From the NCBI RefSeq assembly GCF_021026315.1, contig NZ_JAJNCX010000008.1, positions 62,001 to 126,000 on the forward strand: a stretch of DNA of 64,000 bases, in the 5' to 3' direction. The translations under genes and the position numbers were made by a program. The notes beneath the pieces were generated by a model. It was not told the DNA's origin and searched no databases. It saw nothing but the letters and a program-made list of their open reading frames with translations. Within the stretch, counting starts at the first letter, position 1; the number at the start of each line of letters is the position of its first letter. Below, one piece after another: positions 1-64,000 of this stretch. Source of the stretch: Rhizobium sp. C4 (lineage in GTDB: Bacteria > Pseudomonadota > Alphaproteobacteria > Rhizobiales > Rhizobiaceae).

Positions 1-2
1 TC

Positions 3-221
3 TCCGAAACTCAGACCGGCAACACGTTGCGCCTGCCGGTTTCACTCGTCGAGCAGACCGGCTCGATGACCTATGTCGTCACCGAAACCGAGCCCATGCT
101 GACCATTGCCGCCAATATGAGCCGGGCGATCCTGACGGCGAAAAGCATCGACGTGCAGATCGACCCCGGCCATGTCTACCTCTTCGACCGGACAAGTGAG
201 GCGGCGCTGCAGAGCCTCTGA
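3..221 (+). CDS. ABC transporter ATP-binding protein, C-terminal end only (partial)
   Basis: The reading frame is open from the window edge and ends in TGA at 219-221, giving about 72 residues. They read like the C-terminal TOBE/OB region of UgpC/MalK-type sugar ABC ATPases: a LPVSLVEQTG stretch, a TETEPMLT stretch, then an IDVQIDPGHVYLFD segment close to the typical family ending. The nucleotide-binding domain lies upstream, outside the window. The partner permeases are not visible, so the substrate is unknown. The call rests on similarity of the C-terminal pattern alone, with no Walker motifs available. Confidence 0.6.
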   Translation, partial: SETQTGNTLRLPVSLVEQTGSMTYVVTETEPMLTIAANMSRAILTAKSIDVQIDPGHVYLFDRTSEAALQSL

Positions 222-374
222 AACCGCAGCCGCGCGGTAACCTTGAAACGGCATCTCCGCATGCCGTTTTCCTCTGCCCTGTACATTTTGCCAAAGTGCA
301 GGTAGAAGGCGCGCATGATTGATCCCGCAGCATGCGTTCCCGCATCAGCCGGTCCTGTTCCGAAAGATTTCCGC

Positions 375-2231
375 ATGACCCTATTCGACGGCGTTGCGAC
401 GCCGCTTGGCAACGCGCTTCAAAAGCGCGGCTACAGCCAGTTGACACCTGTTCAGGAAGCAATGCTCGCTTCCGACCTGCAGGGCCGCGACGCCCTCGTT
501 TCCGCCCGGACCGGCTCCGGCAAGACCGTTGCCTTCGGCATCTCCATCGCGCCCGACATCCTGGGCGAGAGCCGCCTCTTCGGCCCGGCGGAGGCGCCGC
601 TTGCGCTCGCCATTGCGCCGACGCGCGAGCTTGCCGTCCAGGTCGCCAGTGAACTCGAATGGCTCTATGGCGAAACCGGTGCGGTGATTGCCACCTGCGT
701 CGGCGGCATGGATACGCGGAAAGAACGCCGCGCGCTGGAGCGCGGATGCCATATCGTTGTCGGCACGCCGGGGCGTCTGCGCGACCATATCACCCGCAAC
801 GCGCTTGACCTCTCCAACCTCGCCGCCGTCGTGCTGGACGAGGCCGACGAGATGCTGGACCTCGGCTTCCGCGACGACCTCGAATTCATCCTCGGCACGT
901 CGCCGACCGAACGCCGCACGCTGATGTTCTCGGCCACCGTGCCGAAGTCGATTGCGGCGCTCGCCAAGAGCTACCAGCGCGACGCGCTGCGCATCACCAC
1001 GTCGGCAGAAGAAATGCAGCACACCGATATCGAATATCGCGCGCTGCTGTGCACCGGCCATGACCGCGAAAACGCCATTCTCAACACGCTGCGCTATTAC
1101 GATGCGGCCAGCGCAATCGTCTTCTGCTCGACGCGCGCCGCTGTCGCGCATCTGACGGCGCGCTTTTCCAATCGCGGCTTCCCGGCCGTGTCGCTTTCGG
1201 GTGAACTCTCGCAGAGCGAACGCAGTCATGCGCTGCAGGCCATGCGCGACGGACGCGCCCGCGTCTGTATCGCGACTGACGTTGCCGCGCGCGGCATCGA
1301 CCTGCCGAGCCTCGAACTCGTCGTCCATGCCGACCTGCCGACCAATGCCGAAACGCTGAAGCATCGCAGCGGCCGCACGGGTCGCGCCGGCCGCAAGGGC
1401 GTTTCCGCCCTCATCGTGCCGCTGGCCGCCCGCCGCAAGGCCGAGCGCCTGCTCGACGCCGCCGGTATCCAGGCCGAATGGGCCAACCCGCCGACTGCCG
1501 CCGCCATCCTGAAGCGCGACGACGAACGGCTCATCTCCGACCCGGAACTGAGCATTGCCGTCGACGCGGACGACCGCGAAATGATCGCAAGCCTCATCGA
1601 AGCGCATGGCGCCGAGAAGATCGCCGCCGCCTATATCCGCCATTTCCGCTCAACGCGCTTTGCGCCGGAAGACATCCAGGAAATGGCCGTCTACGCGCCG
1701 AAGACCCGCGAGGCCAGAGAAGGCACGCGTGAACGCCGCACGTCGGATTTCGAGGCGCAACCCGCCCGCGCCCGCGAAGACTTTGACGAAAGCGTCTGGT
1801 TCTCGCTCTCGGTCGGCCGCAAGCAGAATGCCGAGCCTCGCTGGCTCATCCCCATGCTCTGCCGCGCCGGCAATATCGGCAAGCGCGACATCGGCTCGAT
1901 CAAGATGCAGCCCAGCGAAACCTATGTCGAGATCCACGCCAGCGCCGCCGATGGCTTCCTCGCCTCGCTCGGCCCGAAGATGATGATCGAAGACAAGCTT
2001 CGCGTCAAAAAACTCGACGCCCGCCCTGAAATGTCCCGCAGCGGCCCCCGCGAGGGCGGCCAACGCGATGAGCGCCCGCAAGGCGACTTCAAGAAGCCGG
2101 ACTGGAAGAAAAAGGGCGACTATGCCGGCAAGAGCGAGGCCGGCGCCAAGCCCTACAAGGCGAAGAGCTTTGACGGCAAGCCGGGCGGCGGCAAGGGCGG
2201 CAAGCCGGACTGGAAGAAGAAGAAGGGGTGA
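375..2231 (+). CDS. DEAD-box ATP-dependent RNA helicase with DbpA-type RNA-binding domain
   Basis: 618 residues from the ATG at 375. An in-frame ATG at 315 would add 20 residues with no helicase character; the chosen start begins MTLFDGV directly before the Q motif. Helicase motifs appear in order: Walker A ARTGSGKT (about 44-51), PTREL (about 82), TPGR (about 131), DEAD (155-158), SAT, the helicase C motifs ATDVAARGID and HRSGRTGRAG. A DbpA-like RNA-binding domain follows at about 480-550. The tail is lysine/glycine rich and repeats a KPDWKKK unit, as expected for nonspecific RNA contact. The likely role is ribosome or RNA remodelling (DeaD/CsdA/DbpA class) in the cytoplasm. It appears monocistronic. 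The family is certain; the exact orthologue is not. Confidence 0.93.
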   Translation: MTLFDGVATPLGNALQKRGYSQLTPVQEAMLASDLQGRDALVSARTGSGKTVAFGISIAPDILGESRLFGPAEAPLALAIAPTRELAVQVASELEWLYGETGAVIATCVGGMDTRKERRALERGCHIVVGTPGRLRDHITRNALDLSNLAAVVLDEADEMLDLGFRDDLEFILGTSPTERRTLMFSATVPKSIAALAKSYQRDALRITTSAEEMQHTDIEYRALLCTGHDRENAILNTLRYYDAASAIVFCSTRAAVAHLTARFSNRGFPAVSLSGELSQSERSHALQAMRDGRARVCIATDVAARGIDLPSLELVVHADLPTNAETLKHRSGRTGRAGRKGVSALIVPLAARRKAERLLDAAGIQAEWANPPTAAAILKRDDERLISDPELSIAVDADDREMIASLIEAHGAEKIAAAYIRHFRSTRFAPEDIQEMAVYAPKTREAREGTRERRTSDFEAQPARAREDFDESVWFSLSVGRKQNAEPRWLIPMLCRAGNIGKRDIGSIKMQPSETYVEIHASAADGFLASLGPKMMIEDKLRVKKLDARPEMSRSGPREGGQRDERPQGDFKKPDWKKKGDYAGKSEAGAKPYKAKSFDGKPGGGKGGKPDWKKKKG

Positions 2232-2287
2232 GGCGTCAAAGCCTCGCTTGAAGGCCTATTGCCGGTTTCTGAAACCGTGCTGTCCTT

Positions 2288-3199
2288 CTATGCGCCTTGC
2301 ATCGCAGCCCTTGCAAAATTCCGCGCCATCTCAATGAAGGCGCGGAATGCTGCGGCCTGGTTCCTGCCCCCGGGATAGTAGAGACAGAGCGGCACCGTTG
2401 GCGGGGTCCAGTCCTGCAAGACGCGCTCGAGCCGCCCGGCGGCCATGTCTTCGCGCACATCGGCTTCCATGAAGAAGCCGATCCCCATTCCATCGAGAAC
2501 GGCGATCCGCGAGAGCGTGCCCTCATCAAGGGTAATCGGCCCTTCGACCTCGATCTGAACAGACTTTCCGTCCTTCTCAAAGTGCCAGCGATAGGGCGCG
2601 CCGTTTGGCAGCCGGATGCGGATGCATTTGTGGCCGAGAAGATCGGGCGGCACGCGCGGCCTTCCATGCGCCTCGAAATAGGACGGTGTCGCCACCACGG
2701 CGAGGCTGCGCGGCAGCCCGAGCGGAACCGCGATCATGTCGCTCGGCACCAGATCAGCCGCCCGAAGCCCCAGATCGAACCCTTCCGCAACGATATCGAC
2801 GATACGCCCCTCGGTGACGAGATCGACATGGACTTGCGGATAGCGCCGCAGAAAGGCCAGCACCAGCGGCGCCAGGATCTCGCGGGCGCCGGAGGCAAAG
2901 GCGTTGATGCGCAAAGTCCCCGATGGCGTGTCCTGTTGCGAACGGGCGGTTGCCATTGCGTGCTGAATGTCACGCAGCGCGGGCGATACCTGCTCGACGA
3001 AGGTTCTGCCGGCATCGGTCAACGAGACGCTGCGCGTGGTGCGGTTGAACAGCCGTATGCCGAGCTGCCGTTCGACCTTGCCGATCAGATTGCTGAGCGC
3101 GGTCGTTGACAGGCCGAGTTCCGTTGCCGCGGCGCGGAAGGAGCCCCGCGCGGCAATCACCAGCACCGCCTCGAGTTCGATGAGACCTTGTCGCGACAT
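2288..3199 (-). CDS. LysR-family transcriptional regulator
   Basis: 303 residues from the ATG at 3199, beginning [12 protein letters not shown]. An upstream in-frame ATG at 3286 would add 29 residues that do not fit the family, whose winged helix-turn-helix starts within the first few residues. The HTH (about 1-60) contains [19 protein letters not shown] and the typical [12 protein letters not shown] wing. The effector-binding domain occupies about 90-300. It is divergent from the NTF2-like/SDR pair at 3305-4413, and only about 100 bp separates them. By the usual LysR arrangement it probably controls that pair and itself. The inducer is unknown. Confidence 0.9.
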
Positions 3200-3304
3200 T
3201 ATCCTGATTTTCGCAATATTAGATCCATCTTTGTCCCACTTATCGCAACGGGTGTCCAGCCTTAGATTGTCGTCATTGAACAACACCAGACATGGAGACG
3301 TGAC

Positions 3305-3634
3305 ATGGACATGCAGCTACCCAAGGCGATTTCCGCCTATTTCCAGGCCGACCAGAACACCGATGCCACCGCAATTGCCGAATGCTTCAGCGACGACGCG
3401 GTCGTGACCGACGAACAGAATGTGTACCGGGGACGGGACGCGATCCGCCGCTGGAAAGATGAATCCTCGGCAAAATTCTCCTACACGGTCGAGCCTTTCG
3501 CGATTGCCGACGACGGACACCGCACCGTCGTCACAAGCCACCTCGTCGGCGACTTCCCCGGCAGCCCGATCGACCTTCGCTATTTCTTCGTCCTCAAAGG
3601 CGACAAGATTGCTGAACTGGAGATCATCCTGTGA
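3305..3634 (+). CDS. NTF2-like / SnoaL-fold small protein
   Basis: 109 residues, the usual length for a single alpha+beta-barrel NTF2-like domain. It begins with a helix ([19 protein letters not shown]) and carries the family pattern of an acidic [12 protein letters not shown] segment followed by [10 protein letters not shown]. Such proteins act as small isomerases, hydratases or ligand-binding subunits. The stop overlaps the GTG start of the SDR downstream (GTGA), so the two are translationally coupled and probably act on the same small molecule. The substrate cannot be read from the sequence. Confidence 0.8.
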
Positions 3635-4413
3635 TCCCCTTCATCAATCTTGAGGGCAAGCGCGCGCTCGTCACTTCGGGCACGCGCGGCGGCGGGGCCG
3701 CAACAGCGAGACTGTTGCGCGACCTCGGGGCCACCGTGCTGACCACCGCGCGGAACCGGCCGGAGGTGCCTGAAGACGGCATCGACTTCGTCGCCACAGA
3801 CCTGACATCCCCTGAAGGCTGCGCCACGCTGGCGGAGGCCGTCCGCGATCGTCTCGGTGGCGTGGACATTGTCGTGCATATGCTCGGCGGCTCGTCGTCG
3901 CCCGCCGGCGGGTTCGCCGCACTCGGGGACGCGGATTGGATGCGCGAGCTCAACCTCAACCTGATGCCGGCCGTGCGGCTCGACCGCGCCCTCCTGCCCG
4001 ACATGATCGCCCGTGGCCACGGCGTCATCATCCATGTCTCGTCCATCCAGCGGATCATGCCGCTGCCGGAGGCAACGACCGCCTATGCGGCGGCAAAGGC
4101 AGCGCTGTCCACCTACAGCAAGGCCCTGTCGAAAGAGGTGTCGCCCAAGGGCATCCGCGTCGTCCGCGTCGCGCCCGGCTGGATCGAAACCGAGGCGGCC
4201 ATCCGCTTCGCCGAACGGCTCGGAACCGAAGCCGGCGGCGATATCGAAGAAGGCAAGCGCATCATCATGGCCTCCCTCGGCGGCATCCCCCTCGGCCGCC
4301 CCTCCACACCACAAGAGATCGCCAACCTCATCGCCTTCCTCGCCTCCGACCGCGCGGGGAGTATTACGGGTTCGGAGTTTGTCATTGATGGGGGGACGGT
4401 GCCGACGGTTTGA
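3631..4413 (+). CDS. Short-chain dehydrogenase/reductase (SDR)
   Basis: 260 residues from a GTG start that overlaps the preceding stop by one base. Classical SDR pattern: a Rossmann strand [21 protein letters not shown], in which the expected TGxxxGxG is altered to TSGTRGGG; catalytic Ser in HVSSIQ; catalytic Tyr/Lys in YAAAK (about 150-154); and a C-terminal [10 protein letters not shown] ending. It is an NAD(P)-dependent oxidoreductase of unknown substrate. It is coupled to the NTF2-like gene and divergent from the LysR regulator. Confidence 0.88.
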
Positions 4414-4477
4414 GAAGGCGAGGCTGGGGTATTTGGGGTCAGTCCGACGAAGCAGTTTGCGCCGCGAGCAACCCCAT

Positions 4478-4598
4478 TCTCCGTCATACCGGCCTTGCGC
4501 CGGTATCCAGCCACGGCGCGTCTGCGCCGTGAAAGGACTCTTTCGCGATCACGGACGTGATCGCACTGGATGCCGGATCGAGTCCGGCATGACGGAGA
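4478..4598. repeat. MITE-like palindromic element, copy A
   Basis: About 121 bp whose ends are long imperfect inverted repeats. The left end reads CTCCGTCATACCGG then CCGGTATCCAG. The right end reads CTGGATGCCGG then CCGGCATGACGGAG. The core contains a GCGTCTGC-TGAAAGGACTC stretch. The same architecture recurs in copy B at 5017-5162 in the same orientation. There is no coding capacity. It resembles the dispersed palindromic repeats common in Rhizobiales intergenic DNA. Confidence 0.75.
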
Positions 4599-4674
4599 GA
4601 ATGGGAAGCCGTCGCGGCCAGACAGCCTTCGTCAGCGTGTTGCACCAAAATGCAACCTGAATTACAACCATAGC

Positions 4675-4965
4675 ATGAAAGGCTATGTGTATATCCTCGC
4701 CTCGAAACGCAACGGAACGCTCTACACCGGCGTCACCAGCGACCTGCCGCGCCGACTCTACGAACACCAGAACAATGTGACACCAGGATTCACCTCGACC
4801 TATGGTGTGAAGACATTGGTCTGGTTCGAGGAATTCGATCTCGTGACCGATGCAATTGCGCGCGAGAAAGCGATCAAGAACTGGCCGCGCAAATGGAAGC
4901 TGGAACTGATCGAGGCGATGAACCCGGATTGGGAGGATATCGCGCATTATCTGCTGTTGTTGTGA
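4675..4965 (+). CDS. GIY-YIG domain protein (single-domain nuclease family)
   Basis: 96 residues from the ATG at 4675. The N-terminus MKGYVYILASKRNGTLYTGVT carries the GIY-YIG signature as YVYIL followed by LYTGVT. Next come an RRLYEH element, in which the catalytic Arg is expected, and a conserved KNWPRKWKLELIE stretch near the C-terminus. The length fits the small bacterial UPF0213/GIY-YIG family. Whether members of this subfamily cut DNA is generally not established. The gene is bracketed by two palindromic elements (4478-4598 and 5017-5162), which suggests it moves with, or has been trapped between, these repeats. Confidence 0.88.
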   Translation: MKGYVYILASKRNGTLYTGVTSDLPRRLYEHQNNVTPGFTSTYGVKTLVWFEEFDLVTDAIAREKAIKNWPRKWKLELIEAMNPDWEDIAHYLLLL

Positions 4966-5016
4966 GAGCCATACCACACCCGGAACGGCCAATGTGTCGT
5001 TTGGCGCTCCCCCGCA

Positions 5017-5162
5017 CTCCGTCATCCCGGACTCGATCCGGGATCCAGCCAGCCTGCGTCTGCAGGCTGAAAGGACTCATCAACGTGCGTGCTTCGTAAG
5101 AAGAGTCTTCCGCGCGATGGACATCGCGCACTGGATGCCGGATCAAGTCCGGCATGACGGAG
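5017..5162. repeat. MITE-like palindromic element, copy B
   Basis: About 146 bp with the same terminal inverted repeats as copy A (CTCCGTCATCCCGG at the left, CCGGCATGACGGAG at the right) and the same GCGTCTGC-TGAAAGGACTC core. It is longer by about 25 bp in the middle. It lies downstream of the GIY-YIG gene, in direct orientation relative to copy A. Confidence 0.75.
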
Positions 5163-5250
5163 GATTATGTAAATGGAACCGCGATACAGGTTGCACCTTT
5201 ACACCCTGAGACTGTAGGTTGACGAGACTGTGTCACCTACCGGGTATTTG

Positions 5251-6063
5251 ATGATGAGCAAAGAACCAGAATTTGGGCAGAAATTCTCCAAAATCTATCT
5301 TGTACCGGCAGAGCTACTGCAAGATAGCACTCGTATGAGACGAAGAATTGGAGCGGTTGTTTTTGATCACGCTGGAAATGTAAGAGATTTACTTAACCGT
5401 GAAATCGGAACCGCACTTGATGCAGGCGGGTCCGCACTTGCTGACTACTGGCCTTCGGCATTCACAAGAATTGAGCTTAGGGACGTGCTCGACGCAATAA
5501 CTATCATCGCCAAGCGATTGGATAACAGAGTCCGTTTTTTGAGAGAGGTTGAGCGAATATTCGATGAAGAACAAGTCCGCTATACGCTTGACCACCTCGG
5601 AGGTGTTCACTTCAGAGTGGATGCGGAATTCGAACGCTCTCGTACCTCAACAATAGGCACTCTGGTAGGTTCAAGATACGATGGGGTCAAAGATCAAATC
5701 GACCGCACATTCAGAGCTCTCGACAGTGTCCCACCTGATGGAAAGTTAGCCATCCGATCCGCGTTTTTTGCCACTGAAGGATTGTTCAGGTTGATGTTCC
5801 CTAACGCACACCAACTGAGCTCAAGCGAGATAGCTAAACATCTTAAGCCAATAATCGATCAGCGATTTTCTGGGACGCGCCCAGCTTTACAAGTTGTGCT
5901 GAAGCAATTGGAAGCCTTTAAGGACTGGATCGATGGCGCTCATTTCTATAGGCATGAGCCCGGATCGGAAGAGCCTACACAACCACCGCTCGACTTGGCG
6001 ATTTTAATGGTGTCCCAGGCAACAGCTTACATCAGGTGGCTTCAACAGTTTGATCAGAACTAG
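5251..6063 (+). CDS. Hypothetical protein, AT-rich, probably acquired
   Basis: 270 residues from the ATG at 5251; GTG at 5230 and ATG at 5254 are alternatives, and none has a good Shine-Dalgarno sequence. I do not recognise the family. The protein is predicted to be mostly helical and soluble, with no signal peptide or membrane segment. Visible stretches include FSKIYLVPAEL near the N-terminus and FFATEGLFRLMFP at about 178-190, followed by two helical segments. Base composition is visibly more AT-rich than that of flanking genes and codon choice differs (many AGA, ATA and TTA codons). This points to horizontal transfer. It follows palindromic element B. An accessory or defence-type role would be a guess. 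Confidence 0.6.
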   Translation: MMSKEPEFGQKFSKIYLVPAELLQDSTRMRRRIGAVVFDHAGNVRDLLNREIGTALDAGGSALADYWPSAFTRIELRDVLDAITIIAKRLDNRVRFLREVERIFDEEQVRYTLDHLGGVHFRVDAEFERSRTSTIGTLVGSRYDGVKDQIDRTFRALDSVPPDGKLAIRSAFFATEGLFRLMFPNAHQLSSSEIAKHLKPIIDQRFSGTRPALQVVLKQLEAFKDWIDGAHFYRHEPGSEEPTQPPLDLAILMVSQATAYIRWLQQFDQN

Positions 6064-6127
6064 ATTCTATGTTTTCCGCATTCACAAAGGTCGTTGAACT
6101 GTGAGGCCGCAAGGCACTGATTTTTCC

Positions 6128-7738
6128 TCACCTCTCCCCCACCAACCCCATCAGCGTCTCCAGCCGATCCGCCTCGATCGGCGGCTTGTCCAGCCTCAGC
6201 CGTGCGATCCGCGGAAACCGCATCGCCACCCCCGACTTGTGCCGGTTTGACAGCGCAATCCCCTCAAAGGCCACCTCCAGCACGAAGCCCTTCTCCGCCT
6301 CGGCGCGCACGGCTCGGACCGGGCCGAAGCGGTCTGTCGTGTTGTTGCGAACGAATTTGTCGAGCACTTCCAGTTCCTCGTCGGTGAAGCCGAAATAGGC
6401 CTTGCCGACGGGGACGAGAACTTCTTCGCCGGGTGGGCCGGTCCAGACGCCGAAGGTGAAGTCGGAATAATAGCTGGAGCGTTTGCCGTGGCCGCGCTGG
6501 GCATACATCATCACCGCGTCGATGAGATAGGGGTCGCGCTTCCACTTGAACCATTCGCCCTTGACGCGGCCGGCCTGATAGGCGCTTTCGCGGCGCTTGA
6601 TCATGACGCCTTCGATGACCGGATCGGGCGGATCGAGGCGGAGCTTTTCCAGGCTCTCCCAGCTGTCGAAACCGACGGTCGGCGAGAGGTCGAAACGGTC
6701 ATGGGCGGCGCGCTCGATAAGGTCGCCGAGCCGCGCGCGGCGCAGCTCCAACCCCTCGCCGCGCACATCCTTCTCGCCCTCGAAAAGGAGATCGTATGCA
6801 CGGATGAAGGCGGGATAATCGCGCAGATGCGCCGGCGTCACCGTCTTGCGGTTCAGCCGCTGTTGCAGGTCGGAAAAGGTCTGCGTTGGCGAATTGGTGC
6901 GCGCCGTGCCGCCGATCAGCAATTCGCCATCGATGACGCCCTCGAAATCCACCGCCTCCAGCACATCCGGGAAAGTCTCGGAAATATCGTCGCCGCTGCG
7001 CGAATAGAGTTTCTTGCGGTCGCCCGACGCGGAGAGCTGCACGCGGATGCCATCCCATTTCCATTCGGCCAGATAATCGGCCGGGTCCATTTTCTTCAGA
7101 TCCTCGTCGCCAACGGGATGGGCCAGCATGACGGAATGGAAGATGGCGGGTGTCGCGAGCATGGGTTTGGCCGCCCGGCCTTCCAGCCAGGCGAAGAGAT
7201 CAACGTAAGGCGGGGCCAACCCATGCCACAGCGTTTCAATCTCGGTAATGTCGATGCCGCTCATCTGGGCAAGCGTCTGCTTGGCAAGCCGCGCGGAGAC
7301 GCCGATGCGCAAATTGCCCATGGCGAGCTTCAGGAAGGCATAGCGGCCGCTGGCATCCAGCCGGTCGAGCAGCGCGCGCAGATGCGTGCGGATATTGCTG
7401 CGGCTCAAGCCGTTCAGCTCCTCGACGACGGCGCTGAGGCGCGGCGGTTCCGGTTTTTCGCCCGGGGGAGCCTGCCAGACCAGCGACACGGTCTCCGCGA
7501 GATCGCCTACATAATCATAGGAATAGCGGAAAAGCTCCGGGTCCATCTGTTCCAGCACCAGCTGGCGGATCAGCGCTGGCTTGACGAGATGGATGTCGAG
7601 CGTGCCGGTGAGCGCGGCGAGCGCATAGCCGCGATCCGGGTCCGGCGTGGTGGCGAAATAGTCGGCCAGAAGCGTAAGCTTGCCATTACGCTGCGGCGTC
7701 AGCACGAGACGGTCGAGAAGATTGGCAAAGGCTTCCAT
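6128..7738 (-). CDS. ATP-dependent DNA ligase (ligase/exonuclease repair pair)
   Basis: 536 residues. The ATG at 7738 overlaps the stop of the exonuclease gene (ATGA); a TTG three bases earlier is possible. The N-terminal helical DNA-binding domain (about 1-200) is followed by the adenylation motif EWKWDGIRVQ, which puts the AMP-accepting lysine near 227. Later come the nucleotidyltransferase motifs DGELL, EGVMIKRR and WFKWKRD, and an OB-fold with FGVWTG and VEVAFEGI-type segments. It matches the ligase class found with a metallo-beta-lactamase exonuclease in bacterial repair clusters, often alongside an Lhr-type helicase and a phosphoesterase. Neither of those two is present here. It probably seals nicks during DNA repair. 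Confidence 0.9.
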   Translation of the reverse strand: MEAFANLLDRLVLTPQRNGKLTLLADYFATTPDPDRGYALAALTGTLDIHLVKPALIRQLVLEQMDPELFRYSYDYVGDLAETVSLVWQAPPGEKPEPPRLSAVVEELNGLSRSNIRTHLRALLDRLDASGRYAFLKLAMGNLRIGVSARLAKQTLAQMSGIDITEIETLWHGLAPPYVDLFAWLEGRAAKPMLATPAIFHSVMLAHPVGDEDLKKMDPADYLAEWKWDGIRVQLSASGDRKKLYSRSGDDISETFPDVLEAVDFEGVIDGELLIGGTARTNSPTQTFSDLQQRLNRKTVTPAHLRDYPAFIRAYDLLFEGEKDVRGEGLELRRARLGDLIERAAHDRFDLSPTVGFDSWESLEKLRLDPPDPVIEGVMIKRRESAYQAGRVKGEWFKWKRDPYLIDAVMMYAQRGHGKRSSYYSDFTFGVWTGPPGEEVLVPVGKAYFGFTDEELEVLDKFVRNNTTDRFGPVRAVRAEAEKGFVLEVAFEGIALSNRHKSGVAMRFPRIARLRLDKPPIEADRLETLMGLVGER

Positions 7739-8748
7739 CAATCGCCCTCGTCTTCATAGCCAACGAGATGCAGCGGCTTGGCGGCGATGCCGTTCAGCGA
7801 ACACCAGCGCACCAGCGCCTCCTCGCGTCCATGCGTCACCCAGACCTCCTGCGGGCCGATCTCGCGGATCGTCGCCGTCAACTCGTCCCAGTCGCAATGG
7901 TCGGAAATGATGAGCGGCAGTTCGACGCCACGCTGGCGCACCCGCTGCCGCACCATCATCCAGCCGGAGGCAAAGCCGATCAGCGGCTCGGCAAAGCGCC
8001 GCGCCCAGCGATCGGAAAAGGAGGATGGCGGGCCGATGACCACCGCGCCGCGATAATCCGCGCGCTCGGATTTTTCAACCGTCGCGGGCCGCAGATCGCC
8101 GAGATCGATCCCTTCGCTCTGATAATAACGGCAGAGCTTGTCGAGCGAACCGTGAATGTAGATCGGCGCGTCATAGCCCTTTCGGCGCAGCAGCGCGATC
8201 ACCCGCTGCGCCTTGCCGAGCGCATAGGCGCCGATCATATGGGTGCGCTCGGGGAAGAGTTTCAGCGATGCGATCAGCTTGCCCATTTCCTTGTCGGGAT
8301 CGGGATGGCGAAATACGGGAAGCCCAAAGGTCGCCTCGGTGATGAAGACATCGCAGGCGATCGGCTCGAACGCCTCCGCCGTCGGGTCCGGCGAGCGCTT
8401 GTAGTCGCCGGAGACAACAATGCGCGTGCCGTCCATCTCGACAGCGATCTGCGCCGAGCCCAGCACATGGCCGGCGGGGTGAAAGCTGACGGTCACGCCA
8501 TTGATATTGATGGTCTCGCCGAAGGCTGCGGCCTGTTCGGACCCGCAGAAATCCGCTCCATAGCGCAGTGCCATGATATCGAGCGTGCGCCGCGTGGCGA
8601 GCACCGCGCCGTGTCCGGGCCGCGCATGGTCGGAATGGCCGTGGGTGATCAGCGCCCGCTCGACCGGCCGCACGGGGTCAATGTAAAAACCGCCGGGCCG
8701 GCAATAAAGCCCTTCCGGTCTCGGGCTCAGAAGTTGCTCGGCATCCAT
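7738..8748 (-). CDS. Ligase-associated DNA exonuclease (metallo-beta-lactamase fold)
   Basis: 336 residues from the ATG at 8748, which has GAGGT 11 bases upstream. Upstream in-frame ATGs at 8766, 8784 and 8928 would add residues unlike the family. The beta-lactamase metal motif HGHSDH is at 36-41. Further features are FHPAGHVLGSAQI (metal-binding His), VSGDYKRSPDP (metal-binding Asp) and a beta-CASP region with ITEATFGLP. The family resembles mRNA 3'-processing nucleases but is encoded with ATP-dependent ligases, where it is thought to process DNA ends. Its stop overlaps the ligase start, so the two are coupled. Confidence 0.9.
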   Translation of the reverse strand: MDAEQLLSPRPEGLYCRPGGFYIDPVRPVERALITHGHSDHARPGHGAVLATRRTLDIMALRYGADFCGSEQAAAFGETININGVTVSFHPAGHVLGSAQIAVEMDGTRIVVSGDYKRSPDPTAEAFEPIACDVFITEATFGLPVFRHPDPDKEMGKLIASLKLFPERTHMIGAYALGKAQRVIALLRRKGYDAPIYIHGSLDKLCRYYQSEGIDLGDLRPATVEKSERADYRGAVVIGPPSSFSDRWARRFAEPLIGFASGWMMVRQRVRQRGVELPLIISDHCDWDELTATIREIGPQEVWVTHGREEALVRWCSLNGIAAKPLHLVGYEDEGD

Positions 8749-9009
8749 GGGGTGATGGGACCTCATCAAGGGGCGGTGTGACATGATCAACGCCCATATG
8801 TTGCTTGGGTTCCGGAAGAATTCAAGGTTGGGCAGTGAGGTATACGGCAACGGCGGCCTCACGGTTTGCGCAACCGGGAGCACCGCAGCTGGCAGGAAAA
8901 TCAAGGAGCGCCGTGACCATCGCTTCAATTACGTGATGTTTCGAGATAGTCTTCCGGATACTTGGAGTGCTGTTCTCTCCAAGTCCTTTTTTGAAGCACA
9001 ATCCCGTCG

Positions 9010-9591
9010 ATGCTCGTTTCACGCCAGACGGATTATGCTTCCAGTATAAAAGCTGTAAAACGTAGAAATGGGTTGATTTTCGTGAGAGCTTTACCTTTGT
9101 GCCTTGCCTGCATTTATCTATTCTTGGGTGTCAGCAATGCGCGGGCTGACGATTGGCCGTCCGATCGTCAAAAAATAGAAACACTCTTGGCTGGGCGCGA
9201 TTGTGCAAGCGCCTGGAAGACGCTCTGGCCGTGGGCGAGGACCGGCAATAAAGACGCGTTGAATATGATTGCCGATGGCATGTTCGTGCATGGAATGGCG
9301 GTGCCGGGCATTTCCGACGCGATTTCAAGATTGCGATATGTCAATCTGTTCAGCATTTACGGCCTGCAAAGCAAGCGATCCTTTGCCTATAAATGGGTCT
9401 CGAATATGTACGAAATCAAGTATTTTACACCTTCGTTCCAGACTTGCGTCAAGGAAGCGAAGACACTCTCCAAATGCGCCCAGATTGCAATCGACGATAG
9501 AGTTTTACCGGAGTTTAAGCAGTTCGTCAGAGAGGTTGATTTTCTGTCCGAAGGCAAGAATTCCAAATGCTCACTTCAAGAGCTCCGCTGA
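9010..9591 (+). CDS. Small secreted hypothetical protein
   Basis: 193 residues from the ATG at 9010. A GTG at 9082 would place the hydrophobic segment RALPLCLACIYLFLGVSNARA at the very N-terminus as a normal signal peptide cleaved after ARA, so the true start may be 9082. The mature part (about 145 residues) has several cysteines (GRDCAS, QTCVKE, LSKCAQ, NSKCSL), consistent with a disulfide-containing periplasmic protein. The GRDCASAW...GNKDALNMIADGM stretch is faintly like a Sel1/TPR unit, but I cannot assign a family. It is more AT-rich than its neighbours. Confidence 0.6.
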   Translation: MLVSRQTDYASSIKAVKRRNGLIFVRALPLCLACIYLFLGVSNARADDWPSDRQKIETLLAGRDCASAWKTLWPWARTGNKDALNMIADGMFVHGMAVPGISDAISRLRYVNLFSIYGLQSKRSFAYKWVSNMYEIKYFTPSFQTCVKEAKTLSKCAQIAIDDRVLPEFKQFVREVDFLSEGKNSKCSLQELR

Positions 9592-9645
9592 CATACTCCA
9601 GGTCACGAAACACGGCGAGACCGGGTCGATCGGATTCCGCCTCAT

Positions 9646-10359
9646 TCAATGCAGCCCGAGATAGCTCCGTTCAATCTGCGGATCATTCGCGAGATCCGCA
9701 GCCTTGCCGCTCATGGTGATTTCGCCGAGTTCCATCACATAGGCGCGGTCGGCGGCATTCAGCGCGGCGCGGGCGTTCTGCTCGACCAGCAGAATGGCGA
9801 CGCCGCTTTTGCGTAGATCCTCGATGATGGTGAAGATGTCGGCGACGATGCGCGGCGCGAGGCCGAGACTCGGCTCGTCCAGCATCAGCACTTTCGGCCC
9901 GGCCATCAGCGCCCGGCCCATGGCCAGCATCTGGCGTTCGCCGCCTGACATGGTGCCCGCCTCCTGGCGGCGGCGTTCCTTCAGGCGCGGGAAGCGGTCG
10001 AAGACGCCCGCCATGCGCGCCTGCGCCTCGCGCTCGGAAAAGCGCACGGCGCCGAGGCGTAAGTTATCCTCGACACTCATGGAGGAGAAAAGCTCGCGCC
10101 GTTCGGAGACGAGCGAAAGCCCCGCCGCCACGCGGTCCTCGACCTCCAGCCGGCCGATGGAGGCGCCATCGAATGTCTGCTCGCCCACCGCCGGCAGGAT
10201 GCCCATGGCGGCGTTGAGAAGCGTCGACTTGCCTGCACCATTGGCACCGATGACGGTGACAATTTCGCCGGCAAAGACTTCCAGCGACACGCCACGCACG
10301 GCCTCGACCTTGCCATAGGACACCGAGAGGTTGGAAAGGGACAGAAGTGGTTTCGTCAT
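9646..10359 (-). CDS. livF: Branched-chain amino-acid-type ABC transporter ATPase
   Basis: 237 residues, the normal LivF length. Walker A GANGAGKS (about 36-43), signature MSGGERQM (about 138), Walker B VLMLDEPSLGLAP (about 157) and a following VEQNAR switch region are all present. The ATG overlaps the stop of the upstream fused permease-ATPase (ATGA). It is the last gene of the operon livK-H-MG-F and forms a heterodimeric ATPase with the ATP-binding half of LivMG. The substrate is set by the binding protein and may not be leucine/isoleucine/valine. Confidence 0.93.
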   Translation of the reverse strand: MTKPLLSLSNLSVSYGKVEAVRGVSLEVFAGEIVTVIGANGAGKSTLLNAAMGILPAVGEQTFDGASIGRLEVEDRVAAGLSLVSERRELFSSMSVEDNLRLGAVRFSEREAQARMAGVFDRFPRLKERRRQEAGTMSGGERQMLAMGRALMAGPKVLMLDEPSLGLAPRIVADIFTIIEDLRKSGVAILLVEQNARAALNAADRAYVMELGEITMSGKAADLANDPQIERSYLGLH

Positions 10360-12170
10360 GCCTCGGCCCCTCCGGAAACGGCGTCTGACCTCTTGGCGGG
10401 TTCGGCAGCACCGCCGAGATAGGCTTCCAGCACGGCCGGATGCTTGCGGATCACATCCGGCGGACCTTCGGCGATCTTGGTGCCGAAATCGAGCACGACG
10501 ATATGGTCGGTCAATCCCATGACGAAGCCCATATCGTGTTCGACCAGCAGCAGGCTCATGCCTTCGGCGCGCAACTGGCTCAAGAGTTCCGAAAGCTGGC
10601 CCTTCTCGAAATGGCGCAGGCCCGCCGCCGGTTCGTCCAACAGCAGCAGCGAGGGGTTCATGGTAAGAGCGCGGGCGATTTCGACAATGCGCTGCTGGCC
10701 GAGCGCAAGACTGCCGGCGGGCTTGTGCATATGTTCGGAAAGACCTACGCGCTCGATCTGGCGCGCTGCTTCGGCAAAGAGCGATGCTTCCTCGCGCCGG
10801 TCGGCCCGGACAAGAGCCGAAAGGAAACCCTTGCGGCCACGCAAATGACCGCCAAGCGCCACGTTTTCCAGAACAGACATATCCGGCAACAGCTTCACAT
10901 GCTGGAAGGTGCGGGCAATGCCGAGGCCGGCGATGCGGCGCTGACCGATGCCGGAGATCACCTGGCCGGCAAAGCTCACCGAGCCGGAGCTGAGGCTGAG
11001 CACGCCGGTGATCAGATTGAAGGTCGTGCTCTTGCCGGCCCCGTTCGGGCCGATCAGGGCGACGATTTCACCCGCCTTGACGCCGAAGTTGACACCGTTG
11101 ACGGCTGTCAACCCGCCGAACTTTTTGGTGGCGTCGGTAACCTTCAGGATCTGCTCGCCACGCGCCGTCGGCATGTCGCGCCCGGCCAGCGTGTCGGCAT
11201 GGACAGGCACGGGGCGCGGCTTCGGTTCCGGCAACAGGCGCTGCACCAGCGGCCAGAGGCCATCCGGCGCGACCTGCAGGAGAATAATCAGGAGCACGCC
11301 GAAGACGATCGGCTCATAAAGCGCGCTGTCGCTGAGAAGCGCCGGCATGACGCGCTGGATGACGTCGCGCAGTTCGGTGATGATGAAGGCGCCTGCTATC
11401 GCCCCCCAGACCTGCCCTGCACCGCCGACGACCGCCATGAAGAGATAGCTGATGCCGGAATTGAGATTGAACGGGCTCGGCGTCACCGCACTCTGGAAGA
11501 AGGCATAGAGCCAGCCGGAAAGGCCGGCGAGAACCGCCGCGTAAACGAAGACCGTGAGCTTGGCGTAGCTTGCCGAAATGCCGAAGGATTCCGCCATGGT
11601 CGAGCCGCGGCGGAGCGACCGGATGGCGCGGCCGACGCGGCTGTCGAGAAGGTTGAGCGTGGCAATGCCGCTCAGCAGCAGCGCACCCCAGATGACGGCA
11701 TGCAGCCTTGCCGGCTCATGAAAGCTGAACCCGCCAACGGTGAGCGCCGGGATCGAGCTGATACCGTCATGCCGGCCCAGCAACTCAAGCTGGCCGAACA
11801 GATAGTAGAGCGCCAGCCCCCAGGCGATCGTGCCAAGCGGCAGGTAGTGGCCGGCCAGACGCACGGTGACGAAGCCGAGGAAGAAGGCGGCGAAGGCCGA
11901 AACGGCAAGCGCCACCGGCAGCGTTGCCAGCGGGCTCCATCCATAATGCGTGGTGAGCACGGCGGCCGAATAGGCGCCGAAGCCCGCCAAGGCGGCCTGC
12001 CCGAAGGACGTGAGGCCACCCACACCGGTCAGCACGACAAGCCCGATAGCCACAATGGCGGCCAGACCGATATTGTCGAGCAGGATGATCCAGAAGGGCG
12101 GGAAGCCCGGCAGGAAGGGCGCGAGAATGACGACGAAAGCGAAGAGGCAAAGGGCGATACGATTGGTCAT
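10356..12170 (-). CDS. Fused ABC permease-ATPase (LivM-LivG)
   Basis: 604 residues. The first about 320 form a LivM-type permease with many hydrophobic helices and the LTSFGQAALAGFGAYSAAVL signature. A proline/arginine linker follows (about 310-340), and then a complete LivG-type ATPase with Walker A GPNGAGKS, signature SLALGQQR and Walker B LLLLDEPAAGL. Separate livM and livG genes are usual; the fusion is a known variant in proteobacteria. The start is 3 bp from the livH stop and the gene is coupled to livF. It supplies one permease half and one ATPase half of the HAAT-family importer. Confidence 0.92.
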   Translation of the reverse strand: MTNRIALCLFAFVVILAPFLPGFPPFWIILLDNIGLAAIVAIGLVVLTGVGGLTSFGQAALAGFGAYSAAVLTTHYGWSPLATLPVALAVSAFAAFFLGFVTVRLAGHYLPLGTIAWGLALYYLFGQLELLGRHDGISSIPALTVGGFSFHEPARLHAVIWGALLLSGIATLNLLDSRVGRAIRSLRRGSTMAESFGISASYAKLTVFVYAAVLAGLSGWLYAFFQSAVTPSPFNLNSGISYLFMAVVGGAGQVWGAIAGAFIITELRDVIQRVMPALLSDSALYEPIVFGVLLIILLQVAPDGLWPLVQRLLPEPKPRPVPVHADTLAGRDMPTARGEQILKVTDATKKFGGLTAVNGVNFGVKAGEIVALIGPNGAGKSTTFNLITGVLSLSSGSVSFAGQVISGIGQRRIAGLGIARTFQHVKLLPDMSVLENVALGGHLRGRKGFLSALVRADRREEASLFAEAARQIERVGLSEHMHKPAGSLALGQQRIVEIARALTMNPSLLLLDEPAAGLRHFEKGQLSELLSQLRAEGMSLLLVEHDMGFVMGLTDHIVVLDFGTKIAEGPPDVIRKHPAVLEAYLGGAAEPAKRSDAVSGGAEA

Positions 12171-12173
12171 GGC

Positions 12174-13205
<1,032 letters not shown>

Positions 13206-13279
13206 GTTTTGTCTCCTCTGGACGCAGGTTTAGAGAAGCCGCAGTCTGCAGCCTGACATGATTGACTGTTTTGGGAAAG

Positions 13280-13302
13280 GGACCCGGCGCGGGGCCGGGT
13301 CC
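13280..13302 (-). terminator. Hairpin between livK and livH
   Basis: A perfect 9-bp stem (GGACCCGGC / GCCGGGTCC) with a 5-base loop, followed on the minus strand by CTTTCCC. It sits just past the livK stop. It probably stabilises the binding-protein message or partly terminates, so that livK is made in excess over the membrane genes. Confidence 0.6.
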
Positions 13303-13326
13303 GATTTCGACACGATGCGGTTCGGC

Positions 13327-14475
13327 TTACTTGATCAGCTCGAACTTGCCGTCCTTGACCGTCAGCATGATGCGGGCGCGTTCATCGACGCCGTAACGAT
13401 CCGTGGCGGTGAAGTTGTAGACACCCTGCGAGGCGCCGATATCCTTCTCGGTGACGAGCGCATCGGCAATCGCTTCGCGGAATTCCGGCGTACCGGGCTT
13501 GGCCTTCTTCAGCGCCACCGGAATGACGCGCTTCAGCACCTCGAACGCATCCCACGGATGGCCGGCGAACTGGTTGCGCGGGCCGAACTTCGGCTCATAG
13601 GCCTGAACCAGCGCGAGGCCGGGAGCCTTGGTGAGCGCGCTGTCGGGCTGGCCTTCCGGCAGCATGTCGGGGCCGGAAGCCATGATCACGCCTTCGGCAG
13701 CCTTGCCGGCAATGCGGATGAAGTCCTGCGACACCGCACCATGCGTCTGGTAGATCGGGCCCTTGTAGCCGCGTTCGCGCAGCGTGGCCTGCGGCAGGGC
13801 TGCCCCCGTGCCGGAAGCGGCAACAAGAACGGCGTCCGGCTTGGCAGCCACCAGCTTCAGCACCTGGCCGGTGACGGAGGTGTCGGCGCGGGCATAGCGC
13901 TCGTCGGCAACCAGCTTCAGACCATACTTGTCGGCGGCGGCCTTGAACTGGCCGAGCCAGAGATCGCCCCAGCTGTCGGAGAAGCCGATCATGCCGACCG
14001 TCTTCACGTTGTTCTTCTTCATGTGGTCGAAGAGACCGGCGGCCATCAGCGGCACCGGCTGCGGCATGACCACCGTGTAGCGTTCCTTGCCGGCAGTGAT
14101 CGGCATCGGGCCGAGGCCGAAATGCGGAACCTTGGCATCGAAGGCGACCGCCGAAACGGCAATCGTCGGCGGCGTGGTCGAGGATCCGAGGATCACGTCG
14201 ACCTTGTCATCGTTGATGAGACGCTTGGCGTTGGTGGTCGCCTGTGTCGGGTCGCCGGCGTCGTCCAGAACGATGAGCTTGACCTTGAGGCCGCCGATTT
14301 CGGTCGGAACCAGGGTCAGCGCGTTCTTTTCCGGAATGCCGAGCGCAGCGGCCGGACCCGTGGTCGACAGGGTCGCGCCAACCGTGAGAACACCGTCCTC
14401 AGCCTTGACGCTCGCATTCGAGACGGCCAGTGCAGCGACGCAGGCTGCGGCCAATAATGAGAATTTGTATTTCAT
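13327..14475 (-). CDS. ABC transporter periplasmic binding protein (LivK/HAAT type)
   Basis: 382 residues from the ATG at 14475, which has CGGGAGGAG upstream; a longer in-frame start at 14583 is not credible. A signal peptide (about 1-25, MKYKFSLLAAACVAALAVSNA) is followed by the type I periplasmic-binding fold: VGATLSTTGPAAALG, the GSSTTPPTIAVSAVA ligand loop, FGLGPMPIT, and a HGAVSQDF hinge. Ligands of this family range from branched amino acids to benzoate-like aromatics and short-chain amides. The sequence alone does not decide, and the PMP loop replacing the usual amino-acid pocket makes a non-canonical ligand plausible. First gene of the liv-type operon. Confidence 0.88.
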   Translation of the reverse strand: MKYKFSLLAAACVAALAVSNASVKAEDGVLTVGATLSTTGPAAALGIPEKNALTLVPTEIGGLKVKLIVLDDAGDPTQATTNAKRLINDDKVDVILGSSTTPPTIAVSAVAFDAKVPHFGLGPMPITAGKERYTVVMPQPVPLMAAGLFDHMKKNNVKTVGMIGFSDSWGDLWLGQFKAAADKYGLKLVADERYARADTSVTGQVLKLVAAKPDAVLVAASGTGAALPQATLRERGYKGPIYQTHGAVSQDFIRIAGKAAEGVIMASGPDMLPEGQPDSALTKAPGLALVQAYEPKFGPRNQFAGHPWDAFEVLKRVIPVALKKAKPGTPEFREAIADALVTEKDIGASQGVYNFTATDRYGVDERARIMLTVKDGKFELIK

Positions 14476-14804
14476 GGAACTCCTCCCGTGACTTCCGATT
14501 GAAATGCCCGTCCTGGAAAATGAGTTCAAACGCGACCGCGCGCGGTCATCGCCTTGCTGCCATGTCCCCTCCGGACATGACACCCCCTCCCCCGACGGAA
14601 ACCGTCAGATGATTATGTTATATAACTTGTAAGGACCCTGCAAGCAGTTCGCTCGGGAATTTCAATCGAGGCGAATGCACCGCAAGATACAGCCGAAAAT
14701 AGAAAATTCCGGGCCATGGCGTGGCTCTGTTAACCTTAACAAATGGTTATCGGGAAATGTAGAGAAAATCGGTTATGATAATTCCGTGTCTTGGGGACAT
14801 TTTC
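14476..14804. other. Intergenic region with candidate livK promoter
   Basis: 329 bp without a gene. It holds the leader and promoter of the liv-type operon (minus strand), a 10-bp palindrome at 14617-14626, an AT-rich segment around 14690-14760, and the GGGGAC ribosome-binding site of the small membrane protein at 14805. Confidence 0.6.
14617..14626. promoter_or_regulatory. Palindrome GTTATATAAC, candidate operator of the liv-type operon
   Basis: A perfect 10-bp palindrome extended imperfectly to TTATGTTATATAACTTGTAA, about 140 bp upstream of livK. Its size and symmetry resemble GntR-type operators. No regulator gene is adjacent. Confidence 0.4.
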
Positions 14805-15068
14805 ATGAAGAAACTAGAAATTTATCTTATTAGAATTTTCTTGATTGCAGTCTTGGCCGTCATGGCAGTGTCGCCATTTTTGGCGGCGAGCCATCTTGTG
14901 CATGGCCTTGCCACACGGACCATCGATATCACGCACGTTCTCTCGCTCGGATATCTTCTCCTGATCGCGCTGGCTCTTTTCCTGATCAGTCCGGCTTTCA
15001 CCCATCACGGACCGCGGGACCGGCGTCAGGTGAGGCGCAGCATGCCAGGCGACGGCAACGCCGTCTGA
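14805..15068 (+). CDS. Small two-helix membrane protein, hypothetical
   Basis: 87 residues from the ATG at 14805 with GGGGAC upstream; an ATG at 14775 is less likely. Two hydrophobic segments (about 8-30, IRIFLIAVLAVMAVSPFLAAS, and about 45-65, VLSLGYLLLIALALFLIS) flank a short loop. A basic C-terminal tail (GPRDRRQVRRS) would be cytoplasmic by the positive-inside rule. No known family is recognised. It stands alone between the liv-type and iol operons. Confidence 0.55.
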   Translation: MKKLEIYLIRIFLIAVLAVMAVSPFLAASHLVHGLATRTIDITHVLSLGYLLLIALALFLISPAFTHHGPRDRRQVRRSMPGDGNAV

Positions 15069-15130
15069 CGTCGTGACCGATCAGATTGAGGGCAGTTTTC
15101 GGGTGGGAACAGCCCCGCCCTCTTGCATCC

Positions 15131-15925
15131 TTACGCCAGCAGCCACTCGTGCTCTTTCTGATTGTGGAATTTCCAGACCCGCTTCGGGCCGGCCATGACA
15201 TTGAGATAGTAAAGGTCATAGCCATGAATGGTGGCGCAGGGGTGATAGCCCTTCGGCACCAGCGCCACATCGCCGTCTTCCACGGCCATCGCCTCGTCGA
15301 GCGAGCGATCGTCCGTATAGACGCGCTGGAAGGCGAAGCCCTGCGGCGGGTTGAGGCGGTGGTAATAGGTCTCTTCCAGGAAGCTCTCGTTCGGCAGATC
15401 GTCCTGATCATGCTTGTGCGAGGGATAGGACGAGGTATTGCCGTTCGGCGTGATGACCTCGACAACCAGCAGCGAATGCGCCGAATTGTCATCCTCCGGC
15501 ATGATGTTGTGCACGAGGCGGACATTCGAGCCCTTGCCGCGCGTGATCTGCGGATGGGAGCCTGGCGCAATGCGCTTGGCCTTGTAATCGCCGCCGCCGG
15601 GCGCCGAGCAGATGGCCAGTTCCAGATCGCTCTCCGCCGTCACCGACCAGTTAGAGCCCATCGGCACATAAAGCGCATCCGGCGCGCCCTCGAACGGGCT
15701 TTTACGGCCGCCGAGCGTCCCGAAATTCTCAGTGCCCGCCTTGGCCTTGGCGGAGCCTGAAATCCACACAAGGCAGACTTCGCGCTCGCCGGTCTCGGCA
15801 GATACCGTCTCGCCGGGCTTCAGCTTGTGCAGTTCAAACCCGACATAGGTCCAGCCCGCTGTTTCCGGCGTGACCTTCGTCACCAGACCATGATTGCCCT
15901 GCGGCTTGACGAGAAGTTTGGACAT
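15131..15925 (-). CDS. iolB: 5-deoxy-glucuronate isomerase
   Basis: 264 residues from the ATG at 15925 (MSKLLVKPQG). An open frame extends to 16147 but runs through the intergenic repeat and is not coding. IolB is a double-cupin enzyme converting 5-deoxy-D-glucuronate to 2-deoxy-5-keto-D-gluconate. Here the IolB signatures SSYPSHKHDQDD (metal-binding His residues) and YHRLNPPQGFAFQRVYTDDRSLDE are clear, and the YHPCATIHGYDLYYLNVMAG region near the C-terminus is characteristic. Last gene of iolR-C-D-E-B, separated from iolE by a palindromic repeat. Confidence 0.95.
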   Translation of the reverse strand: MSKLLVKPQGNHGLVTKVTPETAGWTYVGFELHKLKPGETVSAETGEREVCLVWISGSAKAKAGTENFGTLGGRKSPFEGAPDALYVPMGSNWSVTAESDLELAICSAPGGGDYKAKRIAPGSHPQITRGKGSNVRLVHNIMPEDDNSAHSLLVVEVITPNGNTSSYPSHKHDQDDLPNESFLEETYYHRLNPPQGFAFQRVYTDDRSLDEAMAVEDGDVALVPKGYHPCATIHGYDLYYLNVMAGPKRVWKFHNQKEHEWLLA

Positions 15926-15964
15926 GGGTTGCTCCTGCTCAAGTTGACGTTTTGCGGAGGTGTT

Positions 15965-16190
15965 ACCCCCCTCTGCCCTGCCGGGCATCTCCCCCGCAAG
16001 GGGGGAGATTGGCAGAACGGCACGCGCTCTGCCTAAAATGGGACGAAGGCAGCGCCTCTTTCCGTCTCCCCCCTTGTGGGGGAGATGGCGGCAGCCAGAG
16101 GGGGACTTTGCCACAGGCTCTTTTCTTAGCCGAGCGGCGCCCCTCATCCGGCCCTTCGGGCCACCTTCTCCCCGAGGGGAGAAGGGGTCA
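15965..16190. repeat. Rhizobial intergenic mosaic repeat (RIME-like) between iolE and iolB
   Basis: A palindromic mosaic. CCCTGCCGGGCATCTCCCCC...GGGGGGAGAT at the left is mirrored by TCTCCCCCCTTGTGGGGGAGAT at about 16062-16085. A second palindrome type follows, GCCCCTCATCC...TTCTCCCCGAGGGGAGAAGG (16137-16187). This composition is typical of the RIME elements described from rhizobia. It lies inside the operon, so it is transcribed and forms strong hairpins between iolE and iolB. Confidence 0.75.
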
Positions 16191-17105
16191 CTTCAACGGA
16201 AACCCCTGCGTCTCGACCGTATAGCCAGCCGCCGTCATGACGCGCATCAGCTCGGCATGGCCGATCTCGGCCATCTTCTGCGGCGGGGCCTTCTTCGGGT
16301 CCTGCTCGGCTTCAACGACGAACCAGCCCTCATAGCCGTAATCGGCAAAGCGCTTGACGATCGCGCCGAAATCAAGCGAGCCGTCGCCGGGAACCGTGAA
16401 GGCGCCAAGCGCCACGGCATCGAGGAAGGATTGCCGGCTGCGGTCGAGGCTGTCGACGACCGAGCGGCGGATATCCTTCACATGCACATGGTTGATGCGG
16501 GCATGGTGGTTGTCGATGGCGCGCAGCACGTCGCCGCCGGCAAAGGCGAGATGGCCGGCATCCAGCAGCAACGGAATGCCCTCGCCGGAATTCCGCATGA
16601 AGGCGTCAAGCTCCGGCTCGGTCTCGACCACGGCAGCCATGTGGTGGTGATAGGAGAGCGGCATGCCCTGCTCCGCGCACCATTCGCCGAATGCGGTGAC
16701 GCGGCGGCCATAGGCCTTCATCTCGTCGTCAGAGAGCTTCGGCTTTGTGGCGAGCGGCTTGGAGCGGTCGCCCTGGATCGAGAGGCCCACTTCGCCATAG
16801 ACGATGCAGGGCGCGTCAACCGCCTTGAACAGCTCGATCATCGGCGCGATGCGGTCCTTGTTGGCGGACAGCTCTTCATTGACAAGCGTGCCGGAGAACC
16901 AGCCCCCGCACAGCGTCACATCGGCGGCGCGCAGGATCGGCAGCATGACGGCCGGATCGTCGGGAAAACGGCGGCCCTTTTCCATGCCGGTGAAGCCCGC
17001 AGTACGCGACTGGCGCAGGCATTCTTCCAGCGATACGTCGTCGGAAAGGTCCGGAAGGTCGTCGTTCCACCAGGCGATGGGCGACATGCCGAGTTTGGCT
17101 TTCAT
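16188..17105 (-). CDS. iolE: myo-inosose-2 dehydratase
   Basis: 305 residues with GAGGAG upstream of the ATG. A TIM-barrel of the xylose-isomerase-like superfamily: the N-terminus KLGMSPIAWWNDDLPDLSDDVSLEECLRQ is the IolE signature, followed by GFTGMEKGRRFP, PLSYHHHMAAVVETE, LLLDAGHLAFAGGD and HVHVKDIR, which supply the metal-binding Glu/Asp/His residues. It dehydrates 2-keto-myo-inositol to 3D-trihydroxycyclohexane-dione. It lies 55 bp downstream of iolD in the same operon. Confidence 0.96.
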   Translation of the reverse strand: MKAKLGMSPIAWWNDDLPDLSDDVSLEECLRQSRTAGFTGMEKGRRFPDDPAVMLPILRAADVTLCGGWFSGTLVNEELSANKDRIAPMIELFKAVDAPCIVYGEVGLSIQGDRSKPLATKPKLSDDEMKAYGRRVTAFGEWCAEQGMPLSYHHHMAAVVETEPELDAFMRNSGEGIPLLLDAGHLAFAGGDVLRAIDNHHARINHVHVKDIRRSVVDSLDRSRQSFLDAVALGAFTVPGDGSLDFGAIVKRFADYGYEGWFVVEAEQDPKKAPPQKMAEIGHAELMRVMTAAGYTVETQGFPLK

Positions 17106-17160
17106 AGGTGTCTCCTCGAAAAGAAGCGGGAGCGGACTGCGCTCCCGGAAAATGGAATAT

Positions 17161-19023
17161 TTAGCCGAGACGCTGGAAGGCGAGCGCCTTTTTATAGGCC
17201 TCGTGCGCCTTGTTGACCTCTGCGCGCGGGCTCACTTCCGGCACCGCGACATCCCACCAATGGCCGCCATCGCCGGTCGTCGTCAGCGGATCGGTATCGA
17301 TGACGATGACGGAGGTGCGATCGTTCGACCTCGAGGCGGCCAGCGCCTGTTCCAGTTCGGCCAACGTCGCGACCTTGACGGCAATCGCCCCCATCGCTTC
17401 GGCATGCGCGCGGAAATCGATGTTGGACGGCACGACGTGATAGGCGTCATCCAGCAGATTGTTGAAGTTTGCCCCGCCGGTCGCCATCTGCAGCCGGTTG
17501 ATGCAGCCATAGCCGCGATTGTCGAGCACGACGACGGTGATCTTGCGGCCGATCATGACCGAGGTGGCGATCTCGGAATTCGCCATCATATAGGACCCGT
17601 CGCCGACCATGACGACGATGTCGAGCTCGGGCCGCGCCATCTTGGCGCCGAGCCCGCCGGCAATCTCATAGCCCATGCAGGAGAAGCCATATTCCATATG
17701 GTAGCTGCCGGGCTTGGTCGCCGGCCAGAGCTTGTGCAGCTCGCCCGGCAAACCGCCGGCCGCACACAGAACCATGGACTTTTCCAGATCGATGGCGCGC
17801 GTCACCGCGCCGATCACCTGCGCATCCGACGGCAGGCCCGTGCCGGTGACGAAATCGGGCGAGAACATCCTGTCGACCGACTTCGCCCATGTCGCCTTGG
17901 CGAGATCGGCCTTGTCGGCGAGCGTCGTCGGGGCGCGCCAGTCGCCCAGCTTTTCGGAGATCAGCGTCAGCGCCTCGCGGGCATCCGCAATCAGCGGCTC
18001 CGCGCCATGCTTGCCACCATCGATCGGGGCAACGTTGATCGACAGAACCTTGAGGTCTTCATGCTTGAACAGCGCCCAGGAACCGGTGGTGAAATCCTGG
18101 AAGCGCGTGCCGATGCCGATGACCAGATCGGCCTCTTCGGCAATCGCATTGGCCGCCGAAGTGCCCGTCACACCGACCGAGCCCAGCGCCAGCGGATGGC
18201 GCTCGTCAATCGCCGACTTACCTGCCTGTGTCACGACAACCGGAATGCCATGCTTGTCGGCAAAGGCGGTGAGTTCGTCGCTCGCCAGCGAATAGAGCAC
18301 GCCGCCGCCGGCCACGATGACCGGCTTTTTCGCCGCCGAAATCAGCGCGATGGCGTTCGCCAATTCATTCTCGTCCGGGCGGATGCGGCGGTTGGTGGTC
18401 CAGACGCGTTCCTCGAAGAAGTTTTCCGGGTAATCAAAGGCTTCCGCCTGCACATCCTGGCAGAGCGACAGCGTCACCGGACCGCAATCGGCAGGATCGG
18501 TCAGAACCTGCATGGCGCGGCGCAGGGCCACGATGATCTGCTCCGGCCGGGTGATGCGGTCGAAATAGCGGGACACGGGGCGGAAGGCGTCGGAGGCCGA
18601 GACAGTGCCATCGCCGAACGCCTCGATCTGCTGCAAGACCGGATCCGGCGCACGATTGGCGAAGACATCGCCGGGCAGGAACAGAACCGGCAGGCGGTTG
18701 ACATGGGCAACGCCCGCCGCCGTCACCATGTTCAGCGCGCCGGGGCCGATGGAGGTCGTGCAGGCCATGAAGCGGCGGCGGAAATTCGCCTTGGCATAGG
18801 CAATCGCCGAATGCGCCATCGACTGCTCGTTATGGGCACGATAGGTCGGGAAACCGTTGCGGGCCTGATAAAGCGCCTCGCCGATGCCGGCGACATTGCC
18901 ATGGCCGAAAATCGCCCAGCAGCCGCCAAAGATCGGCTGCTTGACGCCATCGATCACCGTCATCTGGCTGGAAAGAAACTTCACGAGGGCCTGCGCCATC
19001 GTCAGCCTGATCGTCTTGCCCAT
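17161..19023 (-). CDS. iolD: 3D-(3,5/4)-trihydroxycyclohexane-1,2-dione hydrolase
   Basis: 620 residues with GGGAGG before the ATG. A thiamine-diphosphate enzyme: the cofactor-activating Glu is in YRAHNEQSMAH (about 60), the central domain is at about 200-340, and the ThDP/Mg motif GDGSYMMANSEIATSVMIG...NRGYG is at about 470-510. It opens the ring of the inosose dehydration product to give 5-deoxy-glucuronate, the substrate of IolB. It is placed between iolC and iolE. Confidence 0.96.
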   Translation of the reverse strand: MGKTIRLTMAQALVKFLSSQMTVIDGVKQPIFGGCWAIFGHGNVAGIGEALYQARNGFPTYRAHNEQSMAHSAIAYAKANFRRRFMACTTSIGPGALNMVTAAGVAHVNRLPVLFLPGDVFANRAPDPVLQQIEAFGDGTVSASDAFRPVSRYFDRITRPEQIIVALRRAMQVLTDPADCGPVTLSLCQDVQAEAFDYPENFFEERVWTTNRRIRPDENELANAIALISAAKKPVIVAGGGVLYSLASDELTAFADKHGIPVVVTQAGKSAIDERHPLALGSVGVTGTSAANAIAEEADLVIGIGTRFQDFTTGSWALFKHEDLKVLSINVAPIDGGKHGAEPLIADAREALTLISEKLGDWRAPTTLADKADLAKATWAKSVDRMFSPDFVTGTGLPSDAQVIGAVTRAIDLEKSMVLCAAGGLPGELHKLWPATKPGSYHMEYGFSCMGYEIAGGLGAKMARPELDIVVMVGDGSYMMANSEIATSVMIGRKITVVVLDNRGYGCINRLQMATGGANFNNLLDDAYHVVPSNIDFRAHAEAMGAIAVKVATLAELEQALAASRSNDRTSVIVIDTDPLTTTGDGGHWWDVAVPEVSPRAEVNKAHEAYKKALAFQRLG

Positions 19024-19063
19024 TGGGGACCTCCCGGTATTTTCTTGTTCAGTTCAACCTGAC

Positions 19064-21001
19064 TTAGTTCAGGCCGCGCGTCTTCAGCCAGGCTTTTGTC
19101 AGCCCTTCAAACCTTGCAGCCATATCGGCGATCGCCGCCTCGTCGTCCATCTTGCCGCCAAGCCACTGGCGCGCCGCATCCGCAAAGATCGTCCGACCAA
19201 CCGCGAAACCCTTGACCGAAGGCGCGACCAATGTCGCGGCAAAGGCCTTTTCCAGCTCCGCCGCCGGGGCTTCGAGCCCGAGAAGCACGATGCCACGGCA
19301 GAAGGGGTCGTTTTCGGCAATCACGGCCTCGATCTTGCCCCAAGCGATTTCGGAGGCCTGCGGCTCCAGCTTCCACCAGTCCGGCTTGATGCCGAGATCG
19401 TAGAGCTCGCGAAGCGCGGTCGCAATGGTGTCGTCGGTGAGCGGGCCATTCTTGCCGGCGATGATCTCAACCAGCAATTCGCGGCCAACCTTGCGGGCGG
19501 CATCGAACAGCGCGCGCAGCTTTTCCTGCTGCTCGGCCTTGAGAGCTGCCGGATCATCAGGATGGTAGAAGCAGAGGCACTTGATGCAATGCTCAACCGG
19601 CCAGGCAACAAGCTGCGAGCCGATATCCTGCGAGAATTCGAATTTCAGCGGCTTGGAGCCCGGCAGTTCCACCGGACGGCCGATCCATGAGAAATTCTGC
19701 TTCATCGCATCAAAGAAGGCATCGCGGCCGAAGCGCTCGTCAATCAGCATGCCATAGCCCGGACGCCCCTTGGCGACGCGGGCGGCAGCGGCCACGGCGA
19801 GGCGCTTGAAGGCGGGAATGCGTGTCTCCGGCACGTTGAGTTCGCGGGCGACGTCGACCAGCTGCGACCGGTGGTCGATGGCGAGCGCCATCAGCAGCGG
19901 GATCTCGCCGGCAATGCGCGTCGTTGCCCAGTGGACGTGGTTGAGGTCGGCATCCTTGCGCAGCGCATGTTCCTTGCTGCCATGCTTGAGGAAATATGTG
20001 AGCTCGGTGAAGGTCGGGATTTCCGGCGAGCAGAGCAGGCGCGAGACGGCAAAGGCGCCGCAGGCATTCGCCCAGGTCGCCGAGGTCTGATGCTCCTCGC
20101 CGCGCAGCCAGCCGCGCAGGAAACCGGACATGAAGCTGTCTCCAGCGCCGAGCGTATTATAGACCTCGATCGGGAAGCCCTGCCCCACGATCCCCTGGTC
20201 CAGATCGTCCGGGATCGTCCCGTCATAGACGATGCAACCCATCGGCCCGCGCTTGAGCACGATTGTGGCGGACGATGAGGCACGGATCGCTTTGAGCGCG
20301 GCCAGAAGATCGGCCTCACCAGAGGCGATCAGCACTTCCTCTTCCGTGCCGACAATGAGGTCGCATTCGGCGAGAACCGGCTTAAGGCGATTGGAAACGG
20401 CGTCCGAGGCAATATAGCGCTCCTCGCCCGCCCGGTGGCCGGCAAGGCCCCAGAGGTTCGGGCGATAGTCGATATCGAAGATTACCTTCGCGCCGTTTGC
20501 CTTGGCGATGCGGATCGCCTTCTTCTGTGCGGCTTCGGTGTTCGGCTTCGAAAAATGCGTCCCCGTGACCAGCACGGCGCGGGCGGACTTGATGAAATCC
20601 TCGCTCACATCCTCTTCCGCAATCGACATGTCGGCGCAGTTTTCGCGATAGAAGATGGTCGGGAAGGTCTTGTCGTTCTCGACGCCGAGGAGAACCAACG
20701 CGGTCAGCCGCGTCGGATCGGTCTTGATTCCTCGCGTCTCCACGCCCTCGCGGGTCAGATGTTCCTTGATGAAGGAGCCCATCTGCTCGTCGCCAACGCC
20801 GGTGATGATCGCCGATTTCAGCCCCAGCCGCGCCGTGCCGATGGCGATATTGGCCGGGCAGCCGCCGACAGAGCGGGCAAAGCTCACCGTGTCTTCGAGA
20901 CGCGCGCCGATCTGCTGGCCGTAGATGTCGACGGAGGAGCGGCCGATGGTGATGACATCGAGTTCAGCCTCAGGCTTGAAGCCCGGATCAAGGCGCGGCA
21001 T
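19064..21001 (-). CDS. iolC: Bifunctional 5-dehydro-2-deoxygluconokinase / DUF2090 aldolase-like protein
   Basis: 645 residues from the ATG at 21001, with GGAGG five bases upstream (a GTG at 21013 overlaps that site). Residues about 1-325 are a PfkB-type sugar kinase: SVDIYGQQIGARLEDTVSFARSVGGCPANIA and the catalytic GAGDSFMSGFLRG. Residues about 340-645 form a TIM-barrel of the DUF2090 type related to the IolJ aldolase (FKFEFSQDIGSQLVAW, KCLCFYHPDDPA, PDWWKLEP, VGRTIFADAARQWL). It would phosphorylate 2-deoxy-5-keto-gluconate and possibly cleave it. The fusion is common in proteobacteria. The IolR box at 21082-21095 lies upstream. Confidence 0.95.
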   Translation of the reverse strand: MPRLDPGFKPEAELDVITIGRSSVDIYGQQIGARLEDTVSFARSVGGCPANIAIGTARLGLKSAIITGVGDEQMGSFIKEHLTREGVETRGIKTDPTRLTALVLLGVENDKTFPTIFYRENCADMSIAEEDVSEDFIKSARAVLVTGTHFSKPNTEAAQKKAIRIAKANGAKVIFDIDYRPNLWGLAGHRAGEERYIASDAVSNRLKPVLAECDLIVGTEEEVLIASGEADLLAALKAIRASSSATIVLKRGPMGCIVYDGTIPDDLDQGIVGQGFPIEVYNTLGAGDSFMSGFLRGWLRGEEHQTSATWANACGAFAVSRLLCSPEIPTFTELTYFLKHGSKEHALRKDADLNHVHWATTRIAGEIPLLMALAIDHRSQLVDVARELNVPETRIPAFKRLAVAAAARVAKGRPGYGMLIDERFGRDAFFDAMKQNFSWIGRPVELPGSKPLKFEFSQDIGSQLVAWPVEHCIKCLCFYHPDDPAALKAEQQEKLRALFDAARKVGRELLVEIIAGKNGPLTDDTIATALRELYDLGIKPDWWKLEPQASEIAWGKIEAVIAENDPFCRGIVLLGLEAPAAELEKAFAATLVAPSVKGFAVGRTIFADAARQWLGGKMDDEAAIADMAARFEGLTKAWLKTRGLN

Positions 21002-21081
21002 GCGGTCCTCCACGTTCTGTTTTATCGACCGTCAGGTCGCTTGCGGCGGATGAAACACAAAAGCCATTAAGTTGTCAATTC

Positions 21082-21095
21082 GGAATTTATATTCC
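21082..21095. promoter_or_regulatory. IolR box in the iolR-iolC gap
   Basis: GGAATTTATATTCC matches the GGAA-N6-TTCC palindrome reported for IolR of Sinorhizobium meliloti exactly. It lies 81 bp upstream of the iolC ATG and 5 bp past the iolR stop. An additional half-site (TTCC at 21104-21107) follows. This suggests a second, IolR-repressed promoter for iolCDEB. Confidence 0.7.
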
Positions 21096-21099
21096 AAAT

Positions 21100-21978
21100 T
21101 TATTCCGCGTCATTCTGTTGATGCCGGCGATATTCCGCAATGCCAACAGAGAGCGCCATGGTCAGCGCCATCGAGGCCGAGAGCGAGCGAAACCCGGCAA
21201 AATCGGCCTCCGCCACCTCGAACCAGAGGGTGGAAATGGAGGCGAGCGGCGAGAAGGCGGAATCGGTGATGGAGACTAGCGGCACACCTTGGGCGTGGAG
21301 CGCGCGGGCATGGTCCAGGCTTTCGGCCGCATAGGGCGAGAAGGAGATGGCGAGCGCGGCATCTTCAGGCCTCGCAAACTGCACGGTTTCCAGATCCACG
21401 CCATTGGTCGATGCCACCATCTGGTGGCGGATGCCGAGCTTGGAGAAGGCGTAAGATAGATGCGCCGTCAGGGAGTAGGAGCGCCGCTTGGCGATCAGAT
21501 AGATCGTGTCGGCCGCGCCCAGGACATCAATGGCACGCTTGAAATCCTCCTCGCGGATTGCCTCCTCCATCTTGATAATGGACGAACGCGCGGCGCCAAA
21601 GAACCCATGCAGAAGTGCGGATTCCGGAGCGGCATCGCCGGATTTCTCGATCTGCGTCAGCCGCTCCTCATAGGAGGGCGTGCGCAGGCGCAGGCGCTCC
21701 TTGAAGATGGTCTGGAAATGCGAGAAGCCGTCATAGCCGAACTGATGCGCCAGCCGCACCAGCGTCGACGGCTGGACGGAGGCCGCCTGCGCGATGCTCG
21801 CAGCCGTGCCGAAGGCGATCTCGTCGGGATTTTCCAGCGCATAGGCTGCAGCCTGTTTCAGCCGCTTCGGCAGCTTTACGTGATTGCCGACCACCTGGGC
21901 TTTCAGGCTGTCGAAATCCGCAGGTGGCGCAGCACCCGTCTCGTTCACGTCCGGCAAATCAGTTCTCCGCGTCCCCAT
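21100..21978 (-). CDS. iolR: RpiR-family repressor of inositol genes
   Basis: 292 residues. An N-terminal HTH_6 domain (about 30-105) contains FGTAASIAQAASVQPSTLVRLAHQFGYDGFSHFQ. A C-terminal SIS sugar-phosphate-binding domain (about 130-270) contains IYLIAKRRSYSLTAHLSYAFSKLG and AISFSPYAAESLDHARALHAQGV. Position at the head of iolCDEB and opposite idhA, plus IolR-type palindromes on both sides, support the assignment. The likely inducer is a phosphorylated inositol catabolite. Confidence 0.92.
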   Translation of the reverse strand: MGTRRTDLPDVNETGAAPPADFDSLKAQVVGNHVKLPKRLKQAAAYALENPDEIAFGTAASIAQAASVQPSTLVRLAHQFGYDGFSHFQTIFKERLRLRTPSYEERLTQIEKSGDAAPESALLHGFFGAARSSIIKMEEAIREEDFKRAIDVLGAADTIYLIAKRRSYSLTAHLSYAFSKLGIRHQMVASTNGVDLETVQFARPEDAALAISFSPYAAESLDHARALHAQGVPLVSITDSAFSPLASISTLWFEVAEADFAGFRSLSASMALTMALSVGIAEYRRHQQNDAE

Positions 21979-21986
21979 CCAATGAT

Positions 21987-22000
21987 GGAATATTTATGCC
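21987..22000. promoter_or_regulatory. Near-match IolR box before iolR
   Basis: GGAATATTTATGCC differs from GGAA-N6-TTCC at one position and sits 9 bp upstream of the iolR start codon. It would permit autorepression. Confidence 0.5.
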
Positions 22001-22086
22001 AAAAATGGAATTCAGCAACTGCCTCTTCCAAAATTGATGAGAGACCCGTTGTTTGAGGCGAGACATTCCTTTATGACCCTTGAAAT

Positions 22087-22100
22087 GAAATCTTCGTTCC
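22087..22100. promoter_or_regulatory. Near-match IolR box before idhA
   Basis: GAAATCTTCGTTCC keeps the 6-base spacing and TTCC half of the IolR consensus with one mismatch in the other half. It lies 85 bp upstream of idhA. Confidence 0.45.
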
Positions 22101-22184
22101 AGTCGGATCGGCAGTTCCACAAAGGCCTGTTGTGGCTTTCGATGGAATCGCGGCAAACAAAGTGACTATTTCGGGAGCACACTC

Positions 22185-23177
22185 ATGACAGTGAAATTCG
22201 GACTTTTGGGCGCAGGCCGCATCGGCAAGGTACATGCCAAGGCTGTCGCCGGCAATGCGGATGCCAAGCTGGTCGCCGTTGCCGACCCTTTTGCGGACGC
22301 CGCAAACGCCATTGCCAAGACCTACGGCTGCGACGTGCGCACGATCGAAGAGATTGAAAAGTCGGCCGATATCGATGCCGTCATCATCTGCACGCCGACC
22401 GACACCCATGCCGACCTGATCGAGCGCTTTGCCCGCGCCGGCAAGGCGATCTTCTGCGAAAAGCCGGTCGATCTGGATGTGGCCCGCGTCAAGGCCTGCA
22501 TCAAGGTGGTCGAGGAAACCAAGGGCAAGCTGATGGTCGGCTTCAACCGCCGCTTCGATCCGCATTTCATGGCCGTGCGCAAGGCCATTGCTGACGGAAA
22601 GATCGGCGCCGTCGAAATGGTGACGATCACCTCGCGCGATCCCGGCGCTCCGCCGGTAGACTATATCAAGCGTTCGGGTGGAATTTTCCGCGACATGACG
22701 ATCCACGACTTCGACATGGCCCGCTTCCTGCTCGGTGAAGAGGTGGCTTCCGTATCCGCCCATGCCGCCGTTCTGGTCGATCCGGAAATCGGCAAGGCCG
22801 GCGATTTCGACAGCGTGACCGTGATCCTGGAAACCAAGTCCGGCAAGCAGGCCGTCATTTCCAACTCGCGTCGCGCAACCTATGGCTATGACCAGCGCAT
22901 TGAAGTGCATGGCTCCAAGGGCGTCGTGTCGGCCGAAAACCAGCGCGCCGTGTCCATCGAGATCGCCAATGGCGATGGCTATACCCGCCCGCCGCTGCAT
23001 GATTTCTTCATGACGCGCTACACGGAAGCCTATGCCAACGAAATCGCCGCCTTCATCGCGGCCATCGTTGACGGCGCCGCCATCAGCCCGACCGGCACGG
23101 ATGGCCTCAAGGCCCTCCAGCTCGCCGACGCAGCACTTGAAAGCGCCAAGACCGGCAAGCGCGTGTCGCTCGCCTGA
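22185..23177 (+). CDS. idhA: myo-inositol 2-dehydrogenase
   Basis: 330 residues, a GFO/IDH/MocA-family NAD-dependent dehydrogenase. The Rossmann motif GLLGAGRIGKVHAKAV is at the N-terminus, the catalytic-lysine motif CEKPVD at about 97-102, and the C-terminal domain has GFNRRFDPHF and the GGIFRDMTIHDFDMARFLLGEE signature of inositol dehydrogenases. It makes the first step, myo-inositol to 2-keto-myo-inositol, feeding IolE. It is divergent from iolRCDEB. A strong hairpin at 23192-23220 follows. Confidence 0.95.
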   Translation: MTVKFGLLGAGRIGKVHAKAVAGNADAKLVAVADPFADAANAIAKTYGCDVRTIEEIEKSADIDAVIICTPTDTHADLIERFARAGKAIFCEKPVDLDVARVKACIKVVEETKGKLMVGFNRRFDPHFMAVRKAIADGKIGAVEMVTITSRDPGAPPVDYIKRSGGIFRDMTIHDFDMARFLLGEEVASVSAHAAVLVDPEIGKAGDFDSVTVILETKSGKQAVISNSRRATYGYDQRIEVHGSKGVVSAENQRAVSIEIANGDGYTRPPLHDFFMTRYTEAYANEIAAFIAAIVDGAAISPTGTDGLKALQLADAALESAKTGKRVSLA

Positions 23178-23191
23178 TATTCTGATTTGAA

Positions 23192-23220
23192 GGCCTGCGC
23201 GGACAAAACCCGCGCAGGCC
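23192..23220 (+). terminator. Hairpin downstream of idhA
   Basis: A perfect 11-bp GC-rich stem (GGCCTGCGCGG / CCGCGCAGGCC) with a 7-base A-rich loop, 14 bp past the idhA stop. There is no strong T-run, so it may be a message-stabilising or bidirectional terminator. Confidence 0.6.
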
Positions 23221-23233
23221 ACCAATTCCGCCC

Positions 23234-23470
23234 TCACGCTTCGCCATAGCCGCGCCGGCGCTTGGCCTTCAGCAGATGGGTGAACAAGGCCTGCGCCTCT
23301 TCGCGCCTGGCAAAATCGTGCAGCTTGACCTGCCCCCGCGTCCCGATCCGCCCCCAATGCCGCCGCAGCCGCACATCGCCGAACAATGTCGGCTCGATGG
23401 AGAGCATGTAGAAGCGCGCCATGTTTTTGTCCGCATCGCGCCGTTCCAGATAGATATCGTCGGAATTCAT
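23234..23470 (-). CDS. WGR-domain protein
   Basis: 78 residues from the ATG at 23470 (another ATG at 23476). It consists almost wholly of a WGR domain: YLERRDADKNMARFYMLSIEPTLFGDVRLRRHWGRIGTRGQ, with the name-giving WGR tripeptide near residue 42 and a basic C-terminus. Stand-alone WGR proteins are common in Rhizobiales and are inferred to bind nucleic acid. The molecular role is unknown. It is convergent with idhA. Confidence 0.88.
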   Translation of the reverse strand: MNSDDIYLERRDADKNMARFYMLSIEPTLFGDVRLRRHWGRIGTRGQVKLHDFARREEAQALFTHLLKAKRRRGYGEA

Positions 23471-23610
23471 CGTCATGCGCGCAAGAGTCGCCGATCGCGA
23501 CTCCCGCGTCCAATGAGACTTATGAATCCAAGGGGTTGCACCGATTCACGGGCGTGATGCGTTGGCCTTGCGGAGACTGTCTTTCAGGGATTTTCCGGAA
23601 GCCAGAATCG

Positions 23611-23790
23611 AAAAAGCCTGCCGCGGGAGGAGGTGCGGCAGGCTTTTCGAAATTCAGAACAGCGACGGGGAGGAGGAGTGCCGCTGCTCTATTTCAGGCC
23701 CTTCGGGAGGAGAGAAGGCCTGAGCTTCGAAGCGGGCGGGAGGAGGTGCCGCGCTTCGATGAGTTCAAGATACCAAACCGCGCGGCGATC
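23611..23790 (-). ncRNA. Cuckoo-type (alpha-r14-like) small RNA with four anti-Shine-Dalgarno hairpins
   Basis: On the minus strand four consecutive hairpins each present the anti-Shine-Dalgarno motif CCTCCTCCC or a close variant in the loop: motif complements are at 23738-23746, 23705-23712 (8 of 9 bases), 23668-23676 and 23625-23633. Stems are at 23728-23758, 23695-23722, 23660-23686 and 23616-23643. The last is a 9-bp GC stem followed by five T residues, a Rho-independent terminator. This architecture matches rhizobial alpha-r14 RNAs (NfeR1 in S. meliloti, usually three hairpins) and the CcsR RNAs of Rhodobacter. The 3' end is firm; the 5' end is estimated from a possible -10 (TATAAG, 23799-23804) and could be off by tens of bases. 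Confidence 0.85.
23616..23643 (-). terminator. Rho-independent terminator of the small RNA
   Basis: A 9-bp stem (GCCTGCCGC / GCGGCAGGC on the minus strand) whose loop is itself an anti-Shine-Dalgarno motif, followed by TTTTT (23615-23611). Confidence 0.85.
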
Positions 23791-23803
23791 GCCAGCACTT
23801 ATA

Positions 23804-23836
23804 TTGCATTGCAGCCATGCAAATGCTGCATTGCAA
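23804..23836. promoter_or_regulatory. Inverted repeat upstream of the small RNA
   Basis: TTGCATTGCAG (23804-23814) is inverted against CTGCATTGCAA (23826-23836) with one mismatch and an 11-base spacer. It lies between the tetR stop and the small RNA, at the expected promoter position, and looks like an operator. Confidence 0.5.
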
Positions 23837-23862
23837 CAAAGACGGGATGGCGCAGCGGGCTT

Positions 23863-24579
23863 TCACCTGTTCGACAGCTGCAGGCCGCGCACTGTCACGG
23901 TGGCAAAGCGGGCGAGCGACTGCATCAAAGCCGGCTGCCGCTCGGGCGGTGCATGCATGATCACCATGAGATTGCTCTGCAGCGCCTCGATGAGGATGAG
24001 GCAGAAGTCCTGCATCTCGTCCGGCGTCATGGTGCCGGCAATGCGCGCCATGTAGGGCGCAATGAAGCGCGCGTTTGCTGCCGTGTCTTCCATGTCGAGC
24101 GCCCGCAGTTCCGGCACGGCGCGCAGCGCATCCCAGATCGTGGCGGTCGCCGTGCGTGAGGAAAGATAGATCGCGACATCCATCACCACCCGGCCCACCG
24201 CCTCCGGGGCATCGTCAGCCTTGATGTCCGCCTCCATGTGGCGCTCCATCGAGGAGGCGATCACGGCCTGCAATTCCGCCAGATGCTTCTCGGCGAGCGC
24301 CCTGAGCACGGCCACATTCGAGGGGAAATAGTGGTAGATCGAGGCGATCGGCAGGCCTGCCGAGCGGGCCAGTTCCCGCATCTTCAGGCCATCGAACCCT
24401 TGCGCCGTCACCAGCGCTTCGGCGGCGTCCAGCAGTTGGTCGACCCGCTCGCGGCTGCGCGCCTGCTGGCCAACGCTCCGTCGCGAAGAACGGCCTTTCG
24501 GCGCTTCCTCGGTCGCCTCGGCTTCTGCGGTCGATGGCTCATCCACTTGATTCAAAAGATCTTCCTCCAGTCGCACCAA
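23863..24579 (-). CDS. TetR/AcrR-family transcriptional regulator
   Basis: 238 residues. A charged N-terminal extension (about 1-45) precedes the TetR HTH (about 46-95): RVDQLLDAAEALVTAQGFDGLKMRELARSAGLPIASIYHYFPSNVAVL. The C-terminal ligand domain occupies about 110-225. It is divergent from the permease-monooxygenase fusion; the 105-bp gap holds two identical 15-bp direct repeats that are probable operators. It most likely represses the 24.7-32.5 kb operon in response to its substrate. Confidence 0.92.
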   Translation of the reverse strand: MVRLEEDLLNQVDEPSTAEAEATEEAPKGRSSRRSVGQQARSRERVDQLLDAAEALVTAQGFDGLKMRELARSAGLPIASIYHYFPSNVAVLRALAEKHLAELQAVIASSMERHMEADIKADDAPEAVGRVVMDVAIYLSSRTATATIWDALRAVPELRALDMEDTAANARFIAPYMARIAGTMTPDEMQDFCLILIEALQSNLMVIMHAPPERQPALMQSLARFATVTVRGLQLSNR

Positions 24580-24590
24580 ATGCTCATAAC

Positions 24591-24605
24591 TCGATCAATG
24601 CTCGA
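24591..24605. promoter_or_regulatory. TetR operator candidate 1
   Basis: TCGATCAATGCTCGA, an imperfect palindrome repeated identically at 24626-24640. It is located just before the tetR start. Confidence 0.6.
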
Positions 24606-24625
24606 CTATTGACAGCCATCAAAAA

Positions 24626-24640
24626 TCGATCAATGCTCGA
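24626..24640. promoter_or_regulatory. TetR operator candidate 2
   Basis: Second identical copy of TCGATCAATGCTCGA, 35 bp from the first and 45 bp upstream of the fusion gene. It is positioned to block its promoter. Confidence 0.6.
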
Positions 24641-24684
24641 ATTATCAATTATCCCAACATAAAACGTCAAGAGAGCGGGAGCAA

Positions 24685-27552
24685 ATGGGGATGACAGAGA
24701 CGATAGCAGCGAAATTTCCATCCACGGGAGGCAAGGAGAAGAAGAAGATTTCCACCGGACGCGTCATCGTCCTGGTAATCGCGGCGGCAGCACCGCTGGC
24801 CGCCATGGTCGGCAACACGCCGCTGGGGCTTGCGCAATCGGCGGGCCTCTCCATGCCGATCGCCTATCTGCTGGTCGGCCTCACCCTTCTTGCCTTTGCC
24901 GCCGGCTATACCGCGCTCAGCCGCGAGATCGTCAGCCAGGGTGCCTTCTACACCCAGGTCGGGCAGGGTCTAGGCCGCCCGGCCGGCGTCGTCGCCGCCT
25001 ATTGCGCGGGATTTGCCTATGCCGTCTATTCGGTCGGCATGGCCGCCGCCTTCGGCTATTTCACCTCGCTGCTCTTCCATGAGCTTGGCATCGACATTTC
25101 CTGGATGGCCATTGCCGCCGGCGGCATGGCGCTGGTCGCGATCCTAGGCTATCGGTCGCTGGATTTGTCAGCCCGCGTGCTGATGTTCTTCATGCTGGCC
25201 GAATTCGCCATCCTCTTCGTCTTCGACATCTGCGTGATTGCGCAGAAAGGTCTTGCCGCCTTCCCGCTCGAGGTCTGGTCGCTCGGCAATCTCACCAATC
25301 CCGGCATCGGCGCGGTGATCCCCTTCGTTGTCGTCTCCTTCATCGGCTTCGAGGCGGCAGCACTCTACGGCGAGGAAACGCACCAGCCCCGCCGCTCGAT
25401 CCCGCGCGCGACCTTCATCGCGCTCGGCGTCATCATGGTCTTCTACATGCTCTCCGTCTGGGTGATCATCGGCGCTGCCGGTGCCGCCGATGCGCAGGCG
25501 CTTGCGGCCAGGGAAAGCGGCAATTTCGTCTTCGCGCTCGCCCAGACCTATGGCGGCGAAGGGCTTGTCGCCGTCATGGGCCTCTTCCTCGTCGCCTCGT
25601 TCCTCGCCAGCTATCTGGCGATCCACAATGCGGCGAGCCGCTACCTCTTCGCGCTCGCCAATGACAAGCTGCTGCCCGGCGCGCTCGCCTCGATCCATCC
25701 GGATCACCATGCGCCGCATGTCGGCAGCGTCGCCATGTCGGTGCTGGAATTCCTGCTGGTCATCGGTCTCGGCCTTGCCGGTGCCTCGCCCTATGTGGGC
25801 ATTGCGTCCGGCATGATCGGGCTCGGCACGATCGGCATCATCGCCATGCAGATCGCCTCGGCGCTCGCCGTCTACGGCTTCTTCGCCCGCCTTGGCCGCG
25901 GCGGCCTCTGGGCCACGCGCATCCTGCCGCTTGCAAGTGCCGCCGTCATGACGGCCTTCCTGATTGCCATCTTCATGAGCTATGGCCAGCTGACCGGCAG
26001 CGATCTCTGGATCGTCAACCACCTGCCCTGGCTCTTCGTCCCACTGGTCGCCGCTGCCCTCCTCTATGCGAACTGGATGAAGCGCAACCGGCCGAACGCC
26101 TATGCGCAGATCGCCAGCACGTCCTATCGCTTCAACGGCGAACGGGCTGCACCCTCGGTCGCCAGCTACAAGCGCCGCTACTGCATCATCGGCGCGGGTC
26201 CGTCGGGTCTCATCATGGCGCGCGCCTTTCTGAAGGAGGGCGTTCCCTTCGACTGCTTCGAGCGCCACGGTGATGTCGGCGGCCTCTGGGACCCGGAAAA
26301 CGAAGGTACGCCGATCTATGACAGCGCACATTTCATCTCGTCGAAATGGACCTCCTATTTCTACGGCTTCCCGATGCCGGCGAACTATCCGGATTATCCG
26401 TCCGCATCCCAGATCCTCGACTATATCCGCGCCTTCACGGACGCCTATGGCCTGCGCGAGCACATCACCTTCCAGACGGAAGTGAAGAAGGCCGAACCCG
26501 AGGGCGATCGCTGGCGGGTCGAACTCGGCAATGGCGAGGTGCGCTATTATGACGGTGTCATCGCCTGCCCCGGCGTCACCTGGCATGCCAGCATGCCGAA
26601 GCTTCCGGGCGCGGAGACATTCGCCGGCGAAATCCGCCATTCGGTCAGCTATCGCTCGACGGACGAATTTGCCGGCAAGCGCGTGCTGATCGTGGGCGCC
26701 GGCAATTCCGGCGTCGACATCGCCTGCGACGCCGCCAAGCATGGGGCGAAGGCCTTCTTCAGCGTGCGGCGCGGCTATCGCTTCGTGCCGAAGCACATTT
26801 TCGGCATTCCGACCGATGTGCTGACAACCGGAAAGGCCCTGCCGCCGAAGGGCGCACCCATCATCACCGACATCAACAAGATGCTCGACACGATGAATGG
26901 CGACCTCACCCGCCTCGGCCTGCCCAAGCCCGACCACGATGCACTGTCCAGCCATCCGATCATGAACACGCAGATCCTGCACTATCTCGGCCACGGCGAT
27001 CTGATCGCCAAGGGCGACGTCAAGGGTTTCGACGGCAAGGACGTGATCTTCGCCGACGGGTCGCGCGAGGAGATCGACCTCGTGATGTTCTGCACCGGCT
27101 ACGAATACAAGCTGCCCTTCTTCGCCGACGATCTCTTCGAATGGAAGGGCGGGCGGCCGCAGCTCTATCTCAACATCCTGCATCGCAAGCAGCGCGGTCT
27201 CTACATTCTCGGCTTCACCGAGTTTGCCGATGCCGCCTATCGCCGCTTCGACGAGATGGCGCAGCTGATCCTCGCGGACGTGAATGCGACGGAGACCGGC
27301 GTCGGTCGCGCCTATCTGGACGATCTGCGCGCCCATGACCGGCCGGACCTGCGCGGCGGCAAGGTCTATCTCGATAGCCCCCGCCACGCCAATTACGTCT
27401 ACACGCCGACCTTCATCCGGCTGCTGGCAGAGCTGCGCCGCAAGCTGGGCTGGCCGGATCTCGATGACGCGAGCTATGAGGCGCTGCGCCGTCAGACCGC
27501 GACGCGCGTCCAGCCCACCGCGACCGAAGCACGCAAGGAGAACGCGGCATGA
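24685..27552 (+). CDS. Fusion: APC-family permease + flavin-containing monooxygenase
   Basis: 955 residues with GGGAG six bases before the ATG. Residues about 25-470 are an amino acid/amine permease of the APC superfamily (about a dozen hydrophobic segments; AAAAPLAAMVGNTPLGLA in helix 1; FIGFEAAALYGEETHQPRRSIPRA in the mid-region). A short linker leads to a full flavin monooxygenase: FAD motif GAGPSG (503-508), FMO fingerprint FAGEIRHSVSY (646-656, FxGxxxHxxxY, so FMO rather than Baeyer-Villiger type), NADPH motif GAGNSG (671-676), and MFCTGYEYKLPFF. The frame is uninterrupted across the junction and both halves keep their key residues. It probably imports an amine or sulfide and oxygenates it. 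The stop overlaps the SDR start. Confidence 0.9.
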   Translation: MGMTETIAAKFPSTGGKEKKKISTGRVIVLVIAAAAPLAAMVGNTPLGLAQSAGLSMPIAYLLVGLTLLAFAAGYTALSREIVSQGAFYTQVGQGLGRPAGVVAAYCAGFAYAVYSVGMAAAFGYFTSLLFHELGIDISWMAIAAGGMALVAILGYRSLDLSARVLMFFMLAEFAILFVFDICVIAQKGLAAFPLEVWSLGNLTNPGIGAVIPFVVVSFIGFEAAALYGEETHQPRRSIPRATFIALGVIMVFYMLSVWVIIGAAGAADAQALAARESGNFVFALAQTYGGEGLVAVMGLFLVASFLASYLAIHNAASRYLFALANDKLLPGALASIHPDHHAPHVGSVAMSVLEFLLVIGLGLAGASPYVGIASGMIGLGTIGIIAMQIASALAVYGFFARLGRGGLWATRILPLASAAVMTAFLIAIFMSYGQLTGSDLWIVNHLPWLFVPLVAAALLYANWMKRNRPNAYAQIASTSYRFNGERAAPSVASYKRRYCIIGAGPSGLIMARAFLKEGVPFDCFERHGDVGGLWDPENEGTPIYDSAHFISSKWTSYFYGFPMPANYPDYPSASQILDYIRAFTDAYGLREHITFQTEVKKAEPEGDRWRVELGNGEVRYYDGVIACPGVTWHASMPKLPGAETFAGEIRHSVSYRSTDEFAGKRVLIVGAGNSGVDIACDAAKHGAKAFFSVRRGYRFVPKHIFGIPTDVLTTGKALPPKGAPIITDINKMLDTMNGDLTRLGLPKPDHDALSSHPIMNTQILHYLGHGDLIAKGDVKGFDGKDVIFADGSREEIDLVMFCTGYEYKLPFFADDLFEWKGGRPQLYLNILHRKQRGLYILGFTEFADAAYRRFDEMAQLILADVNATETGVGRAYLDDLRAHDRPDLRGGKVYLDSPRHANYVYTPTFIRLLAELRRKLGWPDLDDASYEALRRQTATRVQPTATEARKENAA

Positions 27553-28367
27553 CCCGGTTCGACGGTAAGCTCGCCCTCATCACAGGGGCCGCCGGCGGCA
27601 TCGGCTCGGCAGTTGCCAGGCGCTTCCATGCGCTCGGTTTCAGGCTCATGCTGGTCGATATCGACCTCGCCCGGCTGGAAGCCAGCGCCCGGAACTATCC
27701 GGGCGCGATCCTGAAGGTTCTGGACCAGCGCGATCCCTCAGCACTCAACCGCTTCTGCGACGAGGTGATCCGCGACGGCGATTTCATCGACGTGGCGGTC
27801 ATCAATGCGGGCATGCTGGTGATCGGCGATCTCGGCGATATCACCCAACAAGGGATGCTCGACCAGCTTCAGGTGAACCTGATCAGCACCTCGATCCTGA
27901 TCCAGGCGCTGGCGCGGCGCATGACGCTCGCCCGCAAGGGTCACATCATGGCGACCGTCTCCATGGGCGGCATTGTCTCGCTCAAAGGCTCGGCCACCTA
28001 TTCGGCCTCCAAGTTCGGCGTACGCGGCCTGCTCTGGGGGCTGAAGGATGAACTCAAGCCTCATGGAGTCCACGTCACCGGCATCTATCCCGCCGGCGTC
28101 GATACGCCGATGCTGCGCCACGAGGCGATGCATGGGGGCTCCGCCCTCAACTTCGTCGGCGTGCCCGTGACGGCCGACGATGTCGCCAAGGCCTATGAAA
28201 AGGCGCTGAGCAAGCCGAAGCTTGAGGTTTACGTCCCCTATTCGGAAAGCATCACCGGCCGGATCGCCGGGGCGTTCCCCTGGTTGCTCGGCGGGCTATA
28301 TCCGACGCTCGAAAAGATGGGCGAAGCGGGGCGGAAGAAATTCCTGAAACGCATCGGGGTGACCTAG
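27549..28367 (+). CDS. Short-chain dehydrogenase/reductase
   Basis: 272 residues. The ATG overlaps the stop of the fusion gene (ATGA), so they are co-translated. Classical SDR: TGAAGGIGSAVARR (about 11-24), active-site Ser in ATVSMGGIVS, and YSASK (Tyr/Lys pair at about 156-160). The C-terminal part carries GVHVTGIYPAGVDTPML and a long amphipathic tail. Its coupling to the monooxygenase suggests it oxidises or reduces the oxygenated product. The substrate is unknown. Confidence 0.9.
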   Translation: MTRFDGKLALITGAAGGIGSAVARRFHALGFRLMLVDIDLARLEASARNYPGAILKVLDQRDPSALNRFCDEVIRDGDFIDVAVINAGMLVIGDLGDITQQGMLDQLQVNLISTSILIQALARRMTLARKGHIMATVSMGGIVSLKGSATYSASKFGVRGLLWGLKDELKPHGVHVTGIYPAGVDTPMLRHEAMHGGSALNFVGVPVTADDVAKAYEKALSKPKLEVYVPYSESITGRIAGAFPWLLGGLYPTLEKMGEAGRKKFLKRIGVT

Positions 28368-28681
28368 ACCACCCTTCAACATCGGGTCACCCAAGGGGGC
28401 GTCTCATCGCCCCCTTTCTTGCGCCTACCTTCCTCCTTAACGATCCTGTCCGAAAAAACATCGGTCCCCACTGAACGGATCGGCTCCCGCCAACGTATCC
28501 ACTCCTGACAATCTTTGGCAGCAAGGCGGTTTACGAAGAATCTGACGCAGACGGCAGCTGCCCTGGAACCTTGGCGGCCGCCATCCATTTTCATCAACGT
28601 AAGCCACAAGACTGAAAACGATCGGGACAGACGCTGCATCGGCCCTCGGACGCCGGCAGCCGTGAGAGGAAGGGAAGAAAC
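28368..28681. other. Intergenic region with terminator and leader of the osmoprotectant-type importer
   Basis: 314 bp. A terminator-like hairpin at 28393-28420 follows the SDR. The rest is a leader ending in the purine-rich ribosome-binding site AGAGGAAGGGAAG of the binding-protein gene. No further gene is visible, so the importer may also have its own promoter here. Confidence 0.5.
28393..28420 (+). terminator. Rho-independent terminator after the SDR
   Basis: The stem AAGGGGGCG / CGCCCCCTTT with loop TCTCAT is followed by CTT. It lies 26 bp past the SDR stop. Confidence 0.65.
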
Positions 28682-29599
28682 ATGAACAGGCTTCTGAAAT
28701 TTGCCGGAGCGCTGGCACTGGCCGCATTCACCGCCGCCCAGGCCACAGCCGCCGACAGCGTGGTCGTCTCCTCGAAGATCGACACGGAAGGCGGGGTCCT
28801 CGGCAACATCATCCTGCAGGTGCTGAAGGCCAACAACATTCCCGTCGAGAGCAAGATCCAGCTCGGCGCGACGCCCATCGTCCGTCAGGCGATCACCCAA
28901 GGCCAGATCGACATCTATCCCGAATATACGGGCAATGCCGCCTTCTTCTTCAACAAGGCCGACCTGCCGGTCTGGAACAAGGCGGATGAAGGCTATGCGC
29001 AGGCCAAGGAACTCGACTATGCGGCGAACAAGATCGTCTGGCTGACGCCGGCCAAGGCCAACAACACCTGGGCGATTGCGCTGCGCGGCGATGTGGCGGA
29101 CGCCAACAAGCTCGCCACGCTCTCCGATTTCGGCGCCTATGTCGCCAAGGGCGGCCAGGTGAAGCTCGCGGCCTCTTCCGAATTCGTGACCTCGCCCTCG
29201 GCGCTCCCCGCGTTCGAAAAGGCCTATGGCTTCAAGCTCAAGCCTGACCAGCTGATCACGCTCTCCGGCGGCGACACGGCCGCCACGATTTCCGCCGCTG
29301 CCCAGCAGACCTCAGGCGCCAACGCGGCCATGGTCTATGGCACCGACGGCGGGATTGCGCCTTCCGGCCTCAAGGTGATGGAAGACGACAAGGGCGTGCA
29401 GCCGGTCTACCTGCCCACGCCGATCATCCGCGAAGAGAAGCTGAAACAGTATCCGAAGATTGCCGACCTGCTGAAGCCGATCTTCGAGGCGCTCGATCTG
29501 CAGACGCTGCAGACCCTCAACGGTCGCGTTCAGGTCGGCGGCGAGCCGGCCAATGCCGTTGCGGCGGATTTCCTGTCGTCTCACGGTTTCGTCAAGTAA
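28682..29599 (+). CDS. osmF: Osmoprotectant-type ABC binding protein (YehZ/OsmF-like)
   Basis: 305 residues, the same length as Escherichia coli YehZ. A signal peptide (about 1-24, cleaved near ATAA-DS) is followed by the OpuAC-type fold: VVVSSKIDTEGGVLGNIILQVLKANNIPV, RQAITQGQIDIYPEYTGNAAFFF, and the ligand-loop region DTAATISAAAQQTSGANAAMVYGTDGG. It begins a four-gene set in the order Z-Y-X-W. YehZ-type systems bind betaine-like compounds, often weakly. Here the proximity to a monooxygenase suggests a quaternary or tertiary amine. Confidence 0.85.
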   Translation: MNRLLKFAGALALAAFTAAQATAADSVVVSSKIDTEGGVLGNIILQVLKANNIPVESKIQLGATPIVRQAITQGQIDIYPEYTGNAAFFFNKADLPVWNKADEGYAQAKELDYAANKIVWLTPAKANNTWAIALRGDVADANKLATLSDFGAYVAKGGQVKLAASSEFVTSPSALPAFEKAYGFKLKPDQLITLSGGDTAATISAAAQQTSGANAAMVYGTDGGIAPSGLKVMEDDKGVQPVYLPTPIIREEKLKQYPKIADLLKPIFEALDLQTLQTLNGRVQVGGEPANAVAADFLSSHGFVK

Positions 29600-29600
29600 C

Positions 29601-30857
29601 ATGCCAGGCCGGATGGGCCGGGCGCAGACGGCCGGCACCGGTTTGGCGGTGGGGATGAGAACAGGCACGTACACGGATGCGGGACGCAAACGACGCTCCG
29701 GGCTGGACAGGCTCGGGGCAGTGCTTGTCGTGATCGCGGCGGCTGGCCTCGTGTTTCAGCCCTTCAGCCTCGTGCGGCCCAATCGGATCGTGGCTGCAAA
29801 ACCGGTGGCTCTCCTTTCGGCGCTGCCGCCGCTGGAGGCCGGGCTGGTTCTGGCAGTTGTCATCGCGGCCTGCGCAGTCCTGCTGTTCCGCACCGGACCT
29901 GCCCTTCGGCTTGGTGTTTCCGTATTGACGCTTGCGGTTCTTGCGATGGCGATCGGGCGGGCGGGCGTCTATCTGACGCCAACCGCCAACAGCTATGCCC
30001 GCGTCGCACCCGGCGGTGCATTCTGGATGATGGCCTTCGCCTTCTCCATCGTTCTCGCCGATGCATCCGCCCGGCTCAGGTTGACGCCGCTCAGCCGACT
30101 CGGGCTGCTGGCGCTCATCGCCGGTGCTGTGGGGCTGCTTCTGTATTCCGGCGCATGGGATTCGCTCTCGATCCTGCGCGAATATGCAAACCGCGCCGAT
30201 GTGTTCTGGCGCGAGGCGCGCGTGCATCTGCTGCTGGCGGTCGGCTCTCTCGCGGCTGCCGCGCTTGTCGGCATTCCGCTCGGCATCCTCTGCTTCCGCG
30301 TCCGCCCGTTGAGGGCGGCACTGCTGAACAGTCTCAATATCCTGCAGACCATCCCCTCCATGGCGCTTTTCGGCCTGCTGATCGCGCCGCTCGCCTGGGT
30401 CGGTGCGCATGTGCCGGGCGCTTCGGCCATCGGCATTGCCGGCATCGGCGTCGCGCCGGCCTTCGTCGCGCTCTTTGCCTATTCGCTGCTGCCCATGGTT
30501 TCCAACACTGTGGCCGGGCTCGAAAGCGTGCCACCGCAGGCCCGCGACGCGGCGCGCGGCATGGGCATGACGGCGCGGCAACGCTTTTTCGAAGTCGACA
30601 TGCCGCTCGCCTTCCCCGTGGTGCTCACCGGCATCCGCATCGTGCTGGTGCAGAATCTGGGCCTTGCCGTGCTCGCCGGTCTCATCGGCGGCGGCGGGTT
30701 CGGCACCTTCGTCTTTCAGGGCATCAGCCAAACGGCGACCGACCTCGTGCTGCTCGGCGCGCTGCCCACCGTCGCGCTCGCCTTTGCCGCAGCCATTGTC
30801 CTCGACGCACTGGTCGAGATTGCCAATCCCACACCCGCACGGAGCCCCGAGGCATGA
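29601..30857 (+). CDS. yehY: Osmoprotectant-type ABC permease with N-terminal extension (YehY-like)
   Basis: 418 residues if started at the ATG at 29601, one base after the preceding stop; ATG at 29655 (MRTGTYTDAG, after GGTGGGG) is an equally possible start. About 190 N-terminal residues with several hydrophobic segments precede the standard BPD_transp domain (HLLLAVGSLAAAALVGIPLGIL...QTIPSMALFGLL...GMGMTARQRFFEVDMPLAFPVVLTGIRI). An extended permease is the feature that distinguishes YehY from OpuCB. The stop overlaps the ATPase start (ATGA). Confidence 0.85.
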   Translation: MPGRMGRAQTAGTGLAVGMRTGTYTDAGRKRRSGLDRLGAVLVVIAAAGLVFQPFSLVRPNRIVAAKPVALLSALPPLEAGLVLAVVIAACAVLLFRTGPALRLGVSVLTLAVLAMAIGRAGVYLTPTANSYARVAPGGAFWMMAFAFSIVLADASARLRLTPLSRLGLLALIAGAVGLLLYSGAWDSLSILREYANRADVFWREARVHLLLAVGSLAAAALVGIPLGILCFRVRPLRAALLNSLNILQTIPSMALFGLLIAPLAWVGAHVPGASAIGIAGIGVAPAFVALFAYSLLPMVSNTVAGLESVPPQARDAARGMGMTARQRFFEVDMPLAFPVVLTGIRIVLVQNLGLAVLAGLIGGGGFGTFVFQGISQTATDLVLLGALPTVALAFAAAIVLDALVEIANPTPARSPEA

Positions 30858-31789
30858 TTGAAATCCAGGGGATCACCAAAGCCTATGACGATGTCCGCGC
30901 CGTGGACGATGTCTCGCTGACCATCGAAAGCGGCGAGATCGTCACCGTCGTCGGTACCTCCGGCTCGGGCAAGACGACCCTGCTCCGGATGATCAACCGC
31001 CTTGTCGAGCCGACCGCCGGCGCGATCCTGATCGACGGGCGCGACAACCGCGACCTTCCCGGCCACGAACTGCGCCGCGCCATCGGCTATGCCATCCAGG
31101 GCTATGGCCTCTTCCCGCACCGGACGGTCGCCGAAAACATCGCGACCGTGCCGAAACTGCTGGGCTGGGAGAGGAAACGGATCGACGCCCGCGTCGATGA
31201 ATTGCTCGCCCTCTTTCATCTGGAGCCGGACCAGTTTCGCGCGCGCATGCCGCATGAGCTTTCCGGCGGTCAGCAGCAGCGCATCGGCGTTGCCCGTGCG
31301 CTCGCCGCCGAGCCTGCCGTTCTCCTGATGGACGAGCCCTTCGGCGCGCTCGACCCGATCATCCGCGGCAAGGCGCAGGATGATCTCATCGACATCCAGC
31401 GCCGGTTTTCAACCACGATCGTGCTGGTGACCCATGGCATGGAGGAGGCCATTCGGCTGGGTGACCGGATCGCGGTCATGGACAAGGGCAAGCTTTTGCA
31501 GTTTGCCACGCCGGCCGAGATCATTGCGCATCCGGCAACCGATTTCGTCGCAGAGCTTGTCGGCAGCGACGACCGGGCCTTTCGGCTTCTCTCTCTGGCA
31601 CCCGTCGCGGACCTGCTGGAGCCGGGAGACGCATCGGGAGAGCCGATCGACGCGGCAGCCTCGCTGAAGGACGCCCTGGCCGAGGCCCTGTGGTCGGGTC
31701 GCGCGGCGCTGCCGGTCCGGCGCGATGGCGCGATCGTCGGGCGGGTTACCCGCGACAGCCTGATCGCCAGGGCGGGACGGCCACAATGA
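30854..31789 (+). CDS. yehX: Osmoprotectant-type ABC ATPase (YehX-like)
   Basis: 311 residues from the ATG at 30854 overlapping the permease stop. Walker A GTSGSGKT (about 35-42), signature LSGGQQQR, Walker B AVLLMDEPFGALDP, and the H-loop VTHGMEEA. The C-terminal region past about 240 (DDRAFRLLSLAPVADLLEPG...LPVRRDGAIVGRVTRDSL) is a single CBS-like element of the kind that senses ionic strength in OpuA-type ATPases, so activity may respond to osmolarity. Coupled to the last permease by ATGA. Confidence 0.88.
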   Translation: MIEIQGITKAYDDVRAVDDVSLTIESGEIVTVVGTSGSGKTTLLRMINRLVEPTAGAILIDGRDNRDLPGHELRRAIGYAIQGYGLFPHRTVAENIATVPKLLGWERKRIDARVDELLALFHLEPDQFRARMPHELSGGQQQRIGVARALAAEPAVLLMDEPFGALDPIIRGKAQDDLIDIQRRFSTTIVLVTHGMEEAIRLGDRIAVMDKGKLLQFATPAEIIAHPATDFVAELVGSDDRAFRLLSLAPVADLLEPGDASGEPIDAAASLKDALAEALWSGRAALPVRRDGAIVGRVTRDSLIARAGRPQ

Positions 31790-32532
31790 GCGTGTCTTTC
31801 CTTCTGCGGCTGGCGCTTCTCGTTCTACTTCTCACTTTCCTCGCCAACCCGCAGGCGTTCGAACCTGTCTTCGCACCCTTCGCGGCCAATGGCGCGCCGG
31901 CCATCTACACACAGTCGAGCCTTGTGGCGCTGACGCTCAGCCATCTTGCCATGGTGGCAGCGGCGACACTTGCGGCCACCATCGTCTCGGTCGGGTTTGC
32001 CATCCTCGTCACGCGCCCCTCGGGCCGCGAATTCCTGCCGCTCTCACGCTCGATCGCCAATATCGGCCAGACCTTTCCGCCGGTCGCGGTGCTGGCGCTG
32101 GCCGTGCCCGTCTTCGGCTTCGGGCCGATCCCCACGCTGATTGCATTGTTTCTCTACGGCCTCCTGCCTGTCTTCGAAAATGCGCTGACGGGGCTTACCT
32201 CCATTCCCGCGTCTGTCCAGGAAGCCGCACGCGGCGTCGGGATGACCGGTGGGCAAAGGCTCGTCGGTGTCGAGCTGCCGCTGGCGCTTCCGATCATTCT
32301 CGCCGGCATCCGTCTCACCGCCGTCATCTCGCTCGGCACGGCAACCATCGGCTCAACGGTTGCGGCCCGCACACTTGGCGAGGTGATCATTGCCGGTCTG
32401 ACCTCCAACAACACAGCCTTCGTGCTGCAGGGCGGGCTCATCGTCGCAATGCTTGCCCTCTTCATCCACGAGGGCTTTGCGCTACTTGAAACGGCGCTGT
32501 CCCGGCGCACCGGCGGCGCCCAGCCGGCCTGA
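31786..32532 (+). CDS. yehW: Osmoprotectant-type ABC permease (YehW-like)
   Basis: 248 residues. The ATG overlaps the ATPase stop. A standard BPD_transp domain with about six hydrophobic segments contains SIANIGQTFPPVAVLALAVPVFGFG and the EAA-loop pattern ASVQEAARGVGMTGGQRLVGVELPLALPIILAGIRL. Length and order match YehW. It closes the operon begun at 24685 or at 28682. Confidence 0.88.
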   Translation: MSVSFLLRLALLVLLLTFLANPQAFEPVFAPFAANGAPAIYTQSSLVALTLSHLAMVAAATLAATIVSVGFAILVTRPSGREFLPLSRSIANIGQTFPPVAVLALAVPVFGFGPIPTLIALFLYGLLPVFENALTGLTSIPASVQEAARGVGMTGGQRLVGVELPLALPIILAGIRLTAVISLGTATIGSTVAARTLGEVIIAGLTSNNTAFVLQGGLIVAMLALFIHEGFALLETALSRRTGGAQPA

Positions 32533-32629
32533 AGCGCGGGCAAGCTCTACACGCGCTAAAACTCCGTGACCAAACCGTGACAAGGGGCAGACAATCGGCT
32601 GAATTTGCGCTATCAAGGATAAATGGCGC

Positions 32630-32643
32630 AGTAAAATTTTACT
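32630..32643. promoter_or_regulatory. LacI-type operator upstream of the lacI-like gene
   Basis: A perfect 14-bp palindrome AGTAAAATTTTACT, 36 bp upstream of the regulator start. A related site (11 of 14 bases) lies at 33769-33782 before the transporter it probably controls. Confidence 0.65.
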
Positions 32644-32678
32644 AAACTCACGACGCCGTGACGATCGAGGCAAGAAGC

Positions 32679-33773
32679 ATGGTCACCATCAAGGAGATCG
32701 CAAAGGCTGCCGGCGTTTCCGCCGCCACGGTTTCGCGCGTCCTGAATTATGACCCGACGCTGTCGATTTCGCCCGGCAAACGCCAGGCCGTGATCGAAAC
32801 GGCGGAAGCGCTGAACTACGAAACACCGCGCAACCGAAACCGGGCGGCCGCGCCCCTGCCGCTCGGCGCGTCGGCCGTCGCGCTCTCGCGGCTGGTTCTC
32901 GTGCATTTCCTGCAGTCCTCGGAAGAGCTCGCCGACCCCTATTACATCGGCGTTCGCCTCGGCATCGAGAACCGCTGCCGCGACATGAAGACCGAGATCG
33001 TAAAAGTTTACCACAGCGACCAGCTTCCGGACCCCGTGATCCTGCACGGCGCCTCGGGCGTCATCGTCATCGGCAAGCATTCGCCGCGCGAAATCGACTG
33101 GCTGCAGGACAATTGCCGCAATCTCGTCTTTGCCGATTTCAACCCGAAGCGGGACGATCTCGACAGCGTCTATAGCGACCTCAACGAGACGACGCGGAAG
33201 CTCCTCGACAATCTCTCCAGCCTTGGCTACCAGCGCATTGCCTTCATCGGCAGCTACGAGAATATCGACGGCCGCTCCGAGCCGCATGGCGAAACGCGCT
33301 GTCGCGCCTATATCGAATGGCACAAGGAAAAGGGGCTGTTCAACCCCGACCGGCTGGTGCTCGGCAATATCTGCGACACGGGGCAGAACCTCCGCCTTGA
33401 AACCGGATATATGCTGGCGAAACAATTGCTTGAGCGCGGCGAACGGCCGGACATCGTTGTCACCGCCAACGACAATATGGCAATTGGCGCCTATCGCGCC
33501 TTCCAGGAGGCAGGCCTCTCCATCCCGCAGGATATCTCGGTCGCCTCGTTCAACGACATTCCGGTCTCGCAATTCCTCAATCCGCCGCTCTCCACCGTTC
33601 GCATCCGCAGCGAAAGCATCGGCGAGACGGCGGTCGATCTGCTGGTGGAAAGGCTCGCGGGGCGCGACTATGCCAAGCGCGTGATCATCCCTACCACCAT
33701 GATTTGGCGGCAGAGTTGCCTGTCACCCGCAGCGCCTGCGACATCCGTCCCCAGCCTCGCTGCAGCGCAATAA
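32679..33773 (+). CDS. LacI-family transcriptional regulator of the sugar cluster
   Basis: 364 residues from the ATG at 32679 (a GTG at 32658 would add seven residues before the canonical MVTIKEIAKAAGVS). The LacI HTH with hinge (TIKEIAKAAGVSAATVSRVLN, about 2-22) is followed by a periplasmic-binding-like sugar domain with IAFIGSYENIDGRS, VTANDNMAIGAYRAFQEAG and SVASFNDIPVSQFLNPPLSTVR. It lies directly upstream of the importer and GH2 genes, with palindromic operators before both. A galactoside-type inducer is likely but not proven. Confidence 0.92.
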   Translation: MVTIKEIAKAAGVSAATVSRVLNYDPTLSISPGKRQAVIETAEALNYETPRNRNRAAAPLPLGASAVALSRLVLVHFLQSSEELADPYYIGVRLGIENRCRDMKTEIVKVYHSDQLPDPVILHGASGVIVIGKHSPREIDWLQDNCRNLVFADFNPKRDDLDSVYSDLNETTRKLLDNLSSLGYQRIAFIGSYENIDGRSEPHGETRCRAYIEWHKEKGLFNPDRLVLGNICDTGQNLRLETGYMLAKQLLERGERPDIVVTANDNMAIGAYRAFQEAGLSIPQDISVASFNDIPVSQFLNPPLSTVRIRSESIGETAVDLLVERLAGRDYAKRVIIPTTMIWRQSCLSPAAPATSVPSLAAAQ

Positions 33774-33782
33774 ATATTTACT
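33769..33782. promoter_or_regulatory. Second LacI-type operator, before the sugar importer
   Basis: AATAAATATTTACT matches the upstream palindrome at 11 of 14 positions and shares TTTACTAAA with it. It overlaps the regulator's stop codon and is 95 bp upstream of the binding-protein gene. Confidence 0.5.
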
Positions 33783-33876
33783 AAAAATTTTCTTGCACGG
33801 CAAAATGATTTAGGCTTTACTCCCGGTCAGCGGATGGAGATACCGCGCGACTTTTGCATTCTCGGGAGGAGATCTG

Positions 33877-35142
33877 ATGAACAAGACTTTCAAGACGTCG
33901 CTCGCTGCGCTCGTCTTCAGCACGTCGAGCGTGCTGGCGATGGCAGCTGCCCAGGCCAAGGAAATCACCATCTGGTGCTGGGACCCGAATTTCAACGTTG
34001 CCATCATGAAGGCAGCTGGCGAAATCTATTCGAAGACGCATCCGGACATCAAGATCAACGTCGTCGACTTCGCCAAGGCCGACGTGGAAGCCAAGCTGCA
34101 GACGACGCTCGCCTCGGGCGTGACGACCAGCCTGCCGGATATCGTTCTCATCGAAGACTACGGCGCGCAGAAATACATCCAGTCGTTCCCGGGCGCGTTT
34201 GCGTCGATGAACGACGTTGTCGATTACTCCAAGTTCGCGCCCTACAAGGTCAAGCTCGCCACCGTCGACGGCAAGACCTATTCCATGCCCTTCGATTCCG
34301 GCGTGACCGGTCTCTACTACCGCAAGGACTACCTGGAGCAGGCCGGCTTCAAGCCGGAAGACATGCAGAACCTGACCTGGGACAAGTATATCGAGATCGG
34401 CAAGAAGGTCTCCGAAAAGACCGGCAAGAAGATGATGGGTCTCGACCCGAACGACGCCGGCCTTATCCGCATCATGATGCAGTCGGCTGGCGGCTGGTAC
34501 TTCAACGACAAGGGTGAGCTGAACATCACCGGCAACGAGGCGCTGAAGGCCGCGCTGAAGACCGAAGGCAAGCTGCTGTCGTCCGGCATCACCAAGCCGG
34601 CTTCCGGCTGGTCGAACTGGGTCAGCACCTTCACCTCGGGCGATGTCGCAACCGTCATCACCGGCGTCTGGATCACCGGCACGATCAAGGCCACCAAGGA
34701 CCAGGAAAACAAGTGGGGCGTCGCCCCCATTCCGAAGCTTGACGTCAAGGGCGCCACGGATGCCTCCAACCTCGGCGGCTCCAGCTGGTACGTGATTGCG
34801 TCTTCGCCGGAAAAGGCAGAAGCGATCGACTTCCTGAACTCGGTCTATGCCAAGAATGTCGACTTCTACCAGAAGATCCTCGTCGATCAGGGCGCCGTCG
34901 GCTCGCTGATGGAAGCCCGCAAGGGTGCAGCCTATGAAACCGCCGACAAGTTCTTCGGCGGCGAAAAGATCTGGCAGAAGTTTGCCGACTGGCTCTCCAA
35001 GGTACCGTCGGTCAACTACGGCGTCTTCACCAACGAAGTCGACTCCGCCGTCGCAGCCCAGCTGCCGGCCCTCGGCAAGGGTGGCGATGTGGACGCAGCC
35101 CTGAAGGCGATCGAGGCACAGGCCAAGTCGTCGATGCAGTAA
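33877..35142 (+). CDS. Sugar ABC transporter periplasmic binding protein
   Basis: 421 residues with GGGAGGAG upstream. Signal peptide about 1-28 (ending AAAQAK). Extracellular solute-binding family 1 fold: ITIWCWDPNFNVAIMKAAGEIYSKTHPDIKINVV, LPDIVLIEDYGAQKYI, and MPFDSGVTGLYYRKDYLEQAGF. First gene of the importer operon under the LacI regulator. The neighbouring glycosidases point to an oligosaccharide or galactoside ligand. Confidence 0.93.
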   Translation: MNKTFKTSLAALVFSTSSVLAMAAAQAKEITIWCWDPNFNVAIMKAAGEIYSKTHPDIKINVVDFAKADVEAKLQTTLASGVTTSLPDIVLIEDYGAQKYIQSFPGAFASMNDVVDYSKFAPYKVKLATVDGKTYSMPFDSGVTGLYYRKDYLEQAGFKPEDMQNLTWDKYIEIGKKVSEKTGKKMMGLDPNDAGLIRIMMQSAGGWYFNDKGELNITGNEALKAALKTEGKLLSSGITKPASGWSNWVSTFTSGDVATVITGVWITGTIKATKDQENKWGVAPIPKLDVKGATDASNLGGSSWYVIASSPEKAEAIDFLNSVYAKNVDFYQKILVDQGAVGSLMEARKGAAYETADKFFGGEKIWQKFADWLSKVPSVNYGVFTNEVDSAVAAQLPALGKGGDVDAALKAIEAQAKSSMQ

Positions 35143-35153
35143 GATCCTCCCCC

Positions 35154-35188
35154 GTGGCGGCGGGCCGTTCGAAAGATCGGCTCGCCAC
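35154..35188 (+). terminator. Hairpin after the binding-protein gene
   Basis: GTGGCGGCGGGCCG can pair imperfectly with CGGCTCGCCAC just past the stop, with no long T-run. Such hairpins usually raise binding-protein message over permease message. Confidence 0.5.
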
Positions 35189-35228
35189 CGCACCTCTGCA
35201 TGGATGACAGAACCCTGCCAAGGGTCAG

Positions 35229-35275
35229 AGCAATTCCAGCAAAAGTGGAAACCGGTTTCGCGTCCGGAATTGCGT
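35229..35275. repeat. Dispersed palindromic repeat (AGCAATTCC...GGAATTGCG)
   Basis: AGCAATTCCAGCAAAAGTGG is mirrored by CGTCCGGAATTGCGT, with GAAACCGGTTTCG between. This pattern recurs widely between genes in Rhizobiales. It lies in the 228-bp gap between binding protein and permease. Confidence 0.7.
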
Positions 35276-35370
35276 AGAGACAAAACGATCGAGCCGCGCC
35301 TCCCACGGCGCAAGTCCTGCCCGCTCGCGCGGGCGGGCAATACCCTGGACAAGAAAACCGGATAATCACG

Positions 35371-36276
35371 ATGGCAAGCGCAAACCGCAGCCTGAACCGC
35401 TATTTCAACATCAACGGCTGGTTCTTCGTCGCACCCGCCGCGCTGCTGATCGGCGTCTTCATGGTCTATCCGATCCTTTACTCGCTCTGGATGTCGTTCC
35501 AGACCGGAAAGGGAATGATGACGCAGTTTGGGGGGCTCGCGAATATCAAGCGGCTCTTCGATGATCCGATGTTCGTGCTGGCGCTCTACAACACGATGAT
35601 CTTCTTCATCGTGCAGGTGCCTGTCATGCTGACGCTGGCGCTCTTCCTTGCGTCGCTGCTCGACAATCCGAACCTGAAATTCCGTGGGCTTATCCGCACC
35701 GCCATCTTCCTGCCCTGTGTGTCGTCGCTCGTCGGCTACGCCGTGCTCTTCAAGAGCATGTTCGTGCAGGATGGCCTGATCAACTCGACGCTCGTCGGCC
35801 TTCACATCACCGACCAGCCGATCCCGTGGATGACCGATCCCTTCTGGGCGCGCGTGCTGATCATCATCGCCATCACCTGGCGCTGGACCGGCTACAACAT
35901 GATCTTCTTCCTGGCCGCATTGCAGAACATCGACAAGTCGATCTACGAGGCCTCGCGCATCGATGGCGTGCCGTCCTGGGGCCGGTTCTTCTACCTGACC
36001 GTGCCGATGCTCAAGCCCGTGATCCTGTTCACCACCGTCACCTCCACGATCGGCACGCTGCAGCTCTTCGACGAGGTGCGAAACATCATGACGAGCGACG
36101 CTGGGAGCGCGGCCGGGCCGTCGAATTCCGCGCTGACGCTCTCGGTCTATATCTACAATCTCACCTTCAAATTCGTGCCAAGCTTCGGCTATGCGGCCAC
36201 TGTCTCCTACGTGATCGTGCTGGCCGTCGCGCTTCTCGCCATCATCCAGTTCTATGCACTGAGGGAGAAGGACTGA
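35371..36276 (+). CDS. Sugar ABC transporter permease (MalF/UgpA type)
   Basis: 301 residues, six hydrophobic segments. N-terminus INGWFFVAPAALLIGVFMVYPILYSLWMSF; EAA loop NIDKSIYEASRIDGVPSWGRFFYLTVPMLKPVILF at about 187-221. Its stop overlaps the next start (TGATG), so the two permease halves are coupled. Confidence 0.93.
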   Translation: MASANRSLNRYFNINGWFFVAPAALLIGVFMVYPILYSLWMSFQTGKGMMTQFGGLANIKRLFDDPMFVLALYNTMIFFIVQVPVMLTLALFLASLLDNPNLKFRGLIRTAIFLPCVSSLVGYAVLFKSMFVQDGLINSTLVGLHITDQPIPWMTDPFWARVLIIIAITWRWTGYNMIFFLAALQNIDKSIYEASRIDGVPSWGRFFYLTVPMLKPVILFTTVTSTIGTLQLFDEVRNIMTSDAGSAAGPSNSALTLSVYIYNLTFKFVPSFGYAATVSYVIVLAVALLAIIQFYALREKD

Positions 36277-37094
36277 TGGACCGGTTCACCCGCGCGCTCG
36301 CCGCCTTCTTCACCTATGCCTTTCTCGGCATCATGGCATTTCTCTCGGTCTTCCCCTTCATCTGGATGGTGATGGGGGCGACCAACACGTCGATCGACAT
36401 CGTCAAGGGCAAGGTCGGCATCGGCTCCGCGCTGATGGACAATATCCGCGCCTTCGCCACCACCGTCGATGTGCCGCTGGTTTTCTGGAACTCGATCAAG
36501 ATCGCGCTGATCGCGACGGCGCTGACGCTGATCGTTGCCTCGCTCGCCGGCTACGGCTTCGAGGTCTTCCGCTCGAAATATCGCGAGCGGGTCTATAGCG
36601 CGATCCTGCTCACGCTCATGGTGCCGTTTGCGGCGCTGATGATCCCGCTCTTCATCATGATGGGCAAGCTCGGCCTCATCGACACCCATTGGGCGGTCAT
36701 CCTGCCGACCATCGGTTCTGCCTTCGTCATCTTCTATTTCCGCCAGTCCACCAAGGCCTTCCCGTCGGAGCTGCGTGACGCAGCGCGCGTCGACGGCCTG
36801 AAGGAATGGCAGATCTTCCTGCTGATCTATGTGCCGGTGATGCGCTCGACCTATGCGGCGGCCTTCATCATCGTGTTCATGGCCTCCTGGAACAACTATC
36901 TCTGGCCACTCATCGTTCTGCAGAGCAACGAGATGAAGACGATTACCCTCGTCGTCTCGTCGCTCGCCTCGGCCTATTACCCGGATTTCGGCGCCGTGAT
37001 GGTCAGCGCCATCCTCGCCACCCTCCCCACCCTCATTGTCTTCTTCGTCATGCAGCGCCAGTTCGTGCAAGGCATGATCGGCTCGGTCAAATAG
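36276..37094 (+). CDS. Sugar ABC transporter permease (MalG/UgpE type)
   Basis: 272 residues from the ATG at 36276; the open frame further upstream lies within the first permease and is not used. The N-terminal helix carries GIMAFLSVFPFIWMVMGATNTS, and the EAA loop ELRDAARVDGLKEWQIFLLIYVPVMRSTYAAAFI occurs at about 163-196. Second membrane subunit of the LacI-controlled importer, 8 bp before the GH2 gene. Confidence 0.93.
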   Translation: MDRFTRALAAFFTYAFLGIMAFLSVFPFIWMVMGATNTSIDIVKGKVGIGSALMDNIRAFATTVDVPLVFWNSIKIALIATALTLIVASLAGYGFEVFRSKYRERVYSAILLTLMVPFAALMIPLFIMMGKLGLIDTHWAVILPTIGSAFVIFYFRQSTKAFPSELRDAARVDGLKEWQIFLLIYVPVMRSTYAAAFIIVFMASWNNYLWPLIVLQSNEMKTITLVVSSLASAYYPDFGAVMVSAILATLPTLIVFFVMQRQFVQGMIGSVK

Positions 37095-37102
37095 GACTTC
37101 CC

Positions 37103-39349
37103 ATGCGCAATACCTCCCTTTTCAACGACAACTGGCTCTTCGCGCACGGCTTCGACAAGGCCTCCGTCGGCGCCCCGCTCAAGGGCGAGACCGTGCGCCT
37201 GCCGCACAACGCGCTTGATCTGCCGCTGAACTACTTCGACGAGACGAGCTATCAGAAGCCCTTCACCTACCAGAAGGTTCTCGCCTGGGCGCCCGAGTTT
37301 GAAGGCAAGCAGGTCTCGATCGTCTTCGACGGCGCGATGGCCGATGCCGTCGTCTATGTGAACGGCACAGAAGTCGTCGCCCACAAGGACGGCTATACCC
37401 CCTTCGAGGCGCCCCTCTCGGGCCTCCTCAAGCAGGGCGACAACCTGATCACGGTGAAGATCGACGGATCGGAAAACCCTGCAATCCCGCCCTTCGGCGG
37501 CCGCATCGACTACCTCACCTATGCCGGCATCTATCGCGACGCCTGGCTGAAGGTCGCAAGCCCGATCTCGATCGAAAACATCAAGATCGAAACGCCGGTG
37601 GCGCTGGCCGAAAAGAAGTCCGTCACCGTCCGCGTCGACCTGCGCGCCGCGTCCGGCCTCGCGCTGGAAGGCACACTCACGCTCGCCGTGAAATCCGCCG
37701 ACGGCACGGTGATCACGTCGACGGAGAAGACCGTTTCCGGCGCCTCCGAAATCGTCTCCTTCACCGACATGGCAGGCCTTTCGATCTGGGAGCCGGAAAA
37801 CCCGGTTCTCTACACGATCGAAGCCGTGCTTACGACCGCAAGCGGCACCGACAATCTCTCCGCCAATTTCGGCTTCCGCACCGCGCAGTTCACGCCGGAA
37901 GGCTTCTTCCTCAACGGCAAGCCGCTCAAGATCCGTGGCCTCAACCGCCACCAGTCCTGGCCCTATACCGGCTATGCCATGGGCAAGCGCGCACAGGAGC
38001 GCGACGCCGAGATTCTGAAATATGATCTCAAGTGCAATCTGGTGCGGACCTCGCATTATCCGCAGTCGCCCTGGTTCCTCGATCATTGCGACCGCATCGG
38101 CCTTCTCGTGTTCGAAGAAATCCCCGGCTGGCAGCACATCGGCGACAAGGGCTGGCAGGCCGAGAGCGTCAAGAATGTCGAGCGCATGATCCGCCGCGAC
38201 TGGAACCACCCCTCCATCATCATGTGGGGCGTGCGCATCAACGAGTCGCAGGACAATCACGACTTCTATGTCGAGACCAACAAGACGGCGCGTGCGCTCG
38301 ACCCGACCCGCCAGACCGGCGGCGTGCGCTACATCACCGACAGCGAATTCCTCGAAGACGTCTTCACCATGAACGACTTCGTTCTGGGCTCGGAAGAAAT
38401 GCCCGGCGCCAATCGCGGCCGCATTCCGCTGCGCGACCAGCAGGAATGCACCGGCCTCAAGCAGAAGGTGCCCTACATCATTACCGAATTCGGCGGCCAT
38501 ATGTATCCGACGAAGCGGCATGACCAGGAACAGCGCCAGGCCGAACACGTCACCCGCCATCTTCAGGTACTGAACGCCATGTATGGCGACCCGTCGATTT
38601 CGGGCGCCATCGGCTGGTGCATGTTCGACTACAACACGCACAAGGATTTCGGCTCCGGCGACCGCATCTGCCATCACGGCGTGATGGACATTTTCCGCGA
38701 ACCGAAATTCGCCGCTTACGCTTACAAGAGCCAGTGCGAGCCGTCGGATGAAGTCGTCATGCAGCCCGCCTCCTTCTGGGCGCGCGGCGAGCGCAATATC
38801 GGCGGCATCCTGCCGCTGATCGTGCTGACGAACTGCGACGAGGTCGAGATCGCCTATGGTTCCGGCATCCGCAAGCGCATCGGCCCGGATCGCGAGCGCT
38901 TCCCGCATCTGCCGCATCCGCCCGTCGTCATCGACCATCGCCATTTCTCCAAGGACGAACTCGGCCTCTGGGGCATGGAATGGCAGCCGGGCGAGCTGAT
39001 CGGCTTCATCGGCGGCAAGGAAGTTGCCCGCCTCAACATGGTCGCAGACCCGGTTCCGGCAACGCTTCAGGTCGTCGCCGACGACAAGACGCTGCCTGCC
39101 GCCACCAAGGATCAGGTCCGCTTCATCGTCCGCGCGCTCGATCAGGCCGGCAATATCCTGCCCTTCCTCGACGAACCGGTGACAGTCGAGGTGACGGGCG
39201 CTGCCAAGCTCCTCGGCCCGGAGACGATCATTCTGACGGGCGGCGCGACAGGCTTCTGGATTGAATCGACCGGAACAACCGGTGCCGTTACGGTCAAGGT
39301 CACCTCGCCGCGCTTTGCGGCGCAGACCCTGTCACTGACTGCCGTTTAA
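37103..39349 (+). CDS. Glycoside hydrolase family 2 (beta-galactosidase type)
   Basis: 748 residues from the ATG at 37103. A jelly-roll sugar-binding domain (about 1-170) has LPHNALDLPLNYFDE, followed by an Ig-like domain and a TIM barrel with KIRGLNRHQSWPYTGYAM, the acid/base region MWGVRINESQ (Glu about 388), and the nucleophile motif ITEFGGHMYP (Glu about 464). A C-terminal beta-sandwich follows. There is no signal peptide, so it acts on imported substrate in the cytoplasm. The substrate could be a beta-galactoside or beta-glucuronide. It is encoded inside the importer operon. Confidence 0.9.
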   Translation: MRNTSLFNDNWLFAHGFDKASVGAPLKGETVRLPHNALDLPLNYFDETSYQKPFTYQKVLAWAPEFEGKQVSIVFDGAMADAVVYVNGTEVVAHKDGYTPFEAPLSGLLKQGDNLITVKIDGSENPAIPPFGGRIDYLTYAGIYRDAWLKVASPISIENIKIETPVALAEKKSVTVRVDLRAASGLALEGTLTLAVKSADGTVITSTEKTVSGASEIVSFTDMAGLSIWEPENPVLYTIEAVLTTASGTDNLSANFGFRTAQFTPEGFFLNGKPLKIRGLNRHQSWPYTGYAMGKRAQERDAEILKYDLKCNLVRTSHYPQSPWFLDHCDRIGLLVFEEIPGWQHIGDKGWQAESVKNVERMIRRDWNHPSIIMWGVRINESQDNHDFYVETNKTARALDPTRQTGGVRYITDSEFLEDVFTMNDFVLGSEEMPGANRGRIPLRDQQECTGLKQKVPYIITEFGGHMYPTKRHDQEQRQAEHVTRHLQVLNAMYGDPSISGAIGWCMFDYNTHKDFGSGDRICHHGVMDIFREPKFAAYAYKSQCEPSDEVVMQPASFWARGERNIGGILPLIVLTNCDEVEIAYGSGIRKRIGPDRERFPHLPHPPVVIDHRHFSKDELGLWGMEWQPGELIGFIGGKEVARLNMVADPVPATLQVVADDKTLPAATKDQVRFIVRALDQAGNILPFLDEPVTVEVTGAAKLLGPETIILTGGATGFWIESTGTTGAVTVKVTSPRFAAQTLSLTAV

Positions 39350-39358
39350 GGGGACATC

Positions 39359-40438
<1,080 letters not shown>

Positions 40439-40759
40439 CGGTGCATTTGGCGATGGGCTGACATCTTACGGCGCGAACCGTCTTCCGTTCTGCCGTGCCG
40501 CCCCCTCACCCCGCCTCCGCTATCGCTCGGCGGACCTCTCCCCGATGGGGCGAGGATATCCGGGAGGCTGCGGCAAAACCTCTTCTCCCCACCGGGGAGA
40601 AGATGCCGGCAGGCAGATGAGGGGGCGTCCCGCAACCGCAAAATGCCCTGCCCGACGAGCCTAAAACCCCAACCGAACGCAAATTATTTTCAGACTTGCA
40701 CGCGCGGCACGGAGCCTTCATGACTTCGCTCGAAAGACGACCACATGCGGGAGGATACG
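40439..40759. other. Intergenic region with RIME-like repeat
   Basis: 321 bp. A palindromic mosaic repeat fills 40500-40629. The last 100 bases hold the leader of kduD, whose ribosome-binding site GGGAGGA precedes 40760. Confidence 0.7.
40500..40629. repeat. RIME-like intergenic palindromic element
   Basis: The ends GCCCCCTCACCC and GATGAGGGGGCG are inverted. Internal blocks are GGACCTCTCCCC and CTTCTCCCC...GGGGAGAAG. The same element occurs in opposite orientation at 54205-54331. Confidence 0.75.
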
Positions 40760-41542
40760 ATGACGGCGACATTCGATTGGGCAAAGGCTTTTTCGCTTGC
40801 AGGCAAGCGGGCGCTGGTCACGGGCGGAGCCGCCGGCATCGGACAGGCAATTGCCGTGGCGCTCGCCGCCTCCGGCGCCGATGTCGCCTTCACCACCCAT
40901 TCGCGTCCCGGCGATGAAACCGCCGCTGCCATTGCCGCCCAAGGCCGCAAGGCAAAGGACGTTCACGCCGATCTCGGCACGCTCGATGCCGCCGGCGCCG
41001 AAGCACTGGTGGACAAGCTCGAAGCCGAATTCGGCGGCATCGACATTCTGGTCAACAATGCCGGCATCATCCGCCGCGCCGATCTTGCCGTGCATAGCGA
41101 GGAAGACTGGCGCGCGGTTCTCTCCACCAATCTTGATTCGGTCTGGTATCTCTCGCAGGCCGCCTCGCGACGGATGCAGGAACGCAAGCACGGCCGCATC
41201 ATCAACATCGCCTCGCTGCTCTCCTTCCAGGGCGGCATCCGCGTTCCGGGCTACACCGCCTCCAAGCATGCCGTCGCCGGCCTGACGAAGGCGCTCGCAA
41301 ACGAGCTTGCCCCGCATGGCGTGACGGTCAATTCGATTGCGCCCGGCTATATCGCCACCGACAACACGACGGCGCTACGCGCCGATCCCGATCGCTCGCG
41401 CCAGATCCTCGAGCGCATCCCCGCCGGCCGCTGGGGCGAGGCCTCGGACATTGCCGGCACCGCCGTCTTCCTCGCATCGCCCGCCGCCAATTACATGACC
41501 GGCGCGATCCTCAATGTCGATGGCGGCTGGCTGGCGCGCTGA
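40760..41542 (+). CDS. kduD: 2-dehydro-3-deoxy-D-gluconate 5-dehydrogenase
   Basis: 260 residues from the ATG at 40760 with GGGAGGA upstream. SDR with TGGAAGIGQAIA, NNAGIIRRADL, IINIASLLSFQGGIRVPGYTASKHAVAGLTKALA (Ser, Tyr and Lys of the catalytic triad) and VNSIAPGYIATDNTTALRAD, which is the KduD signature. It reversibly reduces 2,5-diketo-3-deoxygluconate in uronate (pectin-type) catabolism. No kduI or pectinase neighbour is present; the adjacent GH2 and GH4 enzymes may supply uronides. Confidence 0.92.
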   Translation: MTATFDWAKAFSLAGKRALVTGGAAGIGQAIAVALAASGADVAFTTHSRPGDETAAAIAAQGRKAKDVHADLGTLDAAGAEALVDKLEAEFGGIDILVNNAGIIRRADLAVHSEEDWRAVLSTNLDSVWYLSQAASRRMQERKHGRIINIASLLSFQGGIRVPGYTASKHAVAGLTKALANELAPHGVTVNSIAPGYIATDNTTALRADPDRSRQILERIPAGRWGEASDIAGTAVFLASPAANYMTGAILNVDGGWLAR

Positions 41543-41613
41543 TCAGACGCGCAGCAATCTGTCCAAGCCCTGCCCTCGTATCTGCTGCATGACCCCAGCC
41601 AAAGCCGGAGCCC

Positions 41614-43161
41614 ATGCAGCAGACCCGCAACCTCATCTTCATCCTCGGCGACCAGCTGTCGCCGGCCCTGTCCAGCCTGAAGGATGCCGATCCTGCGCAC
41701 GACGTGGTGCTCATGGTCGAGGTCGCGGAAGAGACGACCTATGTCCGGCATCACAAGAAGAAGTTGCTGCTCATTCTCTCGGCCATGCGGCATTTCGCCG
41801 AAGAGTTGGAGGGGCTGGGCTTCACCATCCGCTATGTCCGGCTGGATGATGCAGGCAATAGCGGCTCGTTCACGAAGGAACTCGTCCGCGGCGTTGAGAG
41901 CTTGAAACCGGAACGCATCATCGCCACCGAGGCTGCCGAGCGCCGCGTGGTCGAGGCAATGCAAGGCTGGGAGCGGGAGACCGGCATACCCGTCGAGATC
42001 CGCGAGGACGATCGCTTTCTGGCAACGCATGCCGAGTTCGAGCAATGGGCGGAAGGTCGGCGCGAACTGACGATGGAATATTTCTACCGCGACATGCGGC
42101 GCAAGACCGGTCTTCTGATGGAGGCCGACAAGCCCGCCGGCGGGCGCTGGAACTTCGACGCCGAGAACCGCAAGCCCGCCAGCGCCACGCTGTTCAGGAA
42201 GGAGCGCAAGGGCATTCCGCCGGACGCGATCACGAAGACGGTCGCGGCCCTTGTCGAACTGCGCTACCCTGATCATATGGGCTCAACGAAGGACTTCTCC
42301 TTCGCCGTGACCCGCAAGGACGCCGAGGCGATCGCGGACAGGTTCATCGCCGACTTCCTGCCCGCCTTCGGCGAAACACAGGATGCGATGCTGGCCAGCG
42401 ATCCGTTCCTGAACCACGCGCTCCTCTCCTTCTACATCAATATCGGCCTTCTCGACCCGCTCGCCCTCTGCCGCGCCGCCGAGCGCGCCTATATGGAAGG
42501 CAATGGTCCGATCGAAGCGGTGGAAGGGTTTATCCGGCAGATCATCGGCTGGCGCGAATATGTGCGCGGCATCTACTGGCTGGCGGGTCCGGGCTACGAA
42601 CACAAGAATTTCTTCGAGGCGAAACGCCCCCTGCCCGACTTCTTCTGGACGTCAAAGACCGAGATGCGCTGCCTTTCGACCGTCATCGGCGAGACCATCG
42701 ATCACGCCTATGCGCATCATATCCAGCGGCTGATGATCACCGGCAATTTCGCGCTGCTGGCGGGGCTTGATCCCCATGCGCTGCATGTCTGGTATCTGGA
42801 AGTCTATGCGGATGCGTTCGAATGGGTCGAACTGCCCAATGTCATCGGCATGAGCCAATATGCCGATGGTGGCTTCCTCGCCTCCAAGCCCTATGCGGCC
42901 AGCGGCGCCTATGTCTCGCGCATGTCGGATTATTGCGCCGGCTGCCGCTATGACGTGAAGCAGAAGACGGGCGACAAGGCCTGTCCGCTCAATGCGCTCT
43001 ACTGGCATTTCCTCGACCGCCACACTGACAAACTCTCCCGCAACCGCCGCCTCGCCCAGCCCTATGCCACATGGCGACGGATGGACGAGGGGCAGAAGGC
43101 GGTTTACCGCGCCAGCGCGGAAGCGTTTCTGGCGCGGCTCGATAAGGGCGAGAAGGTGTGA
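41614..43161 (+). CDS. phrB: Iron-sulfur bacterial cryptochrome/(6-4) photolyase
   Basis: 515 residues. N-terminus RNLIFILGDQLSPALSSLKDADPAHDVVLMVEV is the alpha/beta antenna domain of the FeS-BCP group. FAD-domain motifs include IIGWREYVRGIYWL and HHIQRLMITGNFALLAGLDP. Cysteines C353 (EMRC), C441, C444 (YCAGC) and C457 (KACP) match the four cluster ligands of Agrobacterium PhrB (350, 438, 441, 454) with a constant offset of three. It should repair (6-4) photoproducts in light or act as a photoreceptor. It appears monocistronic and convergent with the GH4 gene. Confidence 0.94.
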   Translation: MQQTRNLIFILGDQLSPALSSLKDADPAHDVVLMVEVAEETTYVRHHKKKLLLILSAMRHFAEELEGLGFTIRYVRLDDAGNSGSFTKELVRGVESLKPERIIATEAAERRVVEAMQGWERETGIPVEIREDDRFLATHAEFEQWAEGRRELTMEYFYRDMRRKTGLLMEADKPAGGRWNFDAENRKPASATLFRKERKGIPPDAITKTVAALVELRYPDHMGSTKDFSFAVTRKDAEAIADRFIADFLPAFGETQDAMLASDPFLNHALLSFYINIGLLDPLALCRAAERAYMEGNGPIEAVEGFIRQIIGWREYVRGIYWLAGPGYEHKNFFEAKRPLPDFFWTSKTEMRCLSTVIGETIDHAYAHHIQRLMITGNFALLAGLDPHALHVWYLEVYADAFEWVELPNVIGMSQYADGGFLASKPYAASGAYVSRMSDYCAGCRYDVKQKTGDKACPLNALYWHFLDRHTDKLSRNRRLAQPYATWRRMDEGQKAVYRASAEAFLARLDKGEKV

Positions 43162-43165
43162 GGCG

Positions 43166-44521
43166 TCACTTCGCCCGCACCCATTCCGGCAGCCAGTCGC
43201 CGTGCGCAGCGATCAGATCATCGGTCATCGACCAGATCTGGTCGAGATCGAGTTCGGCGGCCGTGTGCGGGTCCATCATCGCGGCGTGATAGATATGCTC
43301 GCGATTTTCCGTCATCAGCGCCTGAACGGTCAGTTCCTGCACGTTGATATTCGTCCGGATCAGCGCGGTCAGCTGCGGCGGCAGCGCGCCGATGAAGGTC
43401 GGCTGGATGCCGTTATTGTCGACCAGGCAGGGCACTTCCGCGGCACAGTTTTCCGGCAGCGAGGTGATGCAGCCATTGTTGCGGACATTGCCGTAAATGA
43501 CCGAAGGTTCGCCGGTCCAGACCGAGTTCATGATTGAGGAAGCATATTCATGGCTCGCCTTCACCTCGATCTTGTCGGCCGCCTTGTAGGCATCGGCCTG
43601 CGACTTCCAGCGCTCGATCTGTTCGATGCAGCGCTTGGGATATTCATCGAGCGGAATGCCATATTTCTCGATCAGGTCCTCGCGGCCTTCCTTGATGAAA
43701 TAGGGCGTGTATTCGGCGAAATGTTCCGAGCTTTCGGTGACGAAATAACCGAGCCGCGTCAGCATTTCGTAGCGCACCTTGTTGGGGCAGCGCGGGTTCC
43801 AGTGGCTGGGCTTGGGGAAGCGGCCTTCGCGATAGCCCTTCAGCAGCTCCGGATAGAGGTTCTTGTAGGACCCGTCCGCCTGGCGATGCTCGAAGTTGAG
43901 GTAGAAGGCCATGTGGTTGATGCCGGCGGCGCGGTAGCGGATTTCCTCGACCGGAATGTCGAGATCGCGCGCCAGTTCGTAAGCCGTGCCCTGCACGGAA
44001 TGGCACAGCCCCACCTGCTTGATCGTCGGGTACTTCTCCGCAATCGCCCAGGTGTTGATCGCCATCGGGTTCACATATTGCAGCATGACCGCATTCGGGC
44101 AAACGGCAAGCATGTCCTCGCAGATCGACCAGAGATGCGGCACGGTGCGAAGCCCGCGCATGATGCCGCCAATGCCGAGTGTGTCGGCAATGGTCTGGCG
44201 CAAGCCATATTTCTTCGGCACGTCGAAATCGGTGACGGTGCAAGGCTCATAGCCGCCGATCTGGAAGGCGACGACGACGAAATCGGCCTTGTCGAGCGCG
44301 CGGCGCTGATCCGAATGCGTCTCGATCTTCGCCGGAACGCCCAGCGTGGCAATGAGCTTGGAGGCGACGATCTCGCTTTCGGCAAGCCGCTGCGGGTTGA
44401 TGTCCATCAGCGCGATCGTCGCGCCGGCCAGCGCCGGGCGCTGGAGAACATCGCCGATGATGTTCTTCATGAAAACGGTCGAGCCTGCGCCGATAAAGGC
44501 AATTCTCGGGTTCCTGCTCAT
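43166..44521 (-). CDS. Glycoside hydrolase family 4 (alpha-galactosidase type)
   Basis: 451 residues from the ATG at 44521 (MSRNPRIAFIGAGS); the open frame to 44569 lacks a better start. GH4 enzymes use NAD and a divalent metal. The Rossmann motif FIGAGSTVFMKNIIGD is followed by LMDINPQRL, LQYVNPMAINTWA, the metal-binding cysteine motif GLCHSVQGT, the histidine in AAGINHMAFYL and the C-terminal YGNVRNNGCITSLPENCAAEVPCLVDNNGI. The CHSVQG form suits the alpha-galactosidase/alpha-glucuronidase branch. Alpha-galactosidase is most likely; substrate proof is lacking. It faces away from the DUF6165 operon across a 213-bp gap. Confidence 0.88.
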   Translation of the reverse strand: MSRNPRIAFIGAGSTVFMKNIIGDVLQRPALAGATIALMDINPQRLAESEIVASKLIATLGVPAKIETHSDQRRALDKADFVVVAFQIGGYEPCTVTDFDVPKKYGLRQTIADTLGIGGIMRGLRTVPHLWSICEDMLAVCPNAVMLQYVNPMAINTWAIAEKYPTIKQVGLCHSVQGTAYELARDLDIPVEEIRYRAAGINHMAFYLNFEHRQADGSYKNLYPELLKGYREGRFPKPSHWNPRCPNKVRYEMLTRLGYFVTESSEHFAEYTPYFIKEGREDLIEKYGIPLDEYPKRCIEQIERWKSQADAYKAADKIEVKASHEYASSIMNSVWTGEPSVIYGNVRNNGCITSLPENCAAEVPCLVDNNGIQPTFIGALPPQLTALIRTNINVQELTVQALMTENREHIYHAAMMDPHTAAELDLDQIWSMTDDLIAAHGDWLPEWVRAK

Positions 44522-44734
44522 GATGGTCTGGCGCTCCTCGCTTTTGGCCCCGAATTTCGCTGAGGCCATATTATGCTTATCCGACGGCGAAGCGCGATTT
44601 CACGCGCAAACGCCTATGAACGCTTGAATATCCTTGCGGACGCGCGGAAGAAAAGAGAAGGCTTGTGCTTTTGTGGGTAATTTTGTGCTGATAGCGGTGT
44701 GGCAGCACCGCCTCATGCAGAGAAGAGGAAATCC

Positions 44735-45112
44735 TCACGCATAGGGGCGGTAGGACTTTTCCTCGACCAGTTCCGACGACAGTGCAAAATTGATCTCGCG
44801 CTTCACATCCGCGCGCTGGTCGTTCGTCACGTAGACGGCGCGGGCGAGCTCGATGAAGCGGGGGCCGAAATTCTGCTCGCGCTCGCAATCGCGGATCTCG
44901 TCCTCGATCTCCCAGAGCGCCGTGTTGACCTCTTTCAGCTTCAGCTTGAGCCGCAGCACCTGCGTTGCGACGGGCGTCAGCTTGCGGTTCAGCAGCCAGA
45001 GTTCGCGTGTCACATTGGCGAGCTTCTTCGCATCGTCGATGCGCTCCGCCTTGATTTCGAGGATCGTGATCTTGTCGACGAGTTCACCCCAGGAGACCGG
45101 CACTTCGATCAT
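44735..45112 (-). CDS. DUF6165 family protein
   Basis: 125 residues, charged and helical, matching the DUF6165 pattern: IEVPVSWGELVDKITILEIKAERI at the N-terminus, a coiled-coil-like RELWLLNRKLTPVATQVLRLKLKLKEVNTALWEIEDEIR, and FGPRFIELARAVYVTNDQRADVKREIN. Function unknown. The ATG overlaps the stop of the TPR/glycosyltransferase-like gene (ATGA). Similar pairings suggest it supports that enzyme. Confidence 0.82.
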   Translation of the reverse strand: MIEVPVSWGELVDKITILEIKAERIDDAKKLANVTRELWLLNRKLTPVATQVLRLKLKLKEVNTALWEIEDEIRDCEREQNFGPRFIELARAVYVTNDQRADVKREINFALSSELVEEKSYRPYA

Positions 45113-46716
45113 CAGTATTTTTCCTTTTCTTGTGCAAGCACATCAATATCGTTGGCAATACGTTCAAACAATTCAAACCAGTCGTCGCCGGCCTTCGCCC
45201 GCATCAGCCGCATGGTCGGGTACCAGGGCGAGGTCTCGCGATCGACCATCCAGCGCCATTCGGCAATGTGGCGCAGCGTCACCCAGACCGGCAGGCCGAG
45301 CGCACCGGCCAGATGCGCAATCGATGTGTCGCAGGTGACGACGAGATCGAGATTGGCCATCACGGCGGCGGTGTCGACAAAGGCATCCGGCCCGCGATCG
45401 AACCCGTCGCCGAAGACATGGATGCGGCTGGCAATCGCCGCCGGCAGTTCATTGGCGCCGACATCCATGTGCAGGGCAAAGAACTGGACACCGGGCAGAG
45501 CCGCCAGCGGCGCAAGCGTTGCGGGCGGGGGCGAGCGGCGCGGATCGACACGGAAGTCCTGGCTGCCGCGCCAGCAGAGCCCAATCTTCAGCCCCGAGCC
45601 CGGCATCCTCTGGCGCCAGAACGCCACCCGTTCCGGATCGGCCGAGAGAAAGGGCACATCGGCGGGGATGGAGTCTTCAACAGTTGCAAAGGCACGCGGC
45701 AGCGAGCTGATCGCAATCCTGGCGTCGAAGGTGCCGGTAAAGTCGTTCGTGTCGCGCCAAGAAACCTTCGCGCCGCAGGTCGAAAGCAGGCGTTGCAGCT
45801 TGGCGGGTCCGGCAAAGGTCACGTCCGCGCCGTGATCGGAGAGGAGCTTCACATAACGGAAGAACTGGATCGTGTCACCGAGCCCGTGGTCGTTGACGAC
45901 AAGCACCCGCTTGCCCGCGATGGTTTCCGGACGCGCCAGATCAAAACGGGCATCCGACACCGGAACCGGCCGGTGCCCGTCCACCCAGCGGCTTTCGTAA
46001 CCTTCCCAACCCGCCTCGAATTGCCCCAGAAGCAGTTGCAGGCTGCCCTTGCTGCTCAGCGCCTCTTCCAGAGTCGGGTCGAAGGCAAGCGCGCAATCAT
46101 AGTAATCGAACGCCTCCCTGAACTCGCCGCGGGCGCGGGCGACGATGCCGAGGCCGCAATAGGCTTCCGCACAATCGGGCTTCAGGAGCGCGGCACGCAT
46201 GAAGGCCTCATGGGCCTCGTCTTCGCGTCCCATCCGGCGCAGCGCACTGCCAAGATTGAGTTCGGCCTCGACAAGCGCGGGGTCGAGCTCCAGCGCCCTG
46301 CGCAAGGCATCGACGGCTTCGGCAAGCCGGCCGCTCTGGTGGAGCGCAGCACCCAGGTTTGAATACGCGCCGGCATCCTTAGGTTGAAACGCTGCCGCAC
46401 GGGAAAAATCCGCAACCGCAGGGTCCAGTTGGCCCAGCGCGAAAAAGAGGCACCCACGATTGAACAGCGCGTCGAAATAGCCCGGATCGAGTTCGATGGC
46501 GCGACCGTAAAAGGCCAGTGCTCCATCATAATGTCCCGTGGTCTGCAGGATATAGCCGCCGGAGCAGAGCGCTTCGGGAAAATCTGGCTGCGCCGCCAGT
46601 GCCGCATCGAAGAATTCGATCGCCCGTTCGAGCCGCCCTTCGGCCTTTTCCTTCAGGCCGAGATGATAGAGCGCGCGCGCTTCATCCTGCACGGTCTGAG
46701 GTGTGGGGCTGGTCAT
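45112..46716 (-). CDS. Tetratricopeptide repeat protein with glycosyltransferase-like C-terminus
   Basis: 534 residues. Residues about 10-250 are six or more TPR units (ALYHLGLKEKAEGRLERAIEFFDAAL, PGYFDALFNRGCLFFALGQLDPAVADFSRA and so on). The rest resembles the ADP-heptose/GT9-type GT-B fold, with VLVVNDHGLGDTIQFFRYVKLL, KIGLCWRGSQDF, and the sugar-nucleotide region LDLVVTCDTSIAHLAGALGLPVWV near the end. It is soluble with no signal peptide. Proteins of this build are inferred to glycosylate surface polysaccharides or proteins. Coupled to the DUF6165 gene. Confidence 0.85.
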   Translation of the reverse strand: MTSPTPQTVQDEARALYHLGLKEKAEGRLERAIEFFDAALAAQPDFPEALCSGGYILQTTGHYDGALAFYGRAIELDPGYFDALFNRGCLFFALGQLDPAVADFSRAAAFQPKDAGAYSNLGAALHQSGRLAEAVDALRRALELDPALVEAELNLGSALRRMGREDEAHEAFMRAALLKPDCAEAYCGLGIVARARGEFREAFDYYDCALAFDPTLEEALSSKGSLQLLLGQFEAGWEGYESRWVDGHRPVPVSDARFDLARPETIAGKRVLVVNDHGLGDTIQFFRYVKLLSDHGADVTFAGPAKLQRLLSTCGAKVSWRDTNDFTGTFDARIAISSLPRAFATVEDSIPADVPFLSADPERVAFWRQRMPGSGLKIGLCWRGSQDFRVDPRRSPPPATLAPLAALPGVQFFALHMDVGANELPAAIASRIHVFGDGFDRGPDAFVDTAAVMANLDLVVTCDTSIAHLAGALGLPVWVTLRHIAEWRWMVDRETSPWYPTMRLMRAKAGDDWFELFERIANDIDVLAQEKEKY

Positions 46717-46797
46717 CGATGCGGGTCCTTGGCCGCACGCGGGGCAGGCGTGCGTGTGTCAGGACTCACAATGCAGCCAAGGACTTGCGCGAAGCTT

Positions 46798-48393
46798 TCA
46801 CCCTCTCGGCCGCAGCAGGGCTGCAAGCTCCGCCCGCTGGCGCTGCAGGGTGAGGAAGACGGCATAGTCGCGCTCATGCGCACGCGCCGCCTCGGGCCTC
46901 GGCTCAACCGTCTTCGTCGCCGGCTTCATGCGGCCGGAGGCATCGGCGAAGTCAAGATAAAGCCCAGCCGCCAGCCCGGCATTGACGGCGGTTCCGAGCA
47001 GAACGGCGTCGCGTCCCTCATGCAGGCGAAGCGCACGACCGGTCACGTCGGCATAAAGCTGCGGGATGAGCGGATGGCCGGCGAACCCGCCGGTCATGAA
47101 CAGGCTTTCGATCTCGCCACCCTGGGGCAGGTGTTCGAGGATCTGGCGGATATTGCAGGCAAGCGCGATGCAGGCGCGCCAGTAGAGCTGCGCCAGCCCG
47201 TCGAAACTCGTGTCGAGCGTCAACCCGGTGATGAGACCCGTCTGCGTCGGATCGGGAACGGGCGAACGCGACCCGTGGAAATCGGGGAGCAGCGCCAGCG
47301 GCAGCCCGTAGCCGACCCCCATCTCCGCGACACGCGCCGCGATATGGTCGAGAAGCTGCAGATGCTTTTCCCGTGTCGGCGCGCCACCCGCGGGATGCGT
47401 GCGGATCACATGATCGAGCAGCGCCCCGGAGGCCGACTGCCCGGCCTCCATCAGCCAGTGCCCCGGAAGGCCCGCATCGCGGAAACCGCCCCAGCAGCCG
47501 GGGTGGTTGAACTCGCGCTCCGAAAAGGTGACGAGGCAGGTCGAGGTGCCGGCAACCAGCGCCGCCTTGCGCTCAAGGGTCGCGAGATCCGCTCCACAGA
47601 AGACCCCGATGGCGCCGGCATAGCCATCGATGAGACCGGAGGCGACGACGCAATCCGGCCCGAGCCCGAGTTCCTGTTGCGCGGCTGCGCACAGGCGCCC
47701 CGCTGCCTCGGAGGACGGTCGGGAGGTTGCCGGAAGCCCGGCCCTTTCCGCCAGATCGCTCAGCCCGATGCGTGCATAGAAATCATCCGGCCGGGCGCCG
47801 GGTGCTGCGGGCTCATAGGCCCATTTGGAGGAAAGCGGGGAATGCGAACGACTGCCGCCGTCGGTCTCCCGGCCCGTGGCACACCATGTGAGATAGTCGC
47901 AGAGGTCGAAGGCAAGGCCCATGCCCGCCCAGGTCTCCGGCAGATGGCGCTTCAGCCAGAGAAGCTTCGGCACCTGCATTTCGGGCGAGAGCTTGCCGCC
48001 GAAGCGGGTGACGAGCGGATCGTCAATCGAGCATTCCTCCGCTTCCGAATTGGCGCGGTGGTCCATCCAGAGCAGGGTATCGGCCTGCGTTGCGCCAGCC
48101 GCCGTCACCGGCAGAGGGCGACCTTCACCGTCGCGCACGACCAGCGAGCAGGTGGCGTCGAAGCCGATGGCGGCAACCTCGGCGGCGTCGACCTGCGCAT
48201 CGCGCAAGGCGGCGCGCACGCTCTCGATCACCGCCTGCCAGATCTCGTCGCTGACCTGTTCGTAATGTCCGGCCTGTGGTTGCAGAACCCGCATGGGTGA
48301 AACGGCGCGCGCCAGCTGGCGGCCATCCAGCGTGAAGACCCCTGCCCTAGCACTGGCGGTCCCCACGTCCACCGCAACGATAAACTCACCCAT
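46798..48393 (-). CDS. FGGY-family carbohydrate kinase (ribulokinase-like)
   Basis: 531 residues. N-terminal phosphate motif FIVAVDVGTASARAGVFTLDG; LLWMDHRANSEAEE; second half with GVFCGADLATLERKAALVAGTSTC and the adenosine motif FMTGGFAGHPLIPQL. Length and the AIGFDATCSLVV block fit the D-ribulokinase/YDKR group rather than xylulokinase. As last gene of the polyol operon it would phosphorylate the ketose made by MtlK or SmoS. Its start overlaps the HAD gene by 8 bp. Confidence 0.87.
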   Translation of the reverse strand: MGEFIVAVDVGTASARAGVFTLDGRQLARAVSPMRVLQPQAGHYEQVSDEIWQAVIESVRAALRDAQVDAAEVAAIGFDATCSLVVRDGEGRPLPVTAAGATQADTLLWMDHRANSEAEECSIDDPLVTRFGGKLSPEMQVPKLLWLKRHLPETWAGMGLAFDLCDYLTWCATGRETDGGSRSHSPLSSKWAYEPAAPGARPDDFYARIGLSDLAERAGLPATSRPSSEAAGRLCAAAQQELGLGPDCVVASGLIDGYAGAIGVFCGADLATLERKAALVAGTSTCLVTFSEREFNHPGCWGGFRDAGLPGHWLMEAGQSASGALLDHVIRTHPAGGAPTREKHLQLLDHIAARVAEMGVGYGLPLALLPDFHGSRSPVPDPTQTGLITGLTLDTSFDGLAQLYWRACIALACNIRQILEHLPQGGEIESLFMTGGFAGHPLIPQLYADVTGRALRLHEGRDAVLLGTAVNAGLAAGLYLDFADASGRMKPATKTVEPRPEAARAHERDYAVFLTLQRQRAELAALLRPRG

Positions 48394-49093
48394 GAAGGCT
48401 GTCTTCCGAACTCCTCAACCCGTCGACAAACTGCAGCAAATCCGCCATGGCGTCAAACCATGCATCGGGCTTCAGGCTCGCAATCTTCTGCCGGAAGGCG
48501 GGTGAGCGCGCATGGCCGCCGCCGCCAAAGGCAAGCACCAGCATGCCCGCCGCCCGCGCCGCCTCGATGCCCGCAGGACTGTCCTCGATGACGATACAGT
48601 TCGCCGGCGAAAAACCGCATTGCCGGGCGGCATGGAGAAAGAGATCGGGCGCCGGCTTGCCCGCCTTCACCATGCTGGCGCTGAAGAGACGAGCGCCGAA
48701 CGCTTCCGATAGACCGGTGACGGAAAGGCTCTTCGCAATGCGTTCCGGGAGGCTGGACGAGGCAACGCAGGTCGCAACACCGCGCGCGGCAAGTCCGTCC
48801 AGCGCCGACCGGATCCCCGGCATTGCCCGCAGCTCCGTCTCGTAGCGGGCGAAGAGCCGACGCCGGATCATGGCCGGGAAGTCCTCCGGCAAACGCCGGC
48901 CGAATTCCTGCTCGACGATCTCGGCGACTGCGCCGAGGCTGCGGCCGAGGAAGCGTTCGGCAATCTCCTCGTCGGACAGCGCAACCTGCTGGCCCTTCAG
49001 CATTTCGCCGAGGACTGCGAGCGCAATCGGCTCGCTATCGACCAGCACCCCGTCGCAATCGAAGATCATCAGGAGATCAGGCGCGCGCCGCAT
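48386..49093 (-). CDS. HAD-superfamily hydrolase (subfamily IA)
   Basis: 235 residues. Motif I LLMIFDCDGVLVDSEP (nucleophile Asp about 11 and Asp 13), a helical cap with RFLGRSLGAVAEIVEQEFG, motif II CVASSSLPERI, and motif III/IV KPAPDLFLHAARQCGFSPANCIVIEDSPAGIEAARAAGM. Related to beta-phosphoglucomutases and sugar-phosphate phosphatases. Between mtlK and the kinase it probably handles a polyol or sugar phosphate. Confidence 0.88.
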   Translation of the reverse strand: MRRAPDLLMIFDCDGVLVDSEPIALAVLGEMLKGQQVALSDEEIAERFLGRSLGAVAEIVEQEFGRRLPEDFPAMIRRRLFARYETELRAMPGIRSALDGLAARGVATCVASSSLPERIAKSLSVTGLSEAFGARLFSASMVKAGKPAPDLFLHAARQCGFSPANCIVIEDSPAGIEAARAAGMLVLAFGGGGHARSPAFRQKIASLKPDAWFDAMADLLQFVDGLRSSEDSLHG

Positions 49094-49105
49094 CGCTCCC
49101 GGCCT

Positions 49106-50581
49106 TCAGAGCTTGCCGTCGATATAGTCGGAGAGCGTTGCCGCCGTGCCCTTGGTTCGCAGGCTTGCCAGCGCCTTGGAGAAGCTTTCGACAAAGCGCG
49201 GATTGGTCCCGACCTCGCCGAAAATATCGCCCAGCGCCAGAAACACTCTCGGATCGTCGCGCGAGGCAAGGGCGGCCTTTTGCAGCCGCTCGGCGCTCTC
49301 GTCATTGAAGACAATCGCCTTGCCGCTGTCCGACACGCCCTCGAAATATTTGCACCAGAGTGCGGAGACGAGCGACAGGCCGGTGACGTCCTGCCCCTTG
49401 GCAAGTCTTGCTGCGGTCGCAGGCAGGATGAATTTCGGCTGCCGGTTCGAACCGTCCTGCGCCAGACGCGGGATCGTATCGCCGATCTTCGGGTTGGAGA
49501 AGCGGCGGTCGATCAGGTCGAAGTAATCGGCAAGGCTCGTCTTCGGCACCGGCGGCACGACCGGAATGATCTCGTTGTGCTCGAGCCTGGCGAGAAACGC
49601 CTTGATCAGCGGGTTCTCCATCGCCTCATGGACGAAGTGGATATCCATGAGCGATGCCGGGTAAGCAATGGCGGCATGACCACCATTGAGGATGCGCAGC
49701 TTCATCAATTCATAGGGCGCGACATCGGGCACGAATTCGGCGCCCGCATCCTCAAACGCCGGGCGGCCGAGCGGGAACTTGTCCTCCAGCACCCATTGCT
49801 TGAACTCCTCGCAGAAGACCGGCCAGCCGTCCTCGATGCCATAGGTGTCGCGGGCGATATCGATCTCGCGCTTGCCGGTGGCCGGCGTGATGCGGTCGAC
49901 CATGGAATTCGGGAAGGCCACGTTCTTCTCGATCCAGTGGGCGAAGTCGGGATCGGAGAGCGCGGCAAGACCGGCGACTGCCGCCTCCGTCACCTCGCCA
50001 TTGCCCGGAATATTGTCGCAGGACATGACGGTAAACGGCGGATGGCCGGCGGCGCGGCGCTTCTTCAGGCCCGCGATGATCAGGCCGAAGACGGTCTTCG
50101 GGTGATCCGGGTTCGCAGCATCGGCGGCAATGGCCGGATGTTTCGGATCGAACTTGCCGGTCGCCGGATCGATGAAATAGCCACCCTCGGTGATCGTCAT
50201 CGAGACGATGCGGATCGCCGGATCGGCAAGCTTCGCAATGATGGCGTCGAAATCGGGGGCGGCAATGAAGTCGATCATCGGCCCTGTGATTGTTGCGGCA
50301 GACCTGGAGATATCCTGCTCGACGACAGTGGTCAGATAATCCTGCGCCTTGAGAACCTCCTTCATCTTCGCATCCGACGCCATGACGCCGGCGCCGATGA
50401 TGGCGAAGTCGAGGTTCCTGCCCTGATTGAACAGGTCGTGCAGATAGACGGCCAGATGCGCGCGATGGAAATTGCCGACGCCGAAATGCAGGATGCCGGG
50501 TGACAGGTCTTCGCGCCGATAGGTCGGCACGGAGGCCTTGTCGGCTAGTTTCGGCAGGTTGGCTAAGGATAGTTTGGTCAT
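49106..50581 (-). CDS. mtlK: Mannitol/polyol 2-dehydrogenase
   Basis: 491 residues from the ATG at 50581, six bases after GGGGAG; an ATG at 50587 sits on that site. A long-chain mannitol dehydrogenase: LSPGILHFGVGNFHRAHLAVYLHDLF, FAIIGAGVMASDAKM (NAD site), MSCDNIPGNGEV, and the catalytic-lysine motif YELMKLRILNGGHAAIAYPASLMDIHFVHEAM. It oxidises mannitol to fructose and arabitol to xylulose. Part of the smo operon, 37 bp after smoS. Confidence 0.94.
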   Translation of the reverse strand: MTKLSLANLPKLADKASVPTYRREDLSPGILHFGVGNFHRAHLAVYLHDLFNQGRNLDFAIIGAGVMASDAKMKEVLKAQDYLTTVVEQDISRSAATITGPMIDFIAAPDFDAIIAKLADPAIRIVSMTITEGGYFIDPATGKFDPKHPAIAADAANPDHPKTVFGLIIAGLKKRRAAGHPPFTVMSCDNIPGNGEVTEAAVAGLAALSDPDFAHWIEKNVAFPNSMVDRITPATGKREIDIARDTYGIEDGWPVFCEEFKQWVLEDKFPLGRPAFEDAGAEFVPDVAPYELMKLRILNGGHAAIAYPASLMDIHFVHEAMENPLIKAFLARLEHNEIIPVVPPVPKTSLADYFDLIDRRFSNPKIGDTIPRLAQDGSNRQPKFILPATAARLAKGQDVTGLSLVSALWCKYFEGVSDSGKAIVFNDESAERLQKAALASRDDPRVFLALGDIFGEVGTNPRFVESFSKALASLRTKGTAATLSDYIDGKL

Positions 50582-50618
50582 CGTCATCTCCCCGGCTTGG
50601 CGGGTATCAAGGGTCTGT

Positions 50619-51395
50619 TCAGCTCATCCAGTTGCCGCCGTCGACATTATATGTCTGGGCGACAATGTAATCGGCTTCCGGGCTTGCGAGGAAAATTGCC
50701 ATACCTAAAAGGTCATTCGCGGTCCCCATGCGGCCAAATGGCACTTCCTTTCCGACGAGTTTCTTCTTTTCGCCGAGCGGACGGTTCTCATACTTTGCAA
50801 AGAGCGCATCGACGCCGTCCCAATGTTCGCCGTCCACGACACCGGGCGCGATGGCATTCACATTGATGCCGTGCTTGATGAGATCGAGCCCTGCCGACTG
50901 CGTCAGCGAAATGACCGCCGCCTTGGTGGAGCAATAGACCGCCACCAGCGCCTCGCCGCGCCGGCCGGCCTGGCTTGCCATGTTGATGATCTTGCCGCCT
51001 TGGCCGCGTGCGATCATCGACTTCGCCGCCGCCTGCAGCGTGAAGAGCGTGCCGGCAACGTTGATCGCATAGAGCGTGTCGAAGCTCTTGCGGCTGATCT
51101 CGACGATGGGTGCGAGATCGAAAAGCGCTGCATTGTTGATCAGGATATCAATGCCCCCGGTCCGCGCGTCGACAGCGGCAATCGCCGCCTCGATGGAGGC
51201 CTGATCCGTCACGTCCATTTTCAGCGCATAGGCCTGGGCCCCAAGCTCCCGCGCGGTTTCCTCGGCGCGCTCGATATTGATGTCGGCAATCGCAACGGTC
51301 GCGCCCTCGCGGATATAGGCTTCCGCAAAAGCCCGGCCGATGCCGCGCGCCGAACCCGTGATCAGCGCCGATTTTCCATGCAGACGTCCGGTCAT
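50619..51395 (-). CDS. smoS: Sorbitol dehydrogenase (SDR)
   Basis: 258 residues. [30 protein letters not shown] (the N-N-A-A-L-F form typical of SmoS), [24 protein letters not shown] (Tyr/Lys) and [30 protein letters not shown], a strong SmoS signature. It oxidises sorbitol to fructose and galactitol to tagatose. Its start overlaps the smoK stop. Confidence 0.95.
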
Positions 51396-52390
51396 ACGGC
51401 CAGTCCCTCATTGTTGAATTTGTGGATGCGCCGGTCGTCCGGCGTCAGATAGATCGTGTCGCCATGTTTCAGCATGGCGTCGCCTGCTGTGCGCAGTGTC
51501 AGCGTGCCGGCGGTTTCGGTGTGGACATGGCAGAACGTATCGGAGCCGAGATGTTCGGCGACGCCAACCGTCCCCTTCCACGCACCCTCGGTGGTCGAGA
51601 CGGCGATGTGTTCCGGGCGGATGCCGATGGTCTTGACGCCGTGCTTGGCCGCTTCCGCACCTTCGATGAGGTTCATCTTCGGCGAGCCGATAAAGCCGGC
51701 GACGAAGAGATTGCGCGGGTGGCTGTAGAGTTCCAGCGGCGAGCCCACCTGTTCGACATTGCCGCGATTGAGCACAACAATCTTGTCGGCCATGGTCATG
51801 GCTTCCACCTGGTCATGCGTCACATAGATCATGGTCGTTCCGAGCTGCTGGTGCAGTTCGGAGATTTCGAGGCGCATCGTCACGCGTAGCGCCGCATCGA
51901 GGTTCGACAGCGGCTCGTCGAAGAGAAAGGCCGTGGGCTGGCGGACGATGGCGCGGCCGATCGCGACGCGCTGGCGCTGACCGCCCGAGAGCTGGCCGGG
52001 CTTGCGCTCGAGATAGTCGGTGAGGTTCAGGACCTTTGCGGCTTCGGCCACCTTGCGGTCGATGACCGACTGTTCGTCGCCCGCCATTTTCAGCGGAAAG
52101 GCGATGTTCTTGCGCACCGTCATATGCGGATAAAGCGCATAGGACTGGAAGACCATGGCGAGCCCGCGCTTGGCCGGGGCTTCCGAGGTCATGTCCTTTC
52201 CGTCAATCTCGATCGTGCCGCCGGATGTGTCTTCAAGGCCGGCAATGAGCCGCAGCAGCGTGGACTTGCCGCAGCCGGAGGGACCGACAAAGACGACGAA
52301 TTCGCCGTTTTGGATTTCGAGATCGATGGAGGGAATGACCTTCAGCTCGCCGAAAATCTTGGAAACCTTGTTCAATCGAATGCTGCCCAT
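51392..52390 (-). CDS. smoK: Polyol ABC transporter ATPase
   Basis: 332 residues from the ATG at 52390 with TAAGGAG upstream; an extension to 52429 is unlikely. Walker A GPSGCGKS, signature LSGGQRQR, Walker [14 protein letters not shown]-loop VTHDQVEA, and a TOBE tail with [13 protein letters not shown] and IGIRPEHI. It energises the SmoEFG importer. The stop overlaps smoS (ATGA). Confidence 0.94.
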
Positions 52391-52400
52391 GTCGGTCTCC

Positions 52401-53231
52401 TTACTTGACTGCGCCGAAGGTGAGGCCACGAACGAGCTGCTTCTGCGAGAACCAGCCCATCACCAGGATCGGTCCGATGGCGAGCGTGGAGGCCGCGGAA
52501 AGCTTCGCCCAGAAGAGGCCTTCGGGACTGGAATAGGATGCGATGAAGGTGGAAAGCGGTGCTGCCAGCGAGGCCGAAAGGTTCAGCGTCCAGAAGGCTT
52601 CGTTCCACGAAAGGATGATGTTGAGAAGCACGGTCGAGGCAATGCCGGGCACCGCCATCGGGGCGAGCACATAGACGATCTCCTTGCCGAGCGTCGCCCC
52701 GTCCATGCGGGCGGCTTCAAGGATTTCGCCGGGGATTTCCTTGAAATAGCTGTAGAGCATCCAGACGATGATCGGCAGGTTCATCATGGTCAGGATGATG
52801 ATGAGACCGAGCTTGGTGTCGAGCAGCCCGAGATTCTTGAAGGCGAGATAGAAGGGCACCAGCACCGCCACCGCCGGCATCATCTTGGTGGAAAGCATCC
52901 ACATCAGGATGTCCTTCGTCCGCTTGCCGGGGTTGAAGGCCATCGCCCAGGCGGCGGGAATGGAGATCAGCAGCGCAATCAGCGTCGAGCCGAAGGAAAT
53001 GGCGGCCGAATTCCAGACATGCAGCAGATAATCCGAGCGCTCCTGCACTTCGCGATAGCTGTCGAGCGTCCAGTGGAAATTCAGGAAGACCGGCGGAAAG
53101 GCAATCGCATCGCCTTCCGACTTGAAGCTGGTGATGATCGTCCAGAGGATCGGGAAGAAGAGGATGAGCGCAATCACCCAGGCAATGATGGTGAAGGTGA
53201 TGCGCCGCGATGTCGTGACCGATCGTGCCAT
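52401..53231 (-). CDS. smoG: Polyol ABC transporter permease
   Basis: 276 residues, six hydrophobic segments. [29 protein letters not shown] near the N-terminus and the EAA loop [39 protein letters not shown]. Starts 3 bp after smoF stops. Confidence 0.94.
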
Positions 53232-53234
53232 GGT

Positions 53235-54104
53235 TCAAGCCTCCAGGTTCTTGCCGATGATGCGCATCAGGAAGAATGCGACGATATTGGCGACGACCAC
53301 CGCGATGATCCCGCCGGCGGATGCACTTCCGACATCGAAGTTCAAAAGCGCCTGCGTGTAGACGAGGAAGGGCAGGTTCGTGCTCGCCGTGCCCGGCCCG
53401 CCATTGGTGGTGACGAGGATTTCGGCAAAGACGCCCAGGAGAAAGATCGTCTCGATGAGAATGACGACGGTGATTGCCCGCGAAAGATGCGGCAGCACGA
53501 GATAGATGAAGCGGCTGACAACGCCCGCGCCATCCATTTCGGCCGCTTCCATCTGCTCGCCATCCAGCGATTGCAGGGCCGTCAGCAGGATCAGCGTCGC
53601 AAAGGGCAGCCATTGCCAGGCGACGATGAGGATGATCGAGAGCAGCGGGATCTGCGCCAGAAAGTCGATCGGCGGCAGGCCGACCAGCGACAGAAGCCAG
53701 GCGAAGATCCCGTAGATCGGGTTCATCAGCATGTTCTTCCAGACGAGTGCAGCCACCGTCGGCATGACGAAGAAGGGGGAGATCACCAGAATGCGCACGA
53801 TCCCCTGCCCGAAGATCGGCTGGTCGATCAAAAGCGCCAGGAAAAGCCCGCCAACCACGGTGATCAGCAGCACGCCGCCGACCAGATAGATCGTGTTCAG
53901 CACCGCCGCGCCGAAGTTCGGATCGGTGATGAAGTAATAGTAATTGTCGAGGCCGGCAAAGGAGACGACGGGGTTCAGAAGCGTGTAATTCTGGAAGGAA
54001 TAATAGAGCGTGGCGGCGAGCGGCACTGCCATCCAGACCAGCAGCAGGATCACGGCCGGGGCCATCATCGCGCGTGCTGTCGTGCGCATCTGCATCGTTG
54101 CCAT
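53235..54104 (-). CDS. smoF: Polyol ABC transporter permease
   Basis: 289 residues with GGAGAGG upstream. MMAPAVILLLVWMAVPLAATLYYSFQNY at the N-terminus and EAA loop LDGEQMEAAEMDGAGVVSRFIYLVLPHLSRAITVVILIE. Forms the membrane channel with SmoG. A repeat-filled 313-bp gap separates it from smoE. Confidence 0.94.
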   Translation of the reverse strand: MATMQMRTTARAMMAPAVILLLVWMAVPLAATLYYSFQNYTLLNPVVSFAGLDNYYYFITDPNFGAAVLNTIYLVGGVLLITVVGGLFLALLIDQPIFGQGIVRILVISPFFVMPTVAALVWKNMLMNPIYGIFAWLLSLVGLPPIDFLAQIPLLSIILIVAWQWLPFATLILLTALQSLDGEQMEAAEMDGAGVVSRFIYLVLPHLSRAITVVILIETIFLLGVFAEILVTTNGGPGTASTNLPFLVYTQALLNFDVGSASAGGIIAVVVANIVAFFLMRIIGKNLEA

Positions 54105-54204
54105 GGCTCAATTCCTCTCCGGTTATGGCGTCAGGTTTCGGCGAAAGCAGCCGGTCCCGGCATCCAGGTTTTTGATGAACAATCGCAAGGTTTGGGGGGC
54201 GCGC

Positions 54205-54331
54205 CCCCCCTCATCTGCCTGCCGGCATCTTCTCCCCGACGGGGAGAAGGGGGGCTGAGCCGCAGCGTCCCGGTCCCCCTCTCCCCCTTGTGGGGAGAGG
54301 TCCGCCAAGCGAAGCGGAGGCGGGGTGAGGG
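54205..54331. repeat. RIME-like intergenic palindromic element between smoE and smoF
   Basis: CCCCCCTCATCTGCCTGCCGG at one end and GGCGGGGTGAGGGG at the other, with paired CTTCTCCCC...GGGGAGAAG and CTCTCCCCC...GGGGAGAGG blocks. It is the inverse orientation of 40500-40629. It lies within the operon in the 54105-54417 gap, which otherwise holds only the smoF ribosome-binding site. Confidence 0.75.
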
Positions 54332-54417
54332 GTTTTCCCTCGCCAACGTTTCCGCACCCCCTTGGCTTCGGACCGCCGCCTCGCAAGACGGCGGCCCTTC
54401 AGCGCCAGGAGGAAGCC

Positions 54418-55731
54418 TTACTTGATATAGCCGCCCTTCTTCATCTCGCGCTCGGTCGCGGCCTGGGCAGCCTTCAGGGCCGCGTCCACCGTTTCCTTGC
54501 CGGCAAGGGCTGCGGAGAACTGCTGGCCGACGGCCGTGCCGATGCCCTGGAATTCAGGGATCGCGACGAACTGGACGCCGACATAAGGCACCGGCTTGAC
54601 CGTCGGCTTCGTCGGATCTGCCGCATTGATCGAGTCCAGCGTCATCTTGGCGAAGGGTGCTGCCTTCTGGTAATCGGCATTGGCATAGAGCGACTTGCGC
54701 GTGCCCGGAGGTACGTTCGCCCAGCCTTCCTTGGAGGCGACCAGCTCGGTGTAATGCTTGCTGGTTGCCCAGGAGACGAACTTCTCGGCGGCTTCCGTCT
54801 TCTTGGTGCCGGCGGGGATCGCAAGGTTCCAGGCCCAGAGCCAGTTGGCGCGCTTGCCGAGACCATTGTCGGGCGCGAGCGCATAGCCGACCTTGTCGGC
54901 AACCTTCGAAGCCTTCGGATCGGAGACGAAGGAAGCGGCGACCGTTGCGTCGATCCACATGCCGCATTTGCCCTGCTGGAAGAGCGCGAGGTTTTCGTTG
55001 AAGCCGTTGGACGAGGCGCCATCGGGGCCGGCGTCCTTCATCAGCTTGACGTAGAATTCCAGCGTCTTCTTCCATTCCGGCTGGTCGAATTGCGGGGTCC
55101 ACTTTTCGTCGAACCAGCGGGCGCCGAAGGAGTTGGACATGGCCGTCAGGAAGGCCATGTTCTCGCCCCAGCCGGCCTTGCCGCGCAGGCACACGCCGTT
55201 GATGCCTTCCTTGCGGTCGGTCATCTTGCGGGCAGCATCCGCAATGAAGTCCCAGGTCGGCGCGTCAGGCATTTTCAGCCCGGCCTTTTCCATCAGGTCC
55301 TTGCGATACATCACCATCGAGCTTTCGCCGTAGAAGGGCGCGGCATAAAGCTTGCCATCAGCGCTGATGCCGTTGCGGATCGCCGGCAGCAGGTCATCGA
55401 CGTCGTAGTCGGGACCCAGCTTGTCGAGCGCCACGAGCCAGCCGTTCTTCGCCCAGATCGGAACTTCATAAGTGCCGATGGTCAGCACGTCATACTGGCC
55501 GCCCTTGGTGGCGATATCCGTCGTCACCTTCTGACGCAGCACGTTTTCTTCCAGCGTCACCCAGTTCAGCTTGATGTCCGGATTGGCCTTGGTGAAGTCG
55601 TCGGTCAGCTTCTGCATGCGGACCATGTCGCCATTGTTGACCGTGGCGATCGTCAGCGTCGTCTCGGCATGGGCAGCGCCAGCGATTGCGAGCGCCGAAA
55701 CCGCGCCCAGCATCCATCCTTGAAATCTCAT
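54418..55731 (-). CDS. smoE: Polyol ABC transporter periplasmic binding protein
   Basis: 437 residues from the ATG at 55731 with GGGAGGA upstream. Signal peptide about 1-22 (ending GAAHA). Family 1 solute-binding fold: TTLTIATVNNGDMVRMQKLTDDFTKANPDIKLNWV, YDVLTIGTYEVPIWAKNGWL and FYGESSMVMYRKDLMEKAGL. The close match to rhizobial SmoE and the downstream order F-G-K-S-mtlK fix its identity. It binds sorbitol, mannitol and related polyols. Confidence 0.94.
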   Translation of the reverse strand: MRFQGWMLGAVSALAIAGAAHAETTLTIATVNNGDMVRMQKLTDDFTKANPDIKLNWVTLEENVLRQKVTTDIATKGGQYDVLTIGTYEVPIWAKNGWLVALDKLGPDYDVDDLLPAIRNGISADGKLYAAPFYGESSMVMYRKDLMEKAGLKMPDAPTWDFIADAARKMTDRKEGINGVCLRGKAGWGENMAFLTAMSNSFGARWFDEKWTPQFDQPEWKKTLEFYVKLMKDAGPDGASSNGFNENLALFQQGKCGMWIDATVAASFVSDPKASKVADKVGYALAPDNGLGKRANWLWAWNLAIPAGTKKTEAAEKFVSWATSKHYTELVASKEGWANVPPGTRKSLYANADYQKAAPFAKMTLDSINAADPTKPTVKPVPYVGVQFVAIPEFQGIGTAVGQQFSAALAGKETVDAALKAAQAATEREMKKGGYIK

Positions 55732-55753
55732 CTTTTCCTCCCAGAGAAGCAAT

Positions 55754-55772
55754 TGAGCAAATGCTATGCTCA
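55754..55772. promoter_or_regulatory. Candidate polyol-regulator operator upstream of smoE
   Basis: TGAGCA (55754-55759) and TGCTCA (55767-55772) form inverted arms with a 7-base spacer, 22 bp upstream of the smoE start. Size and spacing are plausible for a SorC-type regulator. Confidence 0.45.
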
Positions 55773-55985
55773 TGGGCAAATAATCGATTTAAAGACGAAC
55801 TTGTCAACGGCAAATCGTCGCTGCGGCGCACAAGAGCGGGTTAAGATATTGGCTTATTTCGAGAAATTCGCTTCATTGGGGCCGTTCCCCTCGGCGTGCC
55901 CGAGATACAACGAAAGGCCGCAATTGCCGGCCCGATCAATTTGGACTATATAGTCATTCTAGTCACACTGGTCAGGAGAGAGCCC

Positions 55986-56252
55986 ATGAAGACCCCTGCC
56001 CCCAAACACGCAGACTGGACCGTCGCAAGCGCGAAGGCGAAGCTGTCGGAAGTGATCGAACGCGCGCAGACCGAGCCGCAGACGATTACCCGAAATGGCA
56101 AACCCAGCGTCGTCGTCGTGTCGGCGGAAGAATGGCAGCGCAAGACGGCCCGGAAGGGAACCCTTGCCGAATTCCTGATGGCTTCGCCGTTGCGGGGGCG
56201 CGACCTGGATATGGATCGGCTTCCAGACCCGCCGCGCGATCTTGATCTATGA
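55986..56252 (+). CDS. Phd/YefM-family antitoxin
   Basis: 88 residues from the ATG at 55986; the frame is open further upstream but the family begins near here. The Phd pattern is WTVASAKAKLSEVIERAQTEPQTITRNGKPSVVVVSAEEWQR, followed by a toxin-binding tail. The stop overlaps the PIN toxin start (ATGA), the standard arrangement of antitoxin first. It binds its own promoter and neutralises the PIN nuclease. Confidence 0.92.
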   Translation: MKTPAPKHADWTVASAKAKLSEVIERAQTEPQTITRNGKPSVVVVSAEEWQRKTARKGTLAEFLMASPLRGRDLDMDRLPDPPRDLDL

Positions 56253-56671
56253 ACGTACTTCTCGACACGAATGTCCTTTCCGAGCCGATGCGGGCTCGGC
56301 CGAACAGCCGCGCTTTGCTCTGGCTGCATGAACTCGACGAAGATCGAGCCTTCATGAGCGTCGTTACGCTCGCGGAAATACGGCGCGGTGTGCCGCTTCT
56401 GGATCCTGGCCGTCGCTGGCAGGCGCTGTCAGACTGGCTTGAACATGACCTGCCTGAACGGTTCGAGGGCAGGCTTCTTCAGATTGATGCGGCAATTGCG
56501 CTCGCTTGGGGCGATGTGATGGCGGGCGCGAAACGCGCCGGGCGGGGCTTGTCGTCCATGGATGGTCTATTGGCAGCGACAGCCCTTGCGCATGACCTCA
56601 CATTGGCAACACGCAACATCAAGGATTTCGAAGGTCTGGGCATCAGGCTCATTGATCCGTGGTTGACGTAA
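56249..56671 (+). CDS. PIN-domain toxin (VapC/FitB type)
   Basis: 140 residues. PIN acidic residues: Asp in LLDTNVLSE (about 6), Glu in TLAEIRRG, Asp in SSMDGLLAATAL (about 108), and the fourth position in LATRNIKDFEGLG. An Mg-dependent RNase by family. Coupled to the Phd antitoxin. The pair sits between smoE and its regulator gene, near repABC. Confidence 0.92.
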   Translation: MNVLLDTNVLSEPMRARPNSRALLWLHELDEDRAFMSVVTLAEIRRGVPLLDPGRRWQALSDWLEHDLPERFEGRLLQIDAAIALAWGDVMAGAKRAGRGLSSMDGLLAATALAHDLTLATRNIKDFEGLGIRLIDPWLT

Positions 56672-56718
56672 GGCCCCGAGCAACTGAAACTCTTTTGCGA
56701 AAGCGAGGATTTCCGGAG

Positions 56719-56928
56719 ATGAGAAGGACAATCAATCTCGATGACTCCCTTTTGGAGCAAGCCCGTTCGCTCACCGGCATAAACGGGACCTCCGCCCTTA
56801 TTCGAGAGGCACTCGAAACGCTCGTTCGGCTGGAATCCGGAAGGCGCCTGATCGCATTGGGCGGTTCCATGCCGAATGCAGGCATCGAACCGCGCCGCCG
56901 GGCTTCAAAGATGAAAGGCAAAGGTTAG
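56719..56928 (+). CDS. VapB-type antitoxin without partner
   Basis: 69 residues from the ATG at 56719 with CCGGAG upstream. The ribbon-helix-helix start MRRTINLDDSLLEQARSLTG and a RESGRRL-like toxin-binding part (LVRLESGRRLIALGGSMPNA) fit the DUF2191/VapB family. The cognate VapC gene normally follows immediately. Here the next gene is convergent and unrelated, so this is an orphan or the remains of a deleted module. Confidence 0.8.
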   Translation: MRRTINLDDSLLEQARSLTGINGTSALIREALETLVRLESGRRLIALGGSMPNAGIEPRRRASKMKGKG

Positions 56929-56965
56929 ACACCTCAAGACGCCGGGTCACCACCCTGCAGTCGTT

Positions 56966-57919
56966 TCACCCTTTCAGCAGCATCCTTGCGGCCTCTTCGT
57001 CCGTGATCAGCCCGTTGATATGGCCGCCCAGCACGGCGGCCTTGATGGCCGCATGCTTGCGCGCGCCGCGCGCCAGACCGATGACGGTGGAGGTCGCGCG
57101 ATCGGGGATCGGCAGGCTTGCCACGCGCTGGTTGACGGGATGGTCGAGCAGCGTTCCATCGGCCCCGAAGATCCATCCGCAGATCTCGCCCGCCGCACCC
57201 GCCTTCAAAATGTCCTCCATCTCGTCGGGTCTCAGGAAGCCGTCGAGGACCAGCGGGGCTTTCAGCGCCATTTCGCCGATCCCGATGAAGGTCACATCCG
57301 ATCGTCTGGCAAGATCGATCGCGGTTTCCATCAGCGGCTGACGATGCATCAGGTCCCGCTCGGCCCGGGACGAAACGATAACCGGCAGCGGCATCGGAAA
57401 ATGCGGCGCCTTCACCGCATCGGCCATCGAGAAGATGACGTTGAAATAGGCGGCCGACCCGTCCGGACTGATATTGCCGGTCAGCGACACGATCTTGTGC
57501 TGCGGACATTCCATCGGCGGCAGCTGGTCGATGACGGCACGCAGCGTTCGCCCCGTTCCCATGGCAATGATCAGCGGTTCCGGCTGCTTCAGCCAGCGTT
57601 CCAGTTCCGCCGCACCCGCCTCGGCGACCCCCACCGGCAGGCCATCAGCCCCGGGATCCGTCGGAACGATTTCGACGCGCTTGAGGCCAAACCGGTCCAT
57701 CAGCGCCTCAGCCAGCTCCATGCAGGCGGCAATCGGATGGTCGAGCCGAACCTTGATCAGCTTTTCGGCGACGGAGAGGGAGATCAGCCGCTGCGCGCTC
57801 TGGCGCGAAATGCCCATGATGACGGCAATCTCGTCCTGCGTGCGGCCGGCGACATAGTAGAGCCAGCCCGCGCGCGCCGCGTCGTCCAGTCTCGAATTGC
57901 TCTCGCCTCGCCTTGCCAT
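56966..57919 (-). CDS. smoC: SorC-family sugar-binding transcriptional regulator
   Basis: 317 residues from the ATG at 57919 (MARRGESNSRLDD); an upstream start at 58045 would overlap repC. N-terminal HTH (about 10-55): RAGWLYYVAGRTQDEIAVIMGISRQSAQRLI. The SorC effector domain follows, with IIAMGTGRTLRAVIDQLPP, KIVSLTGNISPDGSAAYFNVI, TFIGIGEM, and LARGARKHAAIKAAVLGGHINGLITDEEAA. It is the likely regulator of smoEFGKS-mtlK, as in Rhodobacter and rhizobia, although three toxin-antitoxin genes lie between it and smoE. It ends 38 bp from the vapB stop, convergent. Confidence 0.88.
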   Translation of the reverse strand: MARRGESNSRLDDAARAGWLYYVAGRTQDEIAVIMGISRQSAQRLISLSVAEKLIKVRLDHPIAACMELAEALMDRFGLKRVEIVPTDPGADGLPVGVAEAGAAELERWLKQPEPLIIAMGTGRTLRAVIDQLPPMECPQHKIVSLTGNISPDGSAAYFNVIFSMADAVKAPHFPMPLPVIVSSRAERDLMHRQPLMETAIDLARRSDVTFIGIGEMALKAPLVLDGFLRPDEMEDILKAGAAGEICGWIFGADGTLLDHPVNQRVASLPIPDRATSTVIGLARGARKHAAIKAAVLGGHINGLITDEEAARMLLKG

Positions 57920-57968
57920 CAGTCCTCGCTTACCCGGTGCCGCAAGCTGCCAAGTTTCGTTTGCGCTG

Positions 57969-59228
57969 TCAAACAGCTCGCGCCGGTTCGCAATGACGTC
58001 GTTCTCCGCTCTGCTCAAGAGCTCGCAACACGGGTCCCAGTGCAAATTTGCCGCTCAGGGCCTTGCTGGCGAGCGCTCGCAGATACCCTCCGGGAGCCCG
58101 GATATGCTCAGCCCGCTCCAGAATTGCCGCCACCGCGATGGCGGCCTGTATTTCTCCCATCGCCGCACAAGCCGTGTTCCAGGCCGCCGGCGAAATCCTG
58201 AGCATCGCCCTGACAAGCACCACCGCGCCCATGAAGTCGGCCCAGTTTCCGATCCCGTTCCGGCTATAGTCGGCAATCTGCGGGCAAGCTGTCAGAATCC
58301 GGGAAAGGGAAATCGTTTCGCGGCTCTGTTTGCCTGCAGCTTCGGCCTTCTCACCCGCATCATCAGTTGCGGTCTGATCGATCTCTTCTCTGATCTTCAT
58401 AGCCGATTCATGAGTCTGATCTGATTCAGGATTCTGTATGTGGTGCTCAAATTGGTGCACAGAGGCGCTCAGTTCCGCCGCCGAAATTGTCTCGACATAG
58501 GCATTTTCCAGCTCGGCCCGCAGACGAAGCAGGCCATCCCGGCGCTCTGTCAGAGCCTCGATCGTCGCGTTGCGTCCGACCCGGCCGGAGAGCGCTTCGA
58601 GCCGAGCTTCGAAATGCTCCCAGTCCCCTGCCCTTCCTTCGTTCAGCGCCGCCTGCAACAGCTTGGCGATATCGCGGAGATGCAGCGTCACCTCGCCGCG
58701 CAAGCCCTGCCGCCGGCGTTCTTCGCCACGGATGCGCTCTGCCTGTGCGTGGATGGCATCGGCGGCAAGGCCGAGGGGCGCAAGATCGAAGCCGAACATG
58801 TCCTGTGGTGCACCATGGGCGTCGCGGCGGCAGTAGCGTTTGCCGTTCGGGCTGTCGCGGCGGAAGATGAGGCCGGCTTCCACGAGGGTCGCAATATGGC
58901 GGCGGATCGTTGCCGGCGACATGCCGCGGGCGCGCAGGGAGAGCTGCTGGTTGGACGGAAACACGATCAGCGGCTTCGAACCATCCAGCAGTCGTTCGGG
59001 ATGAAAGCTCAACAATGCCTCCAGGACCGCAATGGAGCGGTCGGAGAGCCCGTAGGCGGACTTTGCCTCGGTGAGCGCCCGCAGCAATTGCCACTTGTCG
59101 GCCCCTGCCCCAGGACGCTTTGTCTCAGCGAGCTTCGCCTGGGCCTCTGTCACCTGCTTTCGCCGCAAAAATTGGCGCGCAACCATCCTGCCGCCGCCAA
59201 ATGGCGTCGTTGCTATGTCGTCGTTCAT
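57969..59228 (-). CDS. repC: Replication initiator RepC
   Basis: 419 residues. Typical RepC: GGGRMVARQFLRRKQV near the N-terminus, DKWQLLRALTEAKSAYGLSDRSIAVLEALLSFHPE, the winged-helix FPSNQQLSLRARGMSPATIRRHIATLVEAGLIFRRDSPNGKRYCRRD, and the C-terminal RILTACPQIADYSRNGIGNWADFMGAVVLVRAMLRISPAAW with APGGYLRALASKA. RepC binds the origin, which in this family lies within repC itself. Expression is limited by an antisense RNA in the upstream gap. Confidence 0.97.
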   Translation of the reverse strand: MNDDIATTPFGGGRMVARQFLRRKQVTEAQAKLAETKRPGAGADKWQLLRALTEAKSAYGLSDRSIAVLEALLSFHPERLLDGSKPLIVFPSNQQLSLRARGMSPATIRRHIATLVEAGLIFRRDSPNGKRYCRRDAHGAPQDMFGFDLAPLGLAADAIHAQAERIRGEERRRQGLRGEVTLHLRDIAKLLQAALNEGRAGDWEHFEARLEALSGRVGRNATIEALTERRDGLLRLRAELENAYVETISAAELSASVHQFEHHIQNPESDQTHESAMKIREEIDQTATDDAGEKAEAAGKQSRETISLSRILTACPQIADYSRNGIGNWADFMGAVVLVRAMLRISPAAWNTACAAMGEIQAAIAVAAILERAEHIRAPGGYLRALASKALSGKFALGPVLRALEQSGERRHCEPARAV

Positions 59229-59363
59229 GATCGCCCTCTTCCTTCAAGAGGCAAGACGGCGCCCTGACGGCACTTGATCTACGGGCACAGACCATCGCCG
59301 CGCATTTTCATGCACGGGACGCTTACGCATAACATATTGAAAACAGTTACACTTCTTCGTTTC

Positions 59364-59382
59364 GGCGCAAAAAGCTTTGCGC
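59364..59382. promoter_or_regulatory. Hairpin in the repC leader
   Basis: GCGCAAA / TTTGCGC with loop AAGC forms a 7-bp perfect stem in the repC leader, between the antisense RNA gene and repC. It may be part of the attenuation switch. Confidence 0.4.
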
Positions 59383-59390
59383 AGACTCTT

Positions 59391-59473
59391 GACTTTGCCC
59401 GGTGGAAGTGATTCTCTTGAACTGCTAGATAGAAGAGGGCTTCCGGGATGGTGACGTTTCGGGGGCCTTTTTT
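59391..59473 (+). ncRNA. Counter-transcribed RNA (inc-alpha) antisense to the repB-repC leader
   Basis: The 321-bp repB-repC gap is where repABC replicons encode a short antisense RNA that blocks repC translation. On the plus strand a terminator is clear (59438-59473: GGCTTCCG pairing with CGGGGGCC, then six T). A TTGACT (59391-59396) is a possible -35. The 5' end is not determined; the coordinates mark the promoter to the terminator. Confidence 0.6.
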
Positions 59474-59549
59474 CTTGCTCGCTCTGCTCCTGTTGCTCGT
59501 TTCAGTGGACCGGGGCCGCGCTCATCGAGCCCTTCCCCTGCCTTGATCT

Positions 59550-60611
59550 CTATTTCGCCTTTGCCTCTTGCTGATGGGCGTTCCACGCCTCCTCGATCAG
59601 CGACGTGACGGTGGCGAGAAACGCGTCGGGGACCGGCGCGGTAAATTCTATCCTTGGCTTTCCGCCCCCCGCATAGACCTTGCCGAATGCCTTGCCGTCG
59701 CGGCCGGAAAGCGGCTCGCCACGATCGGGCTTGGGCTTCTGCTTGCGCGACAGGCGGTCGAACAGCATCTGGAAGCGTCGGTTGGTTTCGGCGGCGCGGA
59801 AACGCTGCGAGCCGGCCTCGTCGCTGGCGATCTCTTCCGCCGCCGGACGTGCCGTAAAGATCGCGCCGAGCGCCATCCAGCGCTCGCGGCCGACCTTGGG
59901 GGCCGGGCCGATATCGCGGGCAATGTGGAGCGGAATGCTGTCGGCGACCTGCAGAAGCCGCGACACTTCGCTCTTCTGCACGCCGAGGGAATCTTCCACC
60001 ACCTTGCGGGCGAAGCCGCGCTGGACGAGCGCCTGCGCGAAGAAGGCACGCTCGATGAAGGTGAGATCGCGCCGCTCGGCATTTTCCTTGCCCTGCGCCA
60101 GCACCAGTTCGTCGTCGGTCAGCGGGCGAACGATCGCCTTGACCTTTCGCTCCAGGCTGCGCACGGCGGCAAGCCGGCGGTGGCCATAGGCGGTCTGGAA
60201 GTGGCCGGGCTTGTCCGGATGCGGGCGAACGAGAATGGGCACCTGCTGGCCACTCTCGCGAATGCTGTCGACCAGCCCCATGAACTCGCCATCGGTTTCG
60301 CCACGGGCGAACCGATCCTCGACGAAGGAGGAGGACACGAGTGCGCAATCGAGTTCGACGATGCGCTCGCCGTCCTCGAAAGCCTGACGCAGATTGCGCG
60401 CCTCTTCCGCCTCGCGGGCGAGCGAGCCGAGCGACAGCCCCATGGCCCGCACGGCGCCGGAGGCCGCACGCTGCGGGTCGGGCGCGCGCTGAGCCGCAGC
60501 CGGCTCAGCTTCCGGCATGGGCTCGGCCGACTTCGTTTCAGGCGCGACGGGTCCGCCCGGTCTCCCGGTGAACAAGGCCTTCAGTTCGTCGCGTCGCTTG
60601 CCGCTGGACAT
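59550..60611 (-). CDS. repB: Partition protein RepB (ParB type)
   Basis: 353 residues from the ATG at 60611; a GTG at 60623 would add four. The N-terminal MSSGKRRDELKALFTG is typical of RepB. The ParB nuclease-like domain has VPILVRPHPDKPGHFQTAYGHRRLAAV, followed by the HTH region FARKVVEDSLGVQKSEVSRLLQVADSIP. The C-terminal domain ends in FLATVTSLIEEAW. It binds parS and acts with RepA. The gap from repA is 26 bp. Confidence 0.96.
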   Translation of the reverse strand: MSSGKRRDELKALFTGRPGGPVAPETKSAEPMPEAEPAAAQRAPDPQRAASGAVRAMGLSLGSLAREAEEARNLRQAFEDGERIVELDCALVSSSFVEDRFARGETDGEFMGLVDSIRESGQQVPILVRPHPDKPGHFQTAYGHRRLAAVRSLERKVKAIVRPLTDDELVLAQGKENAERRDLTFIERAFFAQALVQRGFARKVVEDSLGVQKSEVSRLLQVADSIPLHIARDIGPAPKVGRERWMALGAIFTARPAAEEIASDEAGSQRFRAAETNRRFQMLFDRLSRKQKPKPDRGEPLSGRDGKAFGKVYAGGGKPRIEFTAPVPDAFLATVTSLIEEAWNAHQQEAKAK

Positions 60612-60637
60612 GGGTGTCTTCACTTCAGTTCAACTCG

Positions 60638-61882
60638 TCAGGCGCGGCCCCAGGCCGCATGGATCAATTGTTCGATTTCCGAATTCACCGCGTTCAGGCT
60701 TTCGAGCGCCCGGTCATAGGTCGCGCGGGTGAAATTCTCGCGGCCGACTTCATAGAGCGTCTGCTTGGTCAGGCCGGCATCCGAAATGGCGGTCGACTTG
60801 ACCATCGGCGCGGTCAGCACGCGGTCGCCGAACAGCGAGCGCATGAAACCGGCAATCTGCGTCTGCGGCCCGTCATTCGGTTCGTAGCGGGTGACGAGAT
60901 AGCGCAGGAAGTCGAAATTCAGCGTGCCGCCGGCTTCCCGCACGACCGACAGAAGGTCGGAGGTCATGAACAGGAACTGGCTCATCGAGGCGACGTCGAG
61001 CATCTGCGGGTGGACGGTGACGATCACCGAGGTCGACGCACAGAGCGCCGAGAGCGTCAGATAGCCGAGCTGCGGCGGGCAATCGAGCACGACGACGTCG
61101 TAATCGTCGGCGACCGTCTGCAGCGCTTCCTGGACGCGGGAGAAGAACAGCGCTTGCGAATGTTCGCCGGCTTTGCGGTTCGCCAGCACCTGCGGCGTCA
61201 CATGCTCGAATTCCTGCAGCTCGAGATTACCCGGCACAAGATCGAGACCGGCGAAATAGGTCTTGCGAATGACCTCTCGCAGCGGACGCCGCTCGGCGTC
61301 GTAGCGGATGGCGCCATAGAGCGTGTCATTGCCGGTGAGATCGAGTTCCGGCTGGTAGCCGAAGAGCGCCGAAAGCGAGGCCTGCGGATCGAGATCGATG
61401 GCCAGCACGCGGTGCCCGCTCATCGCCAGATATTGCGCCAGATGCACGGCCGACGTCGTCTTGCCGGAGCCGCCCTTGAAATTGGTGACGGAGAGGACCT
61501 GCAGATGTTCGCCGCGCTCGGCATCGCGCCACTTGAGATAGCTGCGTGCCTTCTGTGCATTGCCCTTGGCGAGCGCCTGTTCGGCCAGATGCTGGCGCAG
61601 CGCATGGATGTCGGCAAGCGAATAGAAGCGGCGGCCGGCCACGCCGGTCGAAGGCTGCGGCCCCTCGCCTGCCAGCGACAGCTGGCGCAGATAGCCGTCG
61701 GAGACGCCGATCATGCGGGCGGCCTCGCCGGAGGTGAAGCCACGCAGCACCTTTTGCGCCGCTGGCGGAAACAGCCGCTCGCGCATCGCCTTCAGCTGAT
61801 CGGAAAGAGCCGAGGCATCCGCCGCGATGGTGATATCGGCGGGGGGAAGCGATCGTGTATTTGCGGTCGCGGTGTTCGTCAC
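60638..61882 (-). CDS. repA: Partition protein RepA (ParA type)
   Basis: 414 residues. N-terminal DNA-binding region with GFTSGEAARMIGVSDGYLRQLSLAG (about 48-72), deviant Walker A KGGSGKT (136-142), LAIDLDPQASLSALFG, and VVLDCPPQLGYLTLSAL (Walker B). An ATPase that segregates the replicon and autorepresses repABC. The first gene of the operon; parS is 238 bp upstream. Confidence 0.97.
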   Translation of the reverse strand: MTNTATANTRSLPPADITIAADASALSDQLKAMRERLFPPAAQKVLRGFTSGEAARMIGVSDGYLRQLSLAGEGPQPSTGVAGRRFYSLADIHALRQHLAEQALAKGNAQKARSYLKWRDAERGEHLQVLSVTNFKGGSGKTTSAVHLAQYLAMSGHRVLAIDLDPQASLSALFGYQPELDLTGNDTLYGAIRYDAERRPLREVIRKTYFAGLDLVPGNLELQEFEHVTPQVLANRKAGEHSQALFFSRVQEALQTVADDYDVVVLDCPPQLGYLTLSALCASTSVIVTVHPQMLDVASMSQFLFMTSDLLSVVREAGGTLNFDFLRYLVTRYEPNDGPQTQIAGFMRSLFGDRVLTAPMVKSTAISDAGLTKQTLYEVGRENFTRATYDRALESLNAVNSEIEQLIHAAWGRA

Positions 61883-61940
61883 GCGTCATCTGCCTTGCTG
61901 CGCGCGATGCTCATTGACGCTTCATGGATGCGATACGAAG

Positions 61941-61956
61941 GTGAGGTACCTCTTAC
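61941..61956. promoter_or_regulatory. Palindrome upstream of repA, candidate RepA operator
   Basis: GTGAGGTACCTCTTAC contains the perfect 10-bp palindrome GAGGTACCTC (61943-61952), 60 bp upstream of repA. RepA autoregulates its promoter in this family, but the site has not been compared. Confidence 0.4.
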
Positions 61957-62119
61957 ATCGCGGAACGTCAGTTACGCTTCTGCGCGGATTATATCCAACT
62001 TGGCGTAAAAGTGAGACCAAAGGCGAGTCGCGTCAAGCATTAATTGCCGCCTCTTTCCCTTTGTTGTGACTCGTGATTTTGGCAGGCACGCCGCCATTTC
62101 AGGCGTCTTTCCGGCGACT

Positions 62120-62135
62120 GTTGACAGCTGTCAAC
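62120..62135. promoter_or_regulatory. parS centromere site
   Basis: GTTGACAGCTGTCAAC is a perfect 16-bp palindrome that fits the repABC parS consensus GTTNNCNGCNGNNAAC. It lies between repA and the RES toxin gene. Confidence 0.85.
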
Positions 62136-62147
62136 GGCCCTGCCCGG

Positions 62148-62849
62148 TCACGACCGGTCGATCTTGAGCACGGCGTCGGTGTCGTGCTCGCGCACGTAAT
62201 CGATCGCATGGCCGTTCCAGTGGAGATCGTAGAGGCGACCGGGAACGGGGTTGGCGGCAAGATCGGGATAGAAGAGCGCGACGCATTCGCCGCCCGGCCA
62301 GCGCGTGCTCGGATAGACGATGCCATGGGAGCCGGAGGCGTGCAGCGGTTCGGCCACCCCTTGCGCACCGGCATAGTTTTCCGGGTGCAGCCAGGCGGAG
62401 AATTCCGGGTCGCGGATGTCGTGCAGGTCGGCGCTGACGGAGAGCGTGATCTCCTGGCAGGTCGACACCCAGCCGGCAACCTCGCCGGTCGCCTTCAGAA
62501 AGCGCTCGTGGTGATGGATGGTCTGCAGGAGGGCGGCTTCCAGGGAATTGGCGGCATAGAGCACGCCGTAGCGGCCGGTGGAAAAGCGGCTCGGCAGATC
62601 GTAGCTGACCTGGGTGAACGGTCCCATGAGGACGCCGGTCTCGTCCTCGACCCGATGCGCCTCCGCTACGAGGTCGATATTGCCGACGGATTCCGACAGC
62701 CGCGCATCGGTCTTGCGCTCGGACGATGCGAGATGCGTCCAGTCATCGGGGCTTGCGATATCGTCGAAGATATTGACGCAGGCGGTGGCCACGCGAATGA
62801 AGCGGCGCGCCTGCGGCCATTCGATGCGGGTGACGGACGGAAGCTTCAC
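62148..62849 (-). CDS. RES-domain toxin
   Basis: 233 residues from a GTG at 62849 that overlaps the antitoxin stop (GTGA); a longer frame exists upstream but would overlap the antitoxin by over 100 bases. RES-domain pattern: SRFSTGRYGVLYAANSLEAALLQT (catalytic Arg, Tyr and Glu of the fold) and SGSHGIVYPSTRWPGGECVALF (Ser). RES toxins degrade NAD when free. The module sits next to parS and repA. Confidence 0.9.
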   Translation of the reverse strand: MKLPSVTRIEWPQARRFIRVATACVNIFDDIASPDDWTHLASSERKTDARLSESVGNIDLVAEAHRVEDETGVLMGPFTQVSYDLPSRFSTGRYGVLYAANSLEAALLQTIHHHERFLKATGEVAGWVSTCQEITLSVSADLHDIRDPEFSAWLHPENYAGAQGVAEPLHASGSHGIVYPSTRWPGGECVALFYPDLAANPVPGRLYDLHWNGHAIDYVREHDTDAVLKIDRS

Positions 62850-63259
62850 CAGCCGCCCCGCCCGGAATCGAGGAAGCGGCGGATGCGCATGATGTCGGTC
62901 AGTTCGCCGTTCAGCATGATTTCCAGGGCCGACTTGCCGCCGAAGACGGAATTGCCCTTCGAGATCCATTCATAGGTGCGCTCGGGATCGCGGAAGATCA
63001 TGCGCAGCGCCTTGTGAATGCCCATGAGGTTGGAAAGCCGCGCCTTGCCGTCGCGGGAAAGCCTGCCGATCTCGCCGGCCTTCCAGCGCCGATAGGTGCG
63101 CACCGGCATGTCGACCAGCGTGGAGGATTGTTCATCCGTCAGCGACCAGCTCTTGAACAGCGCGACGGCCGCGCGAAACATGGCTTCGCCCTCCTCGTCG
63201 GTGATCGGCGAGGCGACATATTCGCGGGCAAGCGTTTCGAGCGGCTGCAGGGATACCAT
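62846..63259 (-). CDS. Xre/MbcA/ParS-family antitoxin (DUF2384)
   Basis: 137 residues. Helical N-terminal DNA-binding region with LFKSWSLTDEQSSTLVDMPVRTYRRWKAGEI, followed by the DUF2384 part LMGIHKALRMIFRDPERTYEWISKGNSVFGGKSALEIMLNGEL that blocks the toxin active site. Antitoxin first, toxin second, overlapping stop and start. Confidence 0.92.
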   Translation of the reverse strand: MVSLQPLETLAREYVASPITDEEGEAMFRAAVALFKSWSLTDEQSSTLVDMPVRTYRRWKAGEIGRLSRDGKARLSNLMGIHKALRMIFRDPERTYEWISKGNSVFGGKSALEIMLNGELTDIMRIRRFLDSGRGGW

Positions 63260-63430
63260 GCAAGGTCCTTTGCGGGATCGTCCTTTTTGCCGGAAAATAG
63301 GAAGTTAAATGCCATATGGCAATAGGATTCACTTTCGGACGGCAAAGTGACGCCGGAACCGCGCCGTTTCGTTGACCGTTGATGAACAGATGTTACAAAG
63401 CGGCGCAGTTTATCGCAAAGGGGTGACGAC

Positions 63431-64000
63431 ATGAGCCTGAAGTTTGGAACTAGCGGCCTACGCGGTCTTTCGGTCGATCTGAAGGGCGAGCCGTCCTTCA
63501 TCTATGCCAGGGCGTTCGCGCTATACCTCTTCGAGAGCGGCCTGGCCAAACCGGGCGACCGGGTGCTGGTCGGCCGCGACTTCCGCGATTCCAGCCCAGA
63601 GATTGCCGCCAATTGCATTGGCGCGCTGAGGCAGGCGGGGCTTCAGCCGGTCGATTGCGGGACGATCCCGACGCCGGCGCTCGCGCATTTCGGGCTGAAG
63701 CTGAATGCCGCGTCGCTGATGGTCACCGGCTCGCATATCCCCGCCGACCGCAACGGCATCAAGTTCTATCGGCCGGATGGCGAGATCGGAAAGAGCGACG
63801 AGACCGCGATCAACGTTCAGGCAGACCGTGTCCGTGCGGATCGCGCGGCGCTGGCATTCGTGGCGGGCGAAGGCGAGCAGCGCGGCGCGGAAGCGGCCGA
63901 TCTCTTTGCCGCCCGCAACAAGGCTTTGCTGACGGCGGGTGCGCTGAGCGGCCTGAAGATCGGCGTCTACCAGCATTCGACGGTGGCGCGCGACATGTTC
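63431..64000 (+). CDS. Phosphohexomutase (phosphomannomutase type), 5' part
   Basis: 190 residues from the ATG at 63431 to the window edge. N-terminus SLKFGTSGLRG is the alpha-D-phosphohexomutase start; the catalytic serine motif is LMVTGSHIPADRNGIKFYRP, a variant of TASHNP, at about 97-117. It interconverts hexose 1- and 6-phosphates for polysaccharide precursors. The metal-binding and C-terminal domains lie beyond the window. Confidence 0.9.
   Translation, partial: MSLKFGTSGLRGLSVDLKGEPSFIYARAFALYLFESGLAKPGDRVLVGRDFRDSSPEIAANCIGALRQAGLQPVDCGTIPTPALAHFGLKLNAASLMVTGSHIPADRNGIKFYRPDGEIGKSDETAINVQADRVRADRAALAFVAGEGEQRGAEAADLFAARNKALLTAGALSGLKIGVYQHSTVARDMF

Follow-up and report, generated by a model that had tools for sequence, protein, structure and literature searches.

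A gene joining an APC-family permease to a flavin monooxygenase in Rhizobium sp. C4: a conserved fusion in a small cassette with TetR and SDR partners

The window, by which we mean the whole 64-kb stretch of Rhizobium sp. C4 DNA that was analysed, carries a single stop-free open reading frame of 955 amino acids, lying between the genes for a TetR-family regulator and an SDR-family oxidoreductase (Table 1). An earlier note on this DNA had read it as an APC permease running uninterrupted into a flavin monooxygenase (FMO), and both Pfam domains bear this out. AA_permease_2 (PF13520) matches residues 26-441 over positions 5-417 of its 427-position profile (E 8e-26), with 91.4 bits against a gathering threshold of 27, so that the domain is whole and the first half classes as an APC permease. 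FMO-like (PF00743) matches residues 497-845 over positions 2-371 of 532 (E 8.8e-55), with 186.6 bits against a gathering threshold of 22. The final third of the latter profile finds no match; the FMO half is about as long as unfused bacterial relatives (about 440-470 aa). The FAD-binding GxGxxG, the FMO fingerprint and the NADPH-binding GxGxxG/A begin at residues 503, 646 and 671, exactly where the note had placed them (503-508, 646-656 and 671-676). From these motifs the FMO half is predicted to be an NADPH- and O2-dependent oxygenase, and the chain as a whole most likely carries both activities, transport and oxygenation.

Table 1. Features of the permease-FMO locus, in window coordinates.
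Feature	Coordinates	Strand	Basis
Extra 4.6 kb compared with sister species, most simply an insertion (cassette)	23841..28453	.	BLASTN against G014 and G117
TetR-family regulator, divergent from fusion	23863..24579	-	PF00440, E 3e-12
Operator-like 15-mer, copy 1	24591..24605	.	Direct repeat; 2-3 mismatches at matching place in T29, G237, G1097
TTGACA, candidate -35 box	24609..24614	+	Between operator-like copies in 4/4 own-family loci; putative promoter role
Operator-like 15-mer, copy 2	24626..24640	.	Direct repeat; 1 mismatch in T29, G237, G1097
APC permease-FMO fusion gene	24685..27552	+	955-aa ORF
APC permease half, residues 1-460	24685..26064	+	PF13520; hydropathy and charge bias; 12 predicted transmembrane segments
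Linker, residues 461-496	26065..26172	+	Length differs by at most 1 residue among 8 fusions
Flavin monooxygenase half, residues 497-955	26173..27552	+	PF00743; PDB relatives 8z12-8z17
FAD-binding GAGPSG, residues 503-508	26191..26208	+	Motif scan
FMO fingerprint FAGEIRHSVSY, residues 646-656	26620..26652	+	Motif scan
NADPH-binding GAGNSG, residues 671-676	26695..26712	+	Motif scan
DLVMFCTGYEYKLP, TGY-type signature candidate	27076..27117	+	Pattern scan
SDR-family oxidoreductase	27549..28367	+	PF00106, E 5e-37; overlaps fusion 3' end by 4 bases

The note had suggested looking for the same domain architecture in other genomes. Fused full-length homologues were found, though they are rare. One conserved gene encodes both domains in nine genomes, and in one of these it has an in-frame stop. 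Besides the window, its own family contributes three genomes (T29, G237 and G1097), at 67-70% identity, and another alphaproteobacterial family, f115, contributes five (G1030, G1452, G1480, G1525 and G1540; 49-52% identity). A match to both halves was present in one of the six genomes (species) of the window's genus, in 2 of 63 genomes of the genus of G237 (G237 and G1097) and in 5 of 149 genomes of f115. In overlapping samples, each drawn from a larger group, such matches were restricted to the window and G237 among 297 genomes of the family, to the window alone among 397 of the order, and to the window and G1030 among 385 of the class and again among 398 of the phylum; a sample of the order of f115 yielded G1030 alone among 279. 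At a threshold of 1e-40, 193 plasmid records matched, and a single one covered at least 80% of the protein. This is the copy of Agrobacterium sp. T29 (Rhizobiaceae), borne on a conjugative 451-kb plasmid and annotated merely as 'amino acid permease'. The in-frame stop is that of G1525, a draft genome; it falls within the FMO half, and this copy was omitted from alignments and trees. G1030, whose match was flagged with one stop, was considered as a possible pair of adjacent genes and proved to be a single frame of 943 aa, the stop being its end. A scan of genome contigs gave two remote FMO relatives, of 25-27% identity.

Selection on the fused gene was estimated from two pairs. Between G237 and G1097, dN/dS was 0.066 for the permease, 0.119 for the linker and 0.054 for the FMO; between the window and G1097 the values were 0.295, 0.657 and 0.208, and in other wide pairs silent sites are near saturation. 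Purifying selection acts on both halves, and in 27 of the 28 pairs of intact fusions the FMO half has diverged less than the permease half. The FAD and NADPH motifs are kept in all eight intact fusions, as is the sequence APLAAMxGNxP in the first helix of the permease, while the fingerprint FxGxxxHxxxY is found in six of the eight, its final residue being H in G1452 and G1540.

The hydropathy profile has 12 hydrophobic peaks between residues 27 and 459. The even loops hold 18 lysines and arginines and the tail leading into the FMO another 5, against 2 in the odd loops, a bias which by the positive-inside rule places the permease termini, and hence the FMO, in the cytosol. The 12 helices with both ends cytosolic that mark an APC protein are thus recovered, as a hydropathy prediction, and the FMO is predicted to lie on the same side as FAD and NADPH. 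The junction differs in length by at most one residue across the eight intact copies. An AlphaFold run on the single sequence, with no alignment, reached a mean pLDDT of 37.3, and no domain arrangement was taken from it. A possible internal start for a separate FMO, at the linker ATG (M465), was rejected: among the other seven intact copies an aligned methionine occurs only in G1030, and inspection by eye revealed no ribosome site for M465.

Phylogenetic trees were considered for each half. In the permease tree the eight intact fused rows form one clade (support 99/98). A first FMO tree of 61 rows supported the five fused rows then known with 67/55. The second gained L141 and L142 and lost L095, which has a very long branch, as well as all rows below 43% identity other than four outgroups. 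Here the eight fused rows and the FMO of R. erythropolis R138 form a clade (100/99), R138 being the sole unfused row inside it; the data neither demonstrate nor reject a single clade of fused FMOs (AU p 0.348). The separate permease of R138 falls outside the fused permease clade. R138 may represent a pre-fusion state, a later split or a separate pairing.

As to the class of the FMO half, its nearest solved chains are 8z12-8z17, titled just 'Flavin-dependent monooxygenase' (227 bits for the match to 8z16), and we found no paper describing PDB 8z12 or 8z16. The profile for trimethylamine monooxygenase (NF058570) gave 109.8 bits against a cut-off of 675, and that for ArsO (NF040505) 119.8 bits against 425. 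The fingerprint of Baeyer-Villiger monooxygenases ends in W(P/D), and that of the window in Y, which places it outside this class as well. A TGY-type pattern, scored as one pattern, is present in 5 of 5 fused rows versus 6 of 56 unfused rows. In the window it reads DLVMFCTGYEYKLP, which we take to resemble a signature of N-hydroxylating flavoenzymes; it may be a weak pointer to N-hydroxylation. The strings ATGY, FATGY and 'fingerprint' are absent from PMC7347517.

Unfused relatives of the FMO were inspected at 22 loci. An SDR gene directly adjoins the FMO in 8 of them, and a TetR or AraC gene in 11. A counterpart of this permease was unmatched in 21 of the 22, within flanks of varying length, the exception being R. 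erythropolis R138. With these loci and the nine fused genomes taken together, relatives do not consistently encode the two halves as two separate genes, the outcome that the earlier note had named as refuting its interpretation.

The note had stopped at the fusion itself, which stands as real, intact and conserved; what it missed is that the gene sits in an inserted TetR/fusion/SDR cassette. A TetR gene was found in eight of the nine fusion cassettes and an SDR gene in seven, and since neighbours, here as at the 22 unfused FMO loci, were called by BLASTP against a small reference set, these counts are lower bounds. Both are absent near the fusion of G1540. G1525 has TetR directly upstream of the fusion with no SDR in between, and its contig ends 446 bases downstream of the fusion, so that a downstream SDR is possible. 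Loci of the window's family read TetR / fusion / SDR, whereas those of f115 read TetR / SDR / fusion, which means that the association of the three genes is independent of one inherited order. In the window's family the TetR proteins beside the fusions are 44-46% identical to that of the window (T29, G237 and G1097), and the SDRs just 38-39%, compared with 67-70% for the fusions. No PDB chain matched the SDR at 1e-25.

The gap between TetR and the fusion contains two copies, 34-35 bp apart, of a 15-bp partial palindrome, in all four loci of the window's family. This operator-like unit was spotted by eye and by a repeat search, then scanned for at up to 4 mismatches, with G1030 representing f115. 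Mismatches to the window unit, for copies 1 and 2 respectively, are 0 and 0 in the window, 2 and 1 in T29, and 3 and 1 in both G237 and G1097; copy 1 of G237 has 2 mismatches when read on the opposite strand. The rest of the 64-kb window holds no further copy at up to 2 mismatches, and none was found at up to 4 mismatches in G1030 or in the unfused loci G233, G997 and G917. A consensus promoter scan returned no plus-strand promoter in the gap, only a minus-strand site that is within chance.

Comparison with sister species delimits the cassette. By BLASTN, G014 aligns to window positions 21000-23840 and resumes at 28454, and G117 aligns up to 23841 and resumes at 28472, with about 50 bp between the two blocks in each case. 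G187 has the same neighbours, 254 bp apart. In G245 the left side is kept and the right-hand gene is on a different contig, and in G293 only a diverged idhA (50%) was found, the right-hand side being unmatched. The window thus holds 4.6 kb more than G014 and G117, and given the empty site in these sisters, gain by insertion in this lineage is the simplest account of the segment and loss from the sisters a less simple one. Third-position G+C is 0.81-0.83 in the cassette and 0.76-0.84 in five neighbours, so that composition is no mark of foreign origin. The flanking genes, of inositol type on the left and for an ABC transporter on the right, have long been neighbours and carry little functional information.

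In T29 a PF13557 protein comes after the SDR, and in G1097 a 62% identical relative of it; the family is named for phenol degradation, and its members are presumably outer-membrane channels. A haem-dependent oxidative N-demethylase-like protein and DmmA are encoded about 3 kb upstream in T29. Within 8 kb in G1097 are a class III aminotransferase gene and a carnitine-dehydrogenase-like gene (252.6 bits, cut-off 414). These nearby genes would fit amine catabolism, yet they are separate units.

No PDB chain matched the permease half on its own (phmmer, 1e-6). A profile of the eight fused halves matches 7p9u best, a cystine/glutamate transporter (E 5e-14), and also 5oqt ('Amino acid transporter'). 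A lead on the substrate came from unfused permease relatives on plasmids, for which 11 loci were picked by hand: that of R138, together with 10 drawn from the 35 permease-type rows in a list of 40 matches. Ten of the 11 have an amine-processing, aminotransferase or N-oxidation gene nearby, a count on a small sample by a loose criterion set after the gene lists had been inspected; R. qingshengii is the sole exception. Among these genes are a tyramine oxidase in Phyllobacterium and its subunit B in Gemmobacter, class III or aspartate-type aminotransferases at some loci, nitronate monooxygenase, a pyridoxal-dependent decarboxylase and, at 4 of the 11 loci, a VlmB-like protein with a flavin reductase (two of the four, L094 and L096, are close copies). 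Identity between these unfused permeases and the fused half is just 34-41%, and the specificity of APC proteins shifts easily. In valanimycin biosynthesis the two-component flavin monooxygenase VlmH/VlmR makes N-isobutylhydroxylamine, and VlmB acts later, toward the azoxy group (PMC11705231). The permease group is thus tied to flavin-dependent oxygenation in two ways, by a Streptomyces neighbourhood and by the alphaproteobacterial fusion. By analogy with these neighbourhoods, the substrate of the permease is probably an amine.

How does the fusion compare with known systems? With FMO-like proteins (PF00743; 8z12-8z17) it shares the FAD and NADPH motifs and FxGxxxHxxxY, and it differs from the solved FMOs in that a 12-helix permease precedes the enzyme, which forms the C-terminal half; we know of no solved FMO with an attached transporter. 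With the APC superfamily (PF13520) it shares the whole domain, and it differs in carrying an enzyme. In the divergent regulator-FMO-SDR units with an unfused FMO (G233, G614, G637, G997, G917, G819, G686 and B. ambifaria CF3), the FMO is 44-54% identical, the SDR directly adjoins and TetR or AraC stands beside, but this permease is unmatched in the examined flanks. On the plasmid pCRE138 of R. erythropolis R138 the FMO is 55% identical and falls in the fused FMO clade, and its cluster also holds an SDR and an APC permease. There, however, the genes are separate, the permease is 34% identical and about 4 kb off, and the SDR is unlike that of the window.

Transporter-enzyme fusions are known, such as SulP-carbonic anhydrase and PnuC-NadR, which likewise hold uptake and a first enzymatic step in one chain. 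To our knowledge none joins an oxygenase to a secondary transporter. A search of the open-access PMC literature with narrow phrases found no description of a permease-FMO fusion, in agreement with the earlier note, which did not know the architecture as a described one; a similarly narrow phrase found no SulP-carbonic anhydrase paper for comparison there. The fusion is therefore of a known kind, and its pairing of secondary transporter and oxygenase is new, the first known to us.

Our best reading, held with moderate confidence, is that a portable cassette under TetR control encodes an amine importer with an N-oxygenating FMO attached to it, the SDR taking the next step. The 12-helix APC importer would take up a small organic amine, and the FAD/NADPH-dependent FMO on its cytosolic C-terminus would oxygenate the amine nitrogen at the cytosolic mouth. 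The adjoining SDR would then oxidise or reduce the FMO product. The divergent TetR may repress through the two 15-bp sites around the promoter, with the substrate relieving repression, and the three genes would move as a portable catabolic (or detoxifying) cassette. That a substrate is oxygenated while entering the cell is plausible, because the FMO is predicted to be cytosolic and the permease relatives have amine-type neighbourhoods. A bolder version, which we put forward tentatively and think unlikely, is that the permease hands its substrate directly to the FMO, whose N-oxygenation with NADPH and O2 would trap the substrate and pull uptake. The TetR-controlled cassette, itself mobile, would then encode an oxygenase that performs metabolic group translocation. 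Channelling between the halves is a guess, and no other such oxygenase is known to us or came up in the literature search.

The reading that survives best beside the amine importer keeps the same architecture and gives it a non-amine substrate (e.g. organosulfur, aromatic, keto), the fusion merely setting stoichiometry and location with no hand-over. FMOs add oxygen to N and S, and sometimes to C; the PF13557-type genes after the SDR in T29 and G1097 would suit this version, as would the AMP-binding, enoyl-CoA hydratase and aldehyde dehydrogenase genes of R138, and the 21 unfused FMO loci with flanks free of such a permease mean that the FMO is able to work alone. The amine or N-oxidation genes near 10 of the 11 unfused permease relatives argue the other way, and we consider a non-amine substrate possible, if rather unlikely.

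Export in place of import is improbable in our view. In this version the FMO would act on a toxic compound inside the cell, in the cytosol, and the attached permease would export or exchange the product, as a TetR-induced detoxification. Many APC proteins are indeed exchangers, and TetR control, a small inserted cassette and a copy on a conjugative plasmid resemble resistance-type genes; against this, the unfused permeases have genes for amine oxidases, aminotransferases or N-hydroxylation as neighbours, and an SDR partner suits utilisation more.

It is highly improbable that the FMO half, instead of working as an enzyme, gates the permease as a sensor of redox state or substrate. Regulatory C-terminal domains on transporters are known, but here the FAD and NADPH motifs are intact in every intact fusion, the FMO half is the more conserved one in nearly all pairs (27/28), and the SDR directly adjoins the FMO in 8 of the 22 unfused loci too. 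An assembly artefact, a frameshift or a decaying chance fusion, which the rarity of the gene (one of six species of the genus) and the in-frame stop in one of nine copies might suggest, can be treated as refuted by its presence in nine genomes of two families with a near-identical junction length (within one residue) and low dN/dS, and the earlier note was right to see neither artefact nor decay.

Coming back to the amine importer tethered to an FMO, each half is ordinary and the joint is unusual, making this a natural, conserved case of uptake and oxygenation in one chain. Annotation can conceal the enzyme half of such a protein, as with the 'amino acid permease' of T29. Cutting the linker would make the hand-over of substrate from transporter to oxygenase testable, and the fusion supplies a partner enzyme for an uncharacterised permease clade.

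The insertion point of the cassette lies ~110 bases upstream of ar14, a known alphaproteobacterial sRNA (Rfam RF02344, 92.3 bits), and the non-coding segment bordering the insertion is ~93% identical to the sister species G014 and G117, versus 83-87% in the flanks.

Coordinates of the features discussed
Feature	Locus	Position	Strand
Non-coding segment	window	23593-23840	
sRNA ar14	window	23609-23729	-
SDR	window	27549-28367	
HODM-like/DmmA/reductase genes	L040 (T29 plasmid)	5947-8399	
Fusion copy of G1525	L139	447-3296	

The fusion copy of G1525 is interrupted by an in-frame stop in its FMO half, which reflects either a pseudogene or an error in the draft assembly.

Five Streptomyces plasmid clusters each contain an APC permease that is a relative of the permease half of the fusion. 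Four of these (L094, L096, L145, L148) encode a VlmB-like protein, in place of which L093 has a nitronate monooxygenase. On the T29 conjugative plasmid, genes for a HODM-like oxidative N-demethylase, DmmA and a reductase are found close to the fusion cassette, and are adjoined by a further TetR gene.

The fusion proteins of T29, G237 and G1097 (L040, L047, L081) share 67-70% identity with that of the window, whereas for the neighbouring SDR the identity to the corresponding proteins of these genomes drops to 38-39%. Judging from this disparity between sequences, the SDR partner of the fusion may have been exchanged.
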